Of a DNA stretch of 64,000 nucleotides, positions 1 to 64,000 are shown in pieces (the stretch's first letter is position 1; every line of letters starts with the position of its first letter). Under the pieces are notes generated by a model. It was not told the origin of the DNA, made no database searches, and saw nothing but the letters and a program-made list of their open reading frames with translations. Origin of the DNA: an uncultured Algibacter sp. (GTDB taxonomy: Bacteria > Bacteroidota > Bacteroidia > Flavobacteriales > Flavobacteriaceae); contig NZ_CANMAU010000006.1 in assembly GCF_947495925.1 (NCBI RefSeq), positions 67,001 to 131,000 of the forward strand. The letters are read 5' to 3'. Made by a program: the position numbers and the translations under genes.

Positions 1-114
1 ACTTCTTATTGATAGCGAAATAAATGTGAGATAGATGGATAGGATAATAACCACGCTAAGTGAAACGGGTTTTTGATTAAAATTTTGAATACTGGTAAAA
101 AGTTTTTCTTTCAT
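1..114 (-). CDS. N-terminus of an unidentified membrane protein (cut by window start)
   Basis: An open frame of 38 codons runs from an ATG at 114 off the left edge. It begins MKEKLFTSIQNF and continues into a hydrophobic stretch (VVIILSIYLTFISLSI) that looks like a first transmembrane helix. The gene is divergent from the LysR regulator, with 83 bp between the two start codons. That arrangement is typical of a LysR target. LysR-linked membrane genes in this group are often anion or sulfate exporter-like, but too little is present here to assign a family. Confidence 0.5.
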   Translation of the reverse strand, partial: MKEKLFTSIQNFNQKPVSLSVVIILSIYLTFISLSIRS

Positions 115-197
115 CGATTTTAATTTTGATGCAAAGTTTAGTTTTATAATTCATATATTTTTATTTATATTTATTATAAAATATATAAAAATAAATT

Positions 198-1124
198 ATG
201 AACTATACCTTGCATCAATTAGAGATTTTCTTAAAAGTTGCTGAATTACAAAGTGTTACTAAGGCTTCGGAAGCGTTGTATTTGACTCAGCCTGCAGTTT
301 CTATTCAATTGAAAAAATTACAGGAGCAGTTTAAAATTCCATTGTTCGAAGTTGTTGGAAGACGGATTTATATTACGGAATTTGGAGAAGAGGTTGTTGT
401 TGCAGGGAAGAAAATAATGAATGAGGTTAAAGCTATAGACTACAGGGCATTGTCGTATCAAGGTGAGCTAGCAGGGAAACTAAGAATTGCCATTGTATCT
501 ACAGCTAAATATGTTATGCCTTTTTTTATTTCAGATTTTATAAATACACATCGCGGTGTAGACCTGATTATGGATGTGACTAATAAAACTTCCGTTATAA
601 AAGCTTTAGAAAATAATGAAGTTGATTTTGCGATGGTTTCTACAATACCGAATAAGCTGAAAATTAATAGAATAGAACTTATGCGAAATGAGTTGTATAT
701 GGTTGGGGGAAAAGGATATAAACACAAGAGTAAAAACTTAACAAAAACTGAATTTCAAAAATTACCACTTATATATAGAGAACAGGGGTCTGCAACCCGT
801 TTGGCAATGGAAAAATTTATAGATTCAAAAAAAATATCGACTTATAAAAAAATGGAATTAACCTCGAATGAAGCTTTAAAACAAGCTGTTATTTCTGGAT
901 TAGGTTATTCTATCATGCCTTTAATAGGTATTAAGAATGCTATTACTATAGGGGATTTGCAAATTATACCAGTGAAAGGTTTACCCATTGTGACAAATTG
1001 GAATTTAATATGGTTAAGTTCTAAAAATATGTCAGTAATAGCGAAATCACTTATAGATTACGTTAAAGAAAATAAAGAATCATTGATAGAAAAGCACTTT
1101 GGTTGGATGGAACAGTACGATTAA
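198..1124 (+). CDS. LysR-family transcriptional regulator
   Basis: This 308-residue protein has the standard LysR length and plan. Residues 1-60 form the winged helix-turn-helix (HQLEIFLKVAELQSVTKASE, then LTQPAVSIQLKKLQ). Residues from about 88 to 295 form the periplasmic-binding-protein-like effector domain. The HTH resembles the CbbR/CysB-like part of the family. The gene is read divergently from the truncated membrane protein at 1-114, so it probably controls that gene and possibly itself through the 83-bp AT-rich intergenic segment. The effector cannot be deduced from sequence. The family call is firm; the target is inferred. Confidence 0.93.
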   Translation: MNYTLHQLEIFLKVAELQSVTKASEALYLTQPAVSIQLKKLQEQFKIPLFEVVGRRIYITEFGEEVVVAGKKIMNEVKAIDYRALSYQGELAGKLRIAIVSTAKYVMPFFISDFINTHRGVDLIMDVTNKTSVIKALENNEVDFAMVSTIPNKLKINRIELMRNELYMVGGKGYKHKSKNLTKTEFQKLPLIYREQGSATRLAMEKFIDSKKISTYKKMELTSNEALKQAVISGLGYSIMPLIGIKNAITIGDLQIIPVKGLPIVTNWNLIWLSSKNMSVIAKSLIDYVKENKESLIEKHFGWMEQYD

Positions 1125-1212
1125 ATATTAATGAGTCTTTGATTCTTAAAAAGTAAAATTTAAAATGTAACTGCCCTGAAAAAATAACTTTTAATTAAAT
1201 GTAAATACCTCA

Positions 1213-2604
1213 TTAGGTTATCTTTTGTTTTGGTAATTCACGCGTTAACCAGCCACTTTTATTTGCAGTAGCAATGGCGTAAGGGGTAATCCAAAACAAT
1301 CCAAACGTATAGAGTACACTATAAGTATATGCCCATAAGGATTCTGATATGTCATATTTTTTAGCATAAAAAATAACAGGAAAGGTTGATAAAATGAACA
1401 CGCTAAATAGTGTTGAACTTACAAATAGTAAAGGATGAGTAACAACAAAAAGAAGCATAAAAATTAAAAAGGGGTAACACATGATAATCTCGAGAGATTG
1501 GCTTAAAAATAACAGTCGTGTTCCAAATTTCGATTCTTCTTTAAAATTTGTGAAAACATATTTTGACATGGCTATATTTTCACGAACGTTGCTTCGTCCC
1601 CATCTAATAAACATTTTATATAAACCGCTATATTTTTCAGGAACGTTAGTATAAGCATATGCATTTTTTTGAAATAAAACGTGGTAACCTTGCCTTAATA
1701 TCATATTCGTCATGGCACGATCTTCACCTATGTCTGATGGTTTTCCCATAAAAGTTTGGTTAATCCATTCTGGCAGACAAGCAAAAACGGCATCACGACG
1801 ATATGCAGCCAAGGCACCAGGTGTACATAATACAGAATTAAGGCTACTTTCAGCTGAACGTACAAATTCAAAACTTAATACAAAGCTAACATCGAGCATC
1901 TTTGGAAGAAGTGCTTTTTTGTTATTTAAAACTCGAATGTTTCCAGCAACAGCACCACATTTTTCATTTGTTGCCAGCGGACTTACAAGGTTTCTTAAAG
2001 TATCTTTTTTTACTATAGAATCACTATCTACGGTTATAAATATCTCTCCTGTTCCTTCGTTGAATCCACGGTAAAGCGCATGGCGCTTTCCTTTGTTTTC
2101 AGGTTGTCTAAATATAGATAAACCATCTCCTAGAACTTTTTTGGCTTCAATAATCCAAGGCCAAGTATTGTCCTTACTACCGTCATCAATAGCTAGTAAT
2201 TGTAATTTTTGTTTAGGATAATCACTTTTAGCCAAACTCATAAGTGTATCATAAACTTGTTTACCTTCGTTATACGCAGGAACAATTACGGTACAGGTTG
2301 GAAGTTTATCATCCGAAACCGACGCTACGGGTTTATAGCAAAAATATTTATAAAGCGTATATATAAAAAAGCCTGCTTTGAAAACCAGTAAAGCTCCTGC
2401 AATAGTCATAAAGGTTAATCCGAATACGTTAGAGGTTCTTTCTATATTAAATTCATAGAAATCATTTTGTAAGATGAAAAATAAGTAGATAGCATCTATT
2501 ATTAACAAAAAGGTACAAACAATAACAAAAGTACTCCAAAGGCTGGAGTTGTTCTCTTTCTTTGAGAAATTTAGAGGGGTTAATTTACTCAATGTATTTT
2601 TCAT
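1213..2604 (-). CDS. Membrane-bound processive family 2 glycosyltransferase
   Basis: The 463-residue protein has two N-terminal membrane helices (about 23-45 and 58-85), a cytosolic GT-A domain and about three C-terminal helices (about 370-450). The GT2 signatures are all visible: VIVPAYNE, a DDGS acceptor, DSDS as the metal-binding DxD, GEDRAMTN supplying the ED base, and RWGRSNVRE as the Q/RxxRW-like exit motif. This layout matches hyaluronan, chitin and poly-GlcNAc synthase-like enzymes that polymerise and export a polysaccharide from nucleotide sugars. The gene stands alone, with no polysaccharide operon beside it, so the product sugar is unknown. The enzyme class is confident. Confidence 0.88.
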   Translation of the reverse strand: MKNTLSKLTPLNFSKKENNSSLWSTFVIVCTFLLIIDAIYLFFILQNDFYEFNIERTSNVFGLTFMTIAGALLVFKAGFFIYTLYKYFCYKPVASVSDDKLPTCTVIVPAYNEGKQVYDTLMSLAKSDYPKQKLQLLAIDDGSKDNTWPWIIEAKKVLGDGLSIFRQPENKGKRHALYRGFNEGTGEIFITVDSDSIVKKDTLRNLVSPLATNEKCGAVAGNIRVLNNKKALLPKMLDVSFVLSFEFVRSAESSLNSVLCTPGALAAYRRDAVFACLPEWINQTFMGKPSDIGEDRAMTNMILRQGYHVLFQKNAYAYTNVPEKYSGLYKMFIRWGRSNVRENIAMSKYVFTNFKEESKFGTRLLFLSQSLEIIMCYPFLIFMLLFVVTHPLLFVSSTLFSVFILSTFPVIFYAKKYDISESLWAYTYSVLYTFGLFWITPYAIATANKSGWLTRELPKQKIT

Positions 2605-2707
2605 TTTCTAGTATGGATTTACTTGTTATACGTTGATATTTAGTGTTTAGATTTTGTTTAAAGTTTTTTTACGAAAAAAAATTTTTAGATTAGAATTGTA
2701 ACAAAAA

Positions 2708-2739
2708 AAAAGCCAATGAATTATAACTCATTGGCTTTT
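2708..2739 (-). terminator. Rho-independent terminator of pnp
   Basis: A 12-bp perfect stem (AAAAGCCAATGA with its complement) encloses an 8-nt loop. On the minus strand it is followed by a run of T residues. It lies 23 bp past the pnp stop codon. The T-run is longer on the minus side, so it serves pnp rather than any plus-strand transcript. Confidence 0.85.
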
Positions 2740-2761
2740 AATATTTGAAAAGAATTAAGAA

Positions 2762-5035
2762 TTAATCCTCTTTCTTATCTTCTCTAGGTTTTCTATCGTC
2801 TCTACGATTATCTCTGTTACGATTATCACGTCCACGATTATCTCTACCTCTGTTATCTCTACCACGTCCACCACGATCATTATTTTCTCTTGGCGGTCTT
2901 GCTACATAACCTTCTGGTTTAGGTAATATAGCTTTACGAGATACTTTTTCCTTACGGGTTCTTGAATCTATACCAAAGTATTTTACATCAAATACATCGC
3001 CCATATTTACAACATCAGATACGTTTTCAGTACGTTCCCAAGCTAATTCGCTTACATGTAATAATACTTCGTTTCCTGGAGCCTCAACATACTCTACAAC
3101 AGCTCCAAAGTCAAGCATTTTAATAACTTTTACTTCGTATACGCTACCAACTTCAGGCTTAAATAATAAAGAATCTATTTTTGCCATAACAGCATCAATA
3201 CCTTTGTTACCAACACCTAAAATTTCAACAATACCTTCCTCAGTAACAGGATCTTCATTAATAACAATGGTCGTTTCTGTTTCTTTTTGCATCTCCTGAA
3301 TTACTTTTCCTCCAGGGCCAATTAACGCTCCAATAAATTCATTTGGGATACGTCTTGATACCATTGTAGGTGCATGATCTTTAACTTCTGCATTAGGTGT
3401 TTCAATAGTTTCAGTAATCTTACCTAAAATATGTAAACGACCTTCGCGAGCTTGATTTAAAGCGTTAACAAGGATTTCGTACGATAACCCTTTTACTTTA
3501 ATATCCATTTGGCAAGCTGTAATACCATCTTCAGTACCAGTAACTTTAAAGTCCATATCTCCTAAGTGATCTTCATCACCTAAAATATCAGAAAGTACAG
3601 CATATTTTCCAGAATCAGCATCAGAAATTAACCCCATTGCAATACCAGAAACAGGTTTCTTTAATTGTACACCGGCATCCATCATGGCCATAGTACCTGC
3701 ACAAACAGTTGCCATAGACGAAGAACCGTTAGATTCTAAAATCTCAGAAACAACACGTACCGTATAAGGACAGTCTTCAGGAACCATCCCTTTTAAAGCA
3801 CGTTGCGCTAAGTTTCCATGTCCAACTTCACGACGAGATGTTCCTCGGATAGGTCTAGCTTCTCCAGTTGAAAAAGGAGGGAAGTTATAATGTAAGTAGA
3901 AACGCTCTTCACCTTCGTAAGACGGCATGTCTATTTGGTTAGCTTCTCTACTAGTACCTAAAGTAACCGTAGCTAAAGCTTGAGTTTCCCCACGAGTAAA
4001 GATTGAAGAACCATGTGTAGATGGTAAATAATCAACCTCACACCAAATAGGTCTTATATCAGTAGTTTTACGTCCATCTAAACGTAAACCTTCGTTTAAT
4101 GTTAAGTCTCTAACCGCAGCTTTTTCAGCTTTAGCATAATATTTAGAAATTAATCCACCAAAATCTTCTTGTTCTTCTTCTGAAAAACTAGCAATGATTT
4201 CTTCTTTAATTTCACCAAAAGCAGCACTACGCTCATGTTTTGCAGAACCTGCTTGAGCCACAGTATATACTTTATCGTACGCCATATCGTGAATTTTTTG
4301 TGCTAAATCAGCATCTTCACGTTCTGGCTCATATTCCCGAGTCTCTTTTTTACCAAAAGCTTCAGCTAATTTTACTTGAGCAGCACATTGAACTTTAATA
4401 GCTTCATGTGCGAACTTAATAGCTTCTGTCATTTCTTCTTCAGAAATCTCATCCATTTCACCTTCAACCATCATTACAGAATCAGCAGAAGCACCAATCA
4501 TCATATCGATGTCAGACTCCTCTAATTGAGCACGAGTTGGGTTGATAATGAATTCACCATTTACACGACCAACTCTAGCTTCAGAGATAGCACATTCAAA
4601 CGGGAAATCTGATAATTGAATAGCTGCCGAAGCTGCTAAACCTGCCATAGCATCAGGCATAACTTCTGGGTCATGAGACATTAGCTGAATCATCACCTGA
4701 GTTTCAGAATGGTAATCTTTTGGGAATAACGGACGTAAAACACGATCTACTAAACGCATTGTTAATACTTCACCGTCACTTGGTCTAGCTTCTCTTTTAA
4801 AGAAACCACCAGGGTATCTTCCCGCTGCAGCAAATTTCTCTCTGTAGTCTACCGTTAAAGGTAAAAAGTCTACATCAGCTTGTTTGTAGTTGGAAACAAC
4901 CGTACACAAAAGCATACATTTTCCAGATTGTACAACAACGCTACCGTGCGCTTGTTTTGCCAATTTTCCGGTTTCAATAGAAATTTCTCTACCGTCACCA
5001 AGGTCTATAACCTCTTTAAATGTTTGTGGAATCAT
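2762..5035 (-). CDS. pnp: Polyribonucleotide nucleotidyltransferase (PNPase)
   Basis: This is a phosphorolytic 3'-5' exoribonuclease of mRNA decay, usually a trimer. I chose the ATG at 5035 ([18 protein letters not shown]), giving 757 residues. The upstream extension in frame starts at a TTG and adds only seven residues. Domains in order are RNase PH-like 1 (about 10-140), a helical linker, RNase PH-like 2 (about 305-540) with the catalytic Asp cluster in [15 protein letters not shown], a KH domain (about 545-610, [15 protein letters not shown]) and an S1 domain (about 615-690). A basic Arg/Asp/Asn/Gly tail ends the protein. It lies downstream of rpsO, the classic linkage, but a terminator separates them. 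Confidence 0.98.
2792..2878 (-). repeat. Short tandem GRDNR repeat coding the PNPase C-terminal tail
   Basis: The last roughly 30 residues before the acidic end of PNPase are built from iterated RGRDNR-type units, including [19 protein letters not shown]. The DNA shows the matching 15-nt period (variants of ctacgattatctctg on the plus strand). RGG/RGR-type tails of this sort are common RNA-binding extensions on flavobacterial RNA enzymes. A repeat like this could change length by slippage. Confidence 0.7.
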
Positions 5036-5210
5036 AAATTTTTTCTTGTAATTCAAGCAGCATCGTGCTCAAATTAGGTTAAACAATGGTCGTTGTGTTG
5101 TGTGTAGTTGTTGTGTGTTAGACAATTAAATGTCTTTTGACCAATGAAAAACTATAATTAGCTTCTTCTAATACGTAAATTATACTCTTACGCTAGAGTT
5201 ATATTTAAAC

Positions 5211-5233
5211 AAAAAACCACGCTAAGGCGTGGT
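5211..5233 (-). terminator. Terminator between rpsO and pnp
   Basis: A 7-bp stem (ACCACGC/GCGTGGT) with a 4-nt loop is followed on the minus strand by TTTTTT. It begins 17 bp beyond the rpsO stop codon. It would terminate or attenuate transcription between rpsO and pnp. Confidence 0.75.
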
Positions 5234-5249
5234 CTTTATGTTTATTAGA

Positions 5250-5519
5250 TTATTTTCTTAATCCTAATTCTTTTACTATGGCACGATATCTTAAGATATC
5301 TTTCTTAGTTAAGTAATCTAGCAAAGCACGACGCTTTCCTACTAGTTTTACTAATGAACGCTCAGTATTAAAATCTTTACGATTGTTTTTTAAGTGTTCT
5401 GTTAAGTGATTAATTCTTTGCGTAAATAACGCAATTTGTCCTTCTGCAGAACCAGTATCGTTTTTCCCTTTACCGTGTTTTGCGAACAATTTTTCTTTTT
5501 CTTCTTTTGCTAAATACAT
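5250..5519 (-). CDS. rpsO: 30S ribosomal protein S15
   Basis: S15 is a primary 16S rRNA binding protein of the small-subunit platform. The ATG at 5519 (MYLAKEEKEKLFAKHGKGK) gives 89 residues, exactly the family length. A longer in-frame extension has no S15 similarity and runs across the predicted promoter box, so I rejected it. Signature stretches include GSAEGQIALFTQRINHLTEH, SLVKLVGKRRALLDYL and the C-terminal RYRAIVKELGLRK. It is followed by its own terminator and then pnp. Confidence 0.98.
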   Translation of the reverse strand: MYLAKEEKEKLFAKHGKGKNDTGSAEGQIALFTQRINHLTEHLKNNRKDFNTERSLVKLVGKRRALLDYLTKKDILRYRAIVKELGLRK

Positions 5520-5573
5520 GCTAATATTATTGTAAATGATTGTTATGTACACGAAAGCCTTTCTTTCGAGCGG

Positions 5574-5581
5574 CAAATATA
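5574..5581 (-). promoter_or_regulatory. -7 box (TATATTTG) upstream of rpsO
   Basis: On the minus strand TATATTTG matches the Bacteroidota -7 consensus TAnnTTTG. It would place the rpsO start of transcription near 5567, giving a leader of about 48 nt. I found no good -33 TTTG at standard spacing. Confidence 0.5.
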
Positions 5582-5668
5582 GTAACTTTTTTGGTTTGGA
5601 AGGTTTTTTTCCGTAACTTTTACTTGACATTTACCCTAGCCTAAGACCAAAGATTATAATAGCAGGTA

Positions 5669-5676
5669 TAACTTTG
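5669..5676 (+). promoter_or_regulatory. -7 box (TAACTTTG) just upstream of the histidine kinase
   Basis: TAACTTTG fits TAnnTTTG. Transcription would begin near 5682-5684, only about 6-8 nt before the ATG at 5690, so the message would have almost no leader. No clear -33 element was seen. Confidence 0.4.
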
Positions 5677-5689
5677 TAATTTCTTATGC

Positions 5690-6799
5690 ATGAAAGCGTC
5701 ATTTCTACACAAAAATTTTCCTGACACCTACGATTCCTTTGAAAAAATATTCAACAACACCTACAACGGTATCGTCATCCTAACCTTAGATGGTGATTGG
5801 ATAAAAGTAAACGATAGTATTTGCGAACTATTTGGATATACTCGGAATGAATTATTTAATATGGATATCCAGAACATAGTCTTTAGAGAAGATTTAGGAG
5901 TTCATGCCACAAAATATGAACGATTAATGCAAGGAAAAATAAACCGATATCGGGTTCGGCAACGTTATTTTCATAAAGATGGGTCTATAATTTGGGTGTT
6001 AATTTCGGCTTCTTTAATATGTAATAAGGAAGGAAATCCAACCCAGATGATCTGGCAGTTTTCTGATATTACTAGTAGAAAGCTGAATCAAGATAAACTA
6101 AAACTCATGCTTGGTGTGGTGAGAGAACAAAATGAAAGACTCACCACTTTTGCAGATATTATAACTCATAACTTAAGATCGCATTCAGGAAATTTATCAA
6201 CGATTAAAGGTTTTCTTGTAGATGAGTTTGAATGGCTAAGTACAAATGAAAATTTTGATATTTTAACCAAGGCCATAGATAACTTGGAGGAAACGGTTTC
6301 CCATCTCACAGAAGTGGCTAAAATTAAGCAGGTGGGAAATGATGAAATTGAAACCTTAAACTTATATGATTACGTTGAAAAAGCTATATATAATGTTGCT
6401 GCATTAGCACGCAATACAAAAACACATATTATTAATAATCTTGAAGAAGTTGTTGAGGTAAAAGGTGTACCTGCATATTTAGATAGTATTATTTTAAATT
6501 TTTTAACCAATGCTATAAAATATAGGGCAGAAGAACGCTTACCTGAGGTAAGAATATCCGCTGAGGAAATAGACCAATTTATAGTTTTAAAGATTTCTGA
6601 TAATGGTATGGGTATCGATTTAATTAAATATGGAAAGAAACTTTTTCATATGTACAAAACGTTTCATTCTAATAAAGATTCGATTGGTATTGGTTTATTT
6701 ATTACCAAGAATCATATTGAATCTATGGGAGGTAAAGTTGAGGTTGTTAGTGAAGTTGATATTGGTACAACGTTTTCAATATACTTAAAACGAGCATAA
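5690..6799 (+). CDS. Cytosolic PAS-domain sensor histidine kinase
   Basis: This 369-residue protein has no membrane segment or signal peptide. A PAS domain spans about 15-130 (FNNTYNGIVILTLDGDWIKV, then a PAC-like end WQFSDITSRK). The H-box is ITHNLRSHSGNLS at about 159, with His in THNLRSH as the likely phosphorylation site. The HATPase domain follows with N-box NFLTNAIKYRA, G1 box SDNGMGID and G2 box SIGIGLFITK. No response regulator is adjacent, so it is an orphan kinase. The PAS ligand is unknown. It ends at a bidirectional terminator shared with accD. Confidence 0.9.
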   Translation: MKASFLHKNFPDTYDSFEKIFNNTYNGIVILTLDGDWIKVNDSICELFGYTRNELFNMDIQNIVFREDLGVHATKYERLMQGKINRYRVRQRYFHKDGSIIWVLISASLICNKEGNPTQMIWQFSDITSRKLNQDKLKLMLGVVREQNERLTTFADIITHNLRSHSGNLSTIKGFLVDEFEWLSTNENFDILTKAIDNLEETVSHLTEVAKIKQVGNDEIETLNLYDYVEKAIYNVAALARNTKTHIINNLEEVVEVKGVPAYLDSIILNFLTNAIKYRAEERLPEVRISAEEIDQFIVLKISDNGMGIDLIKYGKKLFHMYKTFHSNKDSIGIGLFITKNHIESMGGKVEVVSEVDIGTTFSIYLKRA

Positions 6800-6829
6800 A
6801 AAAAGCGAGCCAATTGGCTCGCTTTTTTT
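6798..6829. terminator. Bidirectional terminator between the kinase gene and accD
   Basis: A perfect 18-nt palindrome (GCGAGCCAATTGGCTCGC, 6805-6822) is flanked by an A-run on the left and a T-run on the right, so it works on both strands for these convergent genes. The right flank overlaps the accD stop codon at 6828-6830. Confidence 0.88.
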
Positions 6830-7685
6830 ATTTTCTCAAGGGCTGATTTAGTATCAAGTCCAAGTACTGATTAACTTTATCTTTTAAATCTTTTCTAAGA
6901 GTTATAAAATCTAAGAAACCATGTTCAAGTAAAAACTCGGAAGTCTGAAAACCTTCTGGTAATTCTTTTCCAGTTGTATCTCTTACAATTCGCGGTCCCG
7001 CAAAACCAATTAAAGCACCAGGCTCACTAATATTTATATCTCCTAACATCGCAAATGATGCAGTTGTACCTCCTGTAGTGGGATCTGTACATAATGAGAT
7101 GTATGGAATTTGGGCATCTGCCAGTTGTGCTAATTTTACAGAAGTTTTAGCTAATTGCATTAAAGATAATGCGGCTTCCATCATTCTAGCTCCTCCAGAT
7201 TTTGAAATGACCATTAACGGAATATTATGCTTTAAAGAATAATCTGCAGCTCTCGCTATTTTTTCTCCAACCACACTACCCATCGATCCTCCAATGAAGG
7301 CAAAATCCATGCAGGCTACTACTAAATCTTTTCCTTTAGATTTACCAACAGCAGTACGAACGGCATCTTTTAATTTAGTTTTCGATTGTGCCGCTTTTAA
7401 ACGCTCTGGATATTTTTTTGTATCCTCAAATTTTAAAGGATCTTTTGATTCAAGGTTCTTATCTAATTCTTTAAATTTATTATCGTCAAAAAGAATTTCA
7501 AAGTATTCTTTACTGCCTATTCGAACATGGTAACCATCTTCTGGACTTACATAAAAATTCTTTTCTAATTCTTCAGTATCTACAATTTTACCTGTTGGTG
7601 ATTTATACCACAACCCTTTTGGTGTGTCTTTTTTCTCTTCGGTAGTTGTAGTTATTCCTGCTGTTTTTCTTTTAAACCAAGACAT
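6828..7685 (-). CDS. accD: Acetyl-CoA carboxylase carboxyltransferase subunit beta, zinc-ribbon cysteines absent
   Basis: With AccA this forms the carboxyltransferase that moves CO2 from biotin to acetyl-CoA, giving malonyl-CoA for fatty acid synthesis. The 285-residue protein has the crotonase-like core: [54 protein letters not shown] and GFAGPRIV. The N-terminal region, which in most AccD proteins is a four-cysteine zinc ribbon, aligns as [20 protein letters not shown] followed by [13 protein letters not shown], with no cysteines. The carboxyltransferase identity is firm. The lost zinc site is directly visible and may be a lineage trait. A promoter lies about 95 bp upstream. Confidence 0.96.
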
Positions 7686-7785
7686 ATATTGATGTATTGT
7701 TTTTAGTTTTTGTCATTTTTAATATAGTTATGGTATACTAAAAATGATGGCTATGGGTTAGTTACTTTTGCTTTTGCAAAGTGTA

Positions 7786-7817
7786 CAAAATTACTATTTT
7801 TATTATTCAAACTCAAA
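7786..7817 (-). promoter_or_regulatory. Bacteroidota-type promoter of accD
   Basis: On the minus strand a -33 TTTG (7817-7814) is followed by a 20-nt spacer and TAATTTTG (7793-7786), which fits TAnnTTTG. Both elements and the spacing are canonical. Transcription would start near 7780, about 95 nt upstream of accD. It lies in the 320-bp gap 7686-8005, which otherwise holds only the fba terminator. Confidence 0.6.
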
Positions 7818-7860
7818 AATTGTGAGTTCAATCTCAAATCTATGAATGTAGTAAAAACCA

Positions 7861-7906
7861 AAAATCCTGTTCAATAACTAAATTTAATAGTTAAAAACAG
7901 GATTTT
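7861..7906 (-). terminator. Probable fba terminator
   Basis: An 11-bp outer stem (AAAATCCTGTT/AACAGGATTTT) encloses a second 6-bp stem (TAACTA/TAGTTA). On the minus strand it is followed by a T-rich tail. It is about 100 bp past the fba stop codon, a longer 3' leader than usual. Confidence 0.65.
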
Positions 7907-8005
7907 ATATGGTGTTTGTACTAGGTGTAAAGCGGTCTGTTTAAACTCTTCCTAAAGATTGAAGTAGTAGTCTAACCTCTAATAATACCTAGGGTAACGC
8001 TCAAA

Positions 8006-9073
8006 TTAAAGCGTATTTACGTTATTTAAATCTTCAAAAGCTTTTTTCAAACGAGCTACAAAAGTTTTTTCACCTTCACGTAACCAAACTCTTGGGTCGT
8101 AATATTTTTTATTTGGAGAATCATCTCCTTCAGGGTTTCCTATTTGAGATTTTAAGTATTCTGATTTACCGCCCATATAATCTCTAATACCACTCATAAA
8201 AGCATATTGTAAATCGGTATCGATGTTCATTTTTACAGTACCATAGCTAATTCCTTCACGAATTTCTTCAACTGTAGATCCTGATCCACCGTGGAATACA
8301 AAATCGATATGGTTTTCTTCAACACCATACTTTTTGGTAATAAATTCTTGAGAGTTCTTTAAAATTTTTGGAGTTAGTTTTACATTACCAGGTTTGTAAA
8401 CACCATGTACATTACCAAAAGCAGCAGCAATAGTAAATTGAGGACTTACTTTACTTAGCTCTTCATAAGCATATGCAACTTCTTCTGGCTGTGTGTATAA
8501 TTTAGAATCATCAACATCTGTATTATCAACACCATCTTCTTCACCTCCCGTGATACCTAACTCAATTTCTAAAGTCATACCCATTTTGCTCATGCGTTCT
8601 AAATAGGTTTTACAGATAGCAATATTTTCTTCAATTGGCTCTTCTGAAAGGTCAATCATGTGAGAACTGAATAATGATTTTCCAGTTTCAGCAAAATGTT
8701 TTTCACTGGCATCTAATAAACCATCTATCCAAGGTAATAATTTCTTAGCACAGTGGTCTGTATGTAAAATTACAGGAACACCATAAGCCTCAGCTAAAGT
8801 ATGCACGTGTTTTGCTCCAGCAATAGCTCCAGCAATAGCGGCTTTTTGACCATCGTTACTTAAACCTTTACCAGCATTAAATTGTGCACCCCCATTGGAA
8901 AATTGAATAATAACTGGAGCGTTTAAATCTCTAGCAGTTTCCAAAACTCCGTTAATAGTATCTGAACCAATTACGTTTACAGCAGGAAGCGCATAGTTAT
9001 TAGCTTTTGCGTGGTTAAAAATAGCTTGAACTTCTTGTCCTGTGGCTACTCCAGGTTTTATGTTATGTCCCAT
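8006..9073 (-). CDS. fba: Class II fructose-bisphosphate aldolase
   Basis: This zinc-dependent enzyme cleaves fructose 1,6-bisphosphate into glyceraldehyde 3-phosphate and dihydroxyacetone phosphate in glycolysis, and runs in reverse in gluconeogenesis. The 355-residue length matches the FbaA (class IIA) type. Metal and catalytic residues appear in VILHTDHCAKK, and later in FGNVHGVYKPGN and DFVFHGGSGSTVEEI. The NIDTDLQYAF phosphate/Asp motif is also present. It is monocistronic, with a terminator downstream. A TACTTTTG box on the minus strand (9112-9119) is a possible -7 element. Confidence 0.97.
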   Translation of the reverse strand: MGHNIKPGVATGQEVQAIFNHAKANNYALPAVNVIGSDTINGVLETARDLNAPVIIQFSNGGAQFNAGKGLSNDGQKAAIAGAIAGAKHVHTLAEAYGVPVILHTDHCAKKLLPWIDGLLDASEKHFAETGKSLFSSHMIDLSEEPIEENIAICKTYLERMSKMGMTLEIELGITGGEEDGVDNTDVDDSKLYTQPEEVAYAYEELSKVSPQFTIAAAFGNVHGVYKPGNVKLTPKILKNSQEFITKKYGVEENHIDFVFHGGSGSTVEEIREGISYGTVKMNIDTDLQYAFMSGIRDYMGGKSEYLKSQIGNPEGDDSPNKKYYDPRVWLREGEKTFVARLKKAFEDLNNVNTL

Positions 9074-9210
9074 TTTTTTATTTTAATATGATTTCTAAAA
9101 TTATTAGGTATCAAAAGTAATCAATTTTTGAGGAATTTTTATCTGTATTAGGAAGTGATTATAATAAAAAAACACTAAAACGTTATAGTAAAATAAGGTG
9201 TATATCCTCC

Positions 9211-11736
9211 TTAAAATGGGTAGTTTATACCAATATTATAAACCGCATTGCCGAAATTATAATCATTAAACCACCTGTTTTTATCTTGGTACGAGGGGTC
9301 GTAAGTTTTGAATCCCACATCTAACCTAAAAACGAAATAACTAAAGTCGTAACGTAAGCCTAAGCCTGAACCTATAGCTAAGTCTTCAAGTGATTCGAAA
9401 CCCGTAAAAGTAGCATTTGGGTCGGTAACATTGTCAAGTACATTCCAAATATTACCTACATCAACAAAAACGGCACCATTTAATTTTTCAAAAATATTGA
9501 AACGTTGCTCAGCACTAAAAGCAATTTTAAGGTTGGCCTCATTAAATTCATCTCTGGACCTTGAACTTCCCGGACCTAAACTATAAGCAGACCAAGCACG
9601 ATTATCATTTGGTCCTCCTGCAAAGAAACTCTTGGCAAAAGGGATACTATTAGAATTACCGTAGGGAATAGCAATTCCAAAAAAGCTTCTTATTGCGAAT
9701 ACATTCTTTCTTCCTAAATCCCAGTGTTTTATATAATCGAGTTCTGTTTTTAAATATTGAGAATAGGCTACATCAAATACCGTATAACGTCCAGCTTCAT
9801 CCTTTTTTAATCCTAGAGCATCAGATAGTGCTGATAATAAATTTCCTGCCGCTTCAAATTTAAACCTGAATATTGAGAAGTCTTCATCAAAGAGATTGGT
9901 CCGATTATCTTTTGTGAAGCCAAAGTTAGATGATAAAATTAAATTATTTTCAGTTAGTCTAGTTTTACGCTCATCAATACTATTTACTTCATTTAACTGG
10001 TCTTCAGATAATTCTGGTGCTGGAGGAGGTCCAAGTGCGTAAGCAATAAATTCATCGGCTTCTTCGGGGATACCTAAGTTTTCGTCTGGTTCAATGTACC
10101 CGACATCTTTAGCAATATTATTAAGGGATCTGTAGGAGGTCTGGTAAACTCCAAAATAATTGTCGGGATTTAAGTTTCTAACAAATTCAACGTTTAATAA
10201 ACCAATTCGGCTATTTAATTCTTCATTAGGGAGCCAGTTATAATTTAGAGTACCACTTAAAGTTCGTTTATCAAGTCCAATATTGGTTTGACTGGTCATG
10301 GCCATACCAATTTGAGTGGTAGGAGACATGTATTTTGGAATGATATGTTTGGTGTAAAAAGGGGAGAATAATCTGGGGATAGTCAACCTTAAATCTACAC
10401 CATATTCAACAATATCAAAAAAGGCATCGTTAGGGTTGTTTTTGTCTTTTGAAGCACCAATCGCTCCTTTGGCTGTAAGGTCTAATGTTTCTGCTCCTCT
10501 AAAAATGTTCCGCATTTGCAAACTCGGGTTAAAAGAAAAGCCAATAGATTGGATGTTGCTTTGCGAAACGTCAGCACCTAAACCTAAACTGAATTTTTTC
10601 AAAGGAGATAGCTTAATGGTATGAGTTAGTGTATTATCAAGATGTTCCGTTATCTCAATGTTCGGATATTTAAATGTTCTTAATTCTTTTAAATGTCTGT
10701 AAGTACGCAGCACATCAATTTCTCTAAAAATATCACCTGGCTTAATGAATATGGCATCGGTAATGTTTTTTGGACGAAACCTCATTTTGCCATAACTGTA
10801 GAGATTATATCCGTCATAGGATATTGAATCTTTGAAAGGTTTGCCACTATTCTCAAAAGAATAATCTGTTATTATATTAACAGCCTGAATAGTAAAAACT
10901 TTAAAAGGCTCTCTTTCCAAAGAATCAGGTGTTCTTATTGCTCTATCTTGGATAGTTAGGTTAACATTTACTTTTTTATTAGTACCAATGGTATCTATTT
11001 CAAAAGTTATATAGTCTGTACTAAAATGATAAATACCCGAATTTCTTAATTTGTTTGAAATTCTTTCACGTTCTTTTTCAAAATTAGAGGTTTTATATTG
11101 CTCCTTTTGTTTTAGCAGACTTTCTTCTTTTATATCTTTATATAGAGATTGAATAGAAGGCGATTTAATTGTTGTGGTAATGGAATCTAAGATATACGGT
11201 GTTCCAGTACTTACAGTATATTCTATTTCAGCTCGTTTATCTTCAATTCTATTAATGCTATAATCAGCCTTGGCATTAAACCAACCATGATTAGTATGAT
11301 ATGCTTCAAGATTTTTTATTGATTTTTTGGTTTTGTCTTCATTAACAATAACAGGGGCTTCTCCTGTTTTCTTTAACCAATTATTGAAGCCTATCGCAGA
11401 TTCCCGTAATTTATCTGCTTGTTTTTGGGAATAGAGGTTTTTTAAATGTTCTTTTCGTTTTGGTTTTTTTTCTAACCAAGCATCGAAAATAGAATCTCTA
11501 TTTGGTCTAGCAAGGTTGTAAACATGCAACTGTAAAGGGATGTTAGCTAAACTTTTATTGGGCTTCTGGGAAAGTAACTTGTCAATGGTCTCCCTTTTGT
11601 CTTTTTCTCCATTAATAATAACTGAATTTTTTGTAAGTAAGTATTCTTCATCACCAACTCTTTTTACAGCATCACATGAAATTAAGTGTATTGCGGTAAG
11701 TGTTATTATTAATATTTTTGAGAGTTGTTTTTTCAA
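9211..11736 (-). CDS. tamL: TamL-type lipoprotein Omp85 outer membrane assembly protein
   Basis: The 841-residue protein starts with a lipoprotein signal (MKKQLSKILII, lipobox LISC with Cys at 21). It continues with POTRA-like segments to about residue 400 and a C-terminal 16-strand-type Omp85 barrel with the surface-antigen region (FFAGGPNDNRAWSAYSLGPG, GSGLGLRYDFSYF) and a terminal Phe. Lipid-anchored TamA homologues (TamL) are characteristic of Bacteroidota and work with TamB in envelope assembly. No tamB is adjacent here. The start codon is TTG; it is kept because it gives the complete signal peptide and no ATG precedes the lipobox. Confidence 0.88.
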   Translation of the reverse strand: MKKQLSKILIITLTAIHLISCDAVKRVGDEEYLLTKNSVIINGEKDKRETIDKLLSQKPNKSLANIPLQLHVYNLARPNRDSIFDAWLEKKPKRKEHLKNLYSQKQADKLRESAIGFNNWLKKTGEAPVIVNEDKTKKSIKNLEAYHTNHGWFNAKADYSINRIEDKRAEIEYTVSTGTPYILDSITTTIKSPSIQSLYKDIKEESLLKQKEQYKTSNFEKERERISNKLRNSGIYHFSTDYITFEIDTIGTNKKVNVNLTIQDRAIRTPDSLEREPFKVFTIQAVNIITDYSFENSGKPFKDSISYDGYNLYSYGKMRFRPKNITDAIFIKPGDIFREIDVLRTYRHLKELRTFKYPNIEITEHLDNTLTHTIKLSPLKKFSLGLGADVSQSNIQSIGFSFNPSLQMRNIFRGAETLDLTAKGAIGASKDKNNPNDAFFDIVEYGVDLRLTIPRLFSPFYTKHIIPKYMSPTTQIGMAMTSQTNIGLDKRTLSGTLNYNWLPNEELNSRIGLLNVEFVRNLNPDNYFGVYQTSYRSLNNIAKDVGYIEPDENLGIPEEADEFIAYALGPPPAPELSEDQLNEVNSIDERKTRLTENNLILSSNFGFTKDNRTNLFDEDFSIFRFKFEAAGNLLSALSDALGLKKDEAGRYTVFDVAYSQYLKTELDYIKHWDLGRKNVFAIRSFFGIAIPYGNSNSIPFAKSFFAGGPNDNRAWSAYSLGPGSSRSRDEFNEANLKIAFSAEQRFNIFEKLNGAVFVDVGNIWNVLDNVTDPNATFTGFESLEDLAIGSGLGLRYDFSYFVFRLDVGFKTYDPSYQDKNRWFNDYNFGNAVYNIGINYPF

Positions 11737-11906
11737 ATGGAATTAAACTTAATTCAGGGTTTTATTATTTTAATATATAAAACAAATAGTAAGTATTAGT
11801 TATGCATCAAAAATACATTTTTTAAACTAAAAAAAGTTTAAATATTATTAGGTCTAGGTGATCTAATTATTATTTTCTTTTCTTTATAAAAAATATAAAA
11901 GTATCT

Positions 11907-12629
11907 ATGCTTTCTAAAAGTCAAATAAAATTAATAAACAGCTTAAAGCACAAGAAATATAGACAACAACATCAATTGTTTGTTGTTGAAGGTATAAAGA
12001 CTATAACAGAATTGTTACAATCTAATTTAGAACTTTATGCTCTTTATACTAAGGAATCTTTCAATATTGATGCCAAAAATGAAGTTTTAATATCTGAAAG
12101 TGATTTAAAGCGCATAAGTTTTTTGGCGACACCCAATATGGCTATGGCTGTTTTTAAGATTCCGCAATCAAAAACTTTAAAAAAGAATGGACTTATTGTT
12201 GCGTTAGATGCCGTTAGAGACCCCGGAAATTTGGGGACCATTATTAGGTTATGTGATTGGTTTGGGATTAAAGATTTAGTATGTAGTAAGGAAACGGTAG
12301 ATTGCTATAATCCTAAAGTTATTCAAGCCACCATGGGGTCTATTACCAGAGTAAATATTTCTTATATTGATTTAGTTTCTTTTTTAAGTAATTACGACGG
12401 CCCTGTATTTGGCACATATATGGAAGGAAATAATATTTACAAAAGAAGTTTACCACAAACCAGTGTTATTGTTATGGGGAATGAAGCGAATGGGATATCA
12501 AAAGAAACAGAAACCATGATTACTGACAAGATTTCCATTCCAAGATTTGGTGATTTACAAGTCACAGAAAGTTTGAATGTGGCTACAGCTACATCAATAA
12601 TATTAAGTGAGTTTAAAAGGGGAAGTTGA
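11907..12629 (+). CDS. TrmH/SpoU-family RNA 2'-O-methyltransferase
   Basis: This 240-residue SPOUT enzyme transfers a methyl group from S-adenosylmethionine to a ribose 2'-OH of tRNA or rRNA. An N-terminal substrate-binding domain (HKKYRQQHQLFVVEGIKTI) precedes the knotted domain with motif 1 (ALDAVRDPGNLGTIIRLCDW), motif 2 (VIVMGNEANGIS) and motif 3 (VTESLNVATATSIILSEF). The conserved Asn, Glu and Ser/Asn residues are intact. It is divergent from tamL, a neighbourhood often seen in flavobacteria. The target nucleotide cannot be read from sequence. Confidence 0.92.
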   Translation: MLSKSQIKLINSLKHKKYRQQHQLFVVEGIKTITELLQSNLELYALYTKESFNIDAKNEVLISESDLKRISFLATPNMAMAVFKIPQSKTLKKNGLIVALDAVRDPGNLGTIIRLCDWFGIKDLVCSKETVDCYNPKVIQATMGSITRVNISYIDLVSFLSNYDGPVFGTYMEGNNIYKRSLPQTSVIVMGNEANGISKETETMITDKISIPRFGDLQVTESLNVATATSIILSEFKRGS

Positions 12630-12645
12630 ATATATTCTTCGCGAA

Positions 12646-13374
12646 TTATTGAAACGTGAAATTAATAAAAACCGCACGAGTTTCCATACTAGCTATATTG
12701 CCAGTCCAAGGGCTGTTTGGATCTTCGTCTCTTACTAATTCGTCGCTAAGCCCAAATACACCTCTAATAGTTGGTGTGAATTTAAAATTATATAAATAAA
12801 AGTCAATACCAAAACCCAATTCATAAAAAACAGGATTTGAAGTTGTTCTAAATTGCCCATTATCATTATCCTCAGGGTTATCTTCATTGCTTGATAAATT
12901 TAAAGCTGTCGAAAATCCACCTACAATAAATGGTTTGAAGTTATTTATGCGCTTTGCCGATATTTTAACTAGTAATGGAATATGTATATATGTAGACTTA
13001 ACTTCTCTAATCAAATCTGACTTTTTAAATTCTATACCATCAAAATAAGTTGTGCTATAGTTTAATTCCCTTGTTGTTATTGATAATCCTGGTTCAAGCC
13101 TTAAATCAATAAATTTATTAATACGCAAATTTCCAATAAGCCCTACGTTAAAGCCTGGGCTGCGTTTTACGTAAATATCCTTTAAGTCTTCATTATAGTT
13201 AAATTTAAAATCATAACTATTAAATCCTAAAAAATACCCCCATCTAAGTAAATCATTATCAGTAGTACCGCGTCCTTGATTAGCATCGTAGGATACTTTT
13301 TCTTTTTTGAAAAGTTGTGCGCTAGATTCGTTGGATATAAATAAAACTATAAGTAATGCAAAAATGTATTTCAT
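12646..13374 (-). CDS. porT: PorT-family type IX secretion outer membrane protein
   Basis: PorT/SprT is an outer membrane beta-barrel protein of the type IX secretion system. The ATG at 13374 gives 242 residues with a clean signal peptide (MKYIFALLIVLFISNESSAQ). The longer open frame reads into ubiE and is discarded. The body is strand-rich with alternating aromatic residues (GYFLGFNSYDFKFNYN, INKFIDLRLEPGLSITTREL, AVFINFTFQ at the end), as in PorT-type barrels. The gene starts 4 bp after the ubiE stop codon. The ubiE-porT pairing is conserved in flavobacteria and supports the call. Confidence 0.88.
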   Translation of the reverse strand: MKYIFALLIVLFISNESSAQLFKKEKVSYDANQGRGTTDNDLLRWGYFLGFNSYDFKFNYNEDLKDIYVKRSPGFNVGLIGNLRINKFIDLRLEPGLSITTRELNYSTTYFDGIEFKKSDLIREVKSTYIHIPLLVKISAKRINNFKPFIVGGFSTALNLSSNEDNPEDNDNGQFRTTSNPVFYELGFGIDFYLYNFKFTPTIRGVFGLSDELVRDEDPNSPWTGNIASMETRAVFINFTFQ

Positions 13375-13378
13375 ATAA

Positions 13379-14104
13379 TTATTTAGACGATTTGTAAATT
13401 GTTGCCACGCCAAAAGTTTGTGGAAAATCTTCAACATTAATAAACCCAATTTTACGTAAAATATTGTTTAAATCTTCACCATATGGAAAAACAGATGCAG
13501 ATTCACTTAAATATGTGTAGGCACTTTGGTCTTTAGAGAATGTTTTTCCTATAAGGGGCATAATATTTTTGGTGTAAAGGTTATAGCCCTGTTTAAAAGG
13601 TGTTTTTGTAGGTACAGATGTTTCAAGTATTATAAAAGTACCTCCCGGTTTTAGAACTCTTAAAATTTCTTTTAGCCCATTTTCTAGAGTTTCAAAATTT
13701 CTTATTCCAAATGCAACTGCAATGGCATCAAAAGAATTATTGTCAAAAGGCATGTTTTCACTGTCTCCTAAAATCATTTCTATTTTAGAATCTAACCCTT
13801 TCTTTTTTATTTTGTCCTTGCCAATTTCAAGCATACCACTGCTTATGTCTAAACCAACAATTTTAGAGGCATTTGTTTCTACAAGATTTATAGCTAAGTC
13901 ACCAGTTCCTGTGGCAATATCTAAAATAGTTTCTGGATGACTTTCTTTAACTAATTTAACAACCTTTTTTCGCCATTTTATATCAATTCCAAAAGAAATC
14001 ACACGATTCAAACCATCATAATCACCAGAAATATTATCAAACATTTGGGTAACTTGTTCTTTTTTGCCTAAATCGCTGTTTTTGTATGGTTTTACTTTTG
14101 ACAA
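13379..14104 (-). CDS. ubiE: Demethylmenaquinone/ubiquinone C-methyltransferase
   Basis: The protein (also MenG) methylates demethylmenaquinone in the last step of menaquinone synthesis. It has 241 residues, a class I SAM fold with ILDIATGTGDLAI as the glycine-rich loop, GDSENMPFDNNSFDAIAVAF, and RVLKPGGTFIILETS. The family-specific FDNISGDYDGLNRVISFGID is near the N-terminus. The start is TTG (MSKVKPYKNSDLGKKEQ), chosen because family members start at this point. It is cotranscribed with porT. Menaquinone is the electron acceptor expected for the Na+-NQR further along the window. Confidence 0.95.
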   Translation of the reverse strand: MSKVKPYKNSDLGKKEQVTQMFDNISGDYDGLNRVISFGIDIKWRKKVVKLVKESHPETILDIATGTGDLAINLVETNASKIVGLDISSGMLEIGKDKIKKKGLDSKIEMILGDSENMPFDNNSFDAIAVAFGIRNFETLENGLKEILRVLKPGGTFIILETSVPTKTPFKQGYNLYTKNIMPLIGKTFSKDQSAYTYLSESASVFPYGEDLNNILRKIGFINVEDFPQTFGVATIYKSSK

Positions 14105-14209
14105 ATCTTTAATTTTTGGGCAAATATAAACTATTCAAAAAGCATTACATAATTCGGGTTCTAAATAATTATATTAACTCAAAGTCCTGCTAACATATCG
14201 ATTTTGTAC

Positions 14210-14217
14210 TATCTTTG
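14210..14217 (+). promoter_or_regulatory. -7 box (TATCTTTG) for trkA
   Basis: TATCTTTG fits TAnnTTTG and lies 26 bp before the trkA ATG, giving a leader of about 18-20 nt. I found no TTTG at standard -33 spacing. Confidence 0.45.
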
Positions 14218-14242
14218 TTATACTTTTTATGATAATTAAAAG

Positions 14243-15592
14243 ATGAAGATAATTATTGCTGGTGCTGGTGAAGTAGGATTTCATTTGGCAAAGTTGCTCT
14301 CCTACGAATCACAAGAAATTACTTTAATAGATCCCGATAAAAAAAGTTTAGCCTATGCAGATACGCATTTGGATATTAGAACAGTTAAAGGTGATGCCAC
14401 CTCAATAGCAATTCTTAAAGAAGCTCGAGTATCTTCATGTGAATTATTTATTGCTGTTACATCTAGTGAAACTACAAATATTACAGTATCCGTTTTGGCT
14501 AAACAACTTGGAGCGACCAAGACCATTGCCAGAATAACTAATACTGAATTTATTAATAATAAAGAGGAGGTCGGGTTTACTAAGTTTGGTATTGACGAGT
14601 TAATATCACCAGAAGCGCTAGCTGCGTCAGAAATTGAATTATCATTAAAGCAATCTTCTTTTAATGAAAACTATGAATTTGAAGATGGTGCGCTGACTAT
14701 GGCGGGACTTACCTTGTCAAAATCAGCCTCATTTGTTGGAAAGACTGTAAAGCAAGCGGCAGAAATTTTTCCTGAAATACATTTTGTTCCTATTGCTATT
14801 CAGCGTTTTGGAACGCAGTATACTATTATTCCTAGAGGTAACACGAAATTTATGCGTGGTGATACTGTGGTTTTTGTTACTTCTGAAGGTGGAGCCGACG
14901 AATTATGTCGTCTCACAGGTAAGGAAAATAGAGCTATTAAAGATATCATGATTTTAGGAGGGAGTCAAATTGGTTATAAAACAGCCAGAGACTTGAGTGA
15001 AAAAGGCTTTAATGCTAAGCTTTTAGAAGGAAATAGAGATAGAGCATTTGAGATTGCAGATGAGTTAACAAAGGTGTTGGTTATTAATAGTGACGGACGA
15101 AATGTTGATGTATTAGAAGAAGAAAATATTGGAGAAATGGATGCCTTTATTGCGGTAGGACCAAATTCCGAAACTAATATCATGTCATGTTTGGTGGCTA
15201 AATCAAAGGGTGTGAAAAAGACCATTGCTTTGGTGGAAAATATGGACTATTTTGATTTGTCTCACTCCATAGGAATTGATACCTTAATTAATAAAAAGTT
15301 ATTAGCAGCCAATAATATTTTTAGATATATACGGCGTGGTGAAGTTGTGGCTATGACAAAACTTAGTAATCTTAATGCTGAATTATTGGAGTTTGAAGTT
15401 AAACCTGACTCTGCTGTTTGTAATAAAACCATTAAATCTATTAATTTTCCAAGAACAGCCATTATAGGAGGTGTTATAAGAGATGGCGTAGGAATGATTG
15501 CCTTGGGTAGTTTTAAAATCCAAGAAGGAGACCGTGTTGTGGTATGCTGTTTATTGAAATCTATAAAAACTGTTGAAAAGTTATTTGTATAA
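14243..15592 (+). CDS. trkA: Trk potassium uptake NAD-binding subunit TrkA
   Basis: This is the cytosolic gating ring of the Trk K+ channel. The 449-residue protein carries two RCK modules in tandem. RCK_N 1 (1-130) begins with the dinucleotide loop IIAGAGEVGFHLA and is followed by a TrkA_C domain. RCK_N 2 starts at about 234 (ILGGSQIGYKTARDLSE) and ends with a second TrkA_C (TAIIGGVIRDGVGMIALG). Two full-length halves are typical of TrkA as opposed to one-module KtrA. trkH follows 27 bp downstream, so the pair forms an operon. Confidence 0.96.
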   Translation: MKIIIAGAGEVGFHLAKLLSYESQEITLIDPDKKSLAYADTHLDIRTVKGDATSIAILKEARVSSCELFIAVTSSETTNITVSVLAKQLGATKTIARITNTEFINNKEEVGFTKFGIDELISPEALAASEIELSLKQSSFNENYEFEDGALTMAGLTLSKSASFVGKTVKQAAEIFPEIHFVPIAIQRFGTQYTIIPRGNTKFMRGDTVVFVTSEGGADELCRLTGKENRAIKDIMILGGSQIGYKTARDLSEKGFNAKLLEGNRDRAFEIADELTKVLVINSDGRNVDVLEEENIGEMDAFIAVGPNSETNIMSCLVAKSKGVKKTIALVENMDYFDLSHSIGIDTLINKKLLAANNIFRYIRRGEVVAMTKLSNLNAELLEFEVKPDSAVCNKTIKSINFPRTAIIGGVIRDGVGMIALGSFKIQEGDRVVVCCLLKSIKTVEKLFV

Positions 15593-15619
15593 AACTACTT
15601 TTCAAAATAAGAATAAGTC

Positions 15620-17113
15620 TTGAAACTTAACTATAAAATTATTTTTCACATTCTGGGGCTACTGTTATTGTTTAATGGCGGGTTTATGCTGTTATCTGCA
15701 CTAATTAGCTTGGTCTATCAAGACGGTGTTACGTTACAAATTTTTATAGCCGGTATTATTACTTTAGTTATTGGAGCGATATCAATGTTTATTACTAGGC
15801 ATCATGAAAAGGAAATTAATAAGCGGGAAGGTTACATTGTGGTTACTTTTGGGTGGATAATTATGTCTTTATCAGGTACTATACCTTATGTAATTACAGA
15901 TAGTATACCAGATTTCACTAATGCTTTTTTTGAAACCATGTCTGGTTATACGACGACTGGGGCTTCTATTTTGAATGATATTGAAGCGGTGCCTAAAGGA
16001 GTTTTGTTTTGGCGTAGTATGACCCATTGGATTGGAGGAATGGGAATAATTGTTTTAGCTATTGCTATTTTACCTTTATTAGGAATCGGAGGAATGCAAA
16101 TGTTTGCGGCGGAAGCTCCAGGCCCAAGTACCGATAAATTACACCCCAGAATTACTGATACTGCAAAACGCCTGTGGCTTATTTACGTGGGTTATACAGC
16201 GGCAGAAACCTTATTGTTAACAGTGGCAGGTATGTCTTTTTTTGATGCTATAAATCATGCCTTGTGCACCTTGTCTACAGGAGGGTTTTCTACAAAAAAT
16301 GCAAGTGTTGCCTATTGGAATGGCCAACCTATTATTCAATATATTATTATTTTGTTTATGTTTTTAGCAGGAACGAATTTCGTTTTAAGCTATTTTGCCT
16401 TTAAAGGGAAAGTCCAAAAAATTATACATGACGAAGAGTTTAAATTATACTTTAAGTTTGTTGTTGTTTTCACCATTATAGCTGCTGTTGTTATTTATTT
16501 TAAAGCAGACGTTAGTGTCTCATCAATAGCACACCCAATGGTTTGGGGAGAGGGAGAAAGCGCTTTTAGGCATGCTTTATTCCAAGTATTGGCAATTGTA
16601 ACTACCACGGGGTTTGTTACGGCCGATTATACGTTATGGACACCCTTTTTAATGGTTTTCTTTTTCGGACTCATGTTCTTAGGAGGTTCGGCAGGAAGTA
16701 CCTCTGGAGGGGTTAAGGTTGTACGTCATTTAATACTCATTAAAAATAGTTTTTTAGAGTTTAAGCGCACGCTTCATCCAAATGCTATTGTGCCTGTGCG
16801 ATATAATAAAAAAGCGATAAACAGGTTTATCGTATTTAATGTTTTGGCGTTTTTCATCCTCTATATGTTATCTTTTATTATTGGGTCTTTGGGCTTTTCA
16901 ATAATGGGTATAGAGTTTAAATCGGCAGTGGGTCTTGCGGCCTCAACACTTGGTAACGTTGGACCAGCATTAGGTGATTTCGGACCCGTAAATAACTATG
17001 CGGCATTACCAAGTTTAGGCAAGTGGTGGTCGTCTTTTTTAATGCTTATTGGGCGTTTAGAGTTGTTTACAGTTCTTATTCTTTTCACACCGTTCTTTTG
17101 GCGCAATAGGTAG
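15620..17113 (+). CDS. trkH: Trk potassium uptake membrane subunit TrkH
   Basis: This 497-residue membrane protein forms the K+ pore of the Trk system. Four pore-loop repeats with selectivity-filter glycines are visible: SGYTTTGASI, LSTGGFST, TTTGFVTADY and STLGNVGPALG. An SAGSTSGGVKVVR loop typical of TrkH lies between them. The start is TTG (MKLNYKIIFHILGLLLLF). The next in-frame ATG would cut the first membrane helix. It directly follows trkA. It is driven by Na+ or H+ coupling or acts as a gated channel; sequence does not decide. Confidence 0.96.
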   Translation: MKLNYKIIFHILGLLLLFNGGFMLLSALISLVYQDGVTLQIFIAGIITLVIGAISMFITRHHEKEINKREGYIVVTFGWIIMSLSGTIPYVITDSIPDFTNAFFETMSGYTTTGASILNDIEAVPKGVLFWRSMTHWIGGMGIIVLAIAILPLLGIGGMQMFAAEAPGPSTDKLHPRITDTAKRLWLIYVGYTAAETLLLTVAGMSFFDAINHALCTLSTGGFSTKNASVAYWNGQPIIQYIIILFMFLAGTNFVLSYFAFKGKVQKIIHDEEFKLYFKFVVVFTIIAAVVIYFKADVSVSSIAHPMVWGEGESAFRHALFQVLAIVTTTGFVTADYTLWTPFLMVFFFGLMFLGGSAGSTSGGVKVVRHLILIKNSFLEFKRTLHPNAIVPVRYNKKAINRFIVFNVLAFFILYMLSFIIGSLGFSIMGIEFKSAVGLAASTLGNVGPALGDFGPVNNYAALPSLGKWWSSFLMLIGRLELFTVLILFTPFFWRNR

Positions 17114-17465
17114 TCATATAATTTGAATATAACATTTCTGCTTTTTCATGAATGTGATTCAGGTAAAGGTCATGCTATTCGTTACATCTTTTTAGCTAAT
17201 CTTGTTTTTAGGATAGTATTAAGTATTAATTAGGGTTAAGGTTTTTAATTTTATTAAATGTTTAGTTTATAGCAAAAAAGGATGCGGCTACTATCGCTAA
17301 TTCGAAATCCTAAGTTCTGTTGTAACATTTTGGTGAAATAATCTACATATATATAAAGAATAGCTACTTTGTAATTATCAATTGATGTTTTAAGATATCT
17401 TCTAAAACACAATAATCCTTTGTTGCATATTTCAACAAAGTTTCACAATTAACATTTTAGAAATT
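17114..17465. other. Gene-free interval after trkH
   Basis: This is 352 bp of AT-rich DNA. I see no credible coding frame. It holds a 10-bp palindrome (AAGATATCTT, near 17392-17401) and the inverted repeat at 17418-17440, both upstream of the small gene at 17466, and no obvious terminator for trkH. Confidence 0.5.
17418..17440 (+). promoter_or_regulatory. Inverted repeat in the leader of the small gene at 17466
   Basis: CTTTGTTG and CAACAAAG form perfect 8-bp arms around a 7-nt spacer, ending 25 bp before the ATG. It could be an mRNA leader hairpin or a protein-binding operator. There is no T-run, so it is not a standard terminator. Confidence 0.4.
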
Positions 17466-17729
17466 ATGAGTTTTGGAGTAGTGCAATCCGCTATAGCGAC
17501 TATTAAAAATAATAGAAATTTGTTGTCAAATAGAAAGCGTTTGAAAAATACACTTTCTTCAGAAAAACATGAGAAGTATGAAACAAAAGCTTCAAATTAT
17601 AATACGTTGTCATTAAAGAAACTTAAAAATAGATTACAAAACGAGCATAAGCAAATAAGAATAAAGCAATTAATAATATTTGGAATTATGATGCTGATTT
17701 TAATTTCAGTTTTTATCTACTACATCTAA
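17466..17729 (+). CDS. Small tail-anchored hypothetical protein
   Basis: This 87-residue protein starts MSFGVVQSAIATIKNNRNLL. A very basic amphipathic middle (KKLKNRLQNEHKQIRIKQ) precedes a single C-terminal membrane helix (LIIFGIMMLILISVFIYYI). The charge pattern predicts that the N-terminal part stays in the cytosol. I do not recognise a named family. It has its own terminator and a leader inverted repeat, and no close operon partner. Codon usage and composition match the neighbours. The function is unknown. Confidence 0.7.
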   Translation: MSFGVVQSAIATIKNNRNLLSNRKRLKNTLSSEKHEKYETKASNYNTLSLKKLKNRLQNEHKQIRIKQLIIFGIMMLILISVFIYYI

Positions 17730-17730
17730 A

Positions 17731-17760
17731 AAAAAGCCACTAAATTAATTAGTGGCTTTT
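17731..17760. terminator. Terminator shared by the small gene and the aminotransferase gene
   Basis: AAAAGCCACTAA and its complement form a 12-bp stem with a 5-nt loop. The minus-strand side has eight T residues, so it strongly terminates the aminotransferase transcript. It also lies right after the plus-strand small gene. Confidence 0.85.
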
Positions 17761-17786
17761 CAATAATATTTAAGATAATAAGCTAT

Positions 17787-18971
17787 TTAACTTACAGCTT
17801 CTTTAATACGTTTAATAGCTTCAATAATTTGTTCGTTTGAAGCAGCGTAAGAAATCCTGATACAATCAGGGTTACCAAAAGCCTCACCAGTTACGGTTGC
17901 TACAAGAGCTTCTTCTAATAAGAATAATGAAAAATCACTAGCGTTATTAATTTTAGTACCTTTTAACGTCTTTCCGTAAAAGTGAGTCACGTCAGGGAAT
18001 ACATAAAACGCACCATCTGGCACATTACATTTAAACCCTTCAATATCATTTAATAATCCTAAAATTAAATCACGCCGTTGTTTAAATTCATCAATCATGT
18101 ATTTAACTTTCTCAGGAGATTCCGTACAGGCAGTAATTACAGCACGCTGTGCAATACAGTTGGCGCCACTAGTTGCTTGTCCTTGTAGTTTGTTACAAGC
18201 ACGTGCAATTTTTTCAGGAGCTCCTATATAACCTATACGCCATCCAGTCATCGCGAAAGCTTTCGATACACCATTAACAGTAATTGTACGATCATACATT
18301 TCTTCAAAACTAGCAATACTCGTATGGCCTTTACCATAGTTAATATGCTCGTAAATTTCATCAGAAACAACGTAGATGTCTGGATGTTTTGCTAAAACGT
18401 CAACTAGAGCTTGTAATTCTGCTTCACTGTAAACAGATCCACTTGGATTACAAGGTGAGCTAAACCACATCATTTTTGTATTTGGTGTAATGGCTGCTTC
18501 TAATTGATCGGCAGTCATTTTAAAATCAGTATCAATTGAAGTTTTTACCTCCACAGGTACACCATCAAATAGTTTTACAATATCAGAATAGCTTACCCAG
18601 TAAGGACAAGGTAAAATAACCTCGTCACCAGCATTTAACATTACACCAGCAATATTAAATAAAGCTTGTTTAGCACCGGTAGAAACTACTATTTGACTTG
18701 GTGAATATGTTAAACCATTATCACGTTTAAACTTAGTAATAATAGCTTCCTTTAAATCAGCATATCCATCAACTGGAGTATAAGAATTATAGTTGTCATT
18801 AATAGCTTGTACAGCTGCTTCTTTGATAAAGTCTGGTGTATTAAAATCTGGTTCTCCCAAACTTAAACCGATAATATCTTTTCCTTCTCCTCTAAGTTCT
18901 CTTGCTTTTGCTGCCATGGCTAACGTTGCAGACGTAGACATGTTTAAAATTCTATCAGATAGTAATTGCAT
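17787..18971 (-). CDS. Class I/II pyridoxal-phosphate aminotransferase (aspartate aminotransferase type)
   Basis: The 394-residue fold-type I enzyme exchanges amino groups between an amino acid, probably aspartate, and 2-oxoglutarate. Visible motifs are GLSLGEPDFNTPDFIKEA near the N-terminus, STGAKQALFN for cofactor phosphate contact, SSPCNPSGSVYSE (the conserved Asn), VVSDEIYEHINYG (Asp/Tyr pair to the pyridine), SKAFAMTGWRIGY with the Schiff-base Lys, and the substrate-binding Arg in CIRISYA. The N-terminus and length match the Ib subgroup of bacterial and archaeal AspATs. Substrate preference is inferred. Confidence 0.92.
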   Translation of the reverse strand: MQLLSDRILNMSTSATLAMAAKARELRGEGKDIIGLSLGEPDFNTPDFIKEAAVQAINDNYNSYTPVDGYADLKEAIITKFKRDNGLTYSPSQIVVSTGAKQALFNIAGVMLNAGDEVILPCPYWVSYSDIVKLFDGVPVEVKTSIDTDFKMTADQLEAAITPNTKMMWFSSPCNPSGSVYSEAELQALVDVLAKHPDIYVVSDEIYEHINYGKGHTSIASFEEMYDRTITVNGVSKAFAMTGWRIGYIGAPEKIARACNKLQGQATSGANCIAQRAVITACTESPEKVKYMIDEFKQRRDLILGLLNDIEGFKCNVPDGAFYVFPDVTHFYGKTLKGTKINNASDFSLFLLEEALVATVTGEAFGNPDCIRISYAASNEQIIEAIKRIKEAVS

Positions 18972-19002
18972 TTAATTATTTGTTAAAAAGTAAATATAAA
19001 GT

Positions 19003-20097
19003 TTAGGCCATATTAGGTTTTCTTCCTAAGACCTTTAATTGGTTATAATGCTCAGCTACAGCTTGCCAAAACGATTTATATTCGTTGTATGGTAAACTAA
19101 ACTCTTTTGCAGTTTCTTTAACTATTTTGGCGATTTTGCTATAATGTACATGACTAATATTCGCAAATAAATGGTGTTCTACTTGTCTATTTAATCCTCC
19201 AGTATAAAATTCGGCCAACCAGCTTTTTGGTGAAAAATTCGAGGTTGTGAATAGTTGGTGAATAGCCCATGTGTTTTTGATGTTACCGTTTTCATCAGGT
19301 AAAGGCATCTCTGTGTTAGGCATAACATGTGCGAGTTGAAAAATAACACTTAAAATGATTCCCGCAGTATAATGCATAACGATAAAGCCTATTAAAACCT
19401 GCCACCATGTAAAACCTACTGAGATTGGTAAAACAACCCAAATTGAATAATACACAATCTTTCCAATAATTAACTTAGTCCACTGTGTTGCAGGATGGGG
19501 TAATTTTCCGTAAGCTAGTTTTCTTTTAAGATATTGGTAGGTTTGAATAAAATCTGTTGTAATTGCCCAATTCGCAGTTAATAAACCATATAAAAAGAAC
19601 GCGTAATATTTTTGATATTTATGAATCCTTAACCACTTGGTGTGCTTGGAAAACCTAATAATTCTACCGGCGTCAATATCTTCATCATGACCTTGAATAT
19701 TGGTATACGTATGATGTAACACATTATGTTGAACTTTCCAGTTGTAGTCATTCCCAGCTAATATGTAAATACTACTTCCCATTAATTTATTAACCCATTT
19801 TTTACTAGAAAAAGAGCCATGGTTGGCATCGTGCATCACATTCATGCCTACACCTGCCATACCAATACCAGTAAGTATCATACATAATACTTGAGCATAC
19901 CATGGTAAATCTATGGTTAACACTAAAACAGGAGGGGTAATAAGTAAGGCGAACATGAAAATGGCCTTCGAATAAAGTTTCCAATTACCTGTGCGCTTAA
20001 TGTTATTTTCTTTGAAATAATCATTAACACGTTTATTTAATGTTTTGAAAAATTTTGCAGAATCAGTTCTTGAAAATGAAAGTGCTTGTTTTGTCAT
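19003..20097 (-). CDS. Membrane acyl-CoA/acyl-lipid fatty acid desaturase
   Basis: This 364-residue di-iron membrane enzyme introduces a double bond into a fatty acyl chain. The three histidine boxes are HDANH, HNVLHH and QVEHH. The Gln in the third box is the mark of linoleoyl-CoA or front-end type desaturases. There are two hydrophobic hairpins (about 45-95 and 170-260). No fused cytochrome b5 domain is present. A -7 box (TATCTTTG, 20149-20156) lies about 52 bp upstream on the minus strand. It probably serves in membrane fluidity adjustment, but regiospecificity cannot be told. Confidence 0.9.
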   Translation of the reverse strand: MTKQALSFSRTDSAKFFKTLNKRVNDYFKENNIKRTGNWKLYSKAIFMFALLITPPVLVLTIDLPWYAQVLCMILTGIGMAGVGMNVMHDANHGSFSSKKWVNKLMGSSIYILAGNDYNWKVQHNVLHHTYTNIQGHDEDIDAGRIIRFSKHTKWLRIHKYQKYYAFFLYGLLTANWAITTDFIQTYQYLKRKLAYGKLPHPATQWTKLIIGKIVYYSIWVVLPISVGFTWWQVLIGFIVMHYTAGIILSVIFQLAHVMPNTEMPLPDENGNIKNTWAIHQLFTTSNFSPKSWLAEFYTGGLNRQVEHHLFANISHVHYSKIAKIVKETAKEFSLPYNEYKSFWQAVAEHYNQLKVLGRKPNMA

Positions 20098-20327
20098 GCT
20101 ATTAATTTTAATATGATAAATAATAAAAATTGCTGATCATACCTGCGGCAAAGATAGGTATAAACCAACTGAAGTAATACCATTTTTTTGTAAAAAAATG
20201 TATCGAAAAAGTATATTTTTGTTGAAAATTTAACAGCTTAGATATGTCTGTAAATATAAACTCTCTTTACTGGGACGAATTTATTGGAATGTGTGTATCT
20301 GGTTGATTTATAAAATACTAGAAGTAA

Positions 20328-20957
20328 ATGGAACTTGTATTAAAGTATTTTCCTGACCTTACTGAAGATCAGATAGAAAAATTTAAAAAGTTGGAATCTC
20401 TGTATCAAGATTGGAACTTGAAAATAAACGTAGTGTCCAGAAAAGATATAGATGAATTGTACATGCGCCATGTTTTACACTCACTAGGTATTGCAAAAGT
20501 AATATCTTTTAAAGACGGAAGTAAATTGTTGGACGTAGGTACTGGTGGTGGTTTTCCAGGGATTCCTTTGGCTATTCTGTATCCAGAATGTTCTTTCCAT
20601 TTAGTAGATAGTATTGCAAAGAAATTGAAAGTTGTTGATGAGGTGGTTGCCGGTTTAGGTCTAACTAATGTAAAAACGACGCATAGTAGAGTAGAAGCTA
20701 TTGATGATACTTACGATTTTATTGTAAGTAGGGCTGTTGCTGCGATGCCTACTTTTGTGCATTGGGTAAAAGGTAAAATAGCAAAAAAGCAAAATCATGA
20801 TCTGAAAAACGGAATACTTTATTTAAAAGGAGGAGACCTGTCAGAAGAACTTAAAGATTATAGAACGACAACTATTTATAATTTAAGTGATTATTTTTCA
20901 GAAGATTTTTATGAAACTAAAAAAGTGGTGCATTTACCTTTAAAATATAGAGGATAA
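20328..20957 (+). CDS. rsmG: 16S rRNA (guanine-N7)-methyltransferase RsmG
   Basis: RsmG, formerly GidB, methylates N7 of G527 in 16S rRNA. The 209-residue length and motifs fit: YQDWNLKINVVSRKDIDELY near the N-terminus, HVLHSLG, the SAM loop LLDVGTGGGFPGIPLAILYP, and IVSRAVAAMPTFVHW. It is flanked by genes on the opposite strand, so it stands alone. Loss of this gene is known in other bacteria to give low-level streptomycin resistance; here it is intact. Confidence 0.96.
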   Translation: MELVLKYFPDLTEDQIEKFKKLESLYQDWNLKINVVSRKDIDELYMRHVLHSLGIAKVISFKDGSKLLDVGTGGGFPGIPLAILYPECSFHLVDSIAKKLKVVDEVVAGLGLTNVKTTHSRVEAIDDTYDFIVSRAVAAMPTFVHWVKGKIAKKQNHDLKNGILYLKGGDLSEELKDYRTTTIYNLSDYFSEDFYETKKVVHLPLKYRG

Positions 20958-20960
20958 GTA

Positions 20961-21917
20961 CTATAGTTTGGCTATTGTAGCAATATTGTTGTTAAAGTAA
21001 TAATATTGATTTTGAAACCAATAAGTATTATTGTAGGGCTCAATACTCGATACATCATTCTCAATGGACAAAATTTCATTTGCACGTTTAAAACTAGCTT
21101 TAGCCTTCTCGATATCGTTAATCTTACTATAAGCTATGGCAAGCCCTAAATGTGCATCAAAATCCATAGTGTCAAATTTTAAAGCCTCGGAAAAATCCGT
21201 AATCGCATTAGTAAATTTTCCTAATAATAAATATGAAGCACCTCTATAAAAATAGGCAAATGAGTTGTTTTGATTTAAACGTAAAGATCTTGTTAGGTCT
21301 TCATTGGCGTTTTCGTAATAATTAATATCCATTAAAAACACGCCTCTATTATAGTAGTTATTGGCATTAGGCTCAATCAAAATAGCTGTCGAGTAATCCT
21401 TTGCCGCCTCGGTATATTTCTCCAAAGCTTTATACGAAGATGCACGTAAGGTGTAAAGTTTTGATTGCGCAGGAGCCGCTTTTATTACTTTATTAAAATC
21501 GCTTATTGCTTGATCGTATTCTTCTAAATCATATCTTACGCAAGCTAGACTATATAAGGCATCAATAAAGTTTTTGTCAAGTATATAAGCTTTGGCATAA
21601 TCTTCTTTAGCTCCAGTTAAATCTTTAATACTATATCTAGAATTGCCTCTATTGTAATAAGTGTCGGCATCGGGTTGTTCAACTATAATTTTGGAATAAT
21701 CTACTATAGCACCATGATAATCTCCGGAATCATTTTTTGCAAGTCCACGCTGAAAATAAGCATCTAGGTTTTTAGGCTCTAATTTGATAACTTCATTCAG
21801 GAGACTGATTTTTTCTTTTGAATCTGTAGAACGAAGCGCTTTTCTATAAATCTTGCTCGCCTGCCCAATGGTTAAAACGGGTAAAAGGACAAATAATGTG
21901 AGTATTAGTTTTTTCAT
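20961..21917 (-). CDS. Exported tetratricopeptide repeat protein
   Basis: The 318-residue protein has a signal peptide (MKKLILTLFVLLPVLTIGQA) followed by about seven TPR units. The repeats read as variants of the YYNRGNSRYSIKDLTGAKEDY and NYYNRGVFLMDINYYENANE pattern, each about 34 residues. TPR solenoids mediate protein-protein contacts, and in Bacteroidota exported examples are usually periplasmic. No lipobox is present. It ends 3 bp from the convergent rsmG gene. The partner is unknown. Confidence 0.88.
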   Translation of the reverse strand: MKKLILTLFVLLPVLTIGQASKIYRKALRSTDSKEKISLLNEVIKLEPKNLDAYFQRGLAKNDSGDYHGAIVDYSKIIVEQPDADTYYNRGNSRYSIKDLTGAKEDYAKAYILDKNFIDALYSLACVRYDLEEYDQAISDFNKVIKAAPAQSKLYTLRASSYKALEKYTEAAKDYSTAILIEPNANNYYNRGVFLMDINYYENANEDLTRSLRLNQNNSFAYFYRGASYLLLGKFTNAITDFSEALKFDTMDFDAHLGLAIAYSKINDIEKAKASFKRANEILSIENDVSSIEPYNNTYWFQNQYYYFNNNIATIAKL

Positions 21918-22044
21918 CAGCGTTTTTTATTCAACAAATAGTGTGCCGTTTTTTATTGAAGAAATACTCAGGAAAGATAAATAAATTTTGTTGAAATCGA
22001 GTCAAGAGAATTCATTCTAATTTGTTTGAAAATAATGAACCTAC

Positions 22045-24465
22045 TTAGTTACTGATTTTTAGTAATTTTTGTTTTGCTTTTTCAAAATGTGCCTTTAGTT
22101 TTGGGATGGCGCTTTCTCCATATCCCTTTTCGAGTCTATCTTTCGAAACCTCTAAAAGCATTAATAGTTTCTCTGCGGATTGTTTTGCTACGGTGATGTC
22201 TATGCTTCCTACCTCATTAAACCATATGGGGGCACATTCTGCAAAAGGATAACTGTCCATTAGAGGCCAGTCAATTGAGCCACCCGAAACTCTTGCTGTA
22301 ACCCATCCGCCATCAGGAACAACAATGGTTCCTTTGTAGCTTTTAGAACCAGGTTTAGTATTTCCTTTTTTTGTCCATACTACTTCTCCGTTAATAAATA
22401 GTTCAACTTTGTTATATGGTGTTGCAGAATGCACGTTTAAAGTCCATTTAGCTTTCTTGTTTTTAGTAGAAATAACCCCTCCTGAAATTTTATCCTCTAC
22501 CTCAAACTCAACTAAGGGACCATTACTTACAAAGCTTCTTCCATTTTTTAAGGCTTCTAGGTAGTTATCCATAGTCAGATTTTTTTCTGGTTTTACGTAA
22601 ACTCTAGTTGCTCCAATAGCCATTGTTCTATATAAGTCATTCATTACATCGCTTCCTGCTGATATGGCCAACGGTTCTCCAATATTTAATATAGCATGCC
22701 AAAGTGCCGCAGTACCAATTTCGTCAGACCATAAGCATCCCAATTCTATATAATCAGACTCACCTAAAACCGCATCAGCAATCAACTCGATAGGAATTCG
22801 TCTTGCTCCCTTTTCAGTAAACGGGTCTTGTACACTTGTTGGATGTACGTATCCGCCTAAGGCATTTTGTTTTTTGGCAAACCGTAATGCCTCAGCATTT
22901 GTTCTATCATCACGACCATAAATATCATAATATGGGCCCCAAACCCATGGCCAAAACAAGTCTTTTGTTCCTAAAAGACCTAAGTGTCCTAAAAAATGTG
23001 ATCTTACTTCTTGTCCAAATTCAATCAAAGGCACTTCATCGCGCTTCCATTTCCAAAGATTCTGTTGTAAAAATCGTTGCCCTAAGTTAGCCAGTAAAGG
23101 AAAAGCCACGTCTAAATCTTCTGCTCTTAAATCCAGTACAATATCATCTGGATCTAATTGACTTGTCCCTCCGTAATTAATATGAAAGTGATTGTCTCCA
23201 GAGTACCATCCATTTTCGTCTGCATTCCAAATAGAACTAAGACTAATTTCGGTAGTACGCTCTGGTGTGTTAACTGTTATGTTTTTTGTGGTTTTGATAG
23301 TTGAAAATCCATGAACAGCGGTAATTTTTATATCTCCCTGGGGAACTTCAACTTCAATGCCTCCAGGAGAGTAAAAGAAGACGATTCCATTTTGTCCGTC
23401 TGAATGCACAATACCTGTTTCAGGTACAATAGGGTGACCTGCTTGATCGGTAATACTCATCCTAACAGCATCTAATGCGCCGTCAACTTTACTGGTTATT
23501 TTTAGCTTAGATGTTGGTATATTCCATTCCCAATTCAAGACATCTAAGACTTCAGGTTCACCGCCATTAATGCTTATTCGTTTTAGTTCTGAGCGCTCGG
23601 ACATATTGAATTCAAAATAATACACCCATTTACCATTAGCACTAAATTTTGGAGATAATGGTAGATTATTACTTTTAGTTAGCAGAAGTGTGCTTTTGGG
23701 AGTGAGTACATCAAGCAAACGTAATTCATAAAAATCGTCCTGAGGCCATGAATAGACTAGGGTTTGGTTATCTGGTGATAACGAAAATGCTGCTTGCGAG
23801 GTGAAATTTTCTTCTGCTAATGGGCTGGATTCATTTGATTCCGTATTTAGGAGTTCAATAGAATCATATGAGAACCCTTCTTTTTTCAAGTAAACTAGCC
23901 ATTTACTAGAATTTGTAGGTACAGGTAAACGTTCTAAATTATCCTCCTTGGTGATTACTTGTTTTTCATTAGTTGAAAGGTTAATACGCCAAATATCAAT
24001 AGAACCGACATCGGCGGATGCATAATAAACAAATGCACCATCTCTTGAAAAAATAGGGTCTAGGTCTAGGGCTTTAGTATTAACCAAAACGGTTTCTTCC
24101 ATTGAAGCCAAATCCAGTAAAACAATTTCGGTATCGCTACTATTGTCGCGTATAAAAACTATTTGATCTCCATTAGGAGACCAGTTTGGTTTTGAGTCTA
24201 CATGCGCAGATGATGTAATTCTTGAAGCTTCTCTAACATTCGTATCCATTAACCACAACCAACCTTTAGCTGCAAAAACAATACGCTTATCAATTGGTGA
24301 AGGTGCGGGATCAGTAGGGCCTGCATTTAAAATAGGTAGCTCATAGCCCTCTAAATAAACATGATGCCCAAAACCATCTACCTTTGGATATCTGTTAGAC
24401 CATTGTCCATGAATAGTCATACTACTAAATAAACAAACAACAATAAAACTGAATAAATACTTCAT
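22045..24465 (-). CDS. Exported beta-propeller fused to a CehA/McbA-type metallohydrolase
   Basis: The 806-residue protein has a signal peptide (MKYLFSFIVVCLFSSMTIHGQ). Residues about 45-310 contain PD40/TolB-type propeller repeats (DSKPNWSPNGDQIVFIRD, LSPKFSANGKWVYYFEF). A linker domain follows. A PHP-like CehA/McbA metallohydrolase domain starts at about 415. Candidate metal ligands are the HxH in GDNHFHINYGG, Glu in GQEVRSHFLGHLG, His in GGYVHPTS and Asp in SAGSDVMND. The family includes hydrolases of amides and carbamates, but the substrate here is unknown. It lies alone between a TPR gene and the sigma factor gene. Confidence 0.82.
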   Translation of the reverse strand: MKYLFSFIVVCLFSSMTIHGQWSNRYPKVDGFGHHVYLEGYELPILNAGPTDPAPSPIDKRIVFAAKGWLWLMDTNVREASRITSSAHVDSKPNWSPNGDQIVFIRDNSSDTEIVLLDLASMEETVLVNTKALDLDPIFSRDGAFVYYASADVGSIDIWRINLSTNEKQVITKEDNLERLPVPTNSSKWLVYLKKEGFSYDSIELLNTESNESSPLAEENFTSQAAFSLSPDNQTLVYSWPQDDFYELRLLDVLTPKSTLLLTKSNNLPLSPKFSANGKWVYYFEFNMSERSELKRISINGGEPEVLDVLNWEWNIPTSKLKITSKVDGALDAVRMSITDQAGHPIVPETGIVHSDGQNGIVFFYSPGGIEVEVPQGDIKITAVHGFSTIKTTKNITVNTPERTTEISLSSIWNADENGWYSGDNHFHINYGGTSQLDPDDIVLDLRAEDLDVAFPLLANLGQRFLQQNLWKWKRDEVPLIEFGQEVRSHFLGHLGLLGTKDLFWPWVWGPYYDIYGRDDRTNAEALRFAKKQNALGGYVHPTSVQDPFTEKGARRIPIELIADAVLGESDYIELGCLWSDEIGTAALWHAILNIGEPLAISAGSDVMNDLYRTMAIGATRVYVKPEKNLTMDNYLEALKNGRSFVSNGPLVEFEVEDKISGGVISTKNKKAKWTLNVHSATPYNKVELFINGEVVWTKKGNTKPGSKSYKGTIVVPDGGWVTARVSGGSIDWPLMDSYPFAECAPIWFNEVGSIDITVAKQSAEKLLMLLEVSKDRLEKGYGESAIPKLKAHFEKAKQKLLKISN

Positions 24466-24547
24466 GGCTTAAACTGATTTGAACGTGAATAATCTGAATT
24501 CTACTAAGTTATGAAGAATTAAAAAAAGTTACGAAGCGGTCGGGAAT

Positions 24548-25789
24548 TTAATTAAGAAGTTTAGCGCGCTTCTTTTCAAGATACGCTAACTCTAATCTGT
24601 TATTAACAATTTCTAGGGCAGAGTCTAAATATTCTATGGCTTTTTTTATTTGATTTGTACCTATATAATAATCCGCTTTTGCACCATAAAATAAATATGC
24701 TCGTTGCTCAAAATCTGAAGCGTTAATGTCGTTAAGATAGGCTTTAGCCGTTTTAAAGTTTTTATTTTGAATGCATACAACTGCCATTGTTAAAACATAA
24801 ATTGGCATGGGCTGCAAGTTATTTAAGCATTGATACCAATAATGAATTTTGTCCCAATTAGTATCTTCAAATATTGGGGCTCGCAAATGTTCAGCAGCTA
24901 TGGCGGCTTCATAGTGGTAACAAGAGAATTCTTGTTTAGTTATAACCGCCTTGGTCATCATATTATGGCCTAGTTTAATTAAAGGAAAATACCATGAACT
25001 ACGATCCTGATTTTTTAAATCAAGCAATTCATTTTGCGTATTGGTTTTAGTATCTAATCTTGCTGAGTGAAAACACATTAAAGCATTTAAAGCATAAGTT
25101 TCGGGTGTTCTAGTGTGTTCGTTTTTTAATAGCATTTGACAAAGCCTTAGGGCTTCACCGCATAGTTCTTTTCGAACAAGCTTAGTTCTTTGGTTAGAAT
25201 GAAAACCTTCATTAAAAATTAAGTAAAGCACTTCCATAACACTGTCTAAACGGTCGGGTAAAGACTTTCCTAGTGGTATTTTAAACTTTAAATCTGCATT
25301 TACTATGGTTTTTCGAGCTCTTCCTAAACGTTTTTTAATAGTATCTTCTTTAGTTAACAGTGCCGATGAAATTTCTTTTATACTAAATCCGGAGACCGTT
25401 TTTAAGGCAAATGCAATCCGGTCTCTGGGATCTAATTTAGGATGACATGCGGTGAAAATCATGCGGAGTTGGGCATCTTCAATTTCCGTGTCTAAAAACA
25501 ATTCATTTATGGCAATAGCATCTGTTCCTTGATTGATAAGAGGTAAGTGCTTTTGTTCTGTTTTTAGTTTCCTAAAAATGTCAAGAACTCGATTTTTTGC
25601 AACTTTGTTCAACCATGCCTCTGGGTTTTCAGGTTGCCTAGTTCTCCAGTTTATACTGGCTTTTATAAAAGTATCTTGTACCGCATCTTCAATAATATCA
25701 AGATGTTTAAGACCAAAAATCCTTGTTAAAACAGAAACCATCTTTCCGCTATGATGACGAAAAAGATGGTCAATAATTTCAGAGTTCAT
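24548..25789 (-). CDS. ECF42-type RNA polymerase sigma factor with C-terminal TPR-like domain
   Basis: This 413-residue sigma factor is about twice normal ECF length. Sigma region 2 (about 5-75) includes LDIIEDAVQDTFIKASINWR. Region 4 (about 110-165) includes SIKEISSALLTKEDTIKKRL. The remainder is a helical DUF6596/TPR-like extension (VLYLIFNEGFHSNQRT, PETYALNALMCFHSARLDT). Long sigma factors with this tail, paired with a YCII/DGPF protein, define the ECF42 group, which uses no anti-sigma factor. Its start codon overlaps the YCII stop by one base (TAATG), so the two are translationally coupled. Confidence 0.9.
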   Translation of the reverse strand: MNSEIIDHLFRHHSGKMVSVLTRIFGLKHLDIIEDAVQDTFIKASINWRTRQPENPEAWLNKVAKNRVLDIFRKLKTEQKHLPLINQGTDAIAINELFLDTEIEDAQLRMIFTACHPKLDPRDRIAFALKTVSGFSIKEISSALLTKEDTIKKRLGRARKTIVNADLKFKIPLGKSLPDRLDSVMEVLYLIFNEGFHSNQRTKLVRKELCGEALRLCQMLLKNEHTRTPETYALNALMCFHSARLDTKTNTQNELLDLKNQDRSSWYFPLIKLGHNMMTKAVITKQEFSCYHYEAAIAAEHLRAPIFEDTNWDKIHYWYQCLNNLQPMPIYVLTMAVVCIQNKNFKTAKAYLNDINASDFEQRAYLFYGAKADYYIGTNQIKKAIEYLDSALEIVNNRLELAYLEKKRAKLLN

Positions 25790-26136
25790 TAACGATCAAA
25801 TACCATGATTTCACGAATTTCTACTGTACCCCCTAAATCGTAGTCAGGGTAATCTTCGGCGATTTTTTGAACCGCATCAAAATCGGTCGTTTCCACAATG
25901 TAATAGCCACCAACAATTTCTTTGACTTCGGCTGAAGTTAAATCGGTAACCGTTCTGTTAGATCCAACAACGCGTCTTATTTGAGGTGTTAAGGCATTGC
26001 CTCCACGCAGTACACCCGCTTGCTCCATTTTGTCGTTCCAAGCAAACCATTTTCCCATTCTGCCTTGAAGTTCTTCAGGGGATAGGCCTAGATCTGTGTA
26101 ATCGGCTCCTACAAAAATCATCATAAATTCTTTCAT
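25789..26136 (-). CDS. YCII/DGPF-family protein coupled to the ECF sigma factor
   Basis: The 115-residue ferredoxin-like fold protein begins MKEFMMIFVGADYTDLGLSP and ends VEIREIMVFDR, typical of the YCII-related family found next to ECF42 sigma factors. The segment that usually carries the DGPF motif reads VTDLTSAEVKEIVGGYYI here, so the name-giving motif is degenerate. The gene is first in a two-gene operon and overlaps the sigma gene by one base. A TAAATTTG box at 26203-26210 on the minus strand is a possible -7 element. The biochemical role is unknown. Confidence 0.87.
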   Translation of the reverse strand: MKEFMMIFVGADYTDLGLSPEELQGRMGKWFAWNDKMEQAGVLRGGNALTPQIRRVVGSNRTVTDLTSAEVKEIVGGYYIVETTDFDAVQKIAEDYPDYDLGGTVEIREIMVFDR

Positions 26137-26510
26137 AATTATATGTTTTAAAAGTTTATATCTCTATAACGTCTATCAAAAGGCGCAAGGGGACAAGCTT
26201 TTCAAATTTATCAAAATTCTTTTTGAAAAAGGTTATAAGTTACGTTTTGAGTAGATTTGGAAAAGTAATATCAAATTGGGTTTCACTAACTCCAGTCACT
26301 TTTAATTAAAAGTTATCGTCCTTCCTTAGTTTATAACTTTATTCATAGTCTTTTATATGATATTAATGAACTTAAATACTAGCCTTCAATCTTTAATGTG
26401 GGAAATAGAATGATTGAAAACTTCACAAAGTTAAAATTGTATATAGCACTAAAAAAATCCCAATAGCTACCTATTGGGATTTTATTTTTAGTTTAAAAAG
26501 TATATGCCTT
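26137..26510. other. Gene-free interval between the YCII gene and pruA
   Basis: This 374-bp gap contains the YCII promoter region on its left, a perfect 16-nt AT-rich palindrome (ACTTTTAATTAAAAGT, 26298-26313) and the pruA terminator on its right. I see no small gene with a plausible start and no tRNA. Confidence 0.5.
26451..26484 (-). terminator. Rho-independent terminator of pruA
   Basis: ATCCCAATAG/CTATTGGGAT forms a 10-bp perfect stem with a 4-nt loop. On the minus strand it is followed by seven T residues. It lies about 26 bp beyond the pruA stop codon. Confidence 0.88.
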
Positions 26511-28142
26511 TTATGATTCTCCTAAAAACGGATAACGATAATCTTTAGGTGTTACAAACGTTTCTTTTATCATTCTTGGTGATACCCAGCGTAATAAGTT
26601 TTGAGCACTTCCTGCTTTATCATTAGTTCCAGATGCTCTAGCACCACCAAAAGGTTGTTGTCCAACAACAGCACCAGTTGGTTTATCGTTAATATAGAAG
26701 TTTCCTGCGCTGTTTTGCAATGCTTCTGTTGCTTGAGTCACAGCGTATCGGTCTTTGGATATAATAGCTCCCGTTAGAGCATATTCACTAGTTTCATCTA
26801 CTAACTTTAAAGTTTTGGCATAAGCGTCATCCTCGTAAACATAAATAGTAATTACAGGTCCAAATAACTCAGTGCACATGGTGGTATATTTCGGATTGTT
26901 TGTGACTATAACGGTTGGCTCAATAAAGTACCCTTTGCTTTTATCATAATTACCGCCAACTATAATTTCGGCGTCATTATCTGTTTTTGCAGCATCAATA
27001 TATTTAGCCAATTTATTAAAAGACCCTTCGTGAATTACTGAAGTAATAAAATTGCCCATATCTTCAGGTGAGCCCATTTTAAAAGAGTTAACATCTTTTA
27101 TAACCTGAGTTTTTACAGCGTCCCAAAGACTTTTAGGAATATAAGCTCTTGATGCAGCACTACATTTCTGACCTTGAAATTCAAAAGCCCCACGAACAAT
27201 CGCTGTGGCAACATGAATAGGGTTTGCAGATTTATGCGCAATTATAAAATCTTTACCGCCTGTTTCTCCAACAATTTTCGGATAGGTTTTATAATTATGA
27301 ATGTTATTTCCTATTTGTTTCCAAAGTTCTTTAAAAATAAAGGTAGAACCCGTAAAGTGTAACCCAGAAAAATCAGGGCTTGCTAAAACTGTATTAGTGA
27401 TCATTACCGGGTCTCCAAAAACGACGTTAATAACTCCAGGAGGTATTCCGGCTTCTTCAAATACATCTATAATTACTTTAGCAGAGTACACTTGACTATC
27501 ACTAGGTTTCCAAACTACCACATTACCCATTAGAGCCATACATGCCGGCAAATTTCCTGCAATAGCTGTAAAGTTAAATGGTGTTACGGCATAAGTAAAT
27601 CCTTCTAGCGGACGATATTCCACTCTGTTCCAAGCATCACTTGTGCTTTCGGGTTGCTCCATATAAATGTCCGTCATAAATTGCACATTAAAGCGCAAGA
27701 AATCTATAAACTCACAAGCAGCATCAATTTCTGCTTGATGAATAGTCTTTGATTGGGCTATCATAGTAGCTGCATTTATTTTAGCACGATAGGGGCCCGC
27801 AATCAATTCGGCAGCCTTTAAAAATATACCTGCACGTTGCTCCCATGGCATTTGGCTCCATGTTTTTCGAGCTTCTAAAGCAGTCGAGATAGCATCATCA
27901 ATGTGAGATTGTTCTGCTAAATGATAGGTACCTACAACATGTTGGTGATCATGTGGTGGCGACATCGTTCTGGTATTTCCAGTGATTACGTCCTCACCAT
28001 TTATATATAAAGGAACATCAATTTTACTATTAAACATTGTTTTATATGCGTCTAAAACTGCTGCTCTTTCAGGAGAACCTGGAGCATATGATTTTACCGG
28101 TTCGTTAACCGCAATTGGTACATTAAAAAAGCCTTTTCCCAT
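26511..28142 (-). CDS. pruA: 1-pyrroline-5-carboxylate dehydrogenase
   Basis: The 543-residue NAD-dependent aldehyde dehydrogenase oxidises glutamate semialdehyde to glutamate, the second step of proline catabolism. The aldehyde dehydrogenase motifs are intact: TPFNFTAIAGNLPACMALMG, the catalytic Glu in VGETGGKDF and the nucleophile Cys in FQGQKCSAASR. The ELFGPVITIYVY and PFGGARASGTNDKAG stretches support the monofunctional P5CDH type. No proline dehydrogenase gene is in the window. A -7-like TAAATTTG lies at 28185-28192 on the minus strand. Confidence 0.95.
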   Translation of the reverse strand: MGKGFFNVPIAVNEPVKSYAPGSPERAAVLDAYKTMFNSKIDVPLYINGEDVITGNTRTMSPPHDHQHVVGTYHLAEQSHIDDAISTALEARKTWSQMPWEQRAGIFLKAAELIAGPYRAKINAATMIAQSKTIHQAEIDAACEFIDFLRFNVQFMTDIYMEQPESTSDAWNRVEYRPLEGFTYAVTPFNFTAIAGNLPACMALMGNVVVWKPSDSQVYSAKVIIDVFEEAGIPPGVINVVFGDPVMITNTVLASPDFSGLHFTGSTFIFKELWKQIGNNIHNYKTYPKIVGETGGKDFIIAHKSANPIHVATAIVRGAFEFQGQKCSAASRAYIPKSLWDAVKTQVIKDVNSFKMGSPEDMGNFITSVIHEGSFNKLAKYIDAAKTDNDAEIIVGGNYDKSKGYFIEPTVIVTNNPKYTTMCTELFGPVITIYVYEDDAYAKTLKLVDETSEYALTGAIISKDRYAVTQATEALQNSAGNFYINDKPTGAVVGQQPFGGARASGTNDKAGSAQNLLRWVSPRMIKETFVTPKDYRYPFLGES

Positions 28143-28293
28143 AATATGACGTTTTTTATTATTGATTTTTCAGTAAATGTCCTGCAAATTTAAGAATTTT
28201 CAAATTATAAATAGAGTTAGATGGTTCTTAAAAGCACGTTAAATTTTATTTATTTTTTGTAAGTTGCTCTTCGGTTTTAAGACTACAGAATTT

Positions 28294-29019
28294 ATGTGTA
28301 CCCTTACTTTTATTCCAAAGAAAAATAAAGATTTTGTGTTGACTCAAAATCGAGATGAAGCCCCAAATAGAATTGCGCTACCTCCGGACTATTATTTGGT
28401 AAATGGGACTAAAATGTTATTTCCAAAAGATAAGTTAGCAGGGGGAACATGGATAGGTATTAGCGAAAAGAGCAGAGTGGTATGTGTGCTTAACGGTGGT
28501 TTTGAATGTCATCAGAGAAAATCAAATTATAGATTGAGTAGGGGGGTGGTCGCGAATGATTTTATGCTTTCAGATGATGTTTTGAAAACAGTTGATCAAT
28601 ATAATTTTAGTGATATAGAACCTTTTACTATGGTAGTTGCGGATTGGAGCACTAGTTTAAAATTATACGAATTGGTTTGGGATGGCGAGCAAAAACATTT
28701 TTCAGGTTTACCATTAGAACCCAAAATTTGGTCATCATCTACTTTATATTCATTCGCTATGAAAAAAGAACGTTTAGCTTGGTTTGAAGCCTTTAAATCT
28801 GAAAATTTATTGAATTCGGAAACTTTATTAGGTTTTCATAAGTCTGAAGGACAAGGAAATACAGATTATGGTGTGGTTATGGATCGTGGTTTTGTAAAAA
28901 CAACGAGCATTACGCAGATAGAAAAATATCAAGATAATTTAAAAATGCGCTATGAACATTTGGGTAGTAACTCAGTTTTGACCAATACTTTCAATATACC
29001 ACAAGTTGTAAATGAATAA
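28294..29019 (+). CDS. NRDE/TANGO2-family Ntn-hydrolase-like protein
   Basis: The ATG at 28294 gives a 241-residue protein starting MCTLTFIPKKNKDFVLTQNRDE. An upstream TTG would add ten residues and bury the conserved Cys2, so I rejected it. Cys2 followed by the NRDE motif is the hallmark of the NRDE/TANGO2 superfamily, whose fold resembles N-terminal nucleophile hydrolases after Met removal. The GGTWIGISEKSRVVCVLNGG motif is also typical. The biochemical reaction is not established for bacterial members. It overlaps the next gene by 8 bp, so the two are coupled. Confidence 0.88.
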   Translation: MCTLTFIPKKNKDFVLTQNRDEAPNRIALPPDYYLVNGTKMLFPKDKLAGGTWIGISEKSRVVCVLNGGFECHQRKSNYRLSRGVVANDFMLSDDVLKTVDQYNFSDIEPFTMVVADWSTSLKLYELVWDGEQKHFSGLPLEPKIWSSSTLYSFAMKKERLAWFEAFKSENLLNSETLLGFHKSEGQGNTDYGVVMDRGFVKTTSITQIEKYQDNLKMRYEHLGSNSVLTNTFNIPQVVNE

Positions 29020-30004
29020 TACGGGTGTAATTTTAACATTAGCATACCCAGATACTATTGTTATGGTTTCAGAAGAGTGGTTTTCTCCTTTTTTGAAATA
29101 TATAGGTGTGGGTAAAAAAGATTACTTACGTGCTGGTCATGCAGCATTGGTGCTTATAGAAAAAAGAACAGGTATTTTAGAATATCATGATTTTGGGCGA
29201 TATATTACTCCAGAACCTACGGGGCGTGTTCGTGGAAGGGATACTGATAACGAATTGCATTTCCCTATGAAGGCGATTGTGGATGGAGAAACCATAAAAA
29301 ATATTGACCTCATTTTAGAGTTTTTAGCAACACATCCTAAAATAACACATGGAGAAGGAAAATTGGTAGCATCGGTTTGTAATGCTATTGATTATGATTT
29401 GGCAAGAGCGCATATTACGGAAATGCAAAACAAGCATTTTATAAGGTATGCTGCTTTTATAAAAGAAGCCTGTAATTGTGCCCGATTTGTAACAGATACT
29501 TTAATTGCTTCTGTTACTAAAATGTCAATTAAAAAGAAACTTGAAAGCTCAAAATGGTTTACACCAAGTACGGTAGGTAATGTGTTGTTAGCCGATACGG
29601 AAAATGATGTTTATGAGGTTTCAGAAGCTGGTGTTATTTCTCAATTCGAAGGCTCTCAAAAGAGTGAGAACCTACGTTGTTTTTTAGATAAACTAAAGGA
29701 CCATGAAATTAATTTAGTTGGAACACAAGAACCAAAAACTGTTGAGGGATTGCATGATACTGCTCAATGGCTTTCAGGAATTGCAGCTGGAGCTTGGTTT
29801 GAGCTACACGAAACTTCTAATAAATTTGAGTACCGTTACAGACGTGTTTCTCCTTATGGAAATATTGATGTTGATGCTGTTTTTAGAATAGAAAGTGGTG
29901 GTTTTAATTATCATTCAGCATTTGAAATTGTGCATTATTCCAACTGCGCGTTTTTTCATGTAGAACAATCTGGTGCGGTTTTTAAATTTACACGTAAAGT
30001 TTAG
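29012..30004 (+). CDS. DUF6695-like protein, possible permuted NlpC/P60-type cysteine enzyme
   Basis: The 330-residue protein has no signal peptide. In the N-terminal half, His sits in a predicted strand (AGHAALVLIEK, about 42) and a Cys/Asn pair in a later helix (EACNCARFVTDTL, about 155). That His-before-Cys order and NCxxF pattern resemble permuted papain-like folds such as LRAT. The C-terminal part (about 225-330) is strand-rich (YRYRRVSPYGNIDVDAVFRI). It overlaps the NRDE gene by 8 bp. I connect it with DUF6695 from memory. Enzymatic activity is inference only. Confidence 0.7.
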   Translation: MNNTGVILTLAYPDTIVMVSEEWFSPFLKYIGVGKKDYLRAGHAALVLIEKRTGILEYHDFGRYITPEPTGRVRGRDTDNELHFPMKAIVDGETIKNIDLILEFLATHPKITHGEGKLVASVCNAIDYDLARAHITEMQNKHFIRYAAFIKEACNCARFVTDTLIASVTKMSIKKKLESSKWFTPSTVGNVLLADTENDVYEVSEAGVISQFEGSQKSENLRCFLDKLKDHEINLVGTQEPKTVEGLHDTAQWLSGIAAGAWFELHETSNKFEYRYRRVSPYGNIDVDAVFRIESGGFNYHSAFEIVHYSNCAFFHVEQSGAVFKFTRKV

Positions 30005-30024
30005 GTAGTAGTAAGGAAAGTGTT

Positions 30025-30801
30025 TTAAAAAGATTTAATAACTCTTAAAACGGCGGAGGCATTAGTTCTGTTTTCCATGAATTTGGGACCAACTCCAAAT
30101 TGAAACGAAAAACCGCTTTCAAATTCATAATGTACTTGTGGTAAAATAAGTAATTCCATTTCGTTGCTATCTACTTTTTGAATTGTAGGGTCCGAATTAT
30201 TAATTTCGACACCAACTACGGTATGTTTATTAATATCTGCAAAAACAGAGGTGTTTAAAATAATAGTGTAATTCTTTTCAGGAGCATCGGCTCCGGATTC
30301 TGTCATGAAACCAAATAAACCAATAGCACTCCAAACCTTACTAAATCTATAAGCAGGAACATAAAGGAAGTTCATTTCAAGAATATCTTCATGAATATAT
30401 TTTTCACCAATAATCTGAATTCCGTGAATAAATTTGTTGTTTTTTGATGCGCCTATAGTCCATTGAATGGCCATTTTATAAGCTTCTAATTCTAGATTTT
30501 CAAATGGGAATTCGAGCTCTACTGCAAAATTATTGAAGAGTGCATACTCGATTTCTGGTGCCCACTCAACGGTACGTTCTGAATTATTGTTTAATGGAAA
30601 ATCGGCTAAAGAATTGATTTCTAGTTCTCCTTGTTTAGCGCCTAAACCCCTAACCAAATCAAACATAAGAGGCTCAGGAATATTAACAGTTTCTTGAATA
30701 TTTTTTTCTTGACTAAGAAGAGAATCCGACAAGAATAAGATCACTAATAGTATTAATGATTTAACGAAATGGATACAATTATTAAGATTTAAAACTTTCA
30801 T
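30025..30801 (-). CDS. Putative outer membrane beta-barrel protein, function unknown
   Basis: The 258-residue protein has a long signal peptide (hydrophobic core FVKSLILLVILFLSDSLLSQ). The mature part consists of amphipathic strands with alternating residues (SFQFGVGPKFM, IEYALFNNFAVELEFPFENL, ASAVLRVIKSF), ending in the terminal Phe favoured by outer membrane proteins. No named family is recognised. It is convergent with the DUF6695 gene and lies downstream of an SDR gene on the same strand with about 158 bp between, so it may be separately transcribed. Confidence 0.7.
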   Translation of the reverse strand: MKVLNLNNCIHFVKSLILLVILFLSDSLLSQEKNIQETVNIPEPLMFDLVRGLGAKQGELEINSLADFPLNNNSERTVEWAPEIEYALFNNFAVELEFPFENLELEAYKMAIQWTIGASKNNKFIHGIQIIGEKYIHEDILEMNFLYVPAYRFSKVWSAIGLFGFMTESGADAPEKNYTIILNTSVFADINKHTVVGVEINNSDPTIQKVDSNEMELLILPQVHYEFESGFSFQFGVGPKFMENRTNASAVLRVIKSF

Positions 30802-30958
30802 TTTTTAGAAAGAATAAATATAAAGGTTGTTGATGTATTTTTCCTTTATTTGCTCAATTAATCTTTATAGATATCAATTTGTCAAGTTTTTTAAGACTAA
30901 TTCGTTTAATTGTTTACTTTTAATAACTTACAGATTTACTAAGTTTTTACATTTGTTT

Positions 30959-31828
30959 TCAATTATGGTTTTTCATTTTTAGTACTTCTAATTCGAAAAA
31001 ATCCTTAAGTTGTTTTGAACCATATTTTGTTGCAATGTTGTCGTTAGCCATTGCCGTTAAAAAAAACTCGATGGGACCGTAAGTTTTTGAAGAGGTAAAT
31101 GTTCTTAAAAACCAAATTGTAAATTGTCTTATCCAATCGGGAAGATGACTTATTTTAATTGGTTTTTTCCACGATTTTAAGGCTAACTCTGCCAATTCAT
31201 TTTGAGTAAATACATCAATTCCTCCAACAGTTTCTTCTTTAACCTTTTTTTCCATATTATCTATGCATACCTTAGCTAAATCTTCACCATCTATGGGGTT
31301 TAGTTTGTAGTTTCCATGCCCGAATAAATACACTCTTCCTCCTTTTGCCATTTTAAGAAAATCACCCATATCTGAAAAAAAACCGTTAGGGCGCATTATT
31401 GAATAGTCAAGTTTTGATGCTTTTAGTTCGTCTACAAACTTCTCTTTAGCTTCAAATATTTTTAAATGTCTTAATTTATCTCCGTTAATAGCAGATATAT
31501 ATTGAAAAGATTTGACTTTGTCTTGTACGGCCATTTTCAATAAGTTAGAATTACCTTTATAATCGACATCCATATAAGTCATTCCATCTTTTTGCCGAGT
31601 TATACCTAAAGTTGTAAATACCCAATCGATATTTTTTGTAATTCCTTTTAGGGTATCGGGCTTTGTGATTTGACCAACAAAAAACTCATCTACCGAATCG
31701 AAAATATGTTTCTGTTCTTCTTTACGGATTAATACTCTAATCCAATATCCTCTTTTTTTAAGCTCCTTTACAAGGTATTTACCTAAATATCCTGTGGCCC
31801 CAGCTACTAAAGCATTTTTTGTATTCAT
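30959..31828 (-). CDS. NAD(P)-binding atypical short-chain dehydrogenase (NmrA/epimerase-like)
   Basis: The 289-residue Rossmann protein begins with the dinucleotide loop LVAGATGYLGKYLVKELKKR. The pattern VFTTLGITRQKDG and the active-site-like FQYISAI with a displaced Tyr suggest the atypical SDR group (NAD(P)H-binding or complex I NDUFA9-like). The C-terminal part is less typical. A -7 box (TATTTTTG, 31843-31850 minus strand) lies just upstream. The adjacent Crp/Fnr gene is on the same strand, 64 bp away. The substrate is unknown. Confidence 0.82.
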   Translation of the reverse strand: MNTKNALVAGATGYLGKYLVKELKKRGYWIRVLIRKEEQKHIFDSVDEFFVGQITKPDTLKGITKNIDWVFTTLGITRQKDGMTYMDVDYKGNSNLLKMAVQDKVKSFQYISAINGDKLRHLKIFEAKEKFVDELKASKLDYSIMRPNGFFSDMGDFLKMAKGGRVYLFGHGNYKLNPIDGEDLAKVCIDNMEKKVKEETVGGIDVFTQNELAELALKSWKKPIKISHLPDWIRQFTIWFLRTFTSSKTYGPIEFFLTAMANDNIATKYGSKQLKDFFELEVLKMKNHN

Positions 31829-31892
31829 TATTTTTCTTTGTACAAAAATAGATGTTCAATTTTTGGATTCTCTTGACGACGGTCAAGTTTAT

Positions 31893-32465
31893 CTAAATCT
31901 TATGTACTCGTTTTTTTATTCTGCTAAGTGTTTCTGGAGAGACTCCTAAAAAAGAAGCAATGTATCGCTGAGGCACACGTAAAAATAATTCCCCTTGCTT
32001 ATTTAACAAATTTTTATAGCGTTCCTCAGCTGACTTTGTGACAAAAGAGGCTATTACTTTTTGACAAGTAATAAGTTCGTTTTCGGTGGCTATTCTTGCA
32101 ATCACTTCCATTTTTGGGACCTTACTTAATAATTTATCAATTCTCGATTTAGTGAATATATATACATCCGTTTGTTCAACGGCTTGATAATTTTCTATAG
32201 CTGGAATATTAAAAGTGTAACTTTCTCCAGCACAAATAAATTGACCTTCTGTGTAAAAAAAAGCAGTTTTGTCTTTTCCTTCTACATTATAAAAAAGCCT
32301 AACGCATCCATTAATCACAAAATAGATTTTATTAGATACTTTTCCTTCAGTGAAAATGATTTCGTTCTTTTTATAAGTCTTCTTTTCAATAGATCTTTTG
32401 AGTTGAGAAATTTCATCTTCGTTAAGAGAAATATAAGTGTTAATATTCTCAATTAGTTTTTCCAT
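31893..32465 (-). CDS. Crp/Fnr-family transcriptional regulator
   Basis: The 190-residue protein has a cyclic-nucleotide-binding jelly roll (about 20-130; KKNEIIFTEGKVSNKIYFVI, YNVEGKDKTAFFYTEGQFI) and a short C-terminal helix-turn-helix (RVPQRYIASFLGVSPETLSR). It lacks the Cys residues of oxygen-sensing FNR and the exact cAMP-binding motif of Crp, so its ligand is unknown. This small type is abundant in Bacteroidota. An inverted repeat lies 11 bp upstream of the start. It may control the neighbouring SDR gene, or itself. Confidence 0.9.
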   Translation of the reverse strand: MEKLIENINTYISLNEDEISQLKRSIEKKTYKKNEIIFTEGKVSNKIYFVINGCVRLFYNVEGKDKTAFFYTEGQFICAGESYTFNIPAIENYQAVEQTDVYIFTKSRIDKLLSKVPKMEVIARIATENELITCQKVIASFVTKSAEERYKNLLNKQGELFLRVPQRYIASFLGVSPETLSRIKKRVHKI

Positions 32466-32768
32466 ATTGTTAGTTCATGTTGACAACAACATTTTTGGGC
32501 AAGAAGCCTATGAAGGTGTATCTGTTAAGCTATGGTTAGGGGTACATAGTAAAACATTACATTCAATTGTTTAATACATCAGTATATTCGGTTCCCGCTT
32601 CTTAAACCTTTGTACGTTTTTATACGAGCTATTTATTTTTGGTGTTATTCCGGTTATGTACAAATAAGGCCTCAAGTTCTTGTTTTTTAAATTTAAATAC
32701 TCAAAGCCTTTTACTAAGAAAGAGTTATGTTAAAACACTTTATGTGTTAAATATCACTTTAAACCCAA
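32466..32768. other. Gene-free interval upstream of the Crp/Fnr gene
   Basis: This 303-bp interval holds the candidate operator at 32477-32492 and, near 32734-32748, a weak hairpin (AACAC/GTGTT). The hairpin lies just past the stop of the GH117-like gene and may be its terminator. I see nothing else. Confidence 0.45.
32477..32492. promoter_or_regulatory. Candidate operator upstream of the Crp/Fnr gene
   Basis: ATGTTG-ACAA-CAACAT is a perfect 6-bp inverted repeat with a 4-nt spacer, 11 bp upstream of the regulator start codon. Crp/Fnr proteins bind two-fold symmetric sites, so autoregulation is plausible but unproven. Confidence 0.35.
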
Positions 32769-34040
32769 TTAGTTTTTGATGTCTAGATTGGGGTTATAAT
32801 CATATCCATCTCCATTCTTGTAATCTTGAATAATTTGATAAGCTTTCTGAACATCATTACCATGCTCTAAAGATAAATTACATTCAAAACGCACAAAATG
32901 GTAGTAGGGGTATAACGCATGGCTAACACCCCACGTTAAGCCTTGTCCAGGTTGTAAATCAACATCAGTAAAGTTTCCTGATCGATAAGCGCCTCCTCCC
33001 TTAGGAACAGTAATTCCTTGGATAACAGGATGAAAATTTATACCATCTTCTGAAAATAGAATACTATTTCTTTCTGGTCCTTCGGGCAAAGTAGCGCATA
33101 CTCCGTTCCGATATGGCCATACCATTCCGCCATGACCTCCCATTAACACGGGGTTGTATTTTGATTTGATATAGGGCCCTTCTGGGTTATCTGCAATAGC
33201 CACACCTGTTGCAAGTGGTATATCGGCATGTTCTTTATTAAACTCACCTGATGAGATATTCGGTGTCCAAGGTAAACGACCATGGCTTTTATAGTATAGA
33301 TAATATTGACCTCCTTTAACAAAGAAAGTAGGTTCATGTATCACTTCTCCATCCCAAGCATCTTGAGCTCCGGGTTCTAAAATTGGTGCATCTAATGATT
33401 TCCAAGGACCATTTGGGGAATTAGCAACGGCCATACCAATAACATTTGGTGTAAAATCACCTGCGGTTGGAAAAGTTTTCCCCCAACGTGCATGCTTTAA
33501 ACTTTCGGCTGCTTGATATGCCAAATAATACTTACCATTTACAATCAATACCTCTGGGTTAAAAGCACTACGATGGTCGTAACGTCCTGTTTCACCTCGC
33601 TTAACTGCAATACCTTGTTCTTCCCATTTGTATCCATCAGTGGAGGTGGCGTACCATACATCACACATGTCCCAATGAAAAGCTCTTAGGGAATTTGTAG
33701 CCTTATTGGGACCAACCACTTCTGTATTAGACTGAGGCTTGGAATACCACATATAGTATGTGCTATCAACTTTTATGACACTTGAAGGATAATAGCGTTC
33801 AATACCTTCTTCAAATTCAAATCCTTCTAATTTTACAAATTTAAATTGCGTATTAAACTCGTTGTATTTTTCATAAAGTATTTTGCCTTCGCGAAAACGT
33901 GTGTAAGAAGCGCTTTCGAAAGATTCTTCTTGTTCTTTTTGATTCTCATCTGTTTTTACCTGCTGGCAAGAGAATAAAGTCGTAACTATCAAGACTAAAA
34001 CAATACTAATTTTTTTTGTTGTGAAAGATGTTAATGTCAT
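32769..34040 (-). CDS. GH117-like five-bladed propeller glycoside hydrolase lipoprotein
   Basis: The ATG at 34040 gives 423 residues; an upstream TTG would add two. A lipoprotein signal (KKISIVLVLIVTTLFSC) predicts membrane anchoring. The body has GH43/GH117-style propeller blades: PSSVIKVDSTYYMWYSK, CDVWYATSTDGYKWEEQG, YDHRSAFNPEVLIVNGKYYL and GEVIHEPTFFVKGGQYYLYY. Known GH117 enzymes remove anhydro-galactose from red-algal galactan oligosaccharides. In the first blade the usual Asp-Pro before the strand reads YYPSS, so the expected catalytic base is not at its normal place. No other carbohydrate enzyme is nearby. The family call is probable; activity is uncertain. Confidence 0.7.
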   Translation of the reverse strand: MTLTSFTTKKISIVLVLIVTTLFSCQQVKTDENQKEQEESFESASYTRFREGKILYEKYNEFNTQFKFVKLEGFEFEEGIERYYPSSVIKVDSTYYMWYSKPQSNTEVVGPNKATNSLRAFHWDMCDVWYATSTDGYKWEEQGIAVKRGETGRYDHRSAFNPEVLIVNGKYYLAYQAAESLKHARWGKTFPTAGDFTPNVIGMAVANSPNGPWKSLDAPILEPGAQDAWDGEVIHEPTFFVKGGQYYLYYKSHGRLPWTPNISSGEFNKEHADIPLATGVAIADNPEGPYIKSKYNPVLMGGHGGMVWPYRNGVCATLPEGPERNSILFSEDGINFHPVIQGITVPKGGGAYRSGNFTDVDLQPGQGLTWGVSHALYPYYHFVRFECNLSLEHGNDVQKAYQIIQDYKNGDGYDYNPNLDIKN

Positions 34041-34531
34041 AATCAAAGTGTGTCGGTTATCTATTGAATTTTTTTAAACAAATCAAGATACTTATCATGT
34101 TTTGATGGTAAATATCTCAAAAAGTAGAGATTAAATCTAATGATAATTGTTGAATACCCAACATTAAAATTTTATTTGTTGAGTTTGTTGTTTTCTTCTT
34201 GGATAGTCGATCAAATTCTATTCACTTTCAATTGGAATTGGGTAAAGAGCGTATTTGTCTTTTGCCATAGAATATTTAAGAACTACGAACTCATTTTGGA
34301 AATAAATAATGGCTTTGATAATCATCTCCTAATTTCCTAATCCTAGACTTTACCATATTTTTAAGGTCCACCAAAATTATTTTCCTCGTGCATTATAATG
34401 TCTAGATTGGAATAGTTAGCTTCAAATTCTTGGGAGTGAAAAGAATTTGTGAACACAAAAAAGAACAGAGGAAGACCTCTTTAAAAACTATTTTTTGCTT
34501 TTAACTTAATATAGAAAATAAATACTAATTA
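34041..34531. other. Gene-free interval between the GH117-like gene and apaG
   Basis: This 491-bp interval carries short open frames on both strands (for example 34140-34340 plus, 66 codons). They lack plausible protein features, so I read them as noise. No clear terminator for apaG was found. Promoters for the GH117-like gene should lie at its left end, but I see no good TAnnTTTG box. Confidence 0.45.
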
Positions 34532-34918
34532 TTAGTTAATAGCAAAAGGAGCGCTTAACTTGAACAATGGAATAGCTACATCAAATTTTTTGGTAGTGGT
34601 AAAATTGACCATACTATAATAACCTTGCATAGCGCCAAAAGGAGAGGTGAGTAAGCAGCCTGAAGTATAAGTATGAGATTCACCGGGTTTTAATACCGGT
34701 TTTTTGCCAATTACACCATCGCCATCAACGGTTTCAATGTTATTTAAAGCATCTAGAATCTCCCAATGACGTGCATTAAGTTGCACGGAATCTTTACTCT
34801 GGTTTTCAATAGTAATAGTATACCCAAAGGCATACTGAATTTTATAATTTTTATAAAACGAGCCTTCGAAGTTAGTTTCTACAGTAATTTTTATCCCGCT
34901 TGTAACTTGTTGAACCAT
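34532..34918 (-). CDS. apaG: ApaG domain protein
   Basis: The 128-residue protein consists of a single ApaG immunoglobulin-like beta-sandwich. Family landmarks include FGYTITIENQSKDSVQLNARHW, VIGKKPVLKPGESHTYTSGC and FGAMQGYYSMVNF. ApaG is linked genetically to cobalt/magnesium resistance in enterobacteria, but its molecular role is not settled. It sits just downstream of the T9SS plug gene on the same strand, 106 bp apart. Confidence 0.93.
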   Translation of the reverse strand: MVQQVTSGIKITVETNFEGSFYKNYKIQYAFGYTITIENQSKDSVQLNARHWEILDALNNIETVDGDGVIGKKPVLKPGESHTYTSGCLLTSPFGAMQGYYSMVNFTTTKKFDVAIPLFKLSAPFAIN

Positions 34919-35024
34919 GTTAACTATTGATATACAATGTATTTAAGGTCGCTAAAATAGCAAATATTAAATTGTTGAAGCAAATTTTAACGTGTTTGAT
35001 AGAAATATTAGACAAACGGTTACT

Positions 35025-36275
35025 TTAATTGGTGATGTTGATGGAATTACCCTCTCCGAAACCAATGATACGATCGTAACGAGCGCCAAGCTCCCTATAA
35101 TAAATAAGAACTTTATAACTGTTTTCTGTTTGCCAAAAATTGCCGCTAATTAATCCTTCATTTACTTTGTTGTTAGAATCACTTAAGACGTATTTATAGT
35201 TGTAGAATCCTTGCTTTAACAGAATGGCGGCCGTGAAAGCCTTCCTTTCAGCATTGTAGGTCATGAGCGTACTATCGTCAATAGCATAATTATTAAAACT
35301 TCCATATACGTGAACATTTTTATCTATAATAGCGTCGGTGGCCATTAATGAGAAATGGATCCATACATAATCAGCCTCAGTACTATTGTTAGTTGCATCA
35401 AGATTGTTAACTACATAGTTACCGTTTATATCAGGATAGTAAGTATATGGTTGGTTTGCTCTAGAAACATTGGTAAATAGAAAATTCTCGTAAAGATCAT
35501 TAAGTTCAATATGTTGTACCCCGTTACTAGCTCTACGCACATCTTTGTTTTCAAAATAAAAATATTCGTTACCTCCTCCAAAACTGGTTTCGGAATCGTA
35601 TTTATAAACCAAATCACTTCCCAGAGTGTATTGAGGTTTTATGTTTTTTATAGCGGTGTTGAGATTGTTGTTTTGAATAATGACAGCATTAACTGTTTGG
35701 TAAGGGTTGTTTAATTGCATGCCATTTGAGGCTACTACTAATTCAACACGTTGTTTTTCTTCAATAACCTTAATATCTCTAGAGCGTTTTACAGCTACAC
35801 CAACACCAACTCGATCTTCATAAATCATAAACTTACGCGTAAATAAGAGTTCGCCATTACTGTCATAAATAAATAACATATAATTTCCTGAAACTTTAAG
35901 TCGCCTTGTCTCGTTATTAGGAATGGTGAGTTTGTAGTGCGAAAAGATTTGTAAGGTGTTAAATGAATTTTCATAGTTTCTTATGCGTTGGTTGTCAAAC
36001 CCTTCCATGTATTCTGATTGAACCAAAACAGATGGTGTCCAGTCAAAATTAAAATGTTTGATTTTATAATAGAAATCATCCTCGTTACCGTTTAGCGCAT
36101 CGAATTCTAAATAAACATAGTCGCCATAACTTATAATAGGTAATTGAGTTTCTTCATTATCGCTTCCAAAGTTTACCGTTTTTATATATTCTGGAGGGTT
36201 GACTTCTTCTACTTGAGCAAAAAGGAAAATAGGGAGTAAGAAAACGATAAAATGAGACCGGGTTTTTAATGTCAT
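35025..36275 (-). CDS. Type IX secretion system Plug protein (DUF5103)
   Basis: The 416-residue protein has a signal peptide (MTLKTRSHFIVFLLPIFLFAQ). An N-terminal plug domain (about 25-285; GDYVYLEFDALNGNEDDFYY, FNFDWTPSVLVQSEYMEGFDN) and a C-terminal Ig-like domain (about 295-410; VHVYGSFNNYAIDDS, FYNYKYVLSDSNN) match the DUF5103 architecture. That family is the Plug that closes one face of the giant SprA translocon in type IX secretion. Together with porT this shows the organism has a T9SS. It is divergent from the nqr operon. Confidence 0.85.
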   Translation of the reverse strand: MTLKTRSHFIVFLLPIFLFAQVEEVNPPEYIKTVNFGSDNEETQLPIISYGDYVYLEFDALNGNEDDFYYKIKHFNFDWTPSVLVQSEYMEGFDNQRIRNYENSFNTLQIFSHYKLTIPNNETRRLKVSGNYMLFIYDSNGELLFTRKFMIYEDRVGVGVAVKRSRDIKVIEEKQRVELVVASNGMQLNNPYQTVNAVIIQNNNLNTAIKNIKPQYTLGSDLVYKYDSETSFGGGNEYFYFENKDVRRASNGVQHIELNDLYENFLFTNVSRANQPYTYYPDINGNYVVNNLDATNNSTEADYVWIHFSLMATDAIIDKNVHVYGSFNNYAIDDSTLMTYNAERKAFTAAILLKQGFYNYKYVLSDSNNKVNEGLISGNFWQTENSYKVLIYYRELGARYDRIIGFGEGNSINITN

Positions 36276-36394
36276 TTAAAGCATATTTTTTGTAAATATA
36301 ATCAAATTTCATACCGTAGTTAGAAATGGTTATTTAGAATCAAAATAAATAATAAGCAGACTATTTTTAGAGTGAAAATTTGATTAATTATCCG

Positions 36395-36402
36395 TATTTT
36401 TG
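36395..36402 (+). promoter_or_regulatory. -7 box (TATTTTTG) for the nqr operon
   Basis: TATTTTTG fits TAnnTTTG and would start transcription near 36408, a leader of about 32 nt before nqrA. The nearest TTTG upstream (36379-36382) is only 12 nt away, shorter than canonical -33 spacing. Confidence 0.45.
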
Positions 36403-36439
36403 CACCGATTTTTAGACAACTAATTTCAATTAAATAAAT

Positions 36440-37795
36440 ATGTCAAACGACATCCGTATTAAAAAAGGTCTGGACATTAAACTTAAGGGTGAAGCTGAAA
36501 AAACCGTGGAACAAGCGATTATCAGTAACTACTGCACCATAAGACCAGAAGATTTTCACGGCGTTATTCCAAAACTTATTGCTAAAGAAGGTACTACAGT
36601 TACAGCTGGAGATGCTTTGTTTTACGATAAGGCTAATGAAACGATTAAGTTTTCATCGCCTGTATCGGGTAAAATAGTTGAGGTTGTTCGTGGACCAAAA
36701 AGACGCATTGATGCTCTTAAAATTGAAGCAGACAAGACACAATCTTACAAAGATTATGGGGAGTTTAATGTTGATGCAGCTAAAGCTGAAGAAGTAAAAG
36801 CACGTTTACTTGAATCAGGCTGTTGGGCATTTATTAAACAACGTCCGTATGATGTGATTGCAAATCCCGAAAAAGCGCCTAAAGCTATTTTTATTTCGGC
36901 ATATGCAAGCGCACCATTAGCTGCCAACTTGGATTTTACCTTAAAAGGTAAAGAAGCTGAATTGCAAGCTGCTGTTGCTGCTTTAGGTAAACTTACTGAT
37001 GGTAAAGTTCATGTTTCGGTTGGTAAAAATGAAAATTCACCATTTGCAGGTCTTTCAGGAATTACTTTACATAAAGTATCTGGACCGCATCCTTCTGGGA
37101 ATGTGGGAACGCAGATTAATAAAATCGATCCTATAAACAAAGGTGAAATTGTTTGGACAGTAAACGCTCAAGATCTTGTCATAATTGGTGAGTTATTATT
37201 GACTGGTAAGTTCAATGCGGAACGTGTTGTTGCTCTAGTGGGGTCTTCAGTTCAAAAACCAAGATATTTCAAAACGATTATTGGAAGCGAAGTAGCTACA
37301 ATGATCTACGATAAAGGTGTTGCGAAAAATGGTAATGATAGAATCATTTCTGGTAACGTATTGTCGGGTAAGCAAGTGCAAGCCGATGGTAGTTTAGATT
37401 ACTATAGTAATATTATCTCAATAATTCCTGAAGGTGATGATTATGAGTTTTTTGGATGGACTAAGCCCATTTTTAACAAATTATCTATCTCTAGAGCGCT
37501 TACATTTTCTTGGTTAAACCCCAATAAAAAATACGCTTTAAACACGAATACTAATGGTGAGCATAGAGCATTTGTAACTACTGGGACTTATGAAGAGGTT
37601 TTTCCTTTAGATATTTATCCAATGCAAGTTTTAAAAGCTTGTATGTATAAAGATTTAGATGAAATGGAAGCTTTGGGGATGTATGAGCTAGCTCCAGAGG
37701 ATTTTGCATTGACAGAATTTGTGTGTGTATCAAAACAACCACATCAAAAAATAATAAGAGAAGGTTTAGACTTAATGCTTAAAGAAATAGGATAA
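36440..37795 (+). CDS. nqrA: Na+-translocating NADH:quinone reductase subunit A
   Basis: NqrA is the large cytosolic subunit that packs on NqrB at the quinone site of the sodium pump. The 451-residue protein has the family N-terminus (IRIKKGLDIKLKGEAEKTVE), a biotinyl-lipoyl-like segment (FSSPVSGKIVEVVRGPKRRI), the GGLSG-like PFAGLSGITLHKVSGPHPSG and a C-terminal VCVSKQPHQKIIREGLDLM. It is first in the six-gene operon. Its stop overlaps the nqrB start by one base (TAATG). Confidence 0.97.
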   Translation: MSNDIRIKKGLDIKLKGEAEKTVEQAIISNYCTIRPEDFHGVIPKLIAKEGTTVTAGDALFYDKANETIKFSSPVSGKIVEVVRGPKRRIDALKIEADKTQSYKDYGEFNVDAAKAEEVKARLLESGCWAFIKQRPYDVIANPEKAPKAIFISAYASAPLAANLDFTLKGKEAELQAAVAALGKLTDGKVHVSVGKNENSPFAGLSGITLHKVSGPHPSGNVGTQINKIDPINKGEIVWTVNAQDLVIIGELLLTGKFNAERVVALVGSSVQKPRYFKTIIGSEVATMIYDKGVAKNGNDRIISGNVLSGKQVQADGSLDYYSNIISIIPEGDDYEFFGWTKPIFNKLSISRALTFSWLNPNKKYALNTNTNGEHRAFVTTGTYEEVFPLDIYPMQVLKACMYKDLDEMEALGMYELAPEDFALTEFVCVSKQPHQKIIREGLDLMLKEIG

Positions 37796-39021
37796 TGGGT
37801 TTAAAAAAGCAATTACACGATTTTAAGGTAAAGAATAAGGATAAGAAATGGTTACCAGCGTTTTCTGCAATCCACACTTTTTTATTCTTGCCAAATGAGG
37901 TTACTCATAATGGGACTCATATAAAGGGAGCTGATGATTTAAAACGTACCATGAATACAGTTATCATGGCCATGGTGCCATGTTTAATCTTTGGTATGTT
38001 TAATGCCGGTTATCAACATCATATTGCATTAGGGGATATTCAGGCAGTTACTGCAGGTTTTTTTAGTCCAGAATTTTGGTCTATCGATAATTTCTTGGTT
38101 GGATTTTGGCAAATTTTACCATTAGTCATAATCTCTTATGGAGTTGGTTTAGGTATTGAATTTATTTTCGCCATTATAAAAGGGCACGAAGTTGAAGAAG
38201 GTTACTTAGTAACAGGGATGCTTGTGCCACTTATTGTTCCTGTAGATATTCCATTATGGATGTTAGCAGTAGCGGTAGTTTTTGGTGTTGTTATAGGGAA
38301 AGAAGTTTTTGGTGGAACTGGAATGAATATTCTTAATCCAGCATTAACTATTAGAGCCTTTTTATTCTTTGCATATCCTACATGGATGTCAGGAGATAAA
38401 GTATGGGTGCATGGTGCGGTTGAAAGAGATCAAGCTATTGCTGCAGGTGAGAATTTAGATGCTATTTCTGGAGAGACTATTTTAGGAACTCTTGCGCAAG
38501 GTAAGGAGGTTGCTTACAGTGCAGCCGATATGTTCTTAGGTTTTATTCCAGGTTCAGTAGGTGAAACTTCGGTATTATTAATTTTATTGGGTGGTTTGTT
38601 TTTGATTTTCTCAAAAATTGGAAGCTGGAGAATCATGTTGTCTTCTGTACTAGGAGCTGTGGTTATGGGATTAATTTTTAATCAAGTGGCTTCTGCAGGT
38701 ATAATTTCAGAAAGCAGCAAATTTTATGGGTTAATGAGTGCACCGTTCTGGGAGCATTTATTAATAGGAGGTTTTGCTTTTGGTACCGTATTTATGGCTA
38801 CCGATCCTGTTACGGCTTCACAAACAACCAAAGGAAAATGGATTTATGGTTTCTTAGTTGGATTTATTTCAATTTTGATTCGTGTATTCAATCCGGCATA
38901 TCCAGAAGGTGTGATGTTAGCCATTTTATTAATGAATGTGTTTGCACCAACTATCGACCATTATGTGGTTCAAGGTAATGTTAAACAAAGAATGAAACGT
39001 TTAAAAGCAAAAACAGCTTAG
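37795..39021 (+). CDS. nqrB: Na+-translocating NADH:quinone reductase subunit B
   Basis: NqrB is the main membrane subunit of the pump and carries riboflavin and a covalent FMN. The 408-residue protein has about ten membrane helices (for example VEEGYLVTGMLVPLIVPVDI and ILNPALTIRAFLFFAYPTWM). The FMN-attachment motif, normally SGAT, reads DAISGETILG here (about residue 224); the acceptor Thr is present but Ala is replaced by Glu. AFGTVFMATDPVTASQT near the C-terminus is a family signature. It lies between nqrA and nqrC with 1 bp overlap and 2 bp spacing. Confidence 0.97.
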   Translation: MGLKKQLHDFKVKNKDKKWLPAFSAIHTFLFLPNEVTHNGTHIKGADDLKRTMNTVIMAMVPCLIFGMFNAGYQHHIALGDIQAVTAGFFSPEFWSIDNFLVGFWQILPLVIISYGVGLGIEFIFAIIKGHEVEEGYLVTGMLVPLIVPVDIPLWMLAVAVVFGVVIGKEVFGGTGMNILNPALTIRAFLFFAYPTWMSGDKVWVHGAVERDQAIAAGENLDAISGETILGTLAQGKEVAYSAADMFLGFIPGSVGETSVLLILLGGLFLIFSKIGSWRIMLSSVLGAVVMGLIFNQVASAGIISESSKFYGLMSAPFWEHLLIGGFAFGTVFMATDPVTASQTTKGKWIYGFLVGFISILIRVFNPAYPEGVMLAILLMNVFAPTIDHYVVQGNVKQRMKRLKAKTA

Positions 39022-39023
39022 TT

Positions 39024-39770
39024 ATGAGTAAAAAAACGGATTCAAATGTATATACTATAATTTTTGCCATCGCTATGGTAATTGTTGTAGGCGGATTATT
39101 GGCCTTTACAGCTTCTGCTTTAAGACCACGAATTGATAATAATGAGCGTTTAGAAAAGCAACAAAATATTTTGTATGCGATGGGTGTTAATGCAAACGAT
39201 GAAAGCAGTGCTGTTTTTGTTTCTACAGCTGAAGCTCCAGAATTGTTTTCTAAATATATATCTAAGCAATTAGTTATTCAAGGGGATAAGGTTTCTGAAG
39301 ATGAAAATGCTTATTTAATTGATGTTAAAAAAGAACAAGCTAGTGCCAAAGCTGGTAACCAACGCCGATTACCTTTATTTGTTGGTGAGAAGGATGGAAA
39401 AACATTTTATATTGCGCCTATTAGAGGAAAAGGACTTTGGGATGCCATTTGGGCTTATATCGCTATGGATAAAGACATGGTGGTTCAAGGTGCTTATTTT
39501 GATCATAAAGGTGAAACTGCTGGATTAGGTGCTAATATCAAGCAACGTTACTTTATGGACGATTTTATTGGTGAAAGCTTAATGAACAGTGGAGAATTTA
39601 AAGGTATTACTGTTGCAAAAGGTAACAACGATCCTAAAAATGAAAATAAAGGCGATAATAAAGTAGATGCCATTGCTGGAGCAACGATTACAGGAGATGG
39701 AGTTTCTGCCATGTTAAAATCTGAGTTAAAGCAGTATGTGCCTTATTTTGAAAACTTAAAAAACAATTAA
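39024..39770 (+). CDS. nqrC: Na+-translocating NADH:quinone reductase subunit C
   Basis: NqrC is anchored by one N-terminal helix (TIIFAIAMVIVVGGLLAFTA), with a periplasmic FMN-binding domain. The 248-residue protein has GKGLWDAIWAYIAMDKD and GLGANIKQRYFMDDFIGESL typical of FMN_bind domains. The flavinylation site is VDAIAGATITGDG (about 217), with Thr as acceptor; the first position is Ala instead of the common Ser or Thr. FMN would be attached by ApbE, encoded at 50478-51458. Confidence 0.96.
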   Translation: MSKKTDSNVYTIIFAIAMVIVVGGLLAFTASALRPRIDNNERLEKQQNILYAMGVNANDESSAVFVSTAEAPELFSKYISKQLVIQGDKVSEDENAYLIDVKKEQASAKAGNQRRLPLFVGEKDGKTFYIAPIRGKGLWDAIWAYIAMDKDMVVQGAYFDHKGETAGLGANIKQRYFMDDFIGESLMNSGEFKGITVAKGNNDPKNENKGDNKVDAIAGATITGDGVSAMLKSELKQYVPYFENLKNN

Positions 39771-39773
39771 TTT

Positions 39774-40421
39774 ATGGGACTTTTATCAAAAAAAGACGCG
39801 GCATTAATTAAAGATCCTTTAGCAGATAATAACCCTATTACTATTCAAGTACTAGGTATATGTTCAGCATTAGCAATTACAGCTGAATTAGAAGCGGCTA
39901 TTGTAATGTCTGTTTCAGTATTGTTTGTACTTGGTATAGGAAACGTGGTTATTTCTTTAATGAGAAATATTATACCATCTAAAATTAGAATTATCGTTCA
40001 GTTAATTGTAGTTGCTGCTTTAGTAATTATAGTAGATCAGGTACTTAAAGCCTTTGCTTATGAGTTAAGTAAAACGCTTTCGGTTTTTGTAGGATTGATT
40101 ATTACCAACTGTATTATTATGGGGCGTTTTGAAGCTTTTGCTTTAGCAAACGGACCTTGGCGTTCATTCCTTGATGGAATAGGAAACTCTTTAGGATACG
40201 GTGTGATTTTAATTATAGTTGCTTTCTTTAGAGAGTTATTAGGAGCTGGTACTTTATTAGGATTTAAAGTTCTAGGAGATCCTATTGAGAAAACAGGAGT
40301 TTATGCTTTTGGGTATGAGAATAACGGTTTTATGTTATTGGCGCCAATGGCACTAATTGTAGTGGGTATCATTATTTGGATTCAACGTTCAAGAAATACA
40401 GCATTAGTAGAAGATCATTAA
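39774..40421 (+). CDS. nqrD: Na+-translocating NADH:quinone reductase subunit D
   Basis: NqrD is one of the two RnfD/E-like membrane subunits that hold an iron-sulfur centre between them and line the Na+ path. The 215-residue protein has six hydrophobic helices with the paired signatures VLGICSALAITAELEAAIVM and VFVGLIITNCIIMGRFEAFA. The conserved Cys residues in ICSAL and TNCI are the ones that ligand the membrane [2Fe-2S] cluster with NqrE. It follows nqrC by 3 bp. Confidence 0.96.
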   Translation: MGLLSKKDAALIKDPLADNNPITIQVLGICSALAITAELEAAIVMSVSVLFVLGIGNVVISLMRNIIPSKIRIIVQLIVVAALVIIVDQVLKAFAYELSKTLSVFVGLIITNCIIMGRFEAFALANGPWRSFLDGIGNSLGYGVILIIVAFFRELLGAGTLLGFKVLGDPIEKTGVYAFGYENNGFMLLAPMALIVVGIIIWIQRSRNTALVEDH

Positions 40422-40469
40422 TTGACTAGTTATCCTGAATTTTCACAGGGTTTCATCAACATATAGAAT

Positions 40470-41192
40470 ATGGAACATATAGAATTATTTTTCAAATCAA
40501 TATTTATAGACAACATGGTATTTGCTACATTCTTAGGAATGTGTTCTTACCTAGCGGTGTCTAAAAAAGTAAGTACGGCTGTTGGTCTTGGAGCTGCAGT
40601 TATTTTTGTACTAGCTATTACTGTACCTTTAAACTGGTTATTAGATCAGTATTTATTACAGCCCGGGGCATTAGCTTGGTTAGGAGCTGAATATGCAGAT
40701 TACGATTTAAGCTTCTTGTCATTTATTATGTTTATTGCAACTATTGCGACCATGGTGCAATTAGTTGAAATTGTAGTGGAGAAGTTTTCACCTTCACTGT
40801 ATAACTCGCTGGGTATATTTTTACCACTTATTGCGGTAAACTGTGCTATTTTAGGAGGCTCGCTATTTATGCAGTCTAGAGAAATACCTACATTAGGATT
40901 AGCAACAACTTACGGTGTTGGTTCTGGAATAGGATGGTTTTTAGCCATTTTAGCAATTGCCGCTATTCGCGAGAAGATTAGATATTCAAATGTGCCACCT
41001 GCATTAAGAGGTTTAGGAATTACATTTATCATTACAGGATTAATGGCAATTGGTTTTATGAGCTTTGGAGGCATGTTAACTGGTGGCGATGATGAAGGAG
41101 CTAAAGAAGAAAAAACGGCAACCGTTGAAGATTCTACAGATGATTTAGAAAAAGGAAAAGAGATAGCTAACAACATAAAAGTAAATGAGTAA
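40470..41192 (+). CDS. nqrE: Na+-translocating NADH:quinone reductase subunit E
   Basis: NqrE pairs with NqrD in inverted topology. The 240-residue protein begins [20 protein letters not shown] and has six helices. Its cluster Cys residues are in [12 protein letters not shown] and [15 protein letters not shown] charged C-terminal tail of about 35 residues ([19 protein letters not shown]) is longer than in proteobacterial NqrE. Its 3' end overlaps the longer version of nqrF by 8 bp. A 48-bp space separates it from nqrD. Confidence 0.96.
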
Positions 41193-42501
41193 TATGATTT
41201 TAGCCGCAAGTACAACAGGAACAATTGTAGTAACAGTAATAGCGTTTTTAATTATTACGTTGTTGTTAGTTGCCTTACTATTATTTGTAAAACAAAAATT
41301 ATCACCTTCTGGCCCAGTTAAAATTACCATAAACGGTGAGCGTGAAATAGAAGTAGCTTCAGGAGGAAGTTTATTATCTACTTTAGGTGGAGAGAAAATA
41401 TTTTTACCATCGGCATGTGGTGGTGGTGGAACTTGTATCCAGTGTGAGTGTCACGTATTATCAGGTGGAGGAGAAGCACTTCCAACAGAGACCCCTCACT
41501 TTTCAAGAAAAGAATTACAACATGGTGCCCGTTTATCATGTCAGGTAAAAGTGAAGCAAGACATGAATATTACAATTCCTGAGGAGGTATTTGGAATTAA
41601 GAAATGGGAAGCTACTGTAGTAAGAAACTATAATGTTGCATCTTTTATTAAGGAGTTTGTAGTTGAAATCCCGGAAGATATGGGGTATAAAGCAGGAGGG
41701 TATATTCAAATAGAAATCCCGCCATGTGAAGTGAAATATTCTGATATGGATATTACAGCGCATCCTGAAGAGCATGAAACACCTGATAAGTTTCAAACGG
41801 AATGGGATAAGTTTGGTCTTTGGCCTTTAGTTATGAAAAATACTGAGACTGTTGAGAGAGCATACTCGATGGCTTCTTTTCCAGCTGAAGGACGTGAGAT
41901 TATGTTAAACGTTCGTGTAGCATGTCCGCCATGGGATCGTGCTAAAAACGGATGGATGGATGTAAACCCTGGGGTTGCTTCATCTTATATTTTCAATCAA
42001 AAACCAGGAGATAAAGTTACTATTTCAGGGCCTTACGGTGAATTCTTTATCAATGAGTCCGAAAGTGAAATGCTTTATGTTGGTGGTGGAGCAGGTATGG
42101 CGCCAATGCGTTCACACTTGTATCACTTATTCAAAACATTAAAAACAGGTAGAAAAGTAACATATTGGTACGGTGGGCGTTCTAAGCGCGAGTTGTTCTA
42201 CTTAGAGCACTTCTACGAATTAGAAAAGGAGTTCCCTAACTTTAAATTTTACCTAGCTTTATCTGAACCTATGGAAGAAGATAACTGGAAAGTTAAAGCC
42301 GATATAGATGCTCCAGGAGATGGTTTTGTTGGATTCATTCACAATTGTGTGATTGATAATTACCTAAGTAAGCATGAAGCTCCAGAAGATATAGAATTAT
42401 ACTTCTGTGGTCCTCCATTAATGAATAAAGCGGTTCAGAAAATGGGAGAAGATTTTGGTATCCCAGACGAACATATCAGATTTGATGACTTTGGAGGATA
42501 A
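41185..42501 (+). CDS. nqrF: Na+-translocating NADH:quinone reductase subunit F
   Basis: NqrF is the NADH dehydrogenase subunit: one N-terminal helix ([20 protein letters not shown]), a [2Fe-2S] ferredoxin domain ([14 protein letters not shown], with the fourth Cys in LSCQVKV) and an FAD/NADH reductase domain (RAYSMASFP for [18 protein letters not shown] and [13 protein letters not shown] for NADH). The length of 438 residues fits. The start may be the first Met (41185, overlapping nqrE) or the Met at 41194. The last codons are duplicated about 4.5 kb downstream. Confidence 0.97.
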
Positions 42502-42503
42502 AA
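42481..42503 (+). repeat. Left copy of a direct repeat covering the nqrF 3' end
   Basis: These 23 bp (core GATGACTTTGGAGGATAAAA) code the last residues and stop of nqrF. 21 of 23 positions match 46972-46994. Similarity extends left to CATAT (42472-42476) if a 5-nt deletion is allowed in the right copy. The pair brackets the AraC, symporter and permease genes. Confidence 0.65.
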
Positions 42504-42527
42504 AGTCCTGCTTTTATAGAATTTATA

Positions 42528-42552
42528 GAACCCAGCATTATATGCTGGGTTC
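42528..42552 (+). terminator. Terminator of the nqr operon
   Basis: GAACCCAGCAT and ATGCTGGGTTC form an 11-bp perfect stem with a 3-nt loop, followed by TTAGTTTTT, 27 bp past the nqrF stop codon. Confidence 0.85.
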
Positions 42553-42726
42553 TTAGTTTTTACTATTCTAGTAGTTCTTTGTAAATAGTATTTCATTTAG
42601 ACTGGGAGTATTTCTCTTATAAGTATTAAGTTGTTTCTTATTGCAAGTTCTATGAATTTTAATAGTAGTCTCTAATTAAATATTTATGCTATTTTAGAGC
42701 CTACAAATAACTTCTCTTAAGTGCAA

Positions 42727-43848
42727 ATGGATAAAATAATAATACAGATATTTGAGTACTACAATTATTTTGGTCTTCTTAATATTTTTTTGCTCTTTAT
42801 TCTATTATTAGCTTATTCTAAAAATAAAAGATCTTTATGGTATGGTCTTTTTATTCTTTCCATTGCGTTAGATTTATTTAATTATAAAGGACTTTATTGG
42901 CTGTTTAATTATTCTTCAAATTTCACATTGCCTTATTTACCATGGAAGGTGTTCTCATCTTTAGCACTTTTTAAGCTAATTGTTATTACATACGAAATCA
43001 AAAATATAGTTATAAAGAAAGTGACTCGTTTTCTAACTACTTGCTTTCTCGTTGCATTTAGCTACTTTATTTTTAAATCTTATTGGATACTTTTAGGCGA
43101 TTTAAGTACGAGAGACTTATATTTTTACACAGATTATTTGTTCCCTTACATAGAATATTGGGTTATTAAAATCGTATCAGTTTCAGTGCAAATCTATGTG
43201 TTGGCGTTTGGGGTTTTATTGGTGAAAAAGCAATCTTTAAACTTTACCAAGGATATTTATTTTTTATATGTTACACTTTTAGTAGTTACTATTTTATCTG
43301 TTTTGGAACTATTGAACAATTTACATATTGAGCCAAATATAATTATTTCTTATCCTGAGGAATTCTATTTAACTATTGTAACGACCTTAGGATTAATAAT
43401 CTCATACAGAAAGCTTATTGGCTTAGATAGCCAAAAACATATAACTAAACAGAATACTGTCCGAATATATAAAACGGACGAAGATATTCTACTAGATGTG
43501 AAGGAAAAGTTACTGAAAGCTATGATTGAACTTGAGCTCTACAAAAACCAAAAGCTTCAACTAAAAGATTTGGGAAAAGCGGTAAAAACTTCTGAAAGTA
43601 TTGTTTCTGAGGTGTTAATTGGGCATTTAAATACTAATTTTTATGATTTTATAAATGGTTATCGTGTTAAAGAAATCATTAGGCTAATGGGCTTAGAGAA
43701 ATATAAGGGATATAAACTTATGGTGTTGGCAACTGAATCTGGCTTTAATTCAAAAACTACTTTTAATACAGCTTTCAAAAAAATTACGGGAAATACCCCT
43801 TCACAATATAGAAGAATACATTTTCAGCAAAAAAAAACGTTCGTTTAA
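42727..43848 (+). CDS. AraC-type regulator with N-terminal multi-pass membrane domain
   Basis: I chose the ATG at 42727 (373 residues); a GTG at 42721 would add two residues. About seven hydrophobic segments fill residues 10-230, followed by a cytosolic linker and a C-terminal AraC DNA-binding domain (about 265-370; QLKDLGKAVKTSESIVSEVL and TESGFNSKTTFNTAFKKITG). Membrane-embedded AraC regulators of this type are common in flavobacteria and often sit beside carbohydrate genes. Here it precedes two sugar-type transporter genes, so it may sense an external signal and control them. It has its own terminator, so it is a separate transcript. Confidence 0.88.
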   Translation: MDKIIIQIFEYYNYFGLLNIFLLFILLLAYSKNKRSLWYGLFILSIALDLFNYKGLYWLFNYSSNFTLPYLPWKVFSSLALFKLIVITYEIKNIVIKKVTRFLTTCFLVAFSYFIFKSYWILLGDLSTRDLYFYTDYLFPYIEYWVIKIVSVSVQIYVLAFGVLLVKKQSLNFTKDIYFLYVTLLVVTILSVLELLNNLHIEPNIIISYPEEFYLTIVTTLGLIISYRKLIGLDSQKHITKQNTVRIYKTDEDILLDVKEKLLKAMIELELYKNQKLQLKDLGKAVKTSESIVSEVLIGHLNTNFYDFINGYRVKEIIRLMGLEKYKGYKLMVLATESGFNSKTTFNTAFKKITGNTPSQYRRIHFQQKKTFV

Positions 43849-43870
43849 ATTAATCCGAACGTTTTTTTTT
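43831..43870 (+). terminator. Terminator of the AraC-type regulator gene
   Basis: A run of seven A, CGTTCG, a 12-nt loop and CGAACG are followed by nine T residues. The left arm overlaps the last codons and stop of the gene. The A-run and T-run make it usable on both strands. Confidence 0.8.
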
Positions 43871-43902
43871 GTTATTCAAACAACTTCAGCTACTCTTAAT
43901 TT

Positions 43903-43931
43903 TTTGATGGACAAATCGGCACATATATTTG
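43903..43931 (+). promoter_or_regulatory. Full Bacteroidota promoter of the symporter gene
   Basis: TTTG (43903-43906), a 17-nt spacer and TATATTTG (43924-43931) match the -33/-7 consensus. Transcription would start near 43937, giving a leader of about 20 nt. This is one of the best promoter matches in the window. Confidence 0.7.
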
Positions 43932-43956
43932 GGAATTATCACAATTTCAGAAAAAA

Positions 43957-45693
43957 ATGCTTTTATCAAAAATTGATCTTATAATATTATTTGCTTATCT
44001 TTTAGGAATTATGGGCTATGGTATCTGGATGTCCAGGGCCAAGGAAAAAAATGTATCAGACTATTTTATGGCAAGCAAATCTCTGCCATGGTGGATAGTT
44101 GGCGGTTCCTTAATAGCCTCTAATATATCTGCTGAACAAATTTTAGGAACTAATGGTTCTGGCTATGCCATAGGGCTGGCTATTGGTGGATACGAATTAA
44201 TGTCTGCGTTAACACTTGTTCTTGTAGCAAAATTTCTATTACCAGTTTTTATTGATAAAAATATTTATTCCATACCCCAATTTTTAGAAAAGAGATTTGA
44301 TAATAGAGTTCGGATCTGTTTTAGTTTTATTCTTGTTGTATTATATGTATTTGTAAATATTACTTCTATTTTTTACCTAGGAGGATTAGCCATTGCTAAC
44401 CTTACAGGTTTGCCATTATTGATTGGTGTTTTAGGGTTGGTTATTTATTCAGCCAGTTTCTCGATTTTTGGAGGCCTTAAGGCAGTTGTATGGACCGATG
44501 TTATTCAGGCCGTGGTACTTCTATTGGGTGGATTAATTGCGGCAGGCGTAGCACTTTCTGCATTGGGAAAAGGTAATGTTATCAGCGGAGCTATTAATTT
44601 GTATGATTTTGCTCCTGAACGTTTCGATATGATATTGGACAAAGAACACCCGTTCTATAACAATGTACCCGGGATAAGTGTTCTAGTTGGCGGGATGTGG
44701 ATTGCCAATCTTTATTATTGGGGAGGCAATCAATTTATCATTCAAAGAGCCCTAGCTGCAAAAAACATTAAAGAAGCTCAAAAAGGTATAGCTTCTGCAG
44801 CTTTAGTAAAATTATTAATGCCTCTTATAGCGGTAGTACCAGGTATGGCAGCTTTTGCCTTAAATGCCAATGTAGGTATGCCAGATGAAGCGTTCCCGTG
44901 GGTTTTAAGTGAATTGGTGCCTGTTGGAATAAAAGGGCTAGTTTTTGCAGCTTTAGTGGCAGCAATAGGAAGTTCTATTAGTTCTTTAGTTAATAGTGTT
45001 TCAACTATTACAACGTTGGACTTATATAAACCAATTTTTAATAGAAGTGCTACTGAAAAACATCTTGTAAAAGTAGGTAAACTTACCGCAGCTGGAGCAT
45101 TGGTAATAGGGATGTTAACAGCACCTTTATTAAATAAAATTGAGTTAAGCCAAGCGTTTTTGTTTATTCAGGAATTTACCGGTTTTGTAAGCCCTGGGAT
45201 TTTTGTAGCTATACTTTTTGGTTTGTTTTGGAAACCAACAAGCGCTAAAGGGGCTTTCTGGTGTGCTTTACTTTGTGTGCCATTATCAGTAGGACTGTTT
45301 CTAATGACCGAATTGCCCTTTTTCTATAGAATGACTATTTCGTTTGTAACCTTATCCACATTAATTGTGGTGTTGTCCCAAATGGACAAAATAGATATAG
45401 ATGGAAAAAAGCCACATACACTGCCTGGTTTCATTATTCTAGCAACCATGATTTTAATTGCTATTCCTTTTAGTTTAAGAATATTTATGGGAGATATAAT
45501 GCTTTCTAAATGGCTGGGCGTTTTGATATTAGTAATGACTTTAGTTTGTCTGTATTTTGTCTTTACTAGTAAACAATCATCAAAGAAAGCTATTAGTATA
45601 GGTTCATCATTATTTCAAACTGAGAAATCATTCAACATTATGGCGTTAATTGTTCTAACAGTCTTAATTAGTATTTATACTTTCCTAGGTTAA
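43957..45693 (+). CDS. Sodium:solute symporter family (SLC5-like) sugar transporter
   Basis: The 578-residue protein has 13-14 membrane helices in the LeuT-like SSS fold. Family features include FAYLLGIMGYGIWMSRAKEK, NVSDYFMASKSLPWW, SNISAEQILGTNGSGYAIGL and AAIGSSISSLVNSVSTITTL (Na+ site region in helix 8). It is closest in style to SGLT-type sugar symporters; the cargo could also be another polyol or organic solute. It has a full promoter and is followed 39 bp later by a fucose-permease-like gene, so both are probably one transcript. Confidence 0.9.
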   Translation: MLLSKIDLIILFAYLLGIMGYGIWMSRAKEKNVSDYFMASKSLPWWIVGGSLIASNISAEQILGTNGSGYAIGLAIGGYELMSALTLVLVAKFLLPVFIDKNIYSIPQFLEKRFDNRVRICFSFILVVLYVFVNITSIFYLGGLAIANLTGLPLLIGVLGLVIYSASFSIFGGLKAVVWTDVIQAVVLLLGGLIAAGVALSALGKGNVISGAINLYDFAPERFDMILDKEHPFYNNVPGISVLVGGMWIANLYYWGGNQFIIQRALAAKNIKEAQKGIASAALVKLLMPLIAVVPGMAAFALNANVGMPDEAFPWVLSELVPVGIKGLVFAALVAAIGSSISSLVNSVSTITTLDLYKPIFNRSATEKHLVKVGKLTAAGALVIGMLTAPLLNKIELSQAFLFIQEFTGFVSPGIFVAILFGLFWKPTSAKGAFWCALLCVPLSVGLFLMTELPFFYRMTISFVTLSTLIVVLSQMDKIDIDGKKPHTLPGFIILATMILIAIPFSLRIFMGDIMLSKWLGVLILVMTLVCLYFVFTSKQSSKKAISIGSSLFQTEKSFNIMALIVLTVLISIYTFLG

Positions 45694-45732
45694 AAAGTAT
45701 AAAATGACAATTAATTCTTTATAGGTGTAATT

Positions 45733-46962
45733 ATGAAAAAACAATATATACTTCCATTTATTTTGGTAACCAGTCAGTTTTTCTTGTGGGGGATAGCTAA
45801 TAATATGACAGATACATTGCTCTCTGCTTTTAAACGTATCATGAGCATGACCGATTTTCAGTCTTCACTCATACAAGTAGCTTTTTACGGAGCGTATTTT
45901 TGTTTAGCTATTCCAGCATCACTGTTTATAAGTAAGTTTAGTTATAAATCAGGAATTTTATTAGGTCTTGGACTCTTTGCTTTAGGGTCTCTGTTATTTT
46001 ACCCCGCTAGCTTAACAATGTACTATTCACACTTTTTGTTTTCATGGTTCATTTTAGCAAGTGGTTTGGCCATTTTGGAAACTGCTGCAAACCCATATAT
46101 TATAGCTATGGGACCGGAAGAAACAGGGACTTACCGCTTAAATTTGGCACAATCTTTTAACCCCATTGGATCAATTACAGGAGTTGTTCTAAGTAAAATA
46201 TTTATTCTGTCGCATTTAAACCCTGCAAATGAAGCAGAAAGAATGCGAATGCCTATAGAAGAATTGAAAAATATTCAATCAAATGAATTACATGCTGTAA
46301 TGATGCCTTACGTAGGTGTGGCCATGGTTTTGATACTATTATGGGCTATTATTAGGTTTACAAAAATGCCGAATGTTTTAAATACTAGTCCTAATATAAA
46401 CTTAAGGACTTCGATAAAGGAACTATTTCAAACGCCACATTATATATGGGGTGTTATTACTCTTTTTTTCTATTGTGGAGCTCAATTGGGAACATGGTCT
46501 TTTACCATTCGTTATACAATGATTGAATTAGATTTAAATGAAGACAAAGCAGCAAACTTTTATTTGATAGGATTAATTCTTTTTGCCTGCTCAAGGTTTC
46601 TGTTTACTTTTTTAATGAAGTTTTTTAAAGCACGATATTTGTTGTTGATAGCGGCTATTCTAGGTATGTTGCTTACTGTTATTGTAATTTTTAATCATAG
46701 TTATATTGGAGTATACGCATTAGTTAGTGTTTCATTTTGCTTATCACTAATGTTTCCAACAATATTTGGTTTAGCGGTTAAAGGTTTGGGACAAAATATT
46801 AAAATTGGTAGTGCGGGTGCTATAATGGCTATTTTGGGTTGTGCTTTATTTCCAATGTTACAGGGGCTAATCTCAGATGCCACTAATATCAACGTATCCT
46901 TCATTGTTCCTGCAGTTTGTTTTTTAGTTGTTGCTTTATTTGGCGCCACAACTAAAGATTAA
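45733..46962 (+). CDS. fucP: FHS-family L-fucose:proton symporter-like permease
   Basis: The 409-residue, 12-helix major facilitator protein resembles E. coli FucP along its N-terminal half: FFLWGIANNMTDTLLSAFKR, IQVAFYGAYFCLAIPA, LASGLAILETAANPYI and GTYRLNLAQSFNPIGS. The Asp in NNMTD and the Glu in LETAANP correspond to the acidic residues needed for proton-coupled fucose transport. Related members carry glucose or galactose, so the sugar is not certain. No fucose catabolic gene is nearby. The nqrF-like repeat begins a few bases after its stop codon. Confidence 0.82.
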   Translation: MKKQYILPFILVTSQFFLWGIANNMTDTLLSAFKRIMSMTDFQSSLIQVAFYGAYFCLAIPASLFISKFSYKSGILLGLGLFALGSLLFYPASLTMYYSHFLFSWFILASGLAILETAANPYIIAMGPEETGTYRLNLAQSFNPIGSITGVVLSKIFILSHLNPANEAERMRMPIEELKNIQSNELHAVMMPYVGVAMVLILLWAIIRFTKMPNVLNTSPNINLRTSIKELFQTPHYIWGVITLFFYCGAQLGTWSFTIRYTMIELDLNEDKAANFYLIGLILFACSRFLFTFLMKFFKARYLLLIAAILGMLLTVIVIFNHSYIGVYALVSVSFCLSLMFPTIFGLAVKGLGQNIKIGSAGAIMAILGCALFPMLQGLISDATNINVSFIVPAVCFLVVALFGATTKD

Positions 46963-46971
46963 GAGGTCATA

Positions 46972-46994
46972 TTAGATGACTTAGGAGGATAAAA
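46972..46994 (+). repeat. Right copy of the nqrF 3'-end direct repeat
   Basis: These 23 bp match 42481-42503 at 21 positions (core GATGACTTAGGAGGATAAAA). They lie in noncoding DNA 9 bp after the fucP-like stop codon. A weak hairpin with GGCTGGGTTTTT follows (about 47010-47038), recalling the CTGGGTT arm of the nqr terminator. Confidence 0.65.
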
Positions 46995-47047
46995 TTCTAA
47001 CAGCAATAAAAAAAACCAACCTAAAACGGCTGGGTTTTTATATGAAC

Positions 47048-47500
47048 TCAACTAACTAAAACTAAATTTTCCGGTTGTCTTTTATGCCTGATTATATTCT
47101 TATGCGACATGACATTTTTAATGCCATCAAATTGGCAAAGTAATTCAATAACTTCACATAAACCATTAAACAATTGATCCTTATTTAATGCATTTTTTGG
47201 TTTATCGTTTTTATAATGAAGTGGTACAAGAAAACCACATGCTTTTAAAAAGACATGCTCTATTTTTAGTAATTCTTGTGGTGAATAGCCATTAAATTTT
47301 CGTCCTAAAGTTTGATGAACTCTTCCAATATAATTTAACTCTATACTACCGTGATGGTCAGATAAGTATTTCCAGCTATCGGTATGGTCTAAAATATTTC
47401 CAACGGCACATTGTTTGCAACACTCCGGATATAATGTGTTGTTATGAAAAGCAATATAGAGTTTTTGAACTGCTAATTCTAAACGTTTCGAAGTTTTCAT
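47048..47500 (-). CDS. Conserved hypothetical protein with CCxxC motif
   Basis: I chose the ATG at 47500 (MKTSKRLELAVQKLYIAFHN), giving 150 residues. The longer open frame begins with 29 residues that read across the end of the DUF6090 gene and look untranslated. Notable are the cluster YPECCKQCAVGNI and a further Cys in FLKACGF and GLCEVIELLCQ. No signal peptide or membrane segment is seen. The cysteines could bind a metal. It lies 61 bp downstream of three DUF6090 genes on the same strand. I cannot name its family with certainty. Confidence 0.72.
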   Translation of the reverse strand: MKTSKRLELAVQKLYIAFHNNTLYPECCKQCAVGNILDHTDSWKYLSDHHGSIELNYIGRVHQTLGRKFNGYSPQELLKIEHVFLKACGFLVPLHYKNDKPKNALNKDQLFNGLCEVIELLCQFDGIKNVMSHKNIIRHKRQPENLVLVS

Positions 47501-47561
47501 GATTTTTATTTTAAGATAAGAAAAAAGAATGACTTTTAGGTAAATAAAATATTTCAAGACG

Positions 47562-48335
47562 TTACTCTTTCGTTTTATATACAGCATTAATGGTATCTAA
47601 TAATTTACTAGTTTCTTTTAATAAATTTTCTCTTCTCCAAATAATAATTTGTTCCATAGATCCTTTCGATGTTAATATTCCCGTAAATTCTGAGATAAGA
47701 TCAATGTCATTAGCATTGTCCCAAATGTAGTCATCTAAAGGTCCATAGGATTCAAATAAATCTGTTCCCATTAAGAAGGGTTTTCCTTTTATTGGGTTAT
47801 ATTTCTGTATATAATTTGCCAATGCAGAAAGGTGCAGATTAATATTTACGTCAATTATTTTAATGCTTTGCTCTTGATTATTGTTTAGAACTAAAAGCGC
47901 GTCACTAAGCCATGGGTCTAATAAATCCATATTTCCAGTGGATGTTAACGTTGTATAGGTATTGTTATTTACGCTATTATCTGGATAGAAATAAGGACTA
48001 TATTCAAATCGAGCTATATGCTTTAGAGTATCTATGGTCGCATTCTTTTTTGAAATTCTTAAATTAAACTGTTTTAAAACCTTTAAGTCAGATTTCATTC
48101 TACGTATAGATAAGCCTAAATCTAAAGTGTCTTGTTTTAAATCATGAACTAAAGCATTTATGTAAACATCTTTTAATTTCTGTTTTTTTCGATTTTCATT
48201 CCAATTATTAATTTGAAGTGCTAAGAGAATACCAATAACAACCAATACAATTTCACCAATGGCATATTTAAGGTATTTGGAGGTTTTTCCTTCGGATAAT
48301 AATTGTTTACGGATGATTCTAAAGAATTTAATCAT
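47562..48335 (-). CDS. DUF6090-family membrane-anchored protein (third of three)
   Basis: The 257-residue protein starts with a short basic segment (MIKFFRIIRKQLLSEGKTSK), then one membrane helix with the hallmark YAIGEIVLVVIGILLALQIN and NWNENR. The rest, about residues 55-257, is a soluble helical domain presumably outside the membrane (YFYPDNSVNNNTYTTLTSTG). The function of the family is unknown. The first 48 residues are nearly identical to the two upstream paralogues at protein and DNA level, while the rest diverges. It starts 2 bp after the preceding gene. Confidence 0.85.
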   Translation of the reverse strand: MIKFFRIIRKQLLSEGKTSKYLKYAIGEIVLVVIGILLALQINNWNENRKKQKLKDVYINALVHDLKQDTLDLGLSIRRMKSDLKVLKQFNLRISKKNATIDTLKHIARFEYSPYFYPDNSVNNNTYTTLTSTGNMDLLDPWLSDALLVLNNNQEQSIKIIDVNINLHLSALANYIQKYNPIKGKPFLMGTDLFESYGPLDDYIWDNANDIDLISEFTGILTSKGSMEQIIIWRRENLLKETSKLLDTINAVYKTKE

Positions 48336-48337
48336 AC

Positions 48338-49093
48338 CTATTCAAATCGTTTTAATTCTACATCAATTAAATTAATAATTTCATCCTGAGCTTGGTGAAG
48401 TTCTTTTGCTTGAATTATTGCTTCACTTGTATTAAGGCGTTTTAAATTCGACAAAGTTTCAAATTCTACACTTTGTAAAATTTTTTTTTGATCTAAAGGA
48501 AACGCACTTCTTTTATGGGCAGTTAACTCCCCAGTTCTCATATTAATTAAAGGATACTTGTCAATAATATGGGTGGCGAAATGGTCTGATGATAATGTAC
48601 TTAAATGATCTAGAATACTATTATAAGCCGTTTCCAAACTTGTGATGCTTGAGATTTTAAAACTCAATATATCCTTTTTTATAAGGCCTAGTTTAGCAGA
48701 AGATATTATTGAATTAAAAACACCTTTTTGTGGACTATAATAGGGTGTCCATAATAAAGAACTGATATAGCTTTCAAATTTTTCAATTTCAATAGGTTCT
48801 TGTTCAGGGCCAAAATATGTAGAAAATTCCACCATAAGAGTATTTATGTGCTCATGAAATTTGATCATTTCTTCCAAGCGTTCTTGGTTGCCAATCATTT
48901 CACTTTTTAAATTAGTAAGAAGCTGTTTTTCTTCTACTCTTTCAATACGATTCTCATTCCAATTGTTAATTTGAAGTGCAATCAAAATACCAATAACAAC
49001 CAACACAATTTCACCAATAGCATATTTGAAGTATTTAGTTGTATTGCCTTCTTTTAAAAGTTTTTTACGAATGTTTCTAAAGAATTTTATCAT
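48338..49093 (-). CDS. DUF6090-family membrane-anchored protein (second of three)
   Basis: I chose the ATG at 49093 (MIKFFRNIRKKLLKEGNTTK), giving 251 residues and matching the paralogue starts. An in-frame upstream start would overlap the preceding gene. A single N-terminal helix (YAIGEIVLVVIGILIALQIN, NWNENR) is followed by a soluble domain with a coiled-coil-like stretch (VEEKQLLTNLKSEMIGNQER). Conserved small motifs shared with the paralogues include YYSPQKGVFNSIISSAKLGL. It lies 10 bp after the first paralogue and 2 bp before the third. Confidence 0.85.
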   Translation of the reverse strand: MIKFFRNIRKKLLKEGNTTKYFKYAIGEIVLVVIGILIALQINNWNENRIERVEEKQLLTNLKSEMIGNQERLEEMIKFHEHINTLMVEFSTYFGPEQEPIEIEKFESYISSLLWTPYYSPQKGVFNSIISSAKLGLIKKDILSFKISSITSLETAYNSILDHLSTLSSDHFATHIIDKYPLINMRTGELTAHKRSAFPLDQKKILQSVEFETLSNLKRLNTSEAIIQAKELHQAQDEIINLIDVELKRFE

Positions 49094-49103
49094 GAACCTT
49101 ATT

Positions 49104-49895
49104 TTAGTTTTTCTCAATTACTTTTCTGATTTTTAACTCTTCATCTATCAATCTAGTGATAGTTTCTAAATCACTTTTCACATGGTTTGAAAACGTATTT
49201 AAATGATATAGCTCTAATAATGTGGTGCTGAAAACATTAAAAAATGCAATATCGTCAATTAAAGAAGACCAAATCTTATCTTTTTTTTCTTGTATATTTT
49301 TTGGTAGACTAGCTCCTGGCCATATGTCGTTCGTATACCTTCTTTCTTTTACAACGGATTGATAAACATGCTCATTCAAATAGGTCTTTTGGTTGTGATA
49401 TGCAAGATAAACTCGTTCTTCAAAATGAGACATCATGGTGGTGTTTTTAGTCCAATTTATTAGTAGGGTTTTAAGTGAATCATTTTTAATCTTATCAAGA
49501 TAGCCAGTGTTCATTAAACTTTTTAAGGCTTCGTTTGTTGGATGCCAATACCCATCCATTAAATTAGCAGGGGAGGCTTTTACCTTAATATCAAAGGGGA
49601 TGGTGTCGTTGCCAATAATATTTAAATAGCTGCGATATTTTTTTTCATTTTTAAATTTTATATCATACAGGATGTTAAAATGTTCTTGGTTGGTTATAAA
49701 CTCTGCTTTTAAATTTAAAAGTGCTGTGTTTTCAATACGCTGGTCATTCTTTTCTTCGTTCCACTGGTTTACTTCAAGCGCCAATAAAATACCTACCATA
49801 ACCAAAAGAATCTCACCTAGGGCATATAAAAGGTATTTAGAAAACTTCTTTTCAGAGAGAAGTCTTTGACGAATACGTCTAAAAAAATTAATCAT
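49104..49895 (-). CDS. DUF6090-family membrane-anchored protein (first of three)
   Basis: The 263-residue protein starts MINFFRRIRQRLLSEKKFSK, followed by the helix YALGEILLVMVGILLALEVN and NQWNEE. It is the most diverged of the three paralogues in the anchor. The soluble part (ENTALLNLKAEFITNQEHFN, YWHPTNEALKSLMNTGYLDK) follows the same pattern of a coiled coil and then a motif ending near a Leu/Asp pair. It heads the tandem array and is divergent from the 50045 gene. The function is unknown. Confidence 0.85.
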   Translation of the reverse strand: MINFFRRIRQRLLSEKKFSKYLLYALGEILLVMVGILLALEVNQWNEEKNDQRIENTALLNLKAEFITNQEHFNILYDIKFKNEKKYRSYLNIIGNDTIPFDIKVKASPANLMDGYWHPTNEALKSLMNTGYLDKIKNDSLKTLLINWTKNTTMMSHFEERVYLAYHNQKTYLNEHVYQSVVKERRYTNDIWPGASLPKNIQEKKDKIWSSLIDDIAFFNVFSTTLLELYHLNTFSNHVKSDLETITRLIDEELKIRKVIEKN

Positions 49896-50032
49896 ATACT
49901 AACTAAAATAGCAAGTACGTAAGCGCAGGATAGGTTGGGTTGGTTAACTATCTGTATTTGTTTCGATCTTTTTGTTACAAAACCAGATTGATTTTAAAGG
50001 TAAACAAATTTCACAAGATTATATTTATGTGT

Positions 50033-50040
50033 TAAATTTG
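50033..50040 (+). promoter_or_regulatory. -7 box (TAAATTTG) directly before the 50045 gene
   Basis: TAAATTTG fits TAnnTTTG and ends 4 bp before the ATG at 50045. The start of transcription would fall on or next to the start codon, suggesting a leaderless message. No good -33 was seen. Confidence 0.35.
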
Positions 50041-50044
50041 TAAA

Positions 50045-50422
50045 ATGAGTAAAGCCCTTACCCCTCAAGAATTACATAACCTAGCCATGAACCATGTTGG
50101 TGAAGATTTAGAAGAACGTGGCTTTGAGTTTATTGCGGTTAATAGCAAATTGAAAAAGCATCCGCAGTTTGTCTGTATTGATAAGAATAAACAGTACTTT
50201 TTTGTAATTGTGCGAGCTGTTATTTTACCTGAAAACCCCAATAATTATGATGTGGTTTGGATGGAATCTTTCAAAAAGCATGCGAGAGATAAAGATGCTA
50301 AAGTACTTTATGCTGGGGTAGGAATAGGAAGTGTTGATGGTGAAAAGGAACCTATATATTTAAATAAGGATTATTTGTTAGAATATAACGGGATACAAGT
50401 TTTAGATACCCATTTAAATTAG
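50045..50422 (+). CDS. Conserved small cytosolic protein linked to apbE/nqr
   Basis: The 125-residue protein starts MSKALTPQELHNLAMNHVGE and continues GFEFIAVNSKLKKHPQFVCI and KNKQYFFVIVRAVILPENPN. The alternating strands and helices suggest a small nuclease-like or restriction-fold domain (Glu and Lys in the core), but this is only a resemblance. In some flavobacterial genomes this gene is labelled as an NQR subunit because it lies beside nqrF. It contains no ferredoxin or flavin motif, so that label is not supported. apbE follows 55 bp downstream. Confidence 0.78.
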   Translation: MSKALTPQELHNLAMNHVGEDLEERGFEFIAVNSKLKKHPQFVCIDKNKQYFFVIVRAVILPENPNNYDVVWMESFKKHARDKDAKVLYAGVGIGSVDGEKEPIYLNKDYLLEYNGIQVLDTHLN

Positions 50423-50477
50423 GAAATTTTTCTAGTTGAACACAGAATAATCTCAAAATTGAATTAAACCAATCACC

Positions 50478-51458
50478 ATGTACAAATACTTACTCGTATT
50501 ATTTTTAGGCATTTGTTTAGCGTCTTGTAAAAAACAGGAGGTTAAAAACACTAAACTTACAGGCACTGTTTTTGGAACCAGTTATTCTATTATTTATGAT
50601 TCTAATCATGATTACCATGAGCAGTTTGATAGTTTATTTTATGTGGTGAATAACTCTATGTCAACCTATCAAACAAATTCCGATATTTCAAAACTGAATA
50701 GAAACGAGTCCAATAAGGTTGATGCTCATTTTGTAAAAGTTTTTGAAGCTTCAAAAGAAATTTATAAAAGCACTGAAGGTGTTTTTGATCCTACTATTGG
50801 AGCCGTTGTAAACGCATGGGATTTTGGACCAGAAGGAAAGATTGTTAATTTAGATAGCTTGAAGATTGATAGTTTGATGTTGTCGGTAGGTCTAGACAAA
50901 GTAAAGCGGAGTCGGAATACAATTATAAAACCTGATGCCACATTTTTAGATTTTAATGCTATAGCAAAAGGCTATGGCGTTGATGTTATAGGTGAATATT
51001 TGGAATCTAAAAACATAACTAATTATTTAGTTGAAATAGGTGGTGAGATACGAGCTAAAGGTCAGAATAAGGAGAAGCAGGCAAATTGGAAAGTGGGCGT
51101 GGAGAACCCTAATTTTGATGGAACTCAATCTATTCTAAAAGCTATTACGTTAAAAGATCAAGCTATGGCTACCTCAGGGACGTACAGAAAGTTTAAAACG
51201 GATGAGCAAGGTAATCGGTATGCTCATATTATAGATACAGGTACGGGCTACCCCAGTAAAACAAGTTTATTAAGTATCTCTGTTCTTGCCGAGAATTGTA
51301 TGACAGCCGATGCTTATGCTACCGCTTTTAAAGCCATGGGAATTGATAAAGTAAAAGTGTTTTTAAAGTCGAATCCTGAATTGAAAGTGTTCTTGATTTT
51401 TGAGAACGAAAACAAAGAACTGGAAACGCTGGCTTTGAATAATTTTCCTGAGAATTAA
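50478..51458 (+). CDS. apbE: FAD:protein FMN transferase (ApbE), lipoprotein
   Basis: ApbE covalently attaches FMN to a Thr of target proteins using FAD, including NqrB and NqrC. The 326-residue protein has a lipoprotein signal (LVLFLGICLASC) and the ApbE domain: GTVFGTSYSIIYD, NSMSTYQTNSDISKLNRNES, FDPTIGAVVNAWDFGP, FLDFNAIAKGYGVDVIGEYL, VEIGGEIRAKG and DTGTGYPSKTSLLSISVLA with the Mg/FAD-binding Asp/Thr region. It is separated from nqrF by about 8 kb, the intervening block being the sugar cassette, the hypothetical gene and the DUF6090 array. Confidence 0.96.
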   Translation: MYKYLLVLFLGICLASCKKQEVKNTKLTGTVFGTSYSIIYDSNHDYHEQFDSLFYVVNNSMSTYQTNSDISKLNRNESNKVDAHFVKVFEASKEIYKSTEGVFDPTIGAVVNAWDFGPEGKIVNLDSLKIDSLMLSVGLDKVKRSRNTIIKPDATFLDFNAIAKGYGVDVIGEYLESKNITNYLVEIGGEIRAKGQNKEKQANWKVGVENPNFDGTQSILKAITLKDQAMATSGTYRKFKTDEQGNRYAHIIDTGTGYPSKTSLLSISVLAENCMTADAYATAFKAMGIDKVKVFLKSNPELKVFLIFENENKELETLALNNFPEN

Positions 51459-51829
51459 TTTATCAAGGTACTAAGAAGTAATAAAAACCATCCAGTTGCC
51501 AGTAATAAACCGCCAATTGGCGTAACAGGTCCTAAAAAACGTAATTTTTTGTTTAAGGCATCAGATAATACCAGGCCATAAATACTAAAAGAAAATAAAA
51601 GTATTCCTATAGTAAAACACCAGTATACAGCAGGTTTGGTTAATCCTGAATTAAAGGCTAATACCAATATGACAATGGCGTGAAACATTTGATATCTAAC
51701 ACCTACTTCAAAACTTTTTAATTGTTCTGGTGATAATAGTTTCTTTAAGGCATGGGCTCCAAATGCACCAAATATTACAGATAGGAATCCAAATATAGCA
51801 GCCGTTGAAATGATTACTTCCTGAGTCAT
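51455..51829 (-). CDS. DUF423 membrane protein
   Basis: The 124-residue protein has four membrane helices. The family motif IFGAFGAHALKKLLSPEQLK is at residues 19-38, then YQMFHAIVILVLAF, GILLFSFSIYGLVLS and LGPVTPIGGLLLATGWFLLL. DUF423 proteins (YwdK-like) are widespread, but their function is unknown. The stop overlaps the apbE stop by 4 bp in a convergent arrangement. The upstream methyltransferase gene ends 17 bp from its start. Confidence 0.92.
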   Translation of the reverse strand: MTQEVIISTAAIFGFLSVIFGAFGAHALKKLLSPEQLKSFEVGVRYQMFHAIVILVLAFNSGLTKPAVYWCFTIGILLFSFSIYGLVLSDALNKKLRFLGPVTPIGGLLLATGWFLLLLSTLIN

Positions 51830-51846
51830 ATTAGTTTAACGTTAAA

Positions 51847-52611
51847 TTACTTACTAACAACTGGTATTACTTCATCTGGAGCTAAACAATATTTTTCGAT
51901 TTCAGAATTAGAGAGCGATGCAGTATGATCTACTTCTTCAACTTTAAAACCAATATGTCTTAGTTTATCAAAATAGTCCCTACCGTAAACACGAACATGA
52001 TCGTACTGACCAAATATTTCAGCGCGTTCTTTTTTATTCGTTATGCTATCGTCTTCAAAAGTGGTCGCTCGCTTTAAATCTTGTGGGATTTGGAATATGC
52101 CCATACCTCCAGTTTTCAGTACGCGATATAGTTCTTGCATGGCCTTCGAATCGTCTGGAATATGTTCAAGGACATGATTGCATAGAATCACATCAAATTC
52201 ATTGTCTTCAAAAGGAAGATTGCAAATATCAGCCTTCACATCAGCCAATGGTGAATTTAAATCGGTAGTCACATAATCTAAATTAGTCATCTTTTTAAAT
52301 CGCTTATAGAATGCCTGCTCAGGGGCAAAGTGTAATACTTTTAAATGATCTGTAAAAAAAGATGTTTCATTTTTTAGATATAACCAAAGTAGTCTGTGGC
52401 GTTCTAAGGATAATGTAGATGGGGATAAAACGTTGTTGCGTTGACTACCATAGCCGTAAGGCAAAAAGGTTTTAAAGCTTTTATTGTCGATAGGGTCCGT
52501 AAATTTGTTACCCTTTAAAAAAAATGATAGTACAGGTCGAATAACATAGCTTAGCCTAATCAATAAAGGTCTTGGGATACTATTTAGTAATAGTTTGAAA
52601 AGTCGCTTCAT
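51847..52611 (-). CDS. SAM-dependent class I methyltransferase
   Basis: The 254-residue protein has an N-terminal amphipathic helix region (LLLNSIPRPLLIRLSYVIR) and a class I methyltransferase core: VLHFAPEQAFYKRF in place of a classic glycine-rich loop, VTTDLNSPLADVKADICNLP, FDVILCNHVLEHIPDDSKA and ELYRVLKTGGMGIFQIPQD. The methyltransferase_11 pattern is clear, while motif I is unusual. It is 5 bp downstream of map, so it is probably cotranscribed. The substrate is unknown. Confidence 0.87.
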   Translation of the reverse strand: MKRLFKLLLNSIPRPLLIRLSYVIRPVLSFFLKGNKFTDPIDNKSFKTFLPYGYGSQRNNVLSPSTLSLERHRLLWLYLKNETSFFTDHLKVLHFAPEQAFYKRFKKMTNLDYVTTDLNSPLADVKADICNLPFEDNEFDVILCNHVLEHIPDDSKAMQELYRVLKTGGMGIFQIPQDLKRATTFEDDSITNKKERAEIFGQYDHVRVYGRDYFDKLRHIGFKVEEVDHTASLSNSEIEKYCLAPDEVIPVVSK

Positions 52612-52616
52612 TCAAA

Positions 52617-53435
52617 CTAAATCACTAATGCATTTTGACGAAATTCTGCTTCTTCATTACTTTCAATGCCTAAGGCTTCATAGATATAAGCAAAGGTCGA
52701 TAGCAATTCTGGCTTACCATCTATTAGAGCTACATCATGCTCAAAATGAGCAGATGGTTTATTGTCTAATGTGGTTATAGTCCAACCATCTCTATGCTGC
52801 TTAATGCGGTGCGTGCCCATATTAATCATAGGCTCGATAGCCACAACCATACCTTCAATGAATTTTTTCCCTCTACCACGTTTACCATAATTTGGCATTT
52901 CAGGGTCTTCGTGCATTTTTTGTCCTAATCCATGACCAACTAATTCACGAACCACACCATAACCGTGATTTTCACAGTATTTTTGAATAGCATAGCCTAC
53001 ATCGCCAACTCTATTATTAGCTTTGAATTCTCTAATACCTACATATAAAGATTCCTTTGTGACTTGAAGTAATTTTTCAGTTTCAGGATCAATTTCACCT
53101 ACTGCAAATGTATAGGCATGATCACCGTAAAAGCCATCTTTTAAAGCACCACAATCAATTGATACAATATCGCCTTCTTTTAATGGGTCCCCATTGGGGA
53201 TACCATGAACCACCTGAGAATTGGGGCTCATACATAGGGTGTTAGGGAAATCGTATAACCCTAAAAAGCCTGGGATAGCACCATGGTCTCTAACACATTC
53301 TTCTGCAATTTTATCTAATTGAAGTGTCGTAACTCCGGGTTTTATTGCTTTCGCTAATTCCCCTAAAGTTTTAGATACTATTAGTGCACTAGCTCGCATT
53401 AACTCAATTTCTTCTCTTGTTTTAACAATAATCAT
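52617..53435 (-). CDS. map: Methionine aminopeptidase, type I
   Basis: The 272-residue metalloprotease removes the initiator Met from new proteins. The five metal ligands are in place: Asp in DIVSIDCGALKDGFYGDHAY (both Asp), His in LVGHGLGQKMHEDPEMPNYG, Glu in GMVVAIEPMIN, and Glu in the C-terminal AHFEHDVAL. It is short at the N-terminus without a zinc finger extension, hence type Ia. A -7 box (TATCTTTG, 53455-53462 minus) lies about 20 bp upstream. Confidence 0.97.
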   Translation of the reverse strand: MIIVKTREEIELMRASALIVSKTLGELAKAIKPGVTTLQLDKIAEECVRDHGAIPGFLGLYDFPNTLCMSPNSQVVHGIPNGDPLKEGDIVSIDCGALKDGFYGDHAYTFAVGEIDPETEKLLQVTKESLYVGIREFKANNRVGDVGYAIQKYCENHGYGVVRELVGHGLGQKMHEDPEMPNYGKRGRGKKFIEGMVVAIEPMINMGTHRIKQHRDGWTITTLDNKPSAHFEHDVALIDGKPELLSTFAYIYEALGIESNEEAEFRQNALVI

Positions 53436-53527
53436 AATCGTAAATATAGGAATGCAAAGATACTTAAAAAGTCAAATTGAATATGGACTAATAAAAAATA
53501 AGATTATTCGAAAAAAAACGCTTGTTT

Positions 53528-53935
53528 TTATTTAAACAAATCGAAGAAACCCTTCTTTTTCTGAGGAATAGGAGGGGTAGAATTTGTTAATTCTTGATAT
53601 ACAACGCCCCAACCTGGAAAACCACCAATATTTCTATCATCTATAAATATATCTGCATTAATCTTTCTACTTATGGAGTTGTCATATTTTTCTTCTGAAA
53701 AGCTATTATTTACTGCATAGAAAATAATACCATTGTCTTTACAGAACTCAACGGCTTCGTCTAACCTATCTCCACACCTATATGTCCATAGTATAAGACG
53801 GTGCCCATCTTCTTGTAACTTTTTTAGAGTCTCAAAAGCAAAAATCATAGGTTTTCCTACCTTAGGATAGGCATCTTCTACAATAGTACCATCAAAATCT
53901 ACGGCTATTATAAGTGTATCTAGGCTAAATTTCAT
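53528..53935 (-). CDS. Small HAD-superfamily protein (BT0820-like)
   Basis: The 135-residue protein has a minimal HAD core without a cap: motif I IIAVDFDGTIVEDAYP with both Asp, motif II as the RLILWTYRCG Thr, and motif IV-like ADIFIDDRNIGG with the double Asp. The compact Bacteroidota group exemplified by BT0820 has this layout and its members are phosphatase-like with unidentified substrates. A -7-like TATTTTTG lies at 53963-53970 on the minus strand. Confidence 0.85.
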   Translation of the reverse strand: MKFSLDTLIIAVDFDGTIVEDAYPKVGKPMIFAFETLKKLQEDGHRLILWTYRCGDRLDEAVEFCKDNGIIFYAVNNSFSEEKYDNSISRKINADIFIDDRNIGGFPGWGVVYQELTNSTPPIPQKKKGFFDLFK

Positions 53936-54020
53936 ATGTTATTAATAGAATAGGGTTTGTTACAAAAATACAATAAATTTCGATCTTTTAGTATTTACAA
54001 AACCAGTCTTGATAAATAAA

Positions 54021-54050
54021 AAAACCTGTATTTAGAATACAGGTTTTTTT
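54021..54050 (-). terminator. Rho-independent terminator of gpmI
   Basis: ACCTGTATT/AATACAGGT forms a 9-bp stem with a 3-nt loop (54024-54044), flanked by A residues that read as T on the minus strand, 18 bp beyond the gpmI stop codon. The T-run on the other side makes it partly bidirectional. Confidence 0.85.
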
Positions 54051-54067
54051 ATTAGGGATTATATAAT

Positions 54068-55585
54068 TTAAACTAAAGCATGTCTTGTCATAGCTTCAGG
54101 TTGAGGCACATTCATAAGCTTTAAAATGGTTGGAGCCATATCTCCTAAAATACCATCTTTAATTTCCTTTAATTCATTATCAATTAAAATAACGGGAACT
54201 GGATTAGTGGTATGAGCTGTATTAGGTGTCCCATCAGGATTAATCATGGTTTCGCAGTTTCCATGATCTGCGATTAAGAGCGTGGTGTAGCCATTATCTA
54301 AGGCCGTACCTATAACATCTTTCACGCATTCATCAACTGCTTCACAGGCTTTAATGGCAGCTTCCATAACTCCGGTATGACCGACCATATCACCATTTGC
54401 AAAATTAAGACAAACAAAATCCACATCGCCTTTTTCAAGTTCTGGAACTAAAGCATCACGTAATTCATAAGCACTCATTTCTGGTTTCAAATCATAGGTT
54501 GCTACCTTAGGTGAATTTCTTAATAAACGTATTTCCCCTTCAAATTCTGCTTCTCTTCCTCCTGAGAAAAAGAAAGTAACGTGCGGATACTTTTCGGTTT
54601 CAGCAATTCGAATTTGTTTTTTGTTATTTTTTTCTAAAACTTCTCCTAAAGTTTCCGTTAGGTTTTCTTTATTGAAAATAACATTAACATTTTTGTATTT
54701 GTCATTATAGTTAGTTAGTGTTACATAATGCAAATCCAATTTTTTCATATCATATTCAGGGAAATCAACTTGAGAAAGTACTTCTGTTAATTCTCTACCT
54801 CGATCTGTTCTGAAGTTGAAGAAAATAATAACATCACCATTTTTAATTTTGGCTTTAGGTTCATTATTATCATCAACTGCTATAATCGGTTTGATAAACT
54901 CATCAGTAACATCGTTAGTATAATTAGCTTCAACATTTTCAATGATATTTTTAGTTTTTTCACCAGTACCATTTACTAAAGCATCATATACTAATTTTAC
55001 ACGTTCCCAACGTTTATCTCTATCCATGGCATAATACCGTCCAGATATCGATGCTATTTCAGTATTAGTATTTTTAATATGAGATTCTAAATCTTTAATA
55101 AAACCTGCGCCAGATTTAGGATCAACATCTCGCCCATCAGTAAACCCATGAACGTATGTGTTTTCTAAACCAAAATCATTAGCCGCATCAACTAAACCTT
55201 TAATATGATTAATGTGCGAATGCACACCACCGTCACTTAATAAACCTAAAAAATGAACATCTTTATTGTTTGTTTTTGCATAGTCAAAAGCGTCAACAAG
55301 CACTTTTTCGTCATTTAATGTTTTGTTTTCAACAGCTAAATTAACTTTTACTAAATCTTGATATACAATTCGACCTGCACCCAAATTCATATGGCCAACT
55401 TCACTATTCCCCATCTGTCCTTCAGGTAAACCAACATGCAAACCATCGGTTCTCAAGGTTGCAAATGGATATTTTTTATAGAGTGAATCTATAAAGGGAG
55501 TTTTGGCATGATCGATTGCTGAAACTTTTGGATCTGGAGAATTTCCCCACCCATCAAGAATCATTAAGATAACTTTTTTATTCAT
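54068..55585 (-). CDS. gpmI: 2,3-bisphosphoglycerate-independent phosphoglycerate mutase
   Basis: This Mn2+-dependent glycolytic enzyme interconverts 3- and 2-phosphoglycerate. The 505-residue length is standard. The phosphorylated Ser is in GQMGNSEVGHMNLG. Metal-binding motifs are MILDGWGNSPDP (Asp), FLGLLSDGGVHSHI, GRYYAMDRDKRWERV, LNFANGDMVGHTG (Asp and His), and LIADHGNCETM with AHTTNPVPVIL. A -7 box (TATCTTTG, 55609-55616 minus) lies about 24 bp upstream. Confidence 0.97.
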   Translation of the reverse strand: MNKKVILMILDGWGNSPDPKVSAIDHAKTPFIDSLYKKYPFATLRTDGLHVGLPEGQMGNSEVGHMNLGAGRIVYQDLVKVNLAVENKTLNDEKVLVDAFDYAKTNNKDVHFLGLLSDGGVHSHINHIKGLVDAANDFGLENTYVHGFTDGRDVDPKSGAGFIKDLESHIKNTNTEIASISGRYYAMDRDKRWERVKLVYDALVNGTGEKTKNIIENVEANYTNDVTDEFIKPIIAVDDNNEPKAKIKNGDVIIFFNFRTDRGRELTEVLSQVDFPEYDMKKLDLHYVTLTNYNDKYKNVNVIFNKENLTETLGEVLEKNNKKQIRIAETEKYPHVTFFFSGGREAEFEGEIRLLRNSPKVATYDLKPEMSAYELRDALVPELEKGDVDFVCLNFANGDMVGHTGVMEAAIKACEAVDECVKDVIGTALDNGYTTLLIADHGNCETMINPDGTPNTAHTTNPVPVILIDNELKEIKDGILGDMAPTILKLMNVPQPEAMTRHALV

Positions 55586-55836
55586 TTTATGTTAAAATTT
55601 TATGCAGGCAAAGATATGAAAGTTTGAGGTAAAGGTTAATACAAAAACGGTTCAAAAACCCTAATTTTTAAGGGCTTTTAATTACTTTTTTAAAGAAAAC
55701 GTTTTCGTTAATTATTTGTGAATCAAAAGTTAAAAATGTGTTATATATAGTTTTTAGTGTAACAGTTTAAAAATAAAATCGTCTCTTTATTATATCAAAA
55801 AACGTAAATCATTAATCAAACTTAAATTCTTTCATC

Positions 55837-56235
55837 ATGAAAAAAACAATCGTTATTTCCGCAATCGCGTTATGCTTTTCTATTGTAACAGTAAATGCAA
55901 AAACAGACAACCCAACTATTAAAAATTATAGTGTTGAAGCTTATTTTAAAGTAAACTCATTTTGTGTTTCTATTGCAAAAGGCGATTTGGAAACTGTTCA
56001 AAAGCTTATAACCAGGGGAGCTGATGTTAATGAACGTTCAAATGGAATGACTCCAGCAATGTATGCTGCTAAATTTAACAGAGTTGAAATATTAAATTTA
56101 TTAATTTCAGAAGGTGCTAATTTGAAAGCACGCTCCGATAAAAAAATGACTGCTGAAGATTATGCAGAATTACACGGAGCCACTGATGCTTTAGCTATTA
56201 TTAAAGAAGCTACAGCGAAGAAAAAGAAAAAATAA
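55837..56235 (+). CDS. Exported ankyrin repeat protein
   Basis: The 132-residue protein has a signal peptide (MKKTIVISAIALCFSIVTVNA). Two to three ankyrin repeats follow: SIAKGDLETVQKLITRGADV with NERSNGMTPAMYAAKFNRVE, and ILNLLISEGANLKARSDKKM. It ends in a lysine-rich tail. Ankyrin repeats bind other proteins. Its location would be the periplasm. It has its own terminator and no operon partner, and its partner is unknown. Confidence 0.87.
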   Translation: MKKTIVISAIALCFSIVTVNAKTDNPTIKNYSVEAYFKVNSFCVSIAKGDLETVQKLITRGADVNERSNGMTPAMYAAKFNRVEILNLLISEGANLKARSDKKMTAEDYAELHGATDALAIIKEATAKKKKK

Positions 56236-56280
56236 TTATTTAAATAATATATAATTATTTCGAGTTAGTCGCTCAGTTTA

Positions 56281-56312
56281 AAAGCCTTGGTTTTCAAGGC
56301 TTTTTATTTTTT
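56281..56312 (+). terminator. Terminator of the ankyrin gene
   Basis: AAAGCCTTG/CAAGGCTTT forms a 9-bp stem with a 5-nt loop, followed by TTATTTTTT, about 45 bp after the stop codon. Confidence 0.8.
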
Positions 56313-56376
56313 GGGCACCTTTTGGGGTTCAGTTTATTTGGTATTCGGTGTCTTAAATAGAAGCCTTAATACGGGG

Positions 56377-56850
56377 CTACAGATTTTTATACATGGTATA
56401 GTGCAATCCAATATCTCCAATATTGAATGGGAGCCCAAAGATGGTATAGCCATTTTTTTTATAGAAATGTAGGGCTACTTCTCTGGCATTACACCAAATG
56501 GTATTTGTGTTTTTTGCTTTGAGTAAATTTTCAGCGTAGTTTAAAAGTTCATAGCCTATTCCTGTCCTTTGAAAGTTCTCCAGAACAGCCATACCCCTTA
56601 ACTGATATTGAGATTCCTGGTTAATGTTAACATGTTTATTCTTTAAGAAAGAACAAACACCAACAATTTCGTCTTTAAAATAAAGACCTAAATGAAGCGT
56701 AGTTTTATGATCGTCGCCTTCAAAAGCACAAGATTCAATTGGTTTTCCAGATCTCAAAATAGGATGTCTTACCTTATATGTTTCTTCAGAATTGATTAAT
56801 TTTATAAAATAATTATGCGAATTGATGTTTATAGATTTTAAAAGGTTCAA
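56377..56850 (-). CDS. GNAT-family N-acetyltransferase
   Basis: The 157-residue GNAT fold protein has acetyl-CoA motif A as LRGMAVLENFQRTGIGYELL (the Q/RxxGxG/A element is RTGIGY), then NTIWCNAREVALHFYKKNGY. These are typical for the family. The start appears to be TTG at 56850 (MNLLKSININ), because an in-frame stop lies a few codons upstream and no ATG comes before the fold begins. The substrate is unknown. It is divergent from a second GNAT gene, 53 bp away. Confidence 0.85.
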   Translation of the reverse strand: MNLLKSININSHNYFIKLINSEETYKVRHPILRSGKPIESCAFEGDDHKTTLHLGLYFKDEIVGVCSFLKNKHVNINQESQYQLRGMAVLENFQRTGIGYELLNYAENLLKAKNTNTIWCNAREVALHFYKKNGYTIFGLPFNIGDIGLHYTMYKNL

Positions 56851-56903
56851 ATCAAACTTATAAATTTCTCATAACAAATTAACCATCACACTGTAAAATA
56901 GTA

Positions 56904-57329
56904 ATGAATATTGTTTTTAAGATAGTTGAAAAGGAAAGTATTAAGGATATTATTCCGCTTGTACAGAAGTTAAATGGACACCAGGTTAGTAATTCTGTTT
57001 TGACTGAACGATTTGTTGAAATGTTTAGTCAAAATTATGAATGCGCAGGAATTTATGATTCTGAAAAGTTAATTGGTATTTGTGGTTTGTGGTTTTGCAC
57101 AAGACATTATTCTGGAAGAAGTGTAGAACCAGACCATGTTTTTATTGATGAAAGTTATAGAAGTAAAGGCTTAGGGAAGCAATTTTTTAATTGGATTTAT
57201 AATTATGCTGTGAGTAAAGGTTGCGAGGCAGTAGAGTTAAATACCTATGTAACAAATGCTTCTTCTCATAAATTTTATTTTAATGAGAATTTTAAAATAT
57301 TAGGCTATCATTTTTTGAAAAAGTTGTGA
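56904..57329 (+). CDS. GNAT-family N-acetyltransferase
   Basis: The 141-residue protein begins MNIVFKIVEKESIKDIIPLV. The acetyl-CoA site is HVFIDESYRSKGLGKQFF (the Q/RxxGxG/A element is RSKGLG), followed by GCEAVELNTYVTNASSHKFY. It resembles the acetyltransferase_1 type, and the substrate is unknown. It is not closely similar to the divergent GNAT next door, so this is not a recent duplication. The tRNA-Gly promoter begins just after its stop codon. Confidence 0.87.
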   Translation: MNIVFKIVEKESIKDIIPLVQKLNGHQVSNSVLTERFVEMFSQNYECAGIYDSEKLIGICGLWFCTRHYSGRSVEPDHVFIDESYRSKGLGKQFFNWIYNYAVSKGCEAVELNTYVTNASSHKFYFNENFKILGYHFLKKL

Positions 57330-57336
57330 TTTTTTC

Positions 57337-57368
57337 TTGCAAATGATGCGACGGTTTGTATATATTTG
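57337..57368 (+). promoter_or_regulatory. Promoter of tRNA-Gly
   Basis: TTG (57337-57339), a 21-nt spacer and TATATTTG (57361-57368) match the -33/-7 pattern. Transcription would start near 57374, four bases before the mature tRNA. Confidence 0.65.
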
Positions 57369-57377
57369 CACCCGAAT

Positions 57378-57450
57378 GCGAGAGTAGCTCAGTTGGTAGA
57401 GCGTCAGCCTTCCAAGCTGAATGTCGCCGGTTCGAACCCGGTCTCTCGCT
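57378..57450 (+). tRNA. tRNA-Gly (anticodon TCC)
   Basis: The 73-nt cloverleaf is complete. The acceptor stem is GCGAGAG/CTCTCGC, D stem GCTC/GAGC, and anticodon stem TCAGC/GCTGA with loop CTTCCAA. The T arm is GCCGG-TTCGAAC-CCGGT, and the discriminator is T. CCA is not encoded. A strong promoter lies upstream and a terminator downstream, so it is a single-gene unit. Confidence 0.97.
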
Positions 57451-57451
57451 C

Positions 57452-57482
57452 AAAAGCTTCATAGATATATGGAGCTTTTTTT
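57452..57482 (+). terminator. Terminator after tRNA-Gly
   Basis: AAAAGCTTCAT and ATGGAGCTTTT pair over 11 bp with one G-T wobble. The 9-nt loop is followed by a T-run. The end touches the stop codon of the convergent pepE gene. Confidence 0.8.
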
Positions 57483-58188
57483 ATTTTAATAAGCTTAAGT
57501 CCGTTTCGGGTTTTATTTCATAAGGTGTTTTGCTGTATTCAAAAACCCTTGCCGGCAATGTTCCTTTTAAAACAATTGATTCCCCTTTTACTTCTAACCA
57601 ACTCCTTTCTCTAAGTCCAATTACAGGTTGTGTATTATAGTAGTGAAACTCTTTAATTCTGGTTTCTCTAGTTTCTCCCATATGAGTACTTGATGTATCG
57701 GGATCCAAATAATGTGGGTTAATATTAAAAGGGACAAGCCCCAAGGCATTAAAACTTGGCGGGTAAACAATTGGCATATCATTCGTAGTTTTAATAGTCA
57801 GTCCGCAAATATTACTGCCAGCGCTTGTACCTAAATAAGGAGTGCCATTATTAACAGCGGTTTTTAAAACATCTATTAAACCGTTTTTGTATAACTGATA
57901 GGTAAGTACAAATGTATTTCCACCTCCAGTAAAAATACCATCAGCGTTTTTTATGGCCTCTGCAGGGTTTTCATACTCATGAATACCTGTTGTCTTTTTG
58001 CCAATTTTTGCAAAGGCATGTTTTGCTTTTAAAGTATAATCATCATGAGAAATACCACTAGGTCTGGCATAGGGTATAAATAAAATGGTTTTAGCCTCTT
58101 TAAAAAACATCTCAAGTTCTTCAATAATATAGTCTAGGTAACCACTTTTGTGGATGGTAGATGTACTTGCAATAATGATATTTCGCAT
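57481..58188 (-). CDS. pepE: Dipeptidase E (S51 peptidase, PepE)
   Basis: The 235-residue serine peptidase hydrolyses dipeptides with N-terminal Asp. The nucleophile Ser is in YLGTSAGSNICG, and the preceding NADGIFTGGGNTFVLTYQLY contains the conserved Gly-rich strand. The His is in the later FNINPHYLD, and the Glu in GETRETR. It is a cytosolic class I glutamine amidotransferase-like fold. A -7-like TAATTTTG lies at 58217-58224 on the minus strand. Confidence 0.92.
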   Translation of the reverse strand: MRNIIIASTSTIHKSGYLDYIIEELEMFFKEAKTILFIPYARPSGISHDDYTLKAKHAFAKIGKKTTGIHEYENPAEAIKNADGIFTGGGNTFVLTYQLYKNGLIDVLKTAVNNGTPYLGTSAGSNICGLTIKTTNDMPIVYPPSFNALGLVPFNINPHYLDPDTSSTHMGETRETRIKEFHYYNTQPVIGLRERSWLEVKGESIVLKGTLPARVFEYSKTPYEIKPETDLSLLK

Positions 58189-58297
58189 AGAAAACGAGTT
58201 ATACTGTAAAACTACACAAAATTAATTTTAGTAAAATTTAGTTCGTTTTACTTTAACATTAAAAATTAAATTGGTAATTTCAAAATAAAAATACTTT

Positions 58298-59098
58298 ATG
58301 AAAAAGATATTCCTGTTTTTTGCCCTATTAGTGTCATTTTCCGCAGTTTCTCAAAATACAAAACGTATTGAGGTTATAGGGAAAATTATTGTTGAAGGGA
58401 GTGATATTTCTGGGATTACTATTTTCAATACTTCTTCAAATTCTGGAACCATTACCGATGAAAACGGTGCATTTAAATTGCAGGTTACAAAAAATGATAT
58501 CATAGAGGTTAGTGCCTTGAAGTATCAGAATATTAAGTTTACGGTGAATGAAGCTATTATAGATTCAAAAAAAATGAAACTGTTTTTAATTGAAGAAATC
58601 AATAAGCTAGATGAAGTAATTGTTAGAACAAAAGGATTGTCAGGTAATTTAGGTGCCGATGTAGAGGGTAGCGAAAGCTTTAATCCACAGTTGGATGCCT
58701 TGTACTTTGGCGTAAAACATAGTTCGGAGTATGATTTTGAAATAGATGAAAAAACAGAGGTAAGTAACCTAGGTCAGAACTATCAGCAACAGCATATGGT
58801 AAATGGTTTGAATATTGTAAATGTGGTAGACCAACTCTTGCTGCCGCTATTTAGGTCAGAGGTTCCTAACAAGAAAAAAGCAGGTGTTCCAGATGTGCCT
58901 ATTGAATCTATTAAATATTATTTTGGGTCTGAATTCTTGGTTGATAATTTTAATATTCCAGAGCATCGCGTTCAAGAGTTTATACAATATGTAGAACGTG
59001 ATAATTTTGACTACGCTTTGCTTAACTATGGAAAAGAAATGGAGTTTTTAGAATTTCTAAACAAGAAAAGCATAGAATTTCTAAAAAACAAAAGCTAA
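58298..59098 (+). CDS. Exported protein with CarboxypepD_reg-like domain (first of two)
   Basis: The 266-residue protein has a signal peptide (MKKIFLFFALLVSFSAVSQ). Residues about 25-105 form a carboxypeptidase-regulatory-like beta-sandwich (GKIIVEGSDISGITIFNTSS, GTITDENGAFKLQVTKND), the domain seen at the N-terminus of TonB-dependent receptors. Here it is not followed by a barrel. The remainder (GNLGADVEGSESFNPQLDAL) is shared in outline with the next gene. It is the first gene of an apparent operon with 59185, DUF6702 and M1 peptidase genes. Confidence 0.82.
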   Translation: MKKIFLFFALLVSFSAVSQNTKRIEVIGKIIVEGSDISGITIFNTSSNSGTITDENGAFKLQVTKNDIIEVSALKYQNIKFTVNEAIIDSKKMKLFLIEEINKLDEVIVRTKGLSGNLGADVEGSESFNPQLDALYFGVKHSSEYDFEIDEKTEVSNLGQNYQQQHMVNGLNIVNVVDQLLLPLFRSEVPNKKKAGVPDVPIESIKYYFGSEFLVDNFNIPEHRVQEFIQYVERDNFDYALLNYGKEMEFLEFLNKKSIEFLKNKS

Positions 59099-59184
59099 GA
59101 CTTAACTGGTTTAACAAAACATTAAAACCTATTTACCTTTTCTTTAAGATTTGAAATACGTTCTTTATAAAATAAAGTGACGGT

Positions 59185-59958
59185 TTGAATTTTAAGTTTA
59201 TCTTTTTTATAGTTTTACTTATTCCGCTAATTTCAGTGGCACAATCTATTGAATTAGGTGGAAAGGTGATAAGTAAAGCGAATATGGATACCGAAAATAT
59301 TCATGTTATTAATAAAACGGCACAGCTTTTTACTACCTCAGGTAAACAAGGGGATTTTAGAATTGTTGCAAAATTAAATGATACTTTATTGTTTTCTTCA
59401 ATTCAATTTAAACCCAAAGAAGTCATAATTTCAGAAGAAATACTGCAATCAAAAACACTTTTTGTCAATCTAGAAGAGCAAATAAATGTGCTAGATGAAG
59501 TTCTGGTTGGTAAAGTATTAACAGGAGACTTGTTATTCGATGTTAGACAAACAGAGGGTAAAGCACCTTTAAATTTTTACGATGTTGGGATCCCAGGATA
59601 TAAAGGAAAACCAGCTACACAAAGTGAACGAAGATTACATGAGGCAACCTCTGGAAGTGGGATTATACCGCTAAATCCAATTATTAACGCAATTACGGGA
59701 AGAACAAAAGAGCTCAAAGAGCATATTAAAATAGAGAGGAAGGACGCACTCATGAGAAGTATTAAGGTGCGTTTGTCTGCAGATTTTTTTATTTCAAATC
59801 CATTAGAAGAAGATTTTAAGATGGATTATTTTTATTTCTGTATGGATGATAAAGATTTCATGATTAGATGCAAAAATAAAACAGATTTAGAAGTATTACT
59901 TTTTATGGAAGAGAAATATGTCCAGTATATGGAAAACAGAAAGCGGAATAAAAACTAG
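59185..59958 (+). CDS. Exported protein with CarboxypepD_reg-like domain (second of two)
   Basis: The 257-residue paralogue of the preceding gene starts at TTG (MNFKFIFFIVLLIPLISVAQ), the only start preserving the signal peptide. The regulatory-like domain is GGKVISKANMDTENIHVINK with GKQGDFRIVAKLNDTLLFSS. The middle has LLFDVRQTEGKAPLNFYDVG. The tail is basic (KYVQYMENRKRNKN). It lies 86 bp after the first paralogue and 94 bp before the DUF6702 gene. The function is not known. Confidence 0.8.
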   Translation: MNFKFIFFIVLLIPLISVAQSIELGGKVISKANMDTENIHVINKTAQLFTTSGKQGDFRIVAKLNDTLLFSSIQFKPKEVIISEEILQSKTLFVNLEEQINVLDEVLVGKVLTGDLLFDVRQTEGKAPLNFYDVGIPGYKGKPATQSERRLHEATSGSGIIPLNPIINAITGRTKELKEHIKIERKDALMRSIKVRLSADFFISNPLEEDFKMDYFYFCMDDKDFMIRCKNKTDLEVLLFMEEKYVQYMENRKRNKN

Positions 59959-60052
59959 TTTTGGAATGTTTTTTGAAAGTGTTTCTAATTAAGATGAAAT
60001 AAGACGAATACAAGTTATTCTTATTTAATTATTTTAGCTAAAATTTAGTTCG

Positions 60053-60556
60053 GTGAGGTTTTTAAGAGTTGTTTTATTTTTAATGTTAGTTCCGTTACTT
60101 GCATTTACTGGAGTGCACAAATATTATATAAGTGTAACGCAAATTAACTATATAGAAAGTAAACAATCCGTTCAAATAACCTCTAGAATTTTTATAGATG
60201 ATTTTGAAAAACTATTAAGGGAACGATATGATGAAACTATTGTACTTGCTGGCAAAGATGAGCCTAAGACAGCAGACTTATATATTGAACGTTATTTAAA
60301 AGAGAAATTAAGGATTAAAATAAATAATGAAGTTGCTCGGCCTGTATATATTGGTAAAGAATTTGATGCTGATATTGTTAAGTGTTATCTTGAAATTGAA
60401 AATATAAAGCATATTAAAACTTTTGAAATAAGTAATAAAGTTTTGTTTGACGTTTTTGAAGACCAGCAAAACATTGTTAAAACGAAAATAAACGCAAAAC
60501 AGAATAGTTTTATTTTGTTTCCGCAAAAGGATATTGAGGTGTTAAAATTTGATTAA
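60053..60556 (+). CDS. DUF6702-like exported protein
   Basis: The 167-residue protein starts at GTG (MRFLRVVLFLMLVPLLAFTG, a signal peptide). The mature part has the family pattern KYYISVTQINYIESKQSVQI and IFIDDFEKLLRERYDETIVL. Proteins of this type are found before M1 peptidase genes in flavobacteria. A GTG start is required, since no ATG precedes the signal peptide. It lies between a CarboxypepD_reg paralogue and the M1 peptidase gene. The function is unknown. Confidence 0.8.
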   Translation: MRFLRVVLFLMLVPLLAFTGVHKYYISVTQINYIESKQSVQITSRIFIDDFEKLLRERYDETIVLAGKDEPKTADLYIERYLKEKLRIKINNEVARPVYIGKEFDADIVKCYLEIENIKHIKTFEISNKVLFDVFEDQQNIVKTKINAKQNSFILFPQKDIEVLKFD

Positions 60557-60665
60557 ATTAAGTTAATTGCCTGCTTAATTTATTACTTTCGAGAACTTTT
60601 TGTACTAATGTGTTACAGAAAGAGCTTTAAAGTATTATTTCTTCGAAGAAAATTAAAGAATAGCT

Positions 60666-62951
60666 ATGAGAAAAATTGCATATTGCTTTCTGGCGGTATT
60701 ATTTATATCAAATTCATTGTTTGCTCAAGAACAAGCACCACAAACGGGACATACCAATACGAATAAGTTTAGACAATTGTACGATCAGTTTTCTACGCCT
60801 AATATGTATAGAGCGGCGTCAGGGGCTCCAGGGACGGCTTATTATCAACAACAGGCGGATTATGAAATGGATATCGTTTTAGATGATAAAAATGCTAAAT
60901 TATCTGGTTTTGAAACGATTACTTATACTAATAATTCTCCTGATGTATTAAGTTATTTATGGGTTCAGTTAGATCAAAATAAAAGATCTCAAGATTCAAA
61001 ATCACCGCTAATAGAGTCAGCAGAATTAGACCCGGTTTTTATTCCAGAGGATTTTACTAATACATTTTTAAAAAATTCTTTTGACGGTGGTTTTAACATT
61101 CAAGAAGTTAAAGAAACCAATGGCAAACCTCTGGTTTATAAAATTAATAGAACCATGATGCGGGTTGATTTGTCTAAGCCATTGAAAACAGGTGATAAGT
61201 TTTCGTTTTCTATTAAGTGGTGGTATAACGTAAACGATCATGTTCCTGAAAGAGACCGTTCTGGTTATGAGTTTTTTCCAAATGACGGAAACAGAGCCTA
61301 TGTAATCGCTCAGTTTTTTCCACGAATGGCCGTGTATAATGATGTTGAAGGTTGGCAAAACACCCAATTCTGGGGAGATGAAGAGTTTGCTCTGCCATTT
61401 GGAGATTATAAAGTTAATATTACTGTGCCTGCCGATCATGTTTTAGATGGAACTGGAGTGTTGGTTAACAGGAAAGAAGTCTTTTCTAAACAAATGATGG
61501 AACGTTATGAAAAAGCTAAGAACTCATATACTAAACCTGTTCTGATTGTTACTCAAGAAGAAGCTGAGGCAGCAGAAAAAGTGTTTTCAAACGAAACCAA
61601 AACATGGAAATTAGAAGCCAAAAACGTGCGTGATTTTGCATTTGCTTCGTCAAGAAAGTTTATATGGGATATGATGGCCGTAAAAATTGGAGGTAAAGAC
61701 ATTATGGCTGTTTCTATGTACCCAAAAGAAGGTAATCCCCTTTGGGAAGAATGGTCGACAAAGGCTGTGGCCAGTACTTTAAACACGTATTCTAGAATGA
61801 CCTTTGATTACCCATATCACAAAGCGATTTCTGTACATTCAAAAAATCAAGGTATGGAATATCCTATGATTTGTTGGAATTATGGACGTCCTCAAGAAGA
61901 TGGTACGTATAATAGTCGTACTAAATATGCTATGATGGGGGTAATTATTCATGAAATTGGTCATAATTTTTTTCCGATGATTGTAAATAGCGATGAGCGA
62001 CAATGGGCTTGGATGGATGAAGGCCTAAATAGTTTTTTAGAATACTTGGCAGAACAAGATTTTGGGAAAAAGTATCCTGGAGCTTTATCTGAAGAAGATA
62101 GTGTTTTTCCTTCAAGACGTGGGCCGGTTAAAAAAATAATACCATATATGGGAGGTAATCAAGATTTTATTGCTCCAATAATGTCTAAAGGAATCAATGC
62201 GTATCAATTAGGTAATAATGCTTACGGCAAACCAGCAACGGCGCTCAATATACTTAGAGAAACGATAATGGGGCATGAACTGTTTGATTATGCATTTAAA
62301 GAGTATGCTAACAGATGGAAATTTAAACACCCAACACCAGAAGACTTTTTTCGAACGATGGAAGATGCTTCGGCTGTAGATTTAGATTGGTTTTGGAGAG
62401 GATGGTTTTATACGACCGACTGGGTGGATATGGGAATCAAAGAGGTGAAACAATTTTATGTCTCTTCTGAACCTAATGCATTTATGAAAGAATTAATGGA
62501 AGAAAGAGGTTTGACCAAAAATCAGTTGAGACCTTTGGTATACATGGTTGAAGAAGGAAGTGAAGAGTTTGATAAATCTATGGATGGTACTGGGGCTCTT
62601 GAAACGGTTTCAGTAAAAGAATATCTTATGGATAATTTTACGCTTAGCGAAAGGCAAAATATAAAGAATCCAAAATATTTCTATCAGATAACTTTTGAAA
62701 AACCAGGAGGTTTGGTTATGCCAATAATTGTACAATATACTTATGCAGATGGTACTTCAAAAAAAGAAACATATCCAGCTCAAATATGGAGGCTTAATGA
62801 TAATGAGGTTAGTAAAGCGATTGCTTCAGAAAAAGAAATTATTTCTATTATAATTGATCCTAATGAAGAAACAGCTGATGTTGATACTTCAAATAATACT
62901 TGGCCAAGACAAGAAGAACAAAGCGAATTTGATCAATTCAAACAGAAATAA
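60666..62951 (+). CDS. Exported M1-family zinc metallopeptidase
   Basis: The 761-residue protein has a signal peptide (MRKIAYCFLAVLFISNSLFAQ). The zinc-binding motif HExxH with downstream Glu is in VIIHEIGHNFFPMIVN and WMDEGLNSFLEYLAEQ, and the Gly/Ala-Met-Glu-Tyr-type exopeptidase motif is QGMEYPMICW. An aminopeptidase N-like beta domain precedes it (YEMDIVLDDKNAKLSGFETI). It is expected in the periplasm or outer membrane. It is the last gene of the four-gene operon and has a strong terminator. Confidence 0.92.
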   Translation: MRKIAYCFLAVLFISNSLFAQEQAPQTGHTNTNKFRQLYDQFSTPNMYRAASGAPGTAYYQQQADYEMDIVLDDKNAKLSGFETITYTNNSPDVLSYLWVQLDQNKRSQDSKSPLIESAELDPVFIPEDFTNTFLKNSFDGGFNIQEVKETNGKPLVYKINRTMMRVDLSKPLKTGDKFSFSIKWWYNVNDHVPERDRSGYEFFPNDGNRAYVIAQFFPRMAVYNDVEGWQNTQFWGDEEFALPFGDYKVNITVPADHVLDGTGVLVNRKEVFSKQMMERYEKAKNSYTKPVLIVTQEEAEAAEKVFSNETKTWKLEAKNVRDFAFASSRKFIWDMMAVKIGGKDIMAVSMYPKEGNPLWEEWSTKAVASTLNTYSRMTFDYPYHKAISVHSKNQGMEYPMICWNYGRPQEDGTYNSRTKYAMMGVIIHEIGHNFFPMIVNSDERQWAWMDEGLNSFLEYLAEQDFGKKYPGALSEEDSVFPSRRGPVKKIIPYMGGNQDFIAPIMSKGINAYQLGNNAYGKPATALNILRETIMGHELFDYAFKEYANRWKFKHPTPEDFFRTMEDASAVDLDWFWRGWFYTTDWVDMGIKEVKQFYVSSEPNAFMKELMEERGLTKNQLRPLVYMVEEGSEEFDKSMDGTGALETVSVKEYLMDNFTLSERQNIKNPKYFYQITFEKPGGLVMPIIVQYTYADGTSKKETYPAQIWRLNDNEVSKAIASEKEIISIIIDPNEETADVDTSNNTWPRQEEQSEFDQFKQK

Positions 62952-62977
62952 AAAAGTTAAAAGATAAATTTACATTT

Positions 62978-63006
62978 AAAGCCGATTTTTAATCGGCTTT
63001 TTTTAT
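62978..63006 (+). terminator. Terminator of the M1 peptidase operon
   Basis: AAAGCCGATT/AATCGGCTTT forms a 10-bp stem with a TTT loop, followed by more T residues, 27 bp after the stop codon. Confidence 0.88.
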
Positions 63007-63024
63007 TCTAACCAAACAACTCAC

Positions 63025-63032
63025 TATATTTG
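63025..63032 (+). promoter_or_regulatory. -7 box (TATATTTG) at the tatA start
   Basis: TATATTTG fits TAnnTTTG and ends only 4 bp before the GTG start at 63037. Transcription would start at or near the start codon, so tatA may be leaderless. Confidence 0.4.
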
Positions 63033-63036
63033 TGCT

Positions 63037-63324
63037 GTGATACAACAAGCAACATTTTTGTTTATTAGTGGTGGTGAAATAGCTTTTATTCTATTTATTG
63101 CTATTATGGTTTTTGGTGCAGATAAATTACCAGAAATTGCTCGAGGTTTAGGTAAAGGTATGCGTACCCTAAAAGACGCTACAAACGATATTAAACACGA
63201 GATAACTAAAACAGCCGAAAATAACGGCATTGATGCAAGTATTACAGGAGATGTAAAAAAAGAATTGGATAAAGTCAAAGATGATCTAGAAGATTTTACA
63301 GGTTCTGTTAGACGTAAGTTTTAA
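63037..63324 (+). CDS. tatA: Twin-arginine translocase subunit TatA/TatE
   Basis: The 95-residue protein has one N-terminal membrane helix (ATFLFISGGEIAFILFIAIM), the FG hinge (VFGADKLPEIARGLGKGMR) and an amphipathic helix, then a charged tail. TatA forms the pore for folded proteins in twin-arginine export. The start is GTG at 63037. Alternative starts would cut the membrane helix. tatC is not adjacent. The gene stands between a terminator and a response regulator gene. Confidence 0.94.
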   Translation: MIQQATFLFISGGEIAFILFIAIMVFGADKLPEIARGLGKGMRTLKDATNDIKHEITKTAENNGIDASITGDVKKELDKVKDDLEDFTGSVRRKF

Positions 63325-63469
63325 TTTCTCACTTTTTTTCAACGATTTTTAGTGTAGCTGATTTTTCTTTATCATTTAAAATAATCGTTTCAACGTTTTT
63401 TTTAATTAATAACGGTCTTTTATTCTTTGGTTTTCTAGTTTAGTTACCCCTCAACTAAGTATTTAACCT

Positions 63470-64000
63470 ATGAAAATCAAGCTACTTAATAGTCTATTGT
63501 CTTTTTCTTTCGTAAATGAAATCAACATATTTCTAAAGAAGGGGGGTGGAAAGTCATTTATAGACACCTTATTTTCAAATAAAAAAGGAATAAAAGAAAT
63601 ACCGGTAATAGAAGAGAACGTATATGCCGATAGCGCAATTTCTGTTCCAATCAAAAAGAATAAGATAAGAGTATTATTAGTTGATGATAATAAAGCAAAT
63701 CAAGTTTTAATAAGCGATTTATTAAAAAAAGAAAAGTATCAATTCGATATTGTAAAAAATGGTAGGGAAGCTATTTGTGCGTTCGAGGCTAGCGTATACG
63801 ATTTGATTATTATGGATATTAATATACCGGTTCTTGATGGTGAAGAAGCCACGAAAACTATTAGAAAAATCAATAAACAAATACCAATTTTAGCTTTAAC
63901 CGCCGATGAAGTTAGTAACGAATTGTTTGAGGATAAGTTTTTTATGGGTTTTAACGATGTTATTTCTAAACCTCTCAATAAAGAGGATTTCCTAACAACA
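63470..64000 (+). CDS. Response regulator receiver protein (cut by window end)
   Basis: An open frame from ATG at 63470 runs for 177 codons to the right edge. The first about 67 residues (MKIKLLNSLLSFSFVNEI) have no recognised domain. Then comes a receiver domain: RVLLVDDNKANQVLISDLL with the acidic pair, MDINIPVLDGEEATKTIR with the phospho-acceptor Asp, LALTADEV with Thr, and VISKPLNKEDF with Lys. All phosphorylation residues are present. The output part, if any, is not in the window. No cognate kinase is adjacent. Confidence 0.85.
   Translation, partial: MKIKLLNSLLSFSFVNEINIFLKKGGGKSFIDTLFSNKKGIKEIPVIEENVYADSAISVPIKKNKIRVLLVDDNKANQVLISDLLKKEKYQFDIVKNGREAICAFEASVYDLIIMDINIPVLDGEEATKTIRKINKQIPILALTADEVSNELFEDKFFMGFNDVISKPLNKEDFLTT

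Follow-up and report, generated by a model that had tools for sequence, protein, structure and literature searches.

Why do two genes that appear to encode cysteine hydrolases of different folds overlap at one locus of an uncultured Algibacter sp.? This combination was called unexplained in a first-pass annotation of a 64,000-nt stretch of contig NZ_CANMAU010000006.1 (the window; genome G000), which described an NRDE protein followed by a DUF6695-like protein, possibly a permuted papain-like enzyme. The first protein turns out to be a relative of TANGO2, the cause of a severe human metabolic disorder. The chemistry of TANGO2 is disputed, and it is regarded as a heme carrier, an acyl-CoA binder or an Ntn-hydrolase.

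Layout of the locus

The first gene (positions 28294 to 29019, forward strand) belongs to the TANGO2/NRDE family and encodes a predicted cysteine Ntn-hydrolase of 241 aa. Its open reading frame (ORF) is read from the ATG at 28294, and the earliest possible start in the ORF list is a TTG at 28264. The second gene (29012 to 30004, forward strand) runs from the ATG at 29012 to the end of its stop codon at 30004 and encodes 330 aa with a TseH-type permuted NlpC/P60 domain and a C-terminal DUF6695 domain. Start and stop overlap by 8 bp, ATGAATAA (29012 to 29019, forward strand), just as the first-pass annotation had reported.

To the left of the pair lies a divergent aldehyde-dehydrogenase-type gene on the reverse strand (26511 to 28142), which we take to be of the pruA type. 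The gene directly 3' of the TseH-like gene is, according to the ORF list of the window, also on the opposite strand. A PF04379 gene, presumably of the apaG type (34604 to 34852, reverse strand), is found about 4.6 kb from the pair, and ORFs between 30025 and 34046 occupy the space between. Homologues of both flanking genes are the usual neighbours of the pair in related genomes.

The first protein is a divergent TANGO2 relative

The first protein scores 59.3 bits against the Pfam TANGO2 family (PF05742; cut-off 22.6), which places it within that family, while NCBIfam gave two chance-level matches only. It begins with Met1-Cys2 (MCT), carries the NRDE motif at residues 19 to 22 and has WSSSTLY at residues 146 to 152. 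The structural model (pLDDT 90.6) best matches human TANGO2 in the PDB (8sv7, E 1.4e-11), followed by penicillin V acylase and bile salt hydrolases, and the protein is thus predicted to have an Ntn fold. The earlier description of an Ntn-like protein with an NRDE motif is borne out by these matches, and its kinship can now be given more precisely as TANGO2.

In an alignment of 77 TANGO2-like proteins, with rows cut back to an MC start wherever one was found, 76 retain both Cys2 and the RDE part of NRDE, the one other row having a gap. Asn19 is more variable, with Asn in 73 rows, Ser in three and a gap in one. The WSSSTLY stretch aligns where a canonical TANGO2 (locus L108) has GLSN, and the proposed oxyanion residue Asn157 of TANGO2 therefore seems to be replaced by Ser148 or a neighbour, the alignment being ambiguous at this point. 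Asn157 has been aligned with an Asn that is catalytic in known enzymes (PMC13044924, in the part available). Across the phylum, 132 of 395 genomes have TANGO2 matches, which fall into 92 high-scoring (200–275 bits) and 40 divergent ones (29–70 bits); judged by its sequence score, the protein of the window is of the divergent form.

The second protein has a predicted permuted papain-like fold

The second protein scores 219.3 bits against Pfam TseH (PF25218; residues 7–172, cut-off 27) and is thereby a member of that family. The label DUF6695-like also proved correct, with 113.1 bits for PF20405 at the C-terminus (residues 251–328, cut-off 25). The Pfam scan gave nothing besides these two domains, NCBIfam gave no match to the protein, and its gene has one match in the genome. 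Sequence search listed V. cholerae TseH (6v98) as the sole solved relative, with E 4e-4 for the single protein and 2.5e-4 for a 44-row profile.

Structure prediction and a fold search led to the same relative. The best model has a mean pLDDT of 78.7 and a pTM of 0.78; since the other four models reach only pLDDT 66–71, parts of it are uncertain. In Foldseek, 6v98 alone fell under E 0.001 (E 1.8e-6), and VIA-align superimposed model residues 2–213 on it with Z 15.3 and 3.5 A over 173 aligned residues at 19% identity. Matches to Aichivirus 2A (Z 5.5), human CLN5 (4.9) and PPPDE1 (4.8) lie under the telling level of the tool and were set aside as evidence.

The two motifs singled out in the first-pass annotation, GHAALVL and the later CNCARFV, are both present and contain His43 and Cys156, respectively. 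In the predicted model, His43 heads a strand (residues 43–50) and Cys156 heads a helix (156–167). The His strand thus precedes the Cys helix, which is the permuted order. Permuted NlpC/P60 enzymes are described as having a catalytic set of Cys, His, a polar residue and a conserved Tyr (PMC3142127, in excerpt), and the window protein has a candidate for each position. The predicted catalytic His43 (codon 29138 to 29140, forward strand, as for the following codons) and the predicted nucleophile Cys156 (29477 to 29479) do not vary among the 120 distinct homologues compared, which were drawn from 129 loci with L093, which is cut, and L110, which is weak, left out. The same holds for Asp60 (29189 to 29191), the predicted third, polar residue, and Tyr146 (29447 to 29449), the predicted fourth, is kept in 119 of the 120, with one Phe; both roles are assigned by analogy with the excerpted description in PMC3142127. 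Among 41 further, more distant proteins, the strict pattern GH...D-[FYC]-GRY is found in 39, the misses being L255 and a shorter copy of L223.

Together, the Pfam domain, the match to 6v98 and the His-Asp-Tyr-Cys order support a circularly permuted papain-like (NlpC/P60) fold, and the folds and catalytic residues of both proteins are well supported. The earlier guess of a permuted papain-like enzyme therefore stands as to the fold, but the nearest relative is TseH and not LRAT, the example named there. Membership of the LRAT family was rejected, with no LRAT match in Pfam at E up to 10, a search in which the HMMER filters drop most weak matches.

The DUF6695 domain (residues 251–328; 29762 to 29995, forward strand) has a downstream gene of its own in many relatives. 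Of 48 TseH loci beyond the family of the window, 25 have it as a separate ORF, 14 are inferred to have it fused (from one ORF of at least 300 aa) and nine have no called ORF for it, six of which still show a tBLASTn match to DUF6695 (L224, L227, L233, L236, L245 and L247). A Pfam check found PF20405 in five of the separate ORFs and confirmed three of the fusions (L102, L255 and L242). This pattern of fusion and splitting supports a physical link between the TseH and DUF6695 parts. In the structure search, the matches to the DUF6695 part were all mixed, with Z at most 3.9.

The pair recurs in two genomic neighbourhoods

The 43 named relatives belong to genera of the Flavobacteriaceae, and on this ground we speak of the window's family. 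Of these 43 named loci, 42 have the pair, and L073 is without TANGO2. Among 199 genomes of the family, 79 have the TseH-like gene, 107 have TANGO2 and 65 have both, a co-occurrence with a Fisher p of 2.8e-11 when kinship is ignored. Wherever both genes occur they are adjacent (65/65), with TANGO2 first; 64 of the pairs were established by coordinates and lie on one strand, and in the remaining genome (G066) the pair sits at a contig end (L030), with an extra TANGO2 match on another contig.

Pooling of the loci and removal of exact duplicates left 99 distinct pair loci, of which 98 belong to the family and one is L100. The genes overlap in 94 of these and by exactly 8 bp in 70. Overlaps were counted from the earliest start codon in each ORF, so that some of the larger ones may be false. 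A tBLASTn homologue of the pruA-type gene adjoins the pair in 91 of the 99 loci, and pruA-type and apaG-type genes both flank it in 78. In 30 of the searched loci the available flank was 1.5 kb or less, which weakens any absence of a flanking gene there. Two family pairs have neither flank (L126 and L144), and four more are without the pruA-type gene (L136, L146, L149 and L155).

The pair is also found in another order, that of genome G241 (259 genomes). Here, 23 genomes have TseH, and TANGO2 lies directly upstream in 10 of them, at spacings of -22 (six pairs), -16, -4 and +3 bases (two pairs). The neighbourhood is a different one, with a DinB-like gene preceding the pair in nine of the 10. 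The pair is thus held together both in the pruA/apaG setting and in that of G241's order. It did not turn up in the 18 TseH loci of other families in the window's order or in the seven loci from elsewhere in the phylum. In the neighbourhoods of ten canonical TANGO2 genes (L187–L195 and L108), none of the sought neighbour genes was present (10/10).

Conservation of adjacency throughout the family, and its recurrence in 10 of 23 genomes of another order, mean that the pairing is more than a coincidence of one genome. The coupling proposed in the first-pass annotation gains from this as well: the conserved overlap and the adjacency conserved in two genomic settings make translational coupling of the two genes through the 8-bp overlap probable. 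In the literature searched, which covers few subscription journals, no report of a TANGO2–TseH pairing was found. Both families were already known, and one paper in that literature names DUF6695.

The genes also occur apart. The TseH-like gene is without TANGO2 in 14 of 79 genomes, with the pruA-type gene alongside in all 14, and TANGO2 is without the TseH-like gene in 42 of 107. In the 41 of these 42 that were surveyed (G188, under the cut-off, was omitted), the lone TANGO2 lies at the pruA-type spot in 28, beside DinB-like genes in 11 and at neither in two. By parsimony, the presence of TANGO2 switches eight times on the TseH-like tree (FastTree, with some weakly supported nodes). The separate occurrence and the eight switches argue that the two functions are separable though linked.

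What the pair may do

We tentatively favor a reading in which both products are cytosolic cysteine enzymes with acyl bonds as their targets, the likeliest substrates being N-acyl amino-acid or N-acyl amine lipids; we infer the activity, the substrate and the joint function, and the reading as a whole is somewhat less than an even bet. The TANGO2-like protein would shed Met1 and expose Cys2 as an N-terminal nucleophile, which may either hydrolyze an acyl-amide or acyl-thioester or bind and transfer it. In the TseH-like protein, Cys156, His43, Asp60 and Tyr146 would take up an acyl group from a lipid as an acyl-enzyme and hand it on to water or an amine, and the DUF6695 domain of this protein probably binds the substrate or the partner. 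One enzyme would then form or trim an amide that the other cleaves. A cytosolic location is suggested because neither protein has an evident signal peptide by eye and a free Cys2 is needed.

Several reports are consistent with lipids as substrates. In the excerpted text of PMC3142127, a hydrophobic pocket is described for permuted NlpC/P60 enzymes, two of them are proposed to be lipid-amino-acid amidases, and YiiX contained a fatty acid and is proposed to cleave fatty-acid amides. In an assay with liposomes at pH 8.9, TseH acted as a phospholipase (PMC12994826, in part), and HRASLS enzymes have N-acyltransferase activity (PMC4624172, in part). On the TANGO2 side, the human protein binds acyl-CoA (PMC11867700, in excerpt) and has been put forward as a Cys Ntn-hydrolase with fatty-acid derivatives as substrates (PMC13044924, in excerpt). 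Aminolipids with an acyl-amide bond are made by some Bacteroidota, according to the available part of PMC11631085. Several points count against this reading, among them the separate occurrence of the two genes described above. TseH had no detectable activity on long-chain PG and PE in the available part of PMC12994826, acyltransferase activity of TANGO2 is ruled out in that of PMC11867700, and the oxyanion Asn157 seems to be replaced by Ser148 in the ambiguous alignment described above.

Neighboring genes give a further clue to lipids, a weak one noticed after the fact. Outside the family, 18 of 48 TseH loci encode an amino-acid decarboxylase (11 PLP group II, five ornithine/DAP type and two PanD), none of the 18 with TANGO2, and four of the 48 have an MMPL-type transporter gene, two of them with TANGO2. 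Inside the family, a PLP decarboxylase is found in 13 of 92 loci, nine of the 13 without TANGO2. In L102, a cysteate-synthase-like gene (288 bits, model cut-off 600) and panD flank the TseH-like gene, and L106 is similar. A role of the TseH-like protein as sulfonolipid N-acyltransferase was rejected as the leading reading, since this arrangement occurs in only these two of the 48 loci and away from the pair.

A more specific version, which we consider unlikely as it stands, is that the proteins are the halves of a bacterial N-acyl-amide lipid cycle with a formal resemblance to mammalian PLAAT and NAAA. The TseH-like protein would make or remodel a lipid of the N-acyl amine or N-acyl amino-acid kind, which the TANGO2-type protein would cleave. 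If true, TANGO2 proteins, including the human one, would be N-acyl amidases or thioesterases, and the type VI secretion system (T6SS) effector TseH would be a weaponized offshoot of a housekeeping lipid enzyme.

Next in likelihood to the acyl-lipid reading, possible though distinctly less probable, is that the substrates are peptides, proteins or small amides, the TseH-like protein being a peptidase, amidase or deamidase and the NRDE protein a hydrolase of peptides or amino-acid amides. The matches of the TANGO2-like model to penicillin V acylase and bile salt hydrolases would fit this, as would PPPDE1 as a weak structural match of the TseH-like protein (Z 4.8), and the DinB-like and ATP-grasp-like genes that adjoin TANGO2-like genes (with weak Pfam support) could suit peptide-like chemistry. 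However, several permuted NlpC/P60 enzymes with a known ligand or activity are lipid-directed (PMC3142127 and PMC12994826, both in excerpt), and the canonical peptidase order, with Cys ahead of His, is absent from the TseH-like protein.

It is rather doubtful that the TANGO2-like protein is a non-enzymatic carrier of heme or acyl-CoA, loaded or unloaded by the TseH-like protein. For a TANGO2 homologue of Shewanella, which binds heme and promotes the maturation of cytochrome c, a role in heme trafficking is argued (PMC10470608, in part), and acyl-CoA binding by human TANGO2 (PMC11867700, in part) would agree with such a role, whereas heme binding by the human protein is judged nonspecific in the available text of PMC13044924. 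Conservation of Cys2 and RDE in 76 of 77 relatives is more like that of a catalyst, although acyl-CoA binding by NRDE could also explain the RDE.

We also find it quite improbable that the genes share just an inherited chromosomal spot and act separately. The 78 of 99 distinct pair loci between pruA-type and apaG-type genes might be explained in this way, and the lone genes at the pruA-type spot (14 of 14 for the TseH-like gene, 28 of 41 for the TANGO2-like gene) point in the same direction. On the other hand, the same pair in the same gene order stands in another neighbourhood in 10 of the 23 genomes of the other order, the pairs at L126 and L144 lack both flanks, those at L136, L146, L149 and L155 lack the pruA-type gene, and the overlap is conserved.

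The T6SS question was followed through TssC, searched with the PF17541 model only. No match was found in G000; TssC is present in 22 of 199 family genomes, and in the seven that also have the TseH-like gene it is always on another contig. Neither fusion to nor neighborhood with T6SS genes was found for the TseH-like protein, which holds TseH and DUF6695 only, with neighbors checked by homology. PADLOC matched neither protein of the pair, and a viral collection searched with TseH-like protein patterns gave no match. The conflict contexts described for the TseH clade (PMC12994826, in excerpt) are not seen in the copies studied here. An antibacterial T6SS effector with an immunity or accessory protein is thus very improbable and was rejected for these copies on the TssC distribution, for although Pfam names the domain a T6SS effector, the clade shows conflict contexts (PMC12994826, in excerpt) and the TssC-bearing genome G003 has a TseH domain in another architecture (L110), TssC is absent from the window's genome and occurs in seven of the 79 genomes that carry the gene, compared with 15 of the 120 that lack it, each of the 79 has a single TseH-like match mostly at one chromosomal spot, and the partner is upstream and enzyme-like, with no PADLOC match. 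The L110 protein has 374 aa, with a TseH domain of 70 bits and no DUF6695; the stretch ahead of the domain looks VgrG-like by eye, with no Pfam match. For the present copies, the label 'T6SS effector TseH-like' misleads, as 72 of the 79 genomes are without TssC (PF17541).

Comparison with known systems

TseH of V. cholerae (the T6SS effector VCA0285; 6v98) shares with the window protein the Pfam domain, the predicted fold and the His strand ahead of the Cys helix. In contrast to this 203-residue chain, the window protein adds DUF6695, and it has a TANGO2-like partner upstream, no TssC (PF17541) in the genome and an opposite-strand gene downstream. YiiX, BcPPNE, LRAT, HRASLS/PLAAT, Tox-Act1 and Lnb (DUF4105) have the order His, polar residue, Tyr, Cys in common with it, and the chemistry of these permuted enzymes and of the TseH-like protein is probably that of acyl-directed cysteine enzymes (PMC3142127, PMC12994826 and PMC4624172, all in excerpt). 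For none of the six is a TANGO2 partner reported in the literature searched.

A parallel for the combination itself is an analogy of fold kinds in mammalian N-acylethanolamine metabolism, to which we do not assign the pair: PLAAT is a permuted papain-like N-acyltransferase (PMC4624172, in excerpt) and NAAA a cysteine Ntn amidase (PMC13044924, in excerpt). A link of the pair to PLAAT/NAAA lipids as substrates would be a conjecture from that analogy.

Human TANGO2 (8sv7, 9bwa) and bacterial HtpA resemble the first protein in the Pfam TANGO2 domain, Met1-Cys2, NRDE and the predicted Ntn fold. The window protein differs from canonical TANGO2 in its score (59 bits, against 200–275 for 92 of the 132 phylum matches) and in having WSSSTLY for the GLSN of L108, with the proposed oxyanion Asn seemingly replaced in this ambiguous stretch. 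Collectively, a TANGO2 protein next to a permuted papain-like, probably acyl-directed enzyme offers a small bacterial genetic system for the question of TANGO2 substrates.

Genomic neighbourhoods

The TANGO2-like genes have a second recurrent neighbourhood, formed by DinB-like surroundings. Among the 41 loci from Flavobacteriaceae genomes that carry a TANGO2-like gene and lack a TseH-like one, a DinB-like gene adjoins the TANGO2-like gene in 11 (L111, L117-L119, L157, L160, L167, L173 and L182-L184). ATP-grasp-like genes lie near most of these 11 and DoxX-like genes near some; Pfam support for these neighbour assignments, DinB-like included, is weak.

Outside the family, amino-acid decarboxylase genes of three kinds adjoin the TseH genes in 18 of 48 loci (L222-L231, L233, L102, L106, L107, L253 and L255-L257), and TANGO2 is found in none of these 18. 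In L102 the decarboxylase is accompanied by a cysteate-synthase-like gene, with a similar arrangement in L106, and such neighbours suggest amine or sulfonate chemistry. In L223 the TseH gene is present as a tandem pair encoding proteins of 198 and 232 aa, and the 198-aa copy lacks the strict GH...DFGRY pattern.

Within the family, the TseH protein of L110 (449-1573; contig C22 of genome G003) is possibly a real T6SS effector, and G003 contains the T6SS marker TssC. The protein has the TseH domain without DUF6695; by eye, a VgrG-like stretch that gives no Pfam match precedes the domain, and the start of the following gene resembles a lipoprotein.

In the window, ORFs at 30025-34046, which are probably an insertion, separate the TANGO2-like/TseH-type pair from its usual neighbour, the apaG-type gene (34604-34852).

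TANGO2 copies and homologues

Genome G066 (C218 and C238; L030) has an additional TANGO2 match on a contig other than that of the pair; this match may be a further copy of the gene or may come from a strain variant.

In PMC10470608, the homologue of Tenacibaculum crassostreae is apparently described as partly active and the species is put among the gamma-proteobacteria. Because NCBI taxonomy places the genus Tenacibaculum in Flavobacteriaceae, we take this partly active homologue to come from the window's own family.
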